Shown: positions 1 through 21,997, counted from the first letter of the stretch. The stretch: 21,997 bases of DNA from a virus (IMGVR_UViG_3300037961_006385:4777-26773), one strand, 5' to 3'. A program made the numbers and translations. Notes: generated by a model not told the origin, from the sequence alone.

Positions 1-3000
1 GCATCTTTCTCTCCAACAGGTGCAGTAGAACTTTATCATGACAATGACAAGAAATTTGAAACCACTGATGTTGGTATTGATGTAACAGGTCATACTGAAA
101 CTGATACTCTAAATGTTTCTGGTATTTCTACTCTTAGTAATGTTTTAATTGGATCTGCTACTACAGATTTTATTGTTCATGGTGATGCCAGAATAACAGG
201 AGTGATCACTGCCCAAAGAATTCATAGTGAACTTTACGGTGAGTTTACTGGATCAACAGTTGCTGCTGACTCATTAGTTGGAACATCATTATCTATTTCT
301 GGTATCTCTACACTTGGAATTACTAGTACCACTGACTTAACTTCTCAACAGTTAAACGTCTCTGGTATTTCCACATTAGGAATTGTTGAAATATATTCTG
401 GTATTGTAACTGCTACATCCGGAGTTGTTACTTATTATGGTGATGGAACAAAGTTAGATTTAACTGATGGTGTTGCTCTTGGTGGAGATACGACTGGTGA
501 TTATGTTGCATCAATTAGTGGCACGGCAAATCAAATTGCAGTTGATGTAACTTCAGGTGAAGGAACTACCCCAGTTATTTCTATTCCAAATAATCCAACA
601 CTTCCCGGAACAACAGTCACGATTGAGAACGACTTGCAAGTCGATCGTAATTTAAATGTTACTGGTGTTGCTACTGCACAGGAGTTTGTTGGTAATTTAA
701 CTGGAGCAGCAACATCTTTATCTACTGGAAGAAATTTTGAGATTACTGGTGATGTTGTTGCATCTGCAGTTTCTTTCGATGGAACAGGTAACGTAGCACT
801 TTCTGCAACGATTCAACCCAATAGTGTAGAATTAAGTACTGATACTACAGGAGACTATGTTGCTTCTTTTACTGGTACAACAAATGAAATAATTGTAAGT
901 AATGCTACCGGTGAGGGATCTACTCCACAGGTTGGATTGGATAACAATGTATCAATACAGGAAAGTTTAACCGTAGGCACTGGATTATCTGTTTCTGGTA
1001 TCTCTACACTTGGGATTACTAGTGCTACTGACTTAACTTCTCAACAATTAAATGTATCAGGAGTTTCTACTCTTGGAGTTACTACTGTCACCGACTTAAC
1101 TTCACAAAATTTAAATGTATCGGGAGTCTCTACATTTATTGGTATTGCGTCATTTACTACGAGTGATGTTTATATTGCCAATAGATTATATGTTGGTGGT
1201 TTGGAAGTAGAAGGTGGTACGGGAGAAAATGTATTCTCTGGAGTTACTACTTTTACTAATCAGACTGATAATGTCTTAGGAGATTCTAATATTGCTGCTG
1301 TTCAAATCAATGGTGGACTTGGTGTCGATCTAAACACAACTGTTGGTGCAGGTTTATCTGTTGTTGGATCAACTACTCTTGCAAACGCAAAAGTAACTGG
1401 TATCATAACTGCGACTGCACTTGCTGGATTTGATTATCTTCAAGCACCTCACGGTAGTACAGTCAACTTTGCAGTAACAGTTTCTTCTAAGTCTAACCAC
1501 AGATATAGTGGTGGTTCTGGTAGTGCATACTATATCAATGGTATTGAGTCACCATTCCTTACACTTACTCCTGGTAGAACTTACAGATTTACTCTGAGTT
1601 CTGGTGATATGTCAAGTCACCCATTCAGATTCTATCTTGAGGCAGATAGGACTACAGCATATACTACAAATGTTACTTCAACAGCAACATACACTGAGAT
1701 TGTTGTAACTGACACTACTCCAACTGTTCTTCATTATCAATGTAGTGCTCATGGATACATGGGTAATGCTGTTGAGGTAAATTCTAATAAGGTAAATACA
1801 CCTTATGAAATTGTTGGATTGAATGGTGCAAATATTACTGGGATTGTTACAGCAGTTGGATTTGCAACTGCTACTGGAACATCAATACAATTTCTTAAAG
1901 CAGATGGATCTGTTGATAACAACAGTTATTTGACAGTTTATAATGAAACTGATCCTGTAGTTACTGCTATCAATGGAATTGTTAAGTCTGATGGATCAAC
2001 AATTTCTGCTGCTCAGGCAGGAGTTGATTATTTAACTGATGTTTCTCAGGATGGAACACCTTCGTTGAATTATAATGGAAATACAGTATTTGAAGCCATT
2101 GCTATTGGTGTATCAATTTCTAATGGTGCGGCATCTACCGCAACTATTGCAGGTCCATCTAATCTTATTATTGATCCTGGAACAGTTGGAGACAATACTG
2201 GTACTGTAAGAATTAAAGGTGATTTATTTGTTGATGGTACTCAGACACAAATAAACTCTACGACTATTGAACTTGCCGACTTTGTTGTTGGTGTTGCTAC
2301 GACAGCTACCACTGATATACTTGCCGATGGTGCTGGAATTCAAATTGGTCCGGACAATACATTTAAGTATCATTATAATAGTGGAACTAATCCATCACTC
2401 AAGTCTAGTGAGAATCTGAATGTTGCTTCTGGTAAGAGTTATCAGATTGATCAAACAGAAGTTCTTAATGCAACTACCTTAGGATCTAATGTTGTTAATT
2501 CATCTCTTACAAGTGTCGGAACACTTGGTAGTCTTGACGTAAATGGACATGCTGAACTTGATGATGTAAATGTTTCTGGTGCGATTACTGCTACTACATT
2601 TACTGGAAATTTGAGTGGAACAGCAACCACTGCTACCAATCTTGCTAATGCTGCTAATATTACAACCGGAACTATATCAATTAATCGAATTGGAACGGGA
2701 ACTAAAGATAGTACTACTTTCTTAAGAGGTGATAATACTTTTGCTACGGTTGATTCTACTGCATTAATAGATTCTAATGGTGCCACAAGAGCTCAGGCAA
2801 ATCCTTCCGGTGTTGATATTACTGGTATTGTTACTGCTACCACATTTTCTGGAAATTTAAGTGGAACCGCAACTACTGCTACTAATCTTTCTAATGCTGC
2901 TAATATCACGACTGGAACTATATCAATTGATAGACTGGGATCATCCGGAACTAAAAGTAGCACTACTTTCTTAAGAGGTGATAATACTTTTGCTTCGGTT

Positions 3001-5343
3001 GATGTTGGAGATGCTACAGCAATAATAGATTCTGGTAGTACCATAAGAGTTCAAGCAACTACTTCTGGTATTCAAGTTACTGGTATTTCTACATTTAGTG
3101 ATGATATAGATTTGACTGGGACTTCTGATAGTCGTATAACTTTTGGTTCTAGTGGAACTTCTGGAACTAATGATAGTAATTTTATTAGAGCAAACGATAC
3201 AGATATAAAAATTAATAGTGCCAGTGGTGGTAAAGTTATCTTTGGATCGAATGGAACCGATGGTGTTTACATAGACAATACCAATAATGTTGGAATTGGA
3301 ACTTCAATTCCAACCAATGCTGTTGTTACTTCTAATACTTCTATTTTAAATGTTGGTGTTGTAACCGCAAACTATCTCTATGGTGATGGTGCAGGATTAA
3401 CAAATGTTCCTGGTAGTGCATTCTCAAATCTTGTACAAGATAGTCAACCACAACTTGGTGGAAACTTAGATACTAATGAGTATTTAATTGAATTTGGAGA
3501 TAGTAGTGGTCAAACTAATGATAGATTAAAGTTTGGAGATTCTGGTGATTTCCAAATGTTCCATAATGGTACTAATTCATATATTACAAATAATACTGGT
3601 GATATTATCCTTTCTACTGCCGATACTGGAGATAATAATGGTGACGATATTATTATTCAAGCAGGAACTAATAAAGATTCTATTATTGCACGTAATAATG
3701 ATGCCGTAGAACTCTATCATAACGATAGTAAGAAATTTGAAACTACTGGTTATGGTGTAACTGTTACTGGTGGTATTAATGCTTCTGGTGTTGTAACAGC
3801 AACAAACTTTGACGGTCTTGTTTCATCATCAAACTTGAGTGGAGCATTACCTGCAATCGATGCTTCTTCACTGCTTAATCTGACTGGGGTGACAGATGCA
3901 AAAACTTATGGTGATAATACAACAACACCACGGATAAGTGTAGATGCTAATGGTAGAATTACAGGAATTACTACTGTTACAACTCAGGGATCCAATGCAA
4001 TTACTGAAGTAGCGGGAGATAGCACTCCATCACTTGGTGGACCTTTAAATCTTAACAATAATAATATTACTGGAACTGCTAATATTGGTTTAGGAACTCA
4101 AACCCCAACGGATCCGGTACTTTCAACCAATTCAAGTATACTTCATGCTGGTATTGTAACTGCTAGAGAATTTTATGGTAATGGAGCAAACTTAACTGGA
4201 TTAGCTGGTGGTCAATTTGGTAGTGTTGTACAGGATACTGATCCAACACTTGGTGGTGACCTAGATGCTGCAAATTATAATATTGATAATGTTGGTATTA
4301 TAACTGCTACATCATTAGAATCTACTTCAGCAGTAGTAGGATCTGGGGTAACAATTGATTCTAGTGGTATTGACATGCCGACTGGTATTGTTACGGCAAG
4401 TAGTATACAGGCAAATATACTCAGGGACGGTGATGGTTCTACTGGTACTGCAGGTCAAGTTTTATCATATGATGGTAGTGATCTTCAGTGGGTAGATGCT
4501 GCAGCTGCAGATGCATTGGTAGGTCTTACGGTTGAAAATGAGGGTGTTATTCAGGGTAGTTCAAATGCTGTAAGTAGATTTAATTTTACTGGTGATATAA
4601 TTTCTGCATCTGTATCTGGTTCAGAAGCTACAGTTAATGTTACAACACCAAAGACTAGTGGTGAGTTTTTTACGGGAGTTTCAAGTTCCCTTCATTTGAA
4701 ACCTCTTTCATACGAAAGTGCAATGTTTACTTTCCCATCGACAGCAAATAAACAATATATAATTGAATCTATTCATGTTGCAAATATTGATGAGTCTGTT
4801 GGTGTAGGAACAACTGCAAACATTATTGCTTCTATTGAAGATAGTAGTGGAGAGCAAACTTACATTGCATATAATGTTCCCATCCTAACAGGTGGTGCTA
4901 TTGATCTTCTTAAGAATCCAATTGTTGCTGGTCCAGATTGTGTTATTAGAATGTGGTCTACGAATAGTGCTTATGTAGGTGTTAATACTGCTTTAGATGT
5001 TTATGTTAATTATACTACAGAGACATCTTCGGATTATGTTTCTGTATATGGTGGTACAACTACAATTAATACTACTGAAGCTACTCTATATACTTCATCT
5101 GGTGCAACGATGCTTGAGAAAATTGGACTTGCAAATCGCACAAATACTGGTGATCATACAGTTTCTATTAAGATTACGCAAGGAACAACAACATCTTATC
5201 TTGCTAAGAATTTAATTATACCTAGATATGCTACGGTTGATTTATTAGATAGACCAAAGAGAATTGAGAATGGTGCTAAACTTGAAGTTGAGGTTGGATC
5301 AACATCAACTATTGATGTTATTGTTGCTGGTAAAAAAATCTGA
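1..5343 (+). CDS. Giant tail-fibre-like structural protein with internal cupredoxin domain (5' partial)
   Basis: The frame is open from base 1, so a GTG at 202 is only an internal codon and the true start lies upstream; 1,780 residues are visible. Most of the protein is low-complexity beta-repeat sequence rich in V/T/S/G/N with recurrent units: VSGISTLG, ELYH-D-KKFETT (visible residues 10-21 and again near 1238), VQD--P-LGG-LD, and NLSGTATTATNL followed by STTFLRGDNTFA. Such repeats are typical of cyanophage fibre and baseplate-attached structural proteins. Residues about 480-600 form a different, compact domain resembling a cupredoxin, with ligands His540, Cys581, His584 and Met587. The last about 220 residues are non-repetitive and look like two tandem beta-sandwich domains. 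The next gene, a kelch-like adhesin, starts 11 bases downstream, supporting a host-recognition locus. Assignment as a structural fibre is a family-level inference; the exact virion position is unknown. Confidence 0.8.
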   Translation, partial: ASFSPTGAVELYHDNDKKFETTDVGIDVTGHTETDTLNVSGISTLSNVLIGSATTDFIVHGDARITGVITAQRIHSELYGEFTGSTVAADSLVGTSLSISGISTLGITSTTDLTSQQLNVSGISTLGIVEIYSGIVTATSGVVTYYGDGTKLDLTDGVALGGDTTGDYVASISGTANQIAVDVTSGEGTTPVISIPNNPTLPGTTVTIENDLQVDRNLNVTGVATAQEFVGNLTGAATSLSTGRNFEITGDVVASAVSFDGTGNVALSATIQPNSVELSTDTTGDYVASFTGTTNEIIVSNATGEGSTPQVGLDNNVSIQESLTVGTGLSVSGISTLGITSATDLTSQQLNVSGVSTLGVTTVTDLTSQNLNVSGVSTFIGIASFTTSDVYIANRLYVGGLEVEGGTGENVFSGVTTFTNQTDNVLGDSNIAAVQINGGLGVDLNTTVGAGLSVVGSTTLANAKVTGIITATALAGFDYLQAPHGSTVNFAVTVSSKSNHRYSGGSGSAYYINGIESPFLTLTPGRTYRFTLSSGDMSSHPFRFYLEADRTTAYTTNVTSTATYTEIVVTDTTPTVLHYQCSAHGYMGNAVEVNSNKVNTPYEIVGLNGANITGIVTAVGFATATGTSIQFLKADGSVDNNSYLTVYNETDPVVTAINGIVKSDGSTISAAQAGVDYLTDVSQDGTPSLNYNGNTVFEAIAIGVSISNGAASTATIAGPSNLIIDPGTVGDNTGTVRIKGDLFVDGTQTQINSTTIELADFVVGVATTATTDILADGAGIQIGPDNTFKYHYNSGTNPSLKSSENLNVASGKSYQIDQTEVLNATTLGSNVVNSSLTSVGTLGSLDVNGHAELDDVNVSGAITATTFTGNLSGTATTATNLANAANITTGTISINRIGTGTKDSTTFLRGDNTFATVDSTALIDSNGATRAQANPSGVDITGIVTATTFSGNLSGTATTATNLSNAANITTGTISIDRLGSSGTKSSTTFLRGDNTFASVDVGDATAIIDSGSTIRVQATTSGIQVTGISTFSDDIDLTGTSDSRITFGSSGTSGTNDSNFIRANDTDIKINSASGGKVIFGSNGTDGVYIDNTNNVGIGTSIPTNAVVTSNTSILNVGVVTANYLYGDGAGLTNVPGSAFSNLVQDSQPQLGGNLDTNEYLIEFGDSSGQTNDRLKFGDSGDFQMFHNGTNSYITNNTGDIILSTADTGDNNGDDIIIQAGTNKDSIIARNNDAVELYHNDSKKFETTGYGVTVTGGINASGVVTATNFDGLVSSSNLSGALPAIDASSLLNLTGVTDAKTYGDNTTTPRISVDANGRITGITTVTTQGSNAITEVAGDSTPSLGGPLNLNNNNITGTANIGLGTQTPTDPVLSTNSSILHAGIVTAREFYGNGANLTGLAGGQFGSVVQDTDPTLGGDLDAANYNIDNVGIITATSLESTSAVVGSGVTIDSSGIDMPTGIVTASSIQANILRDGDGSTGTAGQVLSYDGSDLQWVDAAAADALVGLTVENEGVIQGSSNAVSRFNFTGDIISASVSGSEATVNVTTPKTSGEFFTGVSSSLHLKPLSYESAMFTFPSTANKQYIIESIHVANIDESVGVGTTANIIASIEDSSGEQTYIAYNVPILTGGAIDLLKNPIVAGPDCVIRMWSTNSAYVGVNTALDVYVNYTTETSSDYVSVYGGTTTINTTEATLYTSSGATMLEKIGLANRTNTGDHTVSIKITQGTTTSYLAKNLIIPRYATVDLLDRPKRIENGAKLEVEVGSTSTIDVIVAGKKI
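1441..1791 (+). other. Cupredoxin (pseudoazurin/amicyanin-like) domain inside the fibre gene
   Basis: This segment encodes about 115 residues that break the surrounding fibre repeats. It reads as a beta-sandwich with SSHPFRF (His codon at 1618) and, 41 residues later, YQCSAHGYMG (Cys codon 1741, His 1750, Met 1759). The C-x2-H-x2-M spacing equals that of pseudoazurin and amicyanin, and the upstream His lies at nearly the spacing seen in those proteins (about 38-39 residues). All four type-1 copper ligands are therefore present. Whether the fold binds copper in the virion or is used only as a stable display domain cannot be told from sequence. Confidence 0.6.
2578..3081 (+). repeat. Tandem duplication of an ~82-86-codon fibre unit
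   Basis: Two adjacent in-frame copies (2578-2823 and 2824-3081) encode the same unit: GI(V)TATTF, GNLSGTATTATNL, NAANITTGTISI, STTFLRGDNTFA, then an ALIDS/AIIDS segment. The second copy is four codons longer. DNA identity is high, so this looks like a fairly recent duplication within the fibre shaft. Confidence 0.85.
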
Positions 5344-5354
5344 GGGTAGGATAA

Positions 5355-8300
5355 ATGGGAACAAAGAATGATGTATTCGGATTAGAAAACGTTTATGGAC
5401 TTCAGATAGAAGGCGAATGGGCTTCAAAAAGTGATGTCTGGCAAACAGCATCAAATGTTTTGCAAGATAATCCTTTTGGATATTGGGCTGGTGGAATGGA
5501 ATTTATTAATGGAAACACTTATGTATTTCCTACTTCAATAAGTCGTCTTGATTATTCTAATGATACTAATAATGCAATAGCAAGAGGTTTTTTGCATGAT
5601 GTTAATGCTTCTCACTATACAACACTTGGCAATAGTAATTTTGGGTATTGGGCTGGTGGCCATCCATATATCTATGGTTCAACCACACCCTCTACGAAGT
5701 CAAATATACAACGTTTAGAGTTTGGAAATGATACTAATTCTACATTAATTAGAAGCAATTTGGAAGAGGGGGTAAGATATTCTGCTGGATCTGGTAACAA
5801 TGTTTTTGGTTATGTTCTTGGAGGAGTTAAGGATACGGAACAGTATGGACCAAAAGTATCACTTGTACAACGTATTTCATATGCGAATGACACTGCAAGT
5901 ATATCTCCTAAAGGTCCTTTAGGAGATATAAGAGGCACCCATTCAGCAGTACCATCAGGTACTAACGCATATATTGCTGGGGGAGTAACTGGTGAGCCAA
6001 CCACTCCGACTAATTATCAAACAACCATAGAACGTCTTGATTTTTCCAATGATACTGCTTCTACATCAAACTTAGGTGACATGCAAGCTACAAGGACTGG
6101 GCATTTTGGAACAGGGAATACCACTTCTGCTTACTGGAGTGGTGGAACTGCAATTGGTCTTCCTGCAACGAATGCAAAGAAATCAGAAAGACTTGATTAT
6201 TCTAGTGACACTAGTAATACCGTCTATAAAGGATCTACATCTATTCAACTTATGGGAGGAGGTTCAGCTGGCAGTACAACTGGTGGATATTTTGGTGGTG
6301 GAAGTAGCACTACTCCAGGAGTATTTTATTCAAGTGTGTATCGTCTTGATTATTCTAGTGATACATCCAACACTGTTGGTAAAGGTAATATAGGTAATGA
6401 GGTACTTCGTGTTTCAGCATGTAGTTCTCAGGGAAATGGTTTAACTCGTCAAACAGTATTTTTTGCAGGAAATTCTTCTACTACTACAGTACCAACAGGA
6501 ACTAATTGGGCATATTTTGCTGGTGGTAACACTAATCCTGGTAACACTTATCATAGTGATATTCAAGCAATTGATATGAAAAATGATACTTTTGATAGCA
6601 AAAACAAAACGTCTATGATGTCCCCAAGTCCGGCAAGATCTGGTATGATGGCAGTTGGAAATAATGATAATGGTTATTTCTGTGGGGGATATCATCCATC
6701 TGCAAGTCCTTCATTTTTGTCTGATATAAGAAGACTTGATTATTCTAATGATACCACTAGAAGTATAGTTAGTTCTTCTGTTTTTCCACTCCATATGCAT
6801 GGAGCAGATGGTGCAAGTAATCTTACTTATGGTTATCTTTTTGGAGGAATTGGAACTAACAACACTAAATTTATGAGAATTGAATTTAGTAATGAGACAA
6901 CCACTCTTATGCCATCAGGATCTGGTCAACATGATAGCCTTCAAAGATGTAAAGTCACCGGTAATCAATCATATGCTTGGATTACGGGTGGATATTTTCT
7001 AAATCCTACTACAACTGTTAGTACAGTAGAAAAATTTGATTTTTCAAATGATAGTGCTGCTTTGTCACCACATGCGGCACTGATAAAGGAAAGAGATAGT
7101 CACAATGCATCAGGTAACCTCAACTTTGGATATTTTGGTGGTGGACAATATACTGATTATGTTTCTTCTATAGATCGTATTGATTATTCCAATGATACGG
7201 TGTCACAAATTGCCACTATGAGTAGTCCTTCTCGTCATAGTTATTCGGGATCGACAGGAAATTCTTCCGGTGGTTATTATGCAGGTGGTAGAGCAGATAC
7301 CGGTAATAATAATGATGATGCACTTATTAGACGTATCGATTATTCTAATGATACTGAGAATCCTATTCTTAAAGGTAGCTTAATTGAAGGTAATATGGGA
7401 CAACTGGCTGGATTGAGTGCTCATGAAAATGGATTGCCAGAGACAAGAAATGATGGATATGAATATAGAGCATTCTTGTATTATCCAATAACTGCAGTTG
7501 ATGGTGGATATGGTGCAAGTAATAATTCTAGAACTTTTGATGTAGGAGACTTCCGTGAAACTTATAATAGTGGATATATTATTGGTGGTGATGAACCTGG
7601 AAGTACTCATGCCGCAAATATGGAACGGTTAGATTTTACTAATGATACTGCAAGATTACAAACTAGAGGTAACGTTGATAATGTTCGCAGTTTTTCTCAT
7701 TTTGCAGGAAATGAAAATTTCTTCTATCAAATGGGGGGAGTAATCAACTTTGGAGGGATTGGATCATATACCTCAAACATATATCGTGTTAGTTATGCCA
7801 ATGATACTCAATTTACCAATGTAAGTGATTTGGATGAAGAAACATACGAAGGTGCGGCAGTAAGCACTCGATATAAAGCATATGTTGCTGGTGGTAGAGA
7901 GGGTAATAATCTTCTTAATAATATTAGTAAACTAAATTTTAGTAATGAAACAGCAAGTACAGCAATTACAGCTAATTTATATCAGGCTAGAACCTTTTTA
8001 GACGGAACAAGTAATGACTCATATGGATATTTTGGTGGTGGTACTGGAATACCAGTTAGTGTTCCTGCTATTATGTCAACTGTAGATCGTCTTGATTTTT
8101 CTAGTGATACTAGTAATACTGTAAATAAAGGAAGTCTTTTGGAAGACAGGTCATATGGTTTAGCAGCTTGTGGTAATAGATATTATGGATATTTTGGTGG
8201 TGGATATACTGAACCTGGTATATACCATTCATTTATAAGTCGTGTTGATTATGCAAGGGATACTACAAATAATCCAGCTAGAGGTCCATTAACAGCTGCT

Positions 8301-8570
8301 GCTTACCAACTTGCAGCAACAAGTAATTCTGATTATGGATATTTTATGACTGGATCTGGTCCAGGTACACCAACTCCGTACCTTAGTACAACTCAACGTC
8401 TTGATTTTTCCAATGATACTGCTGATACTGTAGTTAAGGGGGCATGTAATTATAGTAAAAATGATGCGGGAGGAGTAAGTGCAAGAGAACACGGACTTGC
8501 TCAGATGGGAGCAGATATTGTAAGAGGTCCTGCAACAGCTTATAATGAATCAGTGGAGCAAACTCCATAA
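5355..8570 (+). CDS. Kelch-like propeller-array protein, 18 blades (3 x 6)
   Basis: This 1,071-residue protein is almost entirely a tandem repeat of about 50 residues with the pattern (F/Y)GY(F)xGG...RLDYSNDT...G-L...R...GN. That order matches the kelch blade: double Gly strand, Y-D-x-x-T turn, then a conserved Arg. I count 18 blades in three blocks of six, beginning near residues 42, 385 and 739 and each closing with a linker like SAxENGL. Three six-bladed propellers in a row is the simplest reading. There is no catalytic motif, signal peptide or membrane segment. The N-terminal segment (FGL...W...SDVW, residues 9-29) is shared with the second kelch-like protein and may be an attachment anchor. 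The start has a Shine-Dalgarno-like GGGTAGGA upstream and lies 11 bases after the fibre gene, so the two are probably co-transcribed. A role as virion adhesin is inferred. Confidence 0.8.
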   Translation: MGTKNDVFGLENVYGLQIEGEWASKSDVWQTASNVLQDNPFGYWAGGMEFINGNTYVFPTSISRLDYSNDTNNAIARGFLHDVNASHYTTLGNSNFGYWAGGHPYIYGSTTPSTKSNIQRLEFGNDTNSTLIRSNLEEGVRYSAGSGNNVFGYVLGGVKDTEQYGPKVSLVQRISYANDTASISPKGPLGDIRGTHSAVPSGTNAYIAGGVTGEPTTPTNYQTTIERLDFSNDTASTSNLGDMQATRTGHFGTGNTTSAYWSGGTAIGLPATNAKKSERLDYSSDTSNTVYKGSTSIQLMGGGSAGSTTGGYFGGGSSTTPGVFYSSVYRLDYSSDTSNTVGKGNIGNEVLRVSACSSQGNGLTRQTVFFAGNSSTTTVPTGTNWAYFAGGNTNPGNTYHSDIQAIDMKNDTFDSKNKTSMMSPSPARSGMMAVGNNDNGYFCGGYHPSASPSFLSDIRRLDYSNDTTRSIVSSSVFPLHMHGADGASNLTYGYLFGGIGTNNTKFMRIEFSNETTTLMPSGSGQHDSLQRCKVTGNQSYAWITGGYFLNPTTTVSTVEKFDFSNDSAALSPHAALIKERDSHNASGNLNFGYFGGGQYTDYVSSIDRIDYSNDTVSQIATMSSPSRHSYSGSTGNSSGGYYAGGRADTGNNNDDALIRRIDYSNDTENPILKGSLIEGNMGQLAGLSAHENGLPETRNDGYEYRAFLYYPITAVDGGYGASNNSRTFDVGDFRETYNSGYIIGGDEPGSTHAANMERLDFTNDTARLQTRGNVDNVRSFSHFAGNENFFYQMGGVINFGGIGSYTSNIYRVSYANDTQFTNVSDLDEETYEGAAVSTRYKAYVAGGREGNNLLNNISKLNFSNETASTAITANLYQARTFLDGTSNDSYGYFGGGTGIPVSVPAIMSTVDRLDFSSDTSNTVNKGSLLEDRSYGLAACGNRYYGYFGGGYTEPGIYHSFISRVDYARDTTNNPARGPLTAAAYQLAATSNSDYGYFMTGSGPGTPTPYLSTTQRLDFSNDTADTVVKGACNYSKNDAGGVSAREHGLAQMGADIVRGPATAYNESVEQTP
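5469..8500 (+). repeat. Kelch-like blade array, modules A-C
   Basis: Eighteen blades of roughly 130-180 bases. Module A spans about 5469-6440, module B about 6507-7435 and module C about 7569-8500. The most conserved stretch is the DNA for the R-L-D-Y-S-N-D-T turn (for example 5544-5564 and 6735-6755), often nearly identical between blades, which makes the array a good substrate for unequal recombination. Confidence 0.85.
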
Positions 8571-8575
8571 TACTG

Positions 8576-8588
8576 TGTTATAATAAAC
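8576..8588 (+). promoter_or_regulatory. Extended -10 promoter (TGTTATAATAAAC)
   Basis: TG-T-TATAAT with the hexamer at 8579-8584, right after the kelch-like gene and 20 bases before the glycosyltransferase ATG. There is no -35 match at the right distance and no Shine-Dalgarno sequence before the ATG. The same 13 bases recur at 15559-15571 after the second kelch-like gene. Confidence 0.55.
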
Positions 8589-8604
8589 AAAACTGTTATT
8601 TGAT

Positions 8605-9258
8605 ATGGGTATAATGATCGCACTCCCTTGTCATGGGGGAATTGTGAATGAAAAAACGACGATGAATTTGTTCAATTTGGGCAAACTTTTATTGAGGAGA
8701 GGTATACCTCATGGTCTTTTAACACAGGCAAACTCTTCCTTGATTACTCATGGAAGATCTAAGTGTGCAAACTTTTTCATTAATAATACAGATCATGAAT
8801 ACATGTTCTTCCTTGATAGTGATATTGGATTTAATCCAGAAGATGTGTTAAAGATGTTGAGTTACAATGAAGATATTATTTCTGGAGCATATCCAATGAA
8901 AACAATGCCAATTCGGTATTGTATTGATGTTCTTCATCCGGAAGAACGTAAAGGAAATCTTCTTAAAATTGGTGGGAACGGTATGGGATTTGTAATGATT
9001 CATCGTAGAGTCTTTAATGAAATTGCAAGGAGATATCCTCAGTTAAAATACACACCATCTACTAATGATAGTAACTATCCACCTTCTCAAGCAGAGATGA
9101 ATAATTCATATCATTATTTTATGGAAGAAAAACTTGGTGATAGTTTTGCATCCGAAGATAAAAGTTTCTTTTATCGTGCTAGAATGTCTGGATATACTCA
9201 TTGGCTAGATACTACAATCAAACTACAACACGTTGGTTCACACGTTTTTTCTGAATAA
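8605..9258 (+). CDS. GT-A fold glycosyltransferase
   Basis: The 217-residue product begins with the beta-strand IMIALPCHGG, has the family-typical SSLITHGRS segment around residues 44-52, and a clear DXD motif in FFLDSDIGF (Asp71, Asp73), which in GT-A enzymes holds the divalent metal and nucleotide sugar. The following SGAYPMK and GGNGMGFVMIHR segments also fit small cyanophage and bacterial GT-A transferases. It would transfer a sugar from a nucleotide donor to a protein or glycan; donor and acceptor are unknown. It lacks a membrane segment and is probably cytoplasmic. It has its own putative promoter and sits 2 bases before a GT-B enzyme, suggesting that the two act in sequence. ATG at 8614 is an alternative start. 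Confidence 0.75.
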   Translation: MGIMIALPCHGGIVNEKTTMNLFNLGKLLLRRGIPHGLLTQANSSLITHGRSKCANFFINNTDHEYMFFLDSDIGFNPEDVLKMLSYNEDIISGAYPMKTMPIRYCIDVLHPEERKGNLLKIGGNGMGFVMIHRRVFNEIARRYPQLKYTPSTNDSNYPPSQAEMNNSYHYFMEEKLGDSFASEDKSFFYRARMSGYTHWLDTTIKLQHVGSHVFSE

Positions 9259-9260
9259 TT

Positions 9261-11015
9261 ATGAAATCTGGAGCAACTGAAAGTTCATTTCATTATCTTT
9301 CACAACACTATAAATTCCCTGAAGATGTAAAAGTTTCTCATCTTCCGGAAGAATTAAAAAAATCAAATAAACCATACAAAATTTTGTGGGCACATCATGC
9401 ATATGATCAACCACTCTTTTTAAATTTCGATCATAATATAGTAAGTCATATTGTTACACCATCTCATTGGGCAAAAGAAAAATTTGTTCAAATTCATAAG
9501 GTTCCTAAGGATAAGATAACTGTAATCTCAAATGGTGTGAGTGATATCTTCACTTACTCTGAGAATAAAACAAAGACTTTTATTCATACATCAATTCCTT
9601 ATAAAGGATTGGTGTTAATGCCTACTATCATACAAAGGATTCAGCAAAAACATCCTGATGCAAAGTTTAAAATCTTTTCATCAATGTCATTGTATGGTGA
9701 TCAAGATGATCCTTATACTCAACTGTATGAGCATTTAAAAAGACTTCCTAATGTAGAATATTCTGAAGCAGTTGATCAAGAACAACTTGTTTCTGCCTAT
9801 CAAGATGCTGCATTCTTTATTCACCCTAATATTTGGGAAGAGACTTTTTGTGTTGCGATGACAGAGGCAATGAAGTGTGGTGCTTATCCAATCATTACCG
9901 ATATTGGTGCTACACCTGAAGTTGCCGGTGATAAATTTGCTTCAGTGGTTCCACTAGAGGGAACCCGAACAACTCAGGGATATGAGGTTACTGAAAACTT
10001 TCTAAATAAATTTGCAGAGGTTTGTTGTACTGCTTTAGATTATTTTGAAGAAGACAGGACATATTATAATCAAATCTCAAAATCTATTTCTAATCACGTT
10101 TCTCAGAAATATGATTGGGAAAAAATTGCACAACAGTGGAAAAAACTGATCACTAAAATTGTAAAGGAAGAACCCATGACCAACGAAAACACTGCACTGT
10201 CCTATACTCCAATCACTTCTGAACAGGCAGTGATGGATGATGAGTATCTTAAGAAAGCATTTGCTAATGTCTTGAGATGGGAAGAGAGTGATAAAGAACT
10301 TGCACAAGGTAGAACTAATTTTCAGTTAGAAAAGTTTATTCTGCTTGATACGCATACTATTCCTGTTGCTTTTGAAAATATTCTGAAGTCTCGTCGTCAA
10401 ATGGCAGAAGGATATATGTACAAACTCATTGAGATGAAACAGAGAGTTCGTGAGTTTGAATACAAGTGGGCAAATAAAGATCGAACTCAACCAATCTTTT
10501 GGGAAAGTGGTGGACCTGGTGGTGGCAGTAAAGAACTTCACTGGTTTGATTTGGACGAATTGTCACTGACTCATTATCTGAAGTCATGTGAACTTGAAAT
10601 TCGTGATCGTCTTCATCAGATGGAACACCTTGATAAAATGCTTGAGAAATTGATCGAGCAGAATGGTGGTAAACCAGTTACCAGAGAACAGTTCCTTGAT
10701 AATGATGGTAAGTATTGGGAACGTCGTTTTGCTGATCAGGCAATGGATGAAATGGTTGCGGCACAGACTGGTATTTCTATCGGCAACCTGCACAGTATGC
10801 GTCGTGCATCTGCACCTTCTCTTGTTGATAAGAGGAATGAACTTCCCGAAGGATATCTGCCTATGAGTAAAATTCTTGAAAGTCCTCAAGGTAAGATGGA
10901 CTTCCTTAACGATCTTCAGAAGAAAGTTCTTACAGGTATTCAAGAAGTTACCGGACAGGATCTTGGTATGATTACAGGTTCACCAGAAGAGGAGCAAAAG
11001 AAACTTCAAGGTTAG
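9261..11015 (+). CDS. GT-B (GT4-like) glycosyltransferase fused to an unknown C-terminal domain
   Basis: Residues 1 to about 300 resemble a GT4-type glycosyltransferase: VTPSHWAKEKF and VISNGVSDIF near the domain linker, HPNIWEETFCVAMTEAMKCGAYP with the E-x7-E motif (Glu194, Glu202), and ATPEVAG. The N-terminal Rossmann half is short for GT4. Residues about 306-584 are unrelated: polar, mostly helical by composition, with ITSEQAVMDDEYLKKAF and charged coiled-coil-like segments (about 370-410, 450-480). I do not recognise this part. A Met at residue 306 (ATG 10176) is preceded by AAGGAAG seven bases upstream, so the C-terminal part may also be made separately. The gene follows the GT-A gene by 2 bases and precedes the next gene by 1 base, so all are likely co-translated. 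Confidence 0.7.
   Translation: MKSGATESSFHYLSQHYKFPEDVKVSHLPEELKKSNKPYKILWAHHAYDQPLFLNFDHNIVSHIVTPSHWAKEKFVQIHKVPKDKITVISNGVSDIFTYSENKTKTFIHTSIPYKGLVLMPTIIQRIQQKHPDAKFKIFSSMSLYGDQDDPYTQLYEHLKRLPNVEYSEAVDQEQLVSAYQDAAFFIHPNIWEETFCVAMTEAMKCGAYPIITDIGATPEVAGDKFASVVPLEGTRTTQGYEVTENFLNKFAEVCCTALDYFEEDRTYYNQISKSISNHVSQKYDWEKIAQQWKKLITKIVKEEPMTNENTALSYTPITSEQAVMDDEYLKKAFANVLRWEESDKELAQGRTNFQLEKFILLDTHTIPVAFENILKSRRQMAEGYMYKLIEMKQRVREFEYKWANKDRTQPIFWESGGPGGGSKELHWFDLDELSLTHYLKSCELEIRDRLHQMEHLDKMLEKLIEQNGGKPVTREQFLDNDGKYWERRFADQAMDEMVAAQTGISIGNLHSMRRASAPSLVDKRNELPEGYLPMSKILESPQGKMDFLNDLQKKVLTGIQEVTGQDLGMITGSPEEEQKKLQG
10176..11015 (+). CDS. Possible internally initiated product of the glycosyltransferase fusion gene
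   Basis: An in-frame ATG at 10176 has a good Shine-Dalgarno sequence (AAGGAAG, 10164-10170) at normal spacing and falls at the border between the GT-B domain and the unknown domain. It would give a 279-residue protein starting MTNENTALSYTPITSEQAV. It contains a glycine-rich loop (GGPGGGS, nt about 10510-10530) and many Glu/Lys/Arg-rich helical segments. It could be an ancestral separate gene whose upstream stop was lost. This is an inference; the longer fusion may be the only product. Confidence 0.4.
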   Translation: MTNENTALSYTPITSEQAVMDDEYLKKAFANVLRWEESDKELAQGRTNFQLEKFILLDTHTIPVAFENILKSRRQMAEGYMYKLIEMKQRVREFEYKWANKDRTQPIFWESGGPGGGSKELHWFDLDELSLTHYLKSCELEIRDRLHQMEHLDKMLEKLIEQNGGKPVTREQFLDNDGKYWERRFADQAMDEMVAAQTGISIGNLHSMRRASAPSLVDKRNELPEGYLPMSKILESPQGKMDFLNDLQKKVLTGIQEVTGQDLGMITGSPEEEQKKLQG

Positions 11016-11016
11016 T

Positions 11017-11550
11017 ATGAATCAAAATATTATTATTGCTGATGATTTCTATGATATTGCACATAAGTATCATAAAGGAATTCTTGAAGGGAAATTAGTT
11101 TTTACCGAAGAAATACCTAATAAAATTTCATATCTATTAGGTCGTAAAGTAAAGGTAGAAAATTTATTTAATCAAAGTGACCTTGCAAATACTTTCAATC
11201 CAATCACATCTAATCTTGCATGTGATTGGATTGCCGTAGTTTATTTGACACTTCCTGCAGAATGTATATCTAAAAAAGGTATGAGTTTTTATAGTCATGT
11301 TAGGACAGGTCTCGATTCATTTCCTGATGAATATACTCTTCAGTTGCATGGATTAAAAACTCATGATGAGATTGTCTCAACATTTGATGTTAAAAAGAAG
11401 GAAGATTGGAAAGAATATTCTAGTGTCTATGTAAAATATAATCGTATTGTTTTATTTAATGCACGTCTTTGGCATTCATATGGTAATGGCTTTGGTGAGC
11501 AAATAAATAACTCAATGATATATCAAAAGATGCTAATAAAAAATGCCTAG
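11017..11550 (+). CDS. Degenerate DUF6445-like protein (metal ligands lost)
   Basis: The 177-residue product is a paralogue of the enzyme at 15587. The N termini match (NIII-DDFYD against NIIVVDNFYD), as do the cores (DWIAVVYL against EWGAVIYM) and the C-terminal NRIVLFNARLWHS segment. In the relative the oxygenase ligands are His84, Asp86, His177 and a 2-oxoglutarate-type Arg191. Here the aligned positions are Thr64, Asn66, His153 and Met167, so only one ligand remains. It is therefore probably not a working Fe(II)/2-oxoglutarate enzyme; a binding or regulatory role, or decay, is possible. The frame is intact with a weak Shine-Dalgarno AAGG upstream. It overlaps the next gene by 8 bases, implying translational coupling to the kelch-like protein. 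Confidence 0.6.
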   Translation: MNQNIIIADDFYDIAHKYHKGILEGKLVFTEEIPNKISYLLGRKVKVENLFNQSDLANTFNPITSNLACDWIAVVYLTLPAECISKKGMSFYSHVRTGLDSFPDEYTLQLHGLKTHDEIVSTFDVKKKEDWKEYSSVYVKYNRIVLFNARLWHSYGNGFGEQINNSMIYQKMLIKNA

Positions 11551-14500
11551 AGGAATATTTGGATTAAGACAAACTCACGATAATCAAAAAGCTGAAAATT
11601 GGTCCGTTTTAAGTGACGTTTGGTTGAGTTATAATGGTCCTTTTGGTAAAGAGAATCCTTATGGATACTTCATGGGTGGTGATAATAATAGCAGAATATT
11701 TCGATTAGATTTTAGTAATGATACTGATGGTGCTTCAATTCATGCCTTTCAAATAGATGATAGAGATGATGGGACAGCAGCATTTGGTAATCCTAATTAT
11801 GGGTATATTACTGGTGGTGACACAGTATCTGTACTTATCGATGACACTTCTATAGAACGTCTTGATTATAGTAATGACACTGCTGGTACAGTGCTTATGT
11901 CAGGATATTCTAGTACTAGAAGACATCTCCTTGTTGCAATAGGCAATGAAAATTATGGATATTTTGGTTCTGGACATAATGGTGGATCCCCTCGGATTCA
12001 TAGGACGAAGCTTGATCGTTATGATTATGCTACTGATACTGTAATTAATTCAATAACTGGTTTTTATGATTCAACTGGAACACTTACCCGAGCGTGTTCA
12101 GGCGGAGCTGTAGTAGGCAATCAATTCTTTGCATATTTTGCTGGCGGGTATCGGGGTTTTGGCCTTAGTAGTGCTATACGTCGTTTAGATTATGCTAATG
12201 ATACTGACAAAGTTCAACCTCGCAATAGTGTGTTAACTGGTAATACTAGGAATTTTACTGCATCTGGTGATGAAAATGGTGGTTATTTTATGGGAGGGTA
12301 TTCATATCCATCACCATATGAAGGTACTCATAGCATAGTATCTCGTTTAGATTATACTAATGATACTAATGCACTATCACCCAAATCTAATTTACCTAGT
12401 GAAAAATCTGATCATTGTTCAACGGGCAATAGTAAGTTTGGGTATGTTGCTGGTGGATCTCAATATCCCACTCGTTCTTTAATATATCGTCTTAATTATT
12501 CTAATGACACCACCACTGATAGTTTTAAAACAGTAGGAAACTTAGGACAAACTGGTACTTTTCAATATGGTGCCGGAGTAAGTGCTACAGAAAATGCATT
12601 AGGATCGCAAAATCTAAGTTCAGTTCCTGCACTTTCTAGTAGAGATACTGGAGGAACACCGCAAGGAACTGATTTTGGATATTCTGGTGGAGGAAGATTG
12701 CCTGCTATAACAACTGTTATAGATCGTTTTGATTACTCTAATGATACTACTCAAACTCAAGTAAAAGGTGGTTTATTAACAGAAATGGAGGATGTGGCCT
12801 CTGTAAGCAGTGCTGACTTTGGATATTTTGCTGGTGGATTCAATAACTTTTCTAGGTATTCATATGTATATCGTGTAGATTATTCTAACGATAGTGCTAA
12901 TTCAGTAGCAAAGGGGAATTTATCATCACCCACTGGAACATTTAGTGCTGAGGGAGTGGGTAATTCCAACTTTGGTTACATTACTGGTGGAGGAGAACCA
13001 TCTATAACATCAAATATAAGACGTATAATTTATGCCAACGATACTACTACTCAATTTTTAAGAGGTAACTTAGAAGAAGCTTTGTTTGATCATGGTGCTG
13101 TAGGTACTCCTAACTTTGGATATATTGCTGGTGGAGGTGGATACTCTCCACCAAAATCGACAATACAAAGAATGCAATATGCCGATGATACTTCCAAAAC
13201 ATTACCTAAAGCTACCTTAGGTTCTGGAGGTAGAAATAATCTTATGGCAACTGGAAATTCAGAGTTTGGTTACTTTGCCGGACAATTTCCTTCAGTATCA
13301 ATAAACGAACGTTTTGATTATTCTAATGATACTGTAAATGCAGTAACAAAAGGATCACTTAGTTCACATAGAGGTAGTGGCTCGGCAACAGGTAATCAAA
13401 GTAAGGGTTACTTTATGGGTGGTTATGATAATAACACTGCTTTAACATCAATCGTAGATAGATTTGATTATTCTAACGATACTGCTAATGCTGTTCATAC
13501 TGCTTATTTGACGGATAGTGTAGCAAATAATACTGCAACGAGTTCTAGAGAAAATGCAATTCCAGTTCAAGGACCAGGTGTTTTATTTGGTATTTTTGAA
13601 AAACTTGTTGATGGAACACGTTCAACTTCTGATACTGGATTTGTATATTCTGGAACTACAGGATCTCGAATAACTTCTATAGAACGTATTGATTATTCTA
13701 ATGATACTGTTTCATTAGTTAGAGGAAATGTGGAGGAGGCGAGACAATCTTTCGCATCAGTAGGTAATGAAAATTTTGGATATGTTGCAGGTGGAATCAC
13801 TCCAACATCCACAGGATCTAATCCTACTCCATATGATGATTCGAGAGTAGAGAGGATCGATTATTTAAATGATACTGCAACTGGTTTGTTTAGAGGACCA
13901 TTATCCGAATCAAGATCTGGTTGTGCGGGTGTAGGTAATAACAGTTATGGGTATGTGGGTGGTGGAGAAGGTGGACCTTTCAATTTACAGGTTAACATTT
14001 CAAGTATAGATCGTATTGATTACTCTAATGATGCTGTAACTGCATCTGCAAGATTTTCTCCTCCTACAGCTATAAGAAGACATGGTATCATGGCAACAGG
14101 AAATCAAAGTTATGGATATTTTGCCGGAGGAGTAAACGATGATCTTGCACCTGATGCACCAACATCTACTGTATTTCGTGTTAACTATGCTTCTGATACT
14201 AGTTTCACAACTAGAGGTTATCTGAATCATACTGCGGCATTTGGTGCAGCAACGGGCAACGCTAATGGTGGATATATTGCTGGTGGAACTAATTATCCAA
14301 CAACACCACAAGTTTATTATTCATCGGTGAGTTATATTGATTACTCTAATGATCTTAATCAGGCAACTCCTAAAGGTAATCTAAGTAGTGAACAATGGAA
14401 GATGGCAGCAACAGGTGATGCTAATTTTGGATATTTTTCTGGTGGAGGACTTATAGATACTCGTGCAAGAGTAGATCGTATTGATTATGCTAATGATACT

Positions 14501-15556
14501 GTCACAGCATCACCTAAAGGACGATTAAACGTATCTAGATACGATCATTCTTCTTCTAGTGCTAGAGCAAATGGATTTGCTGCAGTAAATGGTCCTGCAT
14601 TTTCTGAAGTTTTTGCGGCTGAAGTGAGACCAGCTTCTACATTCGGTTACTTTGCGGGTGGTGACATCAATCCTGGAGCTGGTTACAACACTTATACAAG
14701 TGTTGTGGATAGAATTACTTTTGATAATGATACTGTTACAGCACCTGCTCGAGCTCCATTGCCTGCAGGAGGTAAAAACTGTCTGGCAGGAGTGGGAAGT
14801 CTTAATTATGGTTATACAGGTGGTGGATATCTTGGAGATCCAACAGCCATTCACTCTAAAATAGAACGTATTGATTATACTAGTGATACTGGAGATATGA
14901 CACACAGAGCTAACTTAGCTGTACGATGGGGATTGGCAGCTTGTGGTAATGTTGATAAAGCTTATTTTGCGGGTGGTGACTCAATTACTGCGGGTTATCA
15001 ATCCAGTAGAACAACAAGGATAGAACGTTTTGATTATTCTAATGAAACTGTAACAGCTGTCGGAGATTTGGGATTCTATGTTAGAAGATTTTGTGCAGTT
15101 GGTACTCAAAGTTTTGGATATTTTACTGGTGGTGAGCCATCAGTTTCGGGTGGATCGAGAATAGAACGTCTTAGTTATTCTAATGATACTACTGACACAA
15201 TTTCTATGTCAAACTCCAATAATCCTGGTTGGGGATCAGCAGCAACTGGCAATGCTACTTATGCATATATTGGTGGTGGTAATCAATTTTACTCTAGAAT
15301 AACCCGTTACGATTATGCTAACGATACATCTACTCATTCTAGTATAGGAAATTTAGTAGCTACAGAGGGATATAGTTTGGCAGCAACTGGCAATGCCAAT
15401 TTTGGATATTTTGGTGGTAATATGGATATGACTTCCATTTTGGATAGAATTGATTACTCTAACGATACTGTAAATGCATCACCCAAAGGACCATTGAGTT
15501 TGGGAAGAGAAGAACTTACAGGACTTAGTGGAGGAGAGGATGGGAATCCACAATAA
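11543..15556 (+). CDS. Kelch-like propeller-array protein, 24 blades (4 x 6)
   Basis: At 1,337 residues this is a larger sister of the protein at 5355. It shares the N-terminal FGL...W...SDVW anchor (residues 7-27) and the blade pattern GYFxGG...RIDYSNDT...G-L...R...TGN. Twenty-four blades are counted in four blocks of six starting near residues 40, 378, 698 and 1034, divided by linkers SATENALG (347), SSRENAIP (667) and SSARANGF (about 1004), and ending in GLSGGEDGNPQ. No enzyme motif, signal peptide or transmembrane segment is visible. The four-module build against three in the sister suggests evolution by module gain or loss. It begins inside the end of the degenerate DUF6445-like gene. 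Virion adhesin or receptor/glycan binding is inferred; assignment as kelch-like rests on pattern, not on a profile search. Confidence 0.8.
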   Translation: MPRGIFGLRQTHDNQKAENWSVLSDVWLSYNGPFGKENPYGYFMGGDNNSRIFRLDFSNDTDGASIHAFQIDDRDDGTAAFGNPNYGYITGGDTVSVLIDDTSIERLDYSNDTAGTVLMSGYSSTRRHLLVAIGNENYGYFGSGHNGGSPRIHRTKLDRYDYATDTVINSITGFYDSTGTLTRACSGGAVVGNQFFAYFAGGYRGFGLSSAIRRLDYANDTDKVQPRNSVLTGNTRNFTASGDENGGYFMGGYSYPSPYEGTHSIVSRLDYTNDTNALSPKSNLPSEKSDHCSTGNSKFGYVAGGSQYPTRSLIYRLNYSNDTTTDSFKTVGNLGQTGTFQYGAGVSATENALGSQNLSSVPALSSRDTGGTPQGTDFGYSGGGRLPAITTVIDRFDYSNDTTQTQVKGGLLTEMEDVASVSSADFGYFAGGFNNFSRYSYVYRVDYSNDSANSVAKGNLSSPTGTFSAEGVGNSNFGYITGGGEPSITSNIRRIIYANDTTTQFLRGNLEEALFDHGAVGTPNFGYIAGGGGYSPPKSTIQRMQYADDTSKTLPKATLGSGGRNNLMATGNSEFGYFAGQFPSVSINERFDYSNDTVNAVTKGSLSSHRGSGSATGNQSKGYFMGGYDNNTALTSIVDRFDYSNDTANAVHTAYLTDSVANNTATSSRENAIPVQGPGVLFGIFEKLVDGTRSTSDTGFVYSGTTGSRITSIERIDYSNDTVSLVRGNVEEARQSFASVGNENFGYVAGGITPTSTGSNPTPYDDSRVERIDYLNDTATGLFRGPLSESRSGCAGVGNNSYGYVGGGEGGPFNLQVNISSIDRIDYSNDAVTASARFSPPTAIRRHGIMATGNQSYGYFAGGVNDDLAPDAPTSTVFRVNYASDTSFTTRGYLNHTAAFGAATGNANGGYIAGGTNYPTTPQVYYSSVSYIDYSNDLNQATPKGNLSSEQWKMAATGDANFGYFSGGGLIDTRARVDRIDYANDTVTASPKGRLNVSRYDHSSSSARANGFAAVNGPAFSEVFAAEVRPASTFGYFAGGDINPGAGYNTYTSVVDRITFDNDTVTAPARAPLPAGGKNCLAGVGSLNYGYTGGGYLGDPTAIHSKIERIDYTSDTGDMTHRANLAVRWGLAACGNVDKAYFAGGDSITAGYQSSRTTRIERFDYSNETVTAVGDLGFYVRRFCAVGTQSFGYFTGGEPSVSGGSRIERLSYSNDTTDTISMSNSNNPGWGSAATGNATYAYIGGGNQFYSRITRYDYANDTSTHSSIGNLVATEGYSLAATGNANFGYFGGNMDMTSILDRIDYSNDTVNASPKGPLSLGREELTGLSGGEDGNPQ
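11660..15530 (+). repeat. Kelch-like blade array, modules A-D
   Basis: Module A spans about 11660-12600, B about 12674-13560, C about 13634-14575 and D about 14642-15530. Each holds six blades of about 45-60 codons. The turn DNA (GATTATTCTAATGATACT and close variants) is shared between blades, between modules and with the array at 5469-8500. Confidence 0.85.
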
Positions 15557-15558
15557 TA

Positions 15559-15571
15559 TGTTATAATAAAC
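15559..15571 (+). promoter_or_regulatory. Extended -10 promoter (TGTTATAATAAAC)
   Basis: Identical to the 13 bases at 8576-8588 and in the same position: just after the stop of a kelch-like gene and about 20 bases before an enzyme gene that lacks a Shine-Dalgarno sequence. The hexamer TATAAT is at 15562-15567. No -35 match is seen. Confidence 0.55.
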
Positions 15572-15586
15572 CAATATTGTGATCAC

Positions 15587-16204
15587 ATGAGACAAAATAT
15601 TATTGTTGTTGATAATTTTTATGATAATCCAGGAGAGGTTAGAAATTTTGGATTAAATTCTAAATTCCCGATTGATAAGGAAAGCACATATCCTGGAAGA
15701 AATTCTGATGAATTTTATTATTCTGAAGAGATTCATAAGAAGTTTGAATTTCTTGCCAAAGAACGATTAACAGCTGCCGATAAGAACGGATACTTCCGTA
15801 TTTCTTTTGAGAATGATACATATAAACAGGACGTTCATGTAGATCCATCTTGGGAATGGGGTGCTGTAATTTATATGTCCGACCCAAAAGATTGTATTGA
15901 TGAGGGTGGCACATCATTTTGGAGACATAATAGTTTAAAGATAGAAAATATTCCTAAGACTGATCTTGAGGCACAACATCATGGATGGCCAACGTATAAA
16001 GAATGTTGGTGGACAACTGTGTATGGTGATGGACTAGATAGAGACAAATGGACACGATACTTCTTGTGTCCGATGAAGTTCAATCGTTTAGTGTTATTCA
16101 GAACTCACTTGTGGCACTCACATAACTATAACTTTGGTAACACGTTAGAAAATGGACGAATGGTTCAATTATTCTTTTTTAATCCTATAAAGGAGTGGAA
16201 ATAA
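15587..16204 (+). CDS. DUF6445-type Fe(II)/2-oxoglutarate oxygenase-like protein
   Basis: The 205-residue protein begins MRQNIIVVDNFYDNPGEVR, typical of the cyanophage/proteobacterial DUF6445 group. It carries the pieces of a double-stranded beta-helix oxygenase: His84-x-Asp86 in DVHVDPSWEW, a GGTSFWRH strand, a distal His177 in THLWHSHNYNFG and Arg191 fourteen residues later, in the place of the 2-oxoglutarate-binding basic residue. It would hydroxylate an unknown protein, glycan or small molecule using O2 and 2-oxoglutarate. It follows the second kelch-like gene behind a putative promoter and precedes a second oxygenase by 5 bases, so the two probably form an operon. Family name is from memory of the sequence pattern. 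Confidence 0.65.
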   Translation: MRQNIIVVDNFYDNPGEVRNFGLNSKFPIDKESTYPGRNSDEFYYSEEIHKKFEFLAKERLTAADKNGYFRISFENDTYKQDVHVDPSWEWGAVIYMSDPKDCIDEGGTSFWRHNSLKIENIPKTDLEAQHHGWPTYKECWWTTVYGDGLDRDKWTRYFLCPMKFNRLVLFRTHLWHSHNYNFGNTLENGRMVQLFFFNPIKEWK

Positions 16205-16209
16205 AATAT

Positions 16210-16872
16210 ATGATTGATAACCCACTGACAAATATTTTAATTAGACCTAATGTCATTTCTCCTGAAGGTATTCAAGAGATAATTTATCATATTGAAAGGT
16301 CTTCTTCAGAAGATCTTTCTGTTTTTGATCCGATGACTACAAACAAAACGGGAAAAACATCATGGCAAGTTAATAAAAAAATAAGAGATACTCAGATCAT
16401 TGAGATGGGTCCACTGCTTCCAAATATTGAGGGACTTCTTAGAGGTGCAGTAAAACATGTTATCAATCCATTCTATGGGATTGAAGTGGACAGTAGTGAA
16501 TTTCCACAGTTATTGTCATATAGTGTTGGTGGACATTATAATCCACACATTGACGGGGAAAGTATTTGGCTCACACCAGAAGGTGAAAAGATTTGGAAGA
16601 AGTCTACTGATAGAGATTTGTCAATGGTGTTTTATTTAAATGATGATTTTGAAGGTGGTGATTTTATTTTTCCGGAACACCATATTCGTGTTAGACCTGA
16701 ACCAGGTATGATGATTTGTTTCCCGTCAAGTCATCATTATCTTCATGGAGTTGAACCCGTAACAAAAGGCAAGAGATATAGTATTGTAACTTGGGCTACT
16801 GTGAAGGGTTTCCCTAGCATGGATCAAGTTAATAAAGAATTGTCTCAGAAGTATGGAGTTCCTGTGGTCTAA
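16210..16872 (+). CDS. Prolyl-4-hydroxylase-like Fe(II)/2-oxoglutarate oxygenase
   Basis: The 220-residue product matches the P4H-alpha type: YNPHIDGES gives His113-x-Asp115, FYLNDDFEGGDFIFP is the typical strand-turn after the first metal ligands, and SHHYLHGVEPVTKGKRYSIVTW gives distal His179 and Arg189 ten residues later for 2-oxoglutarate. All four key residues are present. Enzymes of this type hydroxylate prolyl or other side chains in proteins and are common in T4-like cyanophages near structural genes. I chose ATG 16210 (5 bases after the upstream stop, AGGAG at 16191-16195). A GTG at 16195 is in frame but would overlap both the Shine-Dalgarno sequence and the previous gene. The substrate is unknown; neighbouring fibre and propeller proteins are candidates. 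Confidence 0.85.
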   Translation: MIDNPLTNILIRPNVISPEGIQEIIYHIERSSSEDLSVFDPMTTNKTGKTSWQVNKKIRDTQIIEMGPLLPNIEGLLRGAVKHVINPFYGIEVDSSEFPQLLSYSVGGHYNPHIDGESIWLTPEGEKIWKKSTDRDLSMVFYLNDDFEGGDFIFPEHHIRVRPEPGMMICFPSSHHYLHGVEPVTKGKRYSIVTWATVKGFPSMDQVNKELSQKYGVPVV

Positions 16873-16883
16873 AAGTGTGCTAT

Positions 16884-16889
16884 TATAAT
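16884..16889 (+). promoter_or_regulatory. -10 element upstream of glutaredoxin
   Basis: TATAAT lies 24 bases before the glutaredoxin ATG, with no good -35 sequence and no Shine-Dalgarno sequence in the short leader. The layout resembles the elements at 8579 and 15562. Confidence 0.45.
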
Positions 16890-16913
16890 TAAATATAAAT
16901 TACTATACGATCT

Positions 16914-17162
16914 ATGGAAACAATGAAATTTAAAGTTTATTCAAAAGACAATTGTCCTTATTGCTATAAGGTTAAACAAGTTTTAGAGTTGACAGGAAGT
17001 AGTTTTGTATCCTATAATCTTGATGAGGATTTTACTCGACAAGAATTTTATTCTAAATTTGGGGAGGGATCTACCTTTCCTCAAGTAGTATGTGATGATG
17101 AAGTAATCGGAGGATCAGTTGACACAATTCAATTCCTCAAGGAACAACAAGTTGTTAAATGA
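16914..17162 (+). CDS. grx: Glutaredoxin
   Basis: The 82-residue protein is a compact single-domain glutaredoxin. It has the dithiol active site Cys14-Pro-Tyr-Cys17 following the strand FKVYSKDN, the cis-proline segment STFPQVV near residues 59-65, and the GG-x-x-D glutathione-binding motif (GGSVD near 72-76). It would use glutathione to reduce disulfides such as that of ribonucleotide reductase, a usual role in T4-like phages. ATG at 16923 (MKFKVYSK) is an alternative start and would give a more typical N terminus. It follows the two oxygenases by 41 bases and has its own putative -10 element. Confidence 0.9.
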   Translation: METMKFKVYSKDNCPYCYKVKQVLELTGSSFVSYNLDEDFTRQEFYSKFGEGSTFPQVVCDDEVIGGSVDTIQFLKEQQVVK

Positions 17163-17165
17163 TAA

Positions 17166-17173
17166 CATAAATA
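17166..17173 (+). promoter_or_regulatory. Possible T4-type late promoter (CATAAATA)
   Basis: The octamer CATAAATA lies 3 bases after the glutaredoxin stop. T4-like late promoters centre on TATAAATA and cyanophage versions are close to it. A single short match in A+T-rich DNA is weak evidence, but the position at the start of the only sizeable intergenic gap here is suitable. Confidence 0.3.
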
Positions 17174-17222
17174 ATCAAAACCACACAAATCGTGGTGTTG
17201 ATTTTATACTTAATGGAGGTAA

Positions 17223-17277
17223 GAGAAAGCAGACACAACCATTTCATATCATTTTTGAAAAGATGGTTTGCTTTCTC
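17223..17277 (+). other. Long bulged stem-loop in the grx-downstream intergenic region
   Basis: Bases 17223-17231 (GAGAAAGCA) pair perfectly with 17269-17277 (TGCTTTCTC), and 17237-17242 (AACCAT) pair with 17263-17268 (ATGGTT), leaving one 5-base bulge: 15 pairs in all, in non-coding DNA. No T-run follows, so it is not a plain terminator. It may be an RNA processing site, a cis-regulatory leader or a small RNA. A smaller imperfect stem (about 17178-17200) precedes it. The rest of the 17163-17353 gap shows no convincing gene. Confidence 0.45.
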
Positions 17278-17353
17278 AATCGGGAAGTAAACATCTATTT
17301 TGAGTTTTCCTTTAATTCAAAAAAGAAGAAAAGAGTTTCCCGAGGTAAGAAAA

Positions 17354-17584
17354 ATGTTAGCAGCTAGTTTAGTTTTCGGTTCATTAATGACCGTATTGTT
17401 TTTAATCGTGGGACTTATAGGAGGTTGGACTGCAAGAGAATACATGATGAATTATCGGGAAGTACCAAGACCTCACCCCGAAATGTTTGATAATCAGGGT
17501 AACCTGATTCCAGATGAGGTCATTGCATTTAATTTTGAAAACTATTATGACGACAACGAAGAAAACACCGACGAAGAAAGCTAG
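17354..17584 (+). CDS. Small single-pass membrane protein
   Basis: A 76-residue protein with one N-terminal hydrophobic segment (about residues 3-24: SLVFGSLMTVLFLIVGLIGG) followed by a charged tail ending in a strongly acidic stretch (YYDDNEENTDEES). The Shine-Dalgarno CGAGGTAAG at 17341-17349 supports ATG 17354; an upstream in-frame ATG at 17300 would bring in a basic stretch and lacks a ribosome site. The likely topology is a short N terminus and a soluble C terminus. Similar one-helix proteins are common in cyanophages, but I cannot assign a function. Its end overlaps the next gene by 38 bases, indicating coupling. Confidence 0.65.
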   Translation: MLAASLVFGSLMTVLFLIVGLIGGWTAREYMMNYREVPRPHPEMFDNQGNLIPDEVIAFNFENYYDDNEENTDEES

Positions 17585-18152
17585 CACTGCCAAAGTATCA
17601 GCAAAATCTTCTACCAATTTAAATCTTCCCAGAAATCCTTTTGCATTTGAAATTTTTCACTTAGTCTCTAAACAGAGAAGCAAAGCAAAGAAGATTGAAA
17701 TTTTAAAAAAATATGAACAACCATGGGTTAAATCACTTTTGATTTGGAATTTTGATGAGTCCGTAGTATCCATGCTTCCAGAAGGTGAGGTTCCTTATTC
17801 TGGATTTGAAGATCAAGCATCATATAGTGGAACTCTTTCGACAAAAATTGATGAAGAGATTCGTAAAATGCATGAGACCGGATCATTTTCATTGGGGTCT
17901 GGTGATAAGCAAGGACATACAACTATTCGTAGAGAGGCAAAAAATTTCTACCATTTTGTGAAAGGTGGAAATGATGGATTGAAGAGTATCCGTCGTGAAA
18001 CTATGTTTATTAATTTGCTTGAAGGTCTTCATCCTCTAGAGGCAGAAATTATTTGTTTGGTTAAAGACAAAAAACTTTCCGACAAATATAAAATTACAAA
18101 AGACGTTGTTAGTGAAGCATATACCGATATTAATTGGGGAGGTCGTTCTTGA
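17547..18152 (+). CDS. Conserved T4-like phage protein, probably DUF6433
   Basis: A 201-residue protein with a basic Thr/Lys-rich leader (TTTKKTPTKKAST) followed by RNPFAFEIFHLVSKQRSKAKK, ILKKYEQPWVKSLLIWNFD and LLEGLHPLEAEIICLVKDK. I recognise this combination as a conserved hypothetical of T4-like cyanophages and pelagiphages that I believe is DUF6433; no function is established to my knowledge. I chose ATG 17547 over the in-frame ATG at 17514 because it gives the usual basic start and less overlap with the upstream gene (still 38 bases). The Lys-rich leader and helical body would fit nucleic-acid binding, but that is only a guess. It overlaps the next gene by 4 bases if that uses TTG. Confidence 0.65.
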   Translation: MTTTKKTPTKKASTAKVSAKSSTNLNLPRNPFAFEIFHLVSKQRSKAKKIEILKKYEQPWVKSLLIWNFDESVVSMLPEGEVPYSGFEDQASYSGTLSTKIDEEIRKMHETGSFSLGSGDKQGHTTIRREAKNFYHFVKGGNDGLKSIRRETMFINLLEGLHPLEAEIICLVKDKKLSDKYKITKDVVSEAYTDINWGGRS

Positions 18153-18412
18153 AACTCATGAAAGTACTTTTTGAAGACTGTGGTGAAGAACCTGCAGAGG
18201 ATCGAACACTCCCTAACAATTCGTTTCTTGTAGAATATAAAGTTGATGGTGTATCACACTATGACATTGCAGCTGCAGCAAAGCAGGTAGAAATCTTTGA
18301 TCATTATTATGATAAGTACAAGAAAGATTTCGTAACGATGAATCAGACAGAGGGTAGGGTTAATCCTAAACTCTATGGTGTAAAGGCACCCGAAACCAAA
18401 AAGCGAAAGTGA
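18149..18412 (+). CDS. Conserved small phage protein of unknown function
   Basis: The product is about 84-87 residues, beginning (MKL)MKVLFEDCGEEPAED, with a central NSFLVEYKVDGVSHYDIAAAA segment and a basic end KAPETKKRK. I do not recognise a domain. The start is uncertain: GGGGAGG (18136-18142) is ideally spaced for TTG 18149, which overlaps the upstream TGA, while ATG 18158 is 15 bases away from that site. I list the TTG on ribosome-site spacing. It is tightly coupled to the DUF6433-like gene and ends the operon before an early promoter region. Confidence 0.6.
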   Translation: MKLMKVLFEDCGEEPAEDRTLPNNSFLVEYKVDGVSHYDIAAAAKQVEIFDHYYDKYKKDFVTMNQTEGRVNPKLYGVKAPETKKRK

Positions 18413-18465
18413 TTCCAAAAATAGTCGAAAAAAAATTCCAGAAAAATTTTCGTCTGTAGGGTCGC

Positions 18466-18494
18466 TTGACTATATAATGTATGAGGTCTATAAT
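18466..18494 (+). promoter_or_regulatory. Near-consensus sigma-70-type early promoter
   Basis: TTGACT (18466-18471), exactly 17 bases, then TATAAT (18489-18494). This is the best host-type promoter in the window. Transcription would start near 18501, at the first bases of the riboswitch. The 50 bases before it (18413-18465) are A-rich and hold no recognisable gene. Confidence 0.85.
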
Positions 18495-18500
18495 AGGCCT

Positions 18501-18550
18501 GTCGTTCATCCCCTTAGGGGACGCAAGTAAGTCGCGGAACGGAGCGTTCA
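18501..18550 (+). ncRNA. Glutamine-II (Downstream-peptide) riboswitch
   Basis: The segment fits the Downstream-peptide RNA pattern known from marine cyanobacteria and phages. P1 is CGTTC (18503-18507) with GAACG (18537-18541), P2 is CCCC-TTA-GGGG (18510-18520), and the conserved GGGACGCAAGTAAG follows. A pseudoknot can form between GGACGC (18519-18524) and GCGTTC (18544-18549). The ribosome site GGAG (18541-18544) lies within the pairing region, so folding should control translation of the 54-residue gene at 18555. GAACG can alternatively pair with the second CGTTC (18545-18549), giving a competing hairpin. The class is assigned from the sequence pattern; ligand response is not shown. Confidence 0.75.
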
Positions 18551-18554
18551 TCTC

Positions 18555-18719
18555 ATGTTATTTGAATTATTACTCTATGTTGATTTAAAATGTACTGATG
18601 CAGCAGTAATGTTGGATCGTATAGAATCAAGTGAGTATTTGGATAATGTTGCTAAGGTGGAACTTATTGAAGTAATTCAAGAAGCAACTCCACATTGCAC
18701 ATGGGACGCAAACGACTGA
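18555..18719 (+). CDS. Riboswitch-controlled 54-residue peptide
   Basis: A 54-residue ORF, MLFELLLYVDLKCTDAAVML..., ending CTWDAND. It starts 6 bases after the riboswitch pseudoknot, with GGAG at 18541-18544 as a distant ribosome site. It is probably helical, mildly acidic and soluble, with two Cys (13, 48). It is the sort of short peptide for which the Downstream-peptide motif was named; function unknown. Its last codons (TGG GAC GCA AAC GAC TGA) coincide with a second riboswitch-like sequence, so this end may be constrained as RNA as well as protein. It is followed by a DUF4278 gene 67 bases downstream. Confidence 0.75.
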   Translation: MLFELLLYVDLKCTDAAVMLDRIESSEYLDNVAKVELIEVIQEATPHCTWDAND

Positions 18720-18778
18720 AGGAACGGGAAAACGGATCCTGCGAAAGCAGAGAAGGTTAATTTCACCTACTTCAGGAG
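18701..18778 (+). promoter_or_regulatory. Structured leader with partial glutamine-riboswitch-like repeat
   Basis: GGGACGCAA (18703-18711), 9 bases, GGAACGG (18721-18727) repeats with identical spacing the core of the riboswitch at 18518-18542. No matching CGTTC 5' strand is present. In addition CTGAAG (18716-18721) pairs with CTTCAG (18770-18775), which overlaps the AGGAG ribosome site (18774-18778) of the DUF4278 gene, and CTGC-GAAA-GCAG (18739-18750) forms a GNRA-capped hairpin in between. This suggests RNA control of the downstream start. Confidence 0.45.
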
Positions 18779-18786
18779 TAAAACAA

Positions 18787-18951
18787 ATGAACACGCTTAC
18801 ACTCATCAAAAAACAAATCGACAAGGCAGCAGCACTGCACAATGCACAAATCCATGTTACTAAGTATCGTGGAGTTGATTGTAAAGTGCATGAGGCACCT
18901 GAGGAAACTCATGGCACCTATTGCTACCGTGGTCGCACTTACGTAAAGTGA
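18787..18951 (+). CDS. DUF4278 family protein, PirA-like
   Basis: The 54-residue product has an N-terminal helical extension of about 24 residues, then TKYRGVDCKV and YCYRGRTYVK: two Y-R-G motifs (27-29 and 47-49) characteristic of the small cyanobacterial DUF4278 proteins. PirA of Synechocystis belongs to this family and binds the PII signalling protein to adjust arginine synthesis. The start is set by AGGAG 8 bases upstream. Its position behind a glutamine riboswitch supports a role in host nitrogen status, perhaps by occupying PII. The N-terminal extension differs from the short cyanobacterial form. PII binding is inferred, not visible. The next gene starts 1 base after its stop. Confidence 0.65.
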   Translation: MNTLTLIKKQIDKAAALHNAQIHVTKYRGVDCKVHEAPEETHGTYCYRGRTYVK

Positions 18952-18952
18952 T

Positions 18953-19045
18953 ATGGGAGCACTACAAATTGCTGGGATCGTATCCCTTGGTTCTGTAGCA
19001 TTCCTATCACTGATATATGGAGAGATTAGAGTTCTTTCCAAATAG
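18953..19045 (+). CDS. 30-residue single-helix membrane peptide
   Basis: ATG GGA GCA ... TAG encodes MGALQIAGIVSLGSVAFLSL followed by IYGEIRVLSK. Residues 4-22 form one hydrophobic helix with a short basic tail, the size and shape of small photosystem or cytochrome b6f subunits, though no specific match is recognised. It starts 1 base after the DUF4278 stop and ends 5 bases before a strong terminator, so it is the last gene of this early transcript. There is no separate Shine-Dalgarno sequence; expression probably depends on coupling. Confidence 0.55.
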   Translation: MGALQIAGIVSLGSVAFLSLIYGEIRVLSK

Positions 19046-19050
19046 TTACA

Positions 19051-19078
19051 AGAGAGGTTGAGAAACCTCTCTTTTTTT
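19051..19078 (+). terminator. Rho-independent terminator
   Basis: AGAGAGGTT (19051-19059), GAGA loop, AACCTCTCT (19064-19072): nine perfect pairs followed by an unbroken T-run to 19078. It closes the riboswitch/DUF4278 transcript. Confidence 0.9.
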
Positions 19079-19084
19079 ATAGTT

Positions 19085-19113
19085 TTGTAAAAAAGTAATG
19101 AAAGTTTTATAAT
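19085..19113 (+). promoter_or_regulatory. Sigma-70-type promoter for the Cys-rich peptide gene
   Basis: TTGTAA (19085-19090), 17 bases, TATAAT (19108-19113), immediately after the terminator. It would leave a leader of about 110 bases before ATG 19232, containing the imperfect inverted repeat GTATG...ATGAC / GTCATAC (about 19165-19202) but no gene. Confidence 0.6.
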
Positions 19114-19231
19114 TTATGTGTAAATAGGCACATTTTTGATATATAGTGGTAGAATTCAAAGAGGTATGCTTATGACCTGAGATCAAATTCTTTTGTCATA
19201 CTTGTAATGTGTAAAATTGCATGGAGGTGAT

Positions 19232-19402
19232 ATGCACAATATCATTTCTCGCAATCAATTAGCAGAGTGGATGCACATTGAGTGTACATTAAACCGATGC
19301 AACGAGGAACTCGATTTGGTTAATGACTACTTTGACTGCTTGATTGAATGCGATAATGACCAGGCGACATGTAAACGCATTTGTCGCAGAATTCTAAATT
19401 AG
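19232..19402 (+). CDS. Six-cysteine 56-residue peptide
   Basis: ATG 19232 has a strong Shine-Dalgarno GGAGG at 19223-19227. The product is helical and acidic with six Cys (18, 23, 36, 40, 47, 51) spaced C-x4-C, C-x3-C and C-x3-C. The twin C-x3-C layout would suit a disulfide-linked or metal-binding helical hairpin. There is no signal peptide, so in the cytoplasm metal binding or redox exchange is more likely than stable disulfides. I do not recognise the family. It has its own promoter and terminator, so it is an independent early unit. Confidence 0.6.
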   Translation: MHNIISRNQLAEWMHIECTLNRCNEELDLVNDYFDCLIECDNDQATCKRICRRILN

Positions 19403-19420
19403 TACTAAAATATAAAATAT

Positions 19421-19447
19421 AGAGGGGATTGATCACCCCTCTTTTTT
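19421..19447 (+). terminator. Rho-independent terminator
   Basis: AGAGGGG (19421-19427) pairs with CCCCTCT (19436-19442) around an 8-base loop, followed by a T-run to 19447. The loop contains TTGATC, which also serves as a candidate -35 for the next promoter. Confidence 0.85.
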
Positions 19448-19457
19448 ATGTTATAAT
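19429..19457 (+). promoter_or_regulatory. Promoter overlapping the terminator
   Basis: TTGATC (19429-19434, in the terminator loop), 17 bases, TATAAT (19452-19457) preceded by TG at 19449-19450 (extended -10). It lies 23 bases before ATG 19481, whose leader has no Shine-Dalgarno sequence. Confidence 0.6.
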
Positions 19458-19480
19458 GGATTGTGAAACAATAACTACAT

Positions 19481-19639
19481 ATGGATAAAGAACGACTAAA
19501 ACTGATTGTCCGTAATTTAGAATTACTTGTTGATGGTTTGAAGGCAGAAGTGTATTCTGATGTGGATGCGTATAAACCAAGAGAAGTTCCTTCAAGAAAA
19601 TTAGACTATGATGAAGTCTTTGAGGACGATGATGACTGA
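19481..19639 (+). CDS. Small conserved-type phage protein, 52 residues
   Basis: An intact ORF with a basic helical N terminus (MDKERLKLIVRNLELLVDGL) and an acidic end (EVFEDDDD). It begins 23 bases after a TATAAT element, without a Shine-Dalgarno sequence. Its stop overlaps the ATG of the next small gene by 8 bases, and the chain continues into thyX, so it is probably the first gene of the nucleotide-metabolism operon. I do not recognise a domain. The tight spacing and promoter position are the main support. Confidence 0.6.
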   Translation: MDKERLKLIVRNLELLVDGLKAEVYSDVDAYKPREVPSRKLDYDEVFEDDDD

Positions 19640-19802
19640 AACAAAAAGAGTAAAAGAACTTGTAAAAGTACTTGAAAGATTGATTAAACAAGATCATCTT
19701 TATGATCAAGAACGTATTCGAGAGATGAAGAAACAACTTAGTTCTATTAAAAAACAAGTTAAAGAACTGGAAAAACAAAACTCAAAAGGATTTGGTAAAT
19801 GA
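19632..19802 (+). CDS. Small coiled-coil protein, 56 residues
   Basis: The protein starts MTETKRVKELVKVLERLIKQ and is almost wholly charged helix with heptad-like Leu/Ile/Val spacing, rich in Lys and Glu, ending KQNSKGFGK; a short coiled coil is predicted. I chose ATG 19632 because it overlaps the upstream stop in the usual phage manner; an in-frame ATG at 19608 would add eight residues and a longer overlap. It overlaps thyX by 4 bases (AATGA), so translation is likely coupled. Function unknown. Confidence 0.6.
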   Translation: MTETKRVKELVKVLERLIKQDHLYDQERIREMKKQLSSIKKQVKELEKQNSKGFGK

Positions 19803-20434
19803 GCGTAAAATTAATTAGTGCAACTCCTGATGCAGAAAAGCACATGGCATATTGTGCCCGTGTAAGCAATCCTAATAATCAGGAAAACGAAAAGTTCTCT
19901 GGACTCCTCAAGTATTGTGTGAAGCATCAGCACTGGAGTATCTTTGAGCAAGCATATATGACTCTGGAGATTAATACTACTAGGGGAGTAGCAGCTCAAG
20001 TGCTGCGCCATCGTTCGTTCACATATCAAGAATTTTCACAACGCTATGCTGATTCTTCCCTACTCGCGGAGACGATCCCTCTACCTGAACTACGCCGTCA
20101 AGACACCAAGAATCGTCAGAATTCTATTGATGATATTGACCCGTTTGTCCGTCAGGAGTTCCAAATCAAAATGCAAAAGCACTTTGATGAGGGAATGAAA
20201 CTCTATAAAGAAATGCTAGATGCATCGATTGCAAAGGAATGTGCTCGCTTTGTGCTTCCTTTGGCAACGCCAACAAGAATTTACATGACGGGATCAGTGC
20301 GCTCATGGATTCATTATATCGATTTGCGTTCTGCAAATGGCACACAGAAGGAGCATATGGACATTGCTTTAGGTGCCAAGAAGATCTTTATTGAACAGTT
20401 TCCTGCCGTTGCGGAAGCAATGGAGTGGGTCTAA
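19799..20434 (+). CDS. thyX: Flavin-dependent thymidylate synthase ThyX
   Basis: The 211-residue protein makes dTMP from dUMP using methylenetetrahydrofolate, with FAD/NADPH for reduction. The ThyX signature is at residues 70-82 (RHRSFTYQEFSQR; the family form is RHRxxSxNExSxR, here with Thr and Gln at two variable-tolerant positions). CARFVLPLATPTRIY and SWIHYIDLRSANGTQKEH supply the C-terminal substrate-binding part with the conserved Leu-Arg. Length fits phage ThyX. Phages use it to boost thymidine supply for genome replication; marine cyanophages commonly carry it. It is translationally coupled to the small gene before it and precedes a conserved hypothetical by 24 bases. Confidence 0.95.
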   Translation: MSVKLISATPDAEKHMAYCARVSNPNNQENEKFSGLLKYCVKHQHWSIFEQAYMTLEINTTRGVAAQVLRHRSFTYQEFSQRYADSSLLAETIPLPELRRQDTKNRQNSIDDIDPFVRQEFQIKMQKHFDEGMKLYKEMLDASIAKECARFVLPLATPTRIYMTGSVRSWIHYIDLRSANGTQKEHMDIALGAKKIFIEQFPAVAEAMEWV

Positions 20435-20458
20435 ATACAACATATTGAATTCATAACG

Positions 20459-20710
20459 ATGGCAACATACCCTGTGGTAAACACCAAAACTGGTGAGCAA
20501 AAAGAAGTGAAAATGAGTATTCACGAATGGGATCAGTGGCGTAAAGACAATCCAGATTGGCTTAGAGATTACTCTGATCCATCAACTATGCCTGGTGTGG
20601 GTGAAGTTGGTGAATGGCAAAATAAACTAGTGGCAAGAAATCCAGGATGGAATGATGTTTTAGGAAGAGCAGCAAAAATGCCCGGTTCAAAAGTAAAAAA
20701 AATTAGTTAG
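20459..20710 (+). CDS. Conserved cyanophage hypothetical protein, 83 residues
   Basis: The protein starts MATYPVVNTKTGEQKEVKMS, then IHEWDQWRKDNPDWLRDYSD and a Gly/Pro/Trp-rich segment ending in a basic tail (KMPGSKVKKIS). The pattern TGE-KEV-MSIHEWD-W--DNPDW resembles a widespread small protein of T4-like marine phages whose role is not known to me. The opening NTKTGEQKEV resembles the first half of FmdB-type zinc-ribbon proteins but has no cysteines, so no zinc site. It lies between thyX and phoH with a 1-base gap to phoH and is clearly part of the operon. Confidence 0.7.
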   Translation: MATYPVVNTKTGEQKEVKMSIHEWDQWRKDNPDWLRDYSDPSTMPGVGEVGEWQNKLVARNPGWNDVLGRAAKMPGSKVKKIS

Positions 20711-20711
20711 T

Positions 20712-21476
20712 ATGGCAAGAAGAAAAAGAGCATCTGCAAAGGACGATCAACCAATCGGAGTTGGTCTTACAACAAAACAGATGAAGAGAAAAAAACCACT
20801 AAGTTCCAATTACTTAGTTGATATTGACCCATTATCTGATAATCAAAAAAGATTGTTTGACTCATATACAGAGGGAAAACATCTAATTGCATACGGTTGT
20901 GCTGGAACGGGAAAAACCTTTATTACTCTTTTCAATGCATTACGAGATGTTCTTGATGAGAGAACACCTTATGAGAGAATTTATCTTGTAAGGTCATTGG
21001 TTGCCACTAGAGAAATTGGATTCCTTCCTGGTGATCATGATGACAAGGCAGATATTTACCAAATTCCTTATAAGAATATGGTGAAGTATATGTTCCAGAT
21101 GCCTAGTGATGCAGATTTTGAGATGCTTTATGGCAATCTTAAGTCCCAGGATACAATTAAGTTCTGGAGCACATCATTCCTTCGTGGAACAACTCTTGAC
21201 AATTCAATTATTATTGTTGATGAATTCCAAAATCTAAATTTTCACGAACTTGATAGTATTATTACGAGAGTTGGTGAAAATAGTAGAATCTGTTTCTGTG
21301 GTGATGCACGTCAATCTGATTTAAGTAAATCAAATGAAAGAAATGGTATTCATGACTTTATGAATATCTTGCGTAAAATGCCATCATTTGATATAATCGA
21401 ATTTGGAATTGATGATATCGTTCGTTCCGGTCTTGTCAAAGAATATATTACAGCAAAAATTGAAGCAGGTTTTTAA
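20712..21476 (+). CDS. phoH: PhoH-like P-loop ATPase
   Basis: The 254-residue protein has a Walker A at residues 62-69 (GCAGTGKT), Walker B at about 166-171 (IIIVDEFQN) and a sensor-like CFCGDARQSD at 195-204, in the order of PhoH/helicase superfamily 1-like ATPases. The basic N terminus (MARRKRASAK) is also typical of cyanophage PhoH. In bacteria some phoH genes belong to the phosphate-starvation regulon; the phage role is not settled and an RNA- or nucleic-acid-linked ATPase function is likely. It overlaps the exonuclease gene by one base, suggesting a shared nucleic-acid task. No Pho box is visible here. Confidence 0.9.
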   Translation: MARRKRASAKDDQPIGVGLTTKQMKRKKPLSSNYLVDIDPLSDNQKRLFDSYTEGKHLIAYGCAGTGKTFITLFNALRDVLDERTPYERIYLVRSLVATREIGFLPGDHDDKADIYQIPYKNMVKYMFQMPSDADFEMLYGNLKSQDTIKFWSTSFLRGTTLDNSIIIVDEFQNLNFHELDSIITRVGENSRICFCGDARQSDLSKSNERNGIHDFMNILRKMPSFDIIEFGIDDIVRSGLVKEYITAKIEAGF

Positions 21477-21997
21477 TGTTTAATCATGTTGATATTGATC
21501 TCCCTCAACTTGAGAGAGAAACGATTGATGGGGTAAGATACTATTCTGTTCCTGATGAAGAAGAACTTCTCCGACTGGTCTCCATCACTTCGGTGACCAG
21601 TCATTTTAATAAGGAGATTTTTGTTAAATGGCGTAAAAAAGTAGGAGTTGAAGAAGCAGATCGCATCACGAAAAAGGCAACAAGTCGTGGTACAGATATG
21701 CACACTCTGACTGAGCATTTTCTGAAGAATGAAGAACTACCAAAGGTTCAACCTATCTCAGATTTTCTTTTTAAGATTTCTAAATCTCATCTGAATAAGA
21801 TTGACAATATTCATGCACTTGAAGGTTCCCTATATAGTAAACAACTTGGTATTGCCGGAACGGTTGATTGTATTGCCGAATATGAAGGCGAACTAGCAAT
21901 AATTGATTTCAAAACATCCAAGAAACCGAAACCACGAGAGTGGATCGAACACTATTTTGTACAGTGCATGGCATATGGTTGTATGCTGTACGAACTG
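21476..21997 (+). CDS. PD-(D/E)XK exonuclease (3' partial)
   Basis: The frame opens with ATG 21476, overlapping the phoH TAA by one base, and runs 174 codons to the window end without a stop. The visible product contains RGTDMHTLTEHFL (about residues 72-84), then LEGSLYSKQLGIAGTVDCIAE, IIDFKTSKKPKP and YFVQCMAYG. These correspond to the RecB-like nuclease core: Glu, Asp of GTVD, the D-F-K metal/catalytic triad end, and the Gln-x2-x-x-Tyr motif. T4-like cyanophages encode such an exonuclease, probably for host DNA breakdown or recombination. Most of the catalytic core is inside the window; only the C terminus is missing. Confidence 0.85.
   Translation, partial: MFNHVDIDLPQLERETIDGVRYYSVPDEEELLRLVSITSVTSHFNKEIFVKWRKKVGVEEADRITKKATSRGTDMHTLTEHFLKNEELPKVQPISDFLFKISKSHLNKIDNIHALEGSLYSKQLGIAGTVDCIAEYEGELAIIDFKTSKKPKPREWIEHYFVQCMAYGCMLYEL

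Follow-up and report, generated by a model that had tools for sequence, protein, structure and literature searches.

Strings of whole six-bladed kelch rings in a relative of T4-like cyanophages: candidate host-recognition adhesins exchanged as cassettes

Introduction

What are two very large repeat proteins doing beside the tail-fibre gene of a virus, and why do their repeats come in sixes? The question arises from a 21,997-nucleotide stretch of viral DNA (IMGVR_UViG_3300037961_006385:4777-26773), here called the window, in which an earlier note, made from the sequence alone, had seen two proteins built only of six-bladed, kelch-like propellers. In the virus record (26,773 bases), thyX, phoH and an exonuclease gene form a stretch that is also present in Synechococcus phage S-SKS1, the best DNA match (77.5% identity); the virus is thus a relative of the T4-like cyanophages. 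Our analysis points to the two proteins, A and B, being tail-associated, multi-ring kelch adhesins of this virus that are exchanged as cassettes, a reading to which we give a probability of roughly 0.6.

Results

Seven rings of six blades in two proteins

Blades were counted by their D-box ([hydrophobic]-x-[YF]-x-N-D-T, e.g. RIDYSNDT), each paired with a preceding GYxxGG-like strand, which gave 18 blades in protein A (1071 aa) and 24 in protein B (1337 aa). From one D-box to the next there are 46-56 residues within a ring and 75-98 residues from ring to ring, and the long steps occur only after blades 6 and 12 of protein A and after blades 6, 12 and 18 of protein B. A closing motif (SAxENGL-like) follows the sixth blade in all seven rings. 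Counts and spacing therefore bear out the earlier division into three and four six-blade modules, each followed without exception by the motif. The description of the proteins as propellers only holds for their rings, which run throughout, and needs the addition of a conserved N-terminal tag of about 30 residues and a short C-terminal tail. Likewise, the region 5355-15556 does encode both propeller proteins, and also two glycosyltransferase-like genes and a DUF6445 gene between them (8605-11550; Table 1).

Table 1 Coordinates of the features in the window, counted from its first nucleotide
Feature	Position	Strand	Evidence or remark
Tail-fibre-like repetitive protein, open at window start	1..5343	+	PHROG tail fibre phrog_30742, E 9e-61; stops 11 bases short of gene A
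Propeller protein A: N-terminal tag and 3 rings of 6 blades	5355..8570	+	ORF list; Pfam Kelch_1 E 4.8e-8; phrog_19111 E 1e-87
Conserved N-terminal tag of protein A (MGTKNDVFGLENVYGLQIEGEWASKSDVW)	5355..5441	+	Most of the relatives' complete ring proteins have a comparable tag
Ring A1, 6 blades; closing motif SACSSQGNGL at 6414..6443	5472..6443	+	Blade counts; motif register from B3 model
Ring A2, 6 blades; closing motif LSAHENGL at 7413-7436	6504..7436	+	
Ring A3, 6 blades; closing motif VSAREHGL at 8475-8498	7566..8498	+	
Glycosyltransferase-like gene (c6)	8605..9258	+	phrog_1574; weak Glycos_transf_2; in 22/55 sources
Glycosyltransferase (group 1) gene (c3)	9261..11015	+	Pfam Glycos_transf_1 E 1.9e-14; 31/55 sources
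DUF6445 (2OG-oxygenase-like) gene; end overlaps start of gene B	11017..11550	+	E 4e-4 (under the cut-off); same cluster as 15587-16204
Propeller protein B: N-terminal tag and 4 rings of 6 blades	11543..15556	+	ORF list; phrog_19111 E 2e-114
Ring B1; closing motif VSATENAL at 12578-12601	11657..12601	+	
Ring B2; closing motif SSRENAI at 13541-13561	12674..13561	+	
Ring B3 (modelled), 24 strands; closing motif SSARANGF at 14555-14578	13631..14578	+	AlphaFold2
Ring B4; closing motif LSGGEDGN at 15524-15547	14642..15553	+	
DUF6445 gene (c1)	15587..16204	+	Pfam DUF6445 E 5.5e-12; family in 39/55 sources
2OG-Fe(II) oxygenase gene (c0)	16195..16872	+	Pfam 2OG-FeII_Oxy_3 E 5e-17; 42/55 sources

An identical short sequence, TGTTATAATAAACnAA, stands after both propeller genes (8576-8591 and 15559-15574), directly before the next gene, and is possibly a promoter element; the late-promoter pattern TATAAATA was found nowhere within the window.

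Fold and closure of a single ring

The earlier note had named structure prediction of single modules as a check, and the AlphaFold2 model of ring B3, computed from 75 aligned rings of the window and of viral contigs, is a closed six-bladed ring with exactly 24 strands (pLDDT 82, pTM 0.85). Each blade of the model has four antiparallel strands in the order A (xxxAATG), B (GYFGGG), C (VDRIDY) and D (ATASPKG), and the same closed form is assigned to the other six rings through their alignment to B3. Blade 1 combines strands B, C and D from the N-terminal end with an A strand supplied by the last strand of the chain (model residues 327-333), as is characteristic of six-bladed kelch rings. This last strand continues into the SAxENGL-like motif, which replaces the TGNxxFGY of a normal blade and takes the chain out of the ring. 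The motif, which had been taken for a linker, marks every ring end, but in the model it caps the ring-closing strand, and the linker proper consists of the 15-45 residues that follow. A three-ring, full-length model of protein A (13 sequences) reached a pLDDT of 32 and was not used as evidence.

Comparisons of the B3 model by Foldseek and VIA-align matched designed SAKe6 propellers and Keap1 with E about 1e-18, Z scores of 36-37 and an rmsd of 2-2.5 A; for the designed SAKe6DEref (8pjt), 293 residues superpose with an rmsd of 2.4 A (Z 37.4). The alignment is colinear with Keap1 326-609 over the entire ring, which argues for the same ring closure as in Keap1. When the ring profile was compared with PDB sequences, SAKe6FR was matched at 1e-10 and KLHL12 at 2e-7. 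Both proteins match the phrog_19111 profile significantly (Table 1); in Pfam, protein A exceeds the gathering scores of Kelch_1 (32.8 vs 20.1) and Kelch_4 (24.1 vs 21.6), and protein B has no match. The GG doublet is present in 93-94% of the blades, but the classical kelch Tyr/Trp pair, about six residues apart, is replaced by Ile/Val/Leu and Ala/Thr, so we regard the rings as a kelch fold with a repeat signature of its own. Together, the B3 model and its colinear whole-ring alignments to Keap1 and SAKe6 support the kelch-like, six-bladed reading of the earlier note; kelch fold and ring number are well supported, and the model supports the closure of a single ring.

The same data bear on whether the rings could be carbohydrate-active enzymes, similar to galactose oxidase or sialate mutarotase, that act on sugars of the host surface. 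Galactose oxidase is a seven-bladed kelch protein with a Cys-Tyr copper site. Protein A does match the Pfam family 'Galactose oxidase, central domain', and NCBIfam mutarot_permut is matched weakly, with 21.9 bits where the cut-off is 243.2, but the B3 model has six blades, no Cys column is conserved in the 75-ring alignment, and the only invariant columns over the 75 rings are the D-box Asp residues repeated in each blade, with no conserved catalytic set specific to a ring. We consider an enzymatic role very improbable.

Relatives vary by whole rings only

One scan of IMG/VR yielded 188 stretches encoding relatives; the 80 best of them make up the 54 loci used here. Blades were counted per ORF. 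Among the non-redundant complete ORFs from the best 80 of the 188 stretches, 58 of 59 have 6, 12, 18, 24, 30 or 36 blades. An ORF with 16 blades was rejected as an exception: it carries a frameshift, and two further blades and a closing motif lie in another frame, so that all 59 complete ORFs have multiples of six. Such counts are far beyond chance. The complete relatives have about 310-320 residues per ring, reach up to 1900 residues and carry constant N-terminal tags.

The rule also extends to more distant proteins. In two single-cell marine viruses, whose divergent proteins (24-30% identical) are undercounted by the blade profile and were counted by eye, we found 3x6, 3x6, 3x6 and 2x6 blades, with a LamG-like domain between rings; in a propeller protein of marine virus AG-345-L05 (L060:16838-19585), this domain lies between two closed rings. 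The pieces of the S-SKS1 ring genes sum to twelve blades, as 9+3 and as 8+4 spanning the record ends.

These S-SKS1 genes are broken by frame changes or record ends (L059, which is NC_020851.1 165000-208007, at 36817-38666, 39593-41352 and 42249-42962; L062 at 3-1226), and the ORF L059 36817-38181 (about 201,816-203,180 in the record) is without annotation. Some six-blade ORFs have other N-terminal domains, with a LamG-like start in L008:839-2521 and a start resembling a cyanophage structural protein in L041:6153-9275. In L034:7022-9271 and other two-ring proteins of 724-754 aa, which occupy the third slot of one lineage, there is an extra N-terminal domain of about 100 residues (MPAGDVFGLDGFFLNKSNPITVS...).

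The family is frequent in viral metagenomes, with 188 matching stretches in the one scan, but occurs in only 4 of 50,697 phage records. Among 84,980 bacterial and archaeal genomes, no relative was detected at the sensitivity used, so an origin from host genes is without support and was set aside.

Gene slots and exchange of ring strings

The genes occupy slots that can be distinguished by their N-terminal tags. In the IMG/VR loci, slot K1 holds 3-5 rings, K2 holds 2-6 and K3 holds 1-6; protein A of the window is K1 and protein B is K2. Recent tandem duplication was considered as a source of rings and rejected, because the nearest relative of a ring lies in its own protein in only 1 of 203 cases.

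The loci L012 and L021 offer a direct view of how ring strings may change. Between the two, the flanking genes show 93-98% DNA identity and the first 35 codons of K3 show 93%, yet K3 has five rings in L012 and four in L021, and these rings share only 47-66% protein identity. With flanks and tag constant and rings different, the ring string has, as read from these sequences, been swapped as a cassette behind a constant tag.

Variation is concentrated on the presumed ligand side

Over 918 blades, the most variable positions are 13 and 14, which follow the conserved Arg12, and 30, 31, 34 and 35, which follow GG (entropy 3.4-3.8 bits). Selection was estimated from 76 independent ring pairs by a simple counting method, with gap-adjacent codons excluded; ring pairs may recombine, and the dN/dS values are to be read with this in mind. 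The ratio exceeds 1 in two loops, D-A (1.27, interval 1.12-1.42) and B-C (1.52, interval 1.29-1.86), and is much lower in the A-B turn (0.23), the C-D turn (0.10) and the strands (0.36). In the ten closest ring pairs it is 0.88 (D-A) and 1.44 (B-C), both with intervals that include 1.

In the kelch fold, as in Keap1-Nrf2, the same side of the ring carries both the D-A and the B-C loops. Because these loops share the ligand side of the fold, the varying side of the phage rings would, by analogy, be their ligand side. With the Keap1 numbering anchored by the Tyr525-Tyr572 spacing of 47, blade positions 13 and 30, both hypervariable, align with Ser555 and Tyr572, which in Keap1 contact peptide or small ligands (PMC12266349).

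This pattern weighs on the possibility that the strings are decoration fibres, whiskers or spacers on the tail or capsid that adhere loosely and in which ring number sets length and not specificity. Ring number is indeed free at one slot (1-6), and phage CBB has both tail whiskers and a kelch virion protein, between which the paper draws no link (PMC5259590). However, the confinement of dN/dS above 1 to two loops of the ligand side, and the cassette exchange, point to specific recognition, and we regard mere decoration as unlikely.

Neighbouring genes

The window and the 54 loci together make 55 sources (best 80 of 188 stretches). A common order is tail fibre, K1, glycosyltransferases (c6, c3), DUF6445 (c1), K2, c1, sulfotransferase (c2), K3, 2OG oxygenase (c0) and carbamoyltransferase (c8), and the order around the slots varies between lineages. 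The sulfotransferase family is found in 34 of the 55 sources; the window lacks both it and K3. Ring genes adjoin tail-fibre genes in the window and in many relatives, and the gene upstream of protein A is the tail-fibre gene that the earlier note had placed beside the propellers. Its product is highly repetitive, with NVSGISTL-type units, and extends beyond the window. PHROG labels the genes at 11017-11550 and 15587-16204 'minor coat protein' (phrog_1644), perhaps wrongly, since in Pfam they match DUF6445 and, weakly, a 2OG-oxygenase.

A further alternative is that the proteins are takeover scaffolds, retained inside the infected cell or released from it, that bind host proteins, with loops diversifying against host targets. 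Cellular and poxviral kelch proteins bind host proteins, kelch rings being mainly protein-binding scaffolds, and poxvirus kelch proteins are among the fold matches here. Such a role sits poorly with genes placed between tail-fibre genes and modification enzymes, and with proteins of up to 1900 residues that carry constant N-terminal tags, and we consider it improbable.

Discussion

Our preferred reading remains that proteins A and B are host-recognition adhesins. The N-terminal tag would probably anchor the protein in the virion, ahead of a string of closed six-bladed kelch rings, and a beads-on-a-string arrangement in the virion is plausible. As a separate matter, the tag was considered as a general virion anchor and rejected, since no non-propeller protein of S-SKS1 has it. 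Each ring would close itself in the manner of Keap1, its last strand completing blade 1 alongside the three strands from the N-terminal end. Self-closing would make the ring the unit of folding and of evolution, so that gain, loss and exchange proceed by whole rings only. The D-A and B-C loops would bind cell-surface structures, glycans or proteins, and diversify, with the opposite side conserved; each ring would be a separate binding unit whose loops change along with the host surface. Whole ring strings would be swapped behind a constant tag and constant flanks, like tail-fibre tips, and the rings may be modified by enzymes encoded next to them, the glycosyltransferases, the sulfotransferase and the dioxygenases. 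Ring count, quantisation, loop diversification and cassette exchange are read from sequences; location in the virion, anchoring, binding and modification belong to the proposed mechanism. Phage CBB, whose virion contains the kelch protein CBB_552 (PMC5259590), provides a precedent for kelch proteins in virions, which is counted in favour of adhesins.

The existence of proteins of one to six whole rings with variable ligand-side loops suggests a swappable host-recognition device. We propose more tentatively, and a little short of an even chance, that it forms a ring-quantised recognition array in a large phage family, with up to three slots that each encode a constant anchor followed by a string of 1-6 closed kelch rings. 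The ligand-side loops would be under positive selection, the strings would be swapped as cassettes, and dedicated enzymes encoded between the slots (glycosyltransferase, sulfotransferase and dioxygenase) would modify the products. If this is true, the array would recognise hosts in a way that differs from both ordinary fibre tips and retroelement-diversified adhesins. Repeat proteins usually change in length repeat by repeat; the present genes vary by whole rings only, in 59 of 59 complete cases, and are a clean example from nature of selection for ring closure. One-sided loop diversification together with cassette exchange leads to a specific prediction of the host-recognition site in an uncharacterised family of phage proteins.

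Comparison with known systems

The kelch domains of Keap1 and KLHL proteins (1zgk, 2vpj) share with the phage rings six four-stranded blades, the GG doublet, a C-terminal strand that completes blade 1 and the same strand order, and their ligand-contact positions correspond to variable positions of the phage rings. They differ in sequence (about 17% identity), and the phage rings have no conserved kelch Trp, several rings per chain and no BTB/BACK domain. The designed SAKe6 propellers (8pjt, 8pjx, 7onc) are the top structural matches (Z about 37) and the top PDB sequence match, with regular six-fold repeats like those of the phage rings; unlike these, they are artificial single rings.

Among phages, the closest counterparts are phrog_19111 and SWZG_00001, SWZG_00289 and SWZG_00291 of S-SKS1, with the same blade type, closing step and similar neighbours; no function is assigned to them. 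S-SKS1 has two-ring genes, but its copies are interrupted in the public sequence, as described above. The kelch proteins of phage CBB (CBB_550/552/554) and of jumbo-phage virions (Phabio, Noxifer, PhiPA3) place kelch in tailed phages and are structural matches in BFVD, but they are distant in sequence from the rings of the window; strings of whole rings in them are not described in the literature searched. Cyanophage P-HM2 has a kelch gene (PMC3037559), and kelch repeats are enriched in long-read marine viromes. In that literature, the CBB paper, the P-HM2 gene and the virome remark were the only sources found on kelch and phage receptor binding. We found no prior description of whole-ring quantisation, a diversifying side or cassette exchange, in a literature coverage that is incomplete. 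Kelch proteins in phages are thus already known, and what is new here is the ring-quantised, diversifying string.
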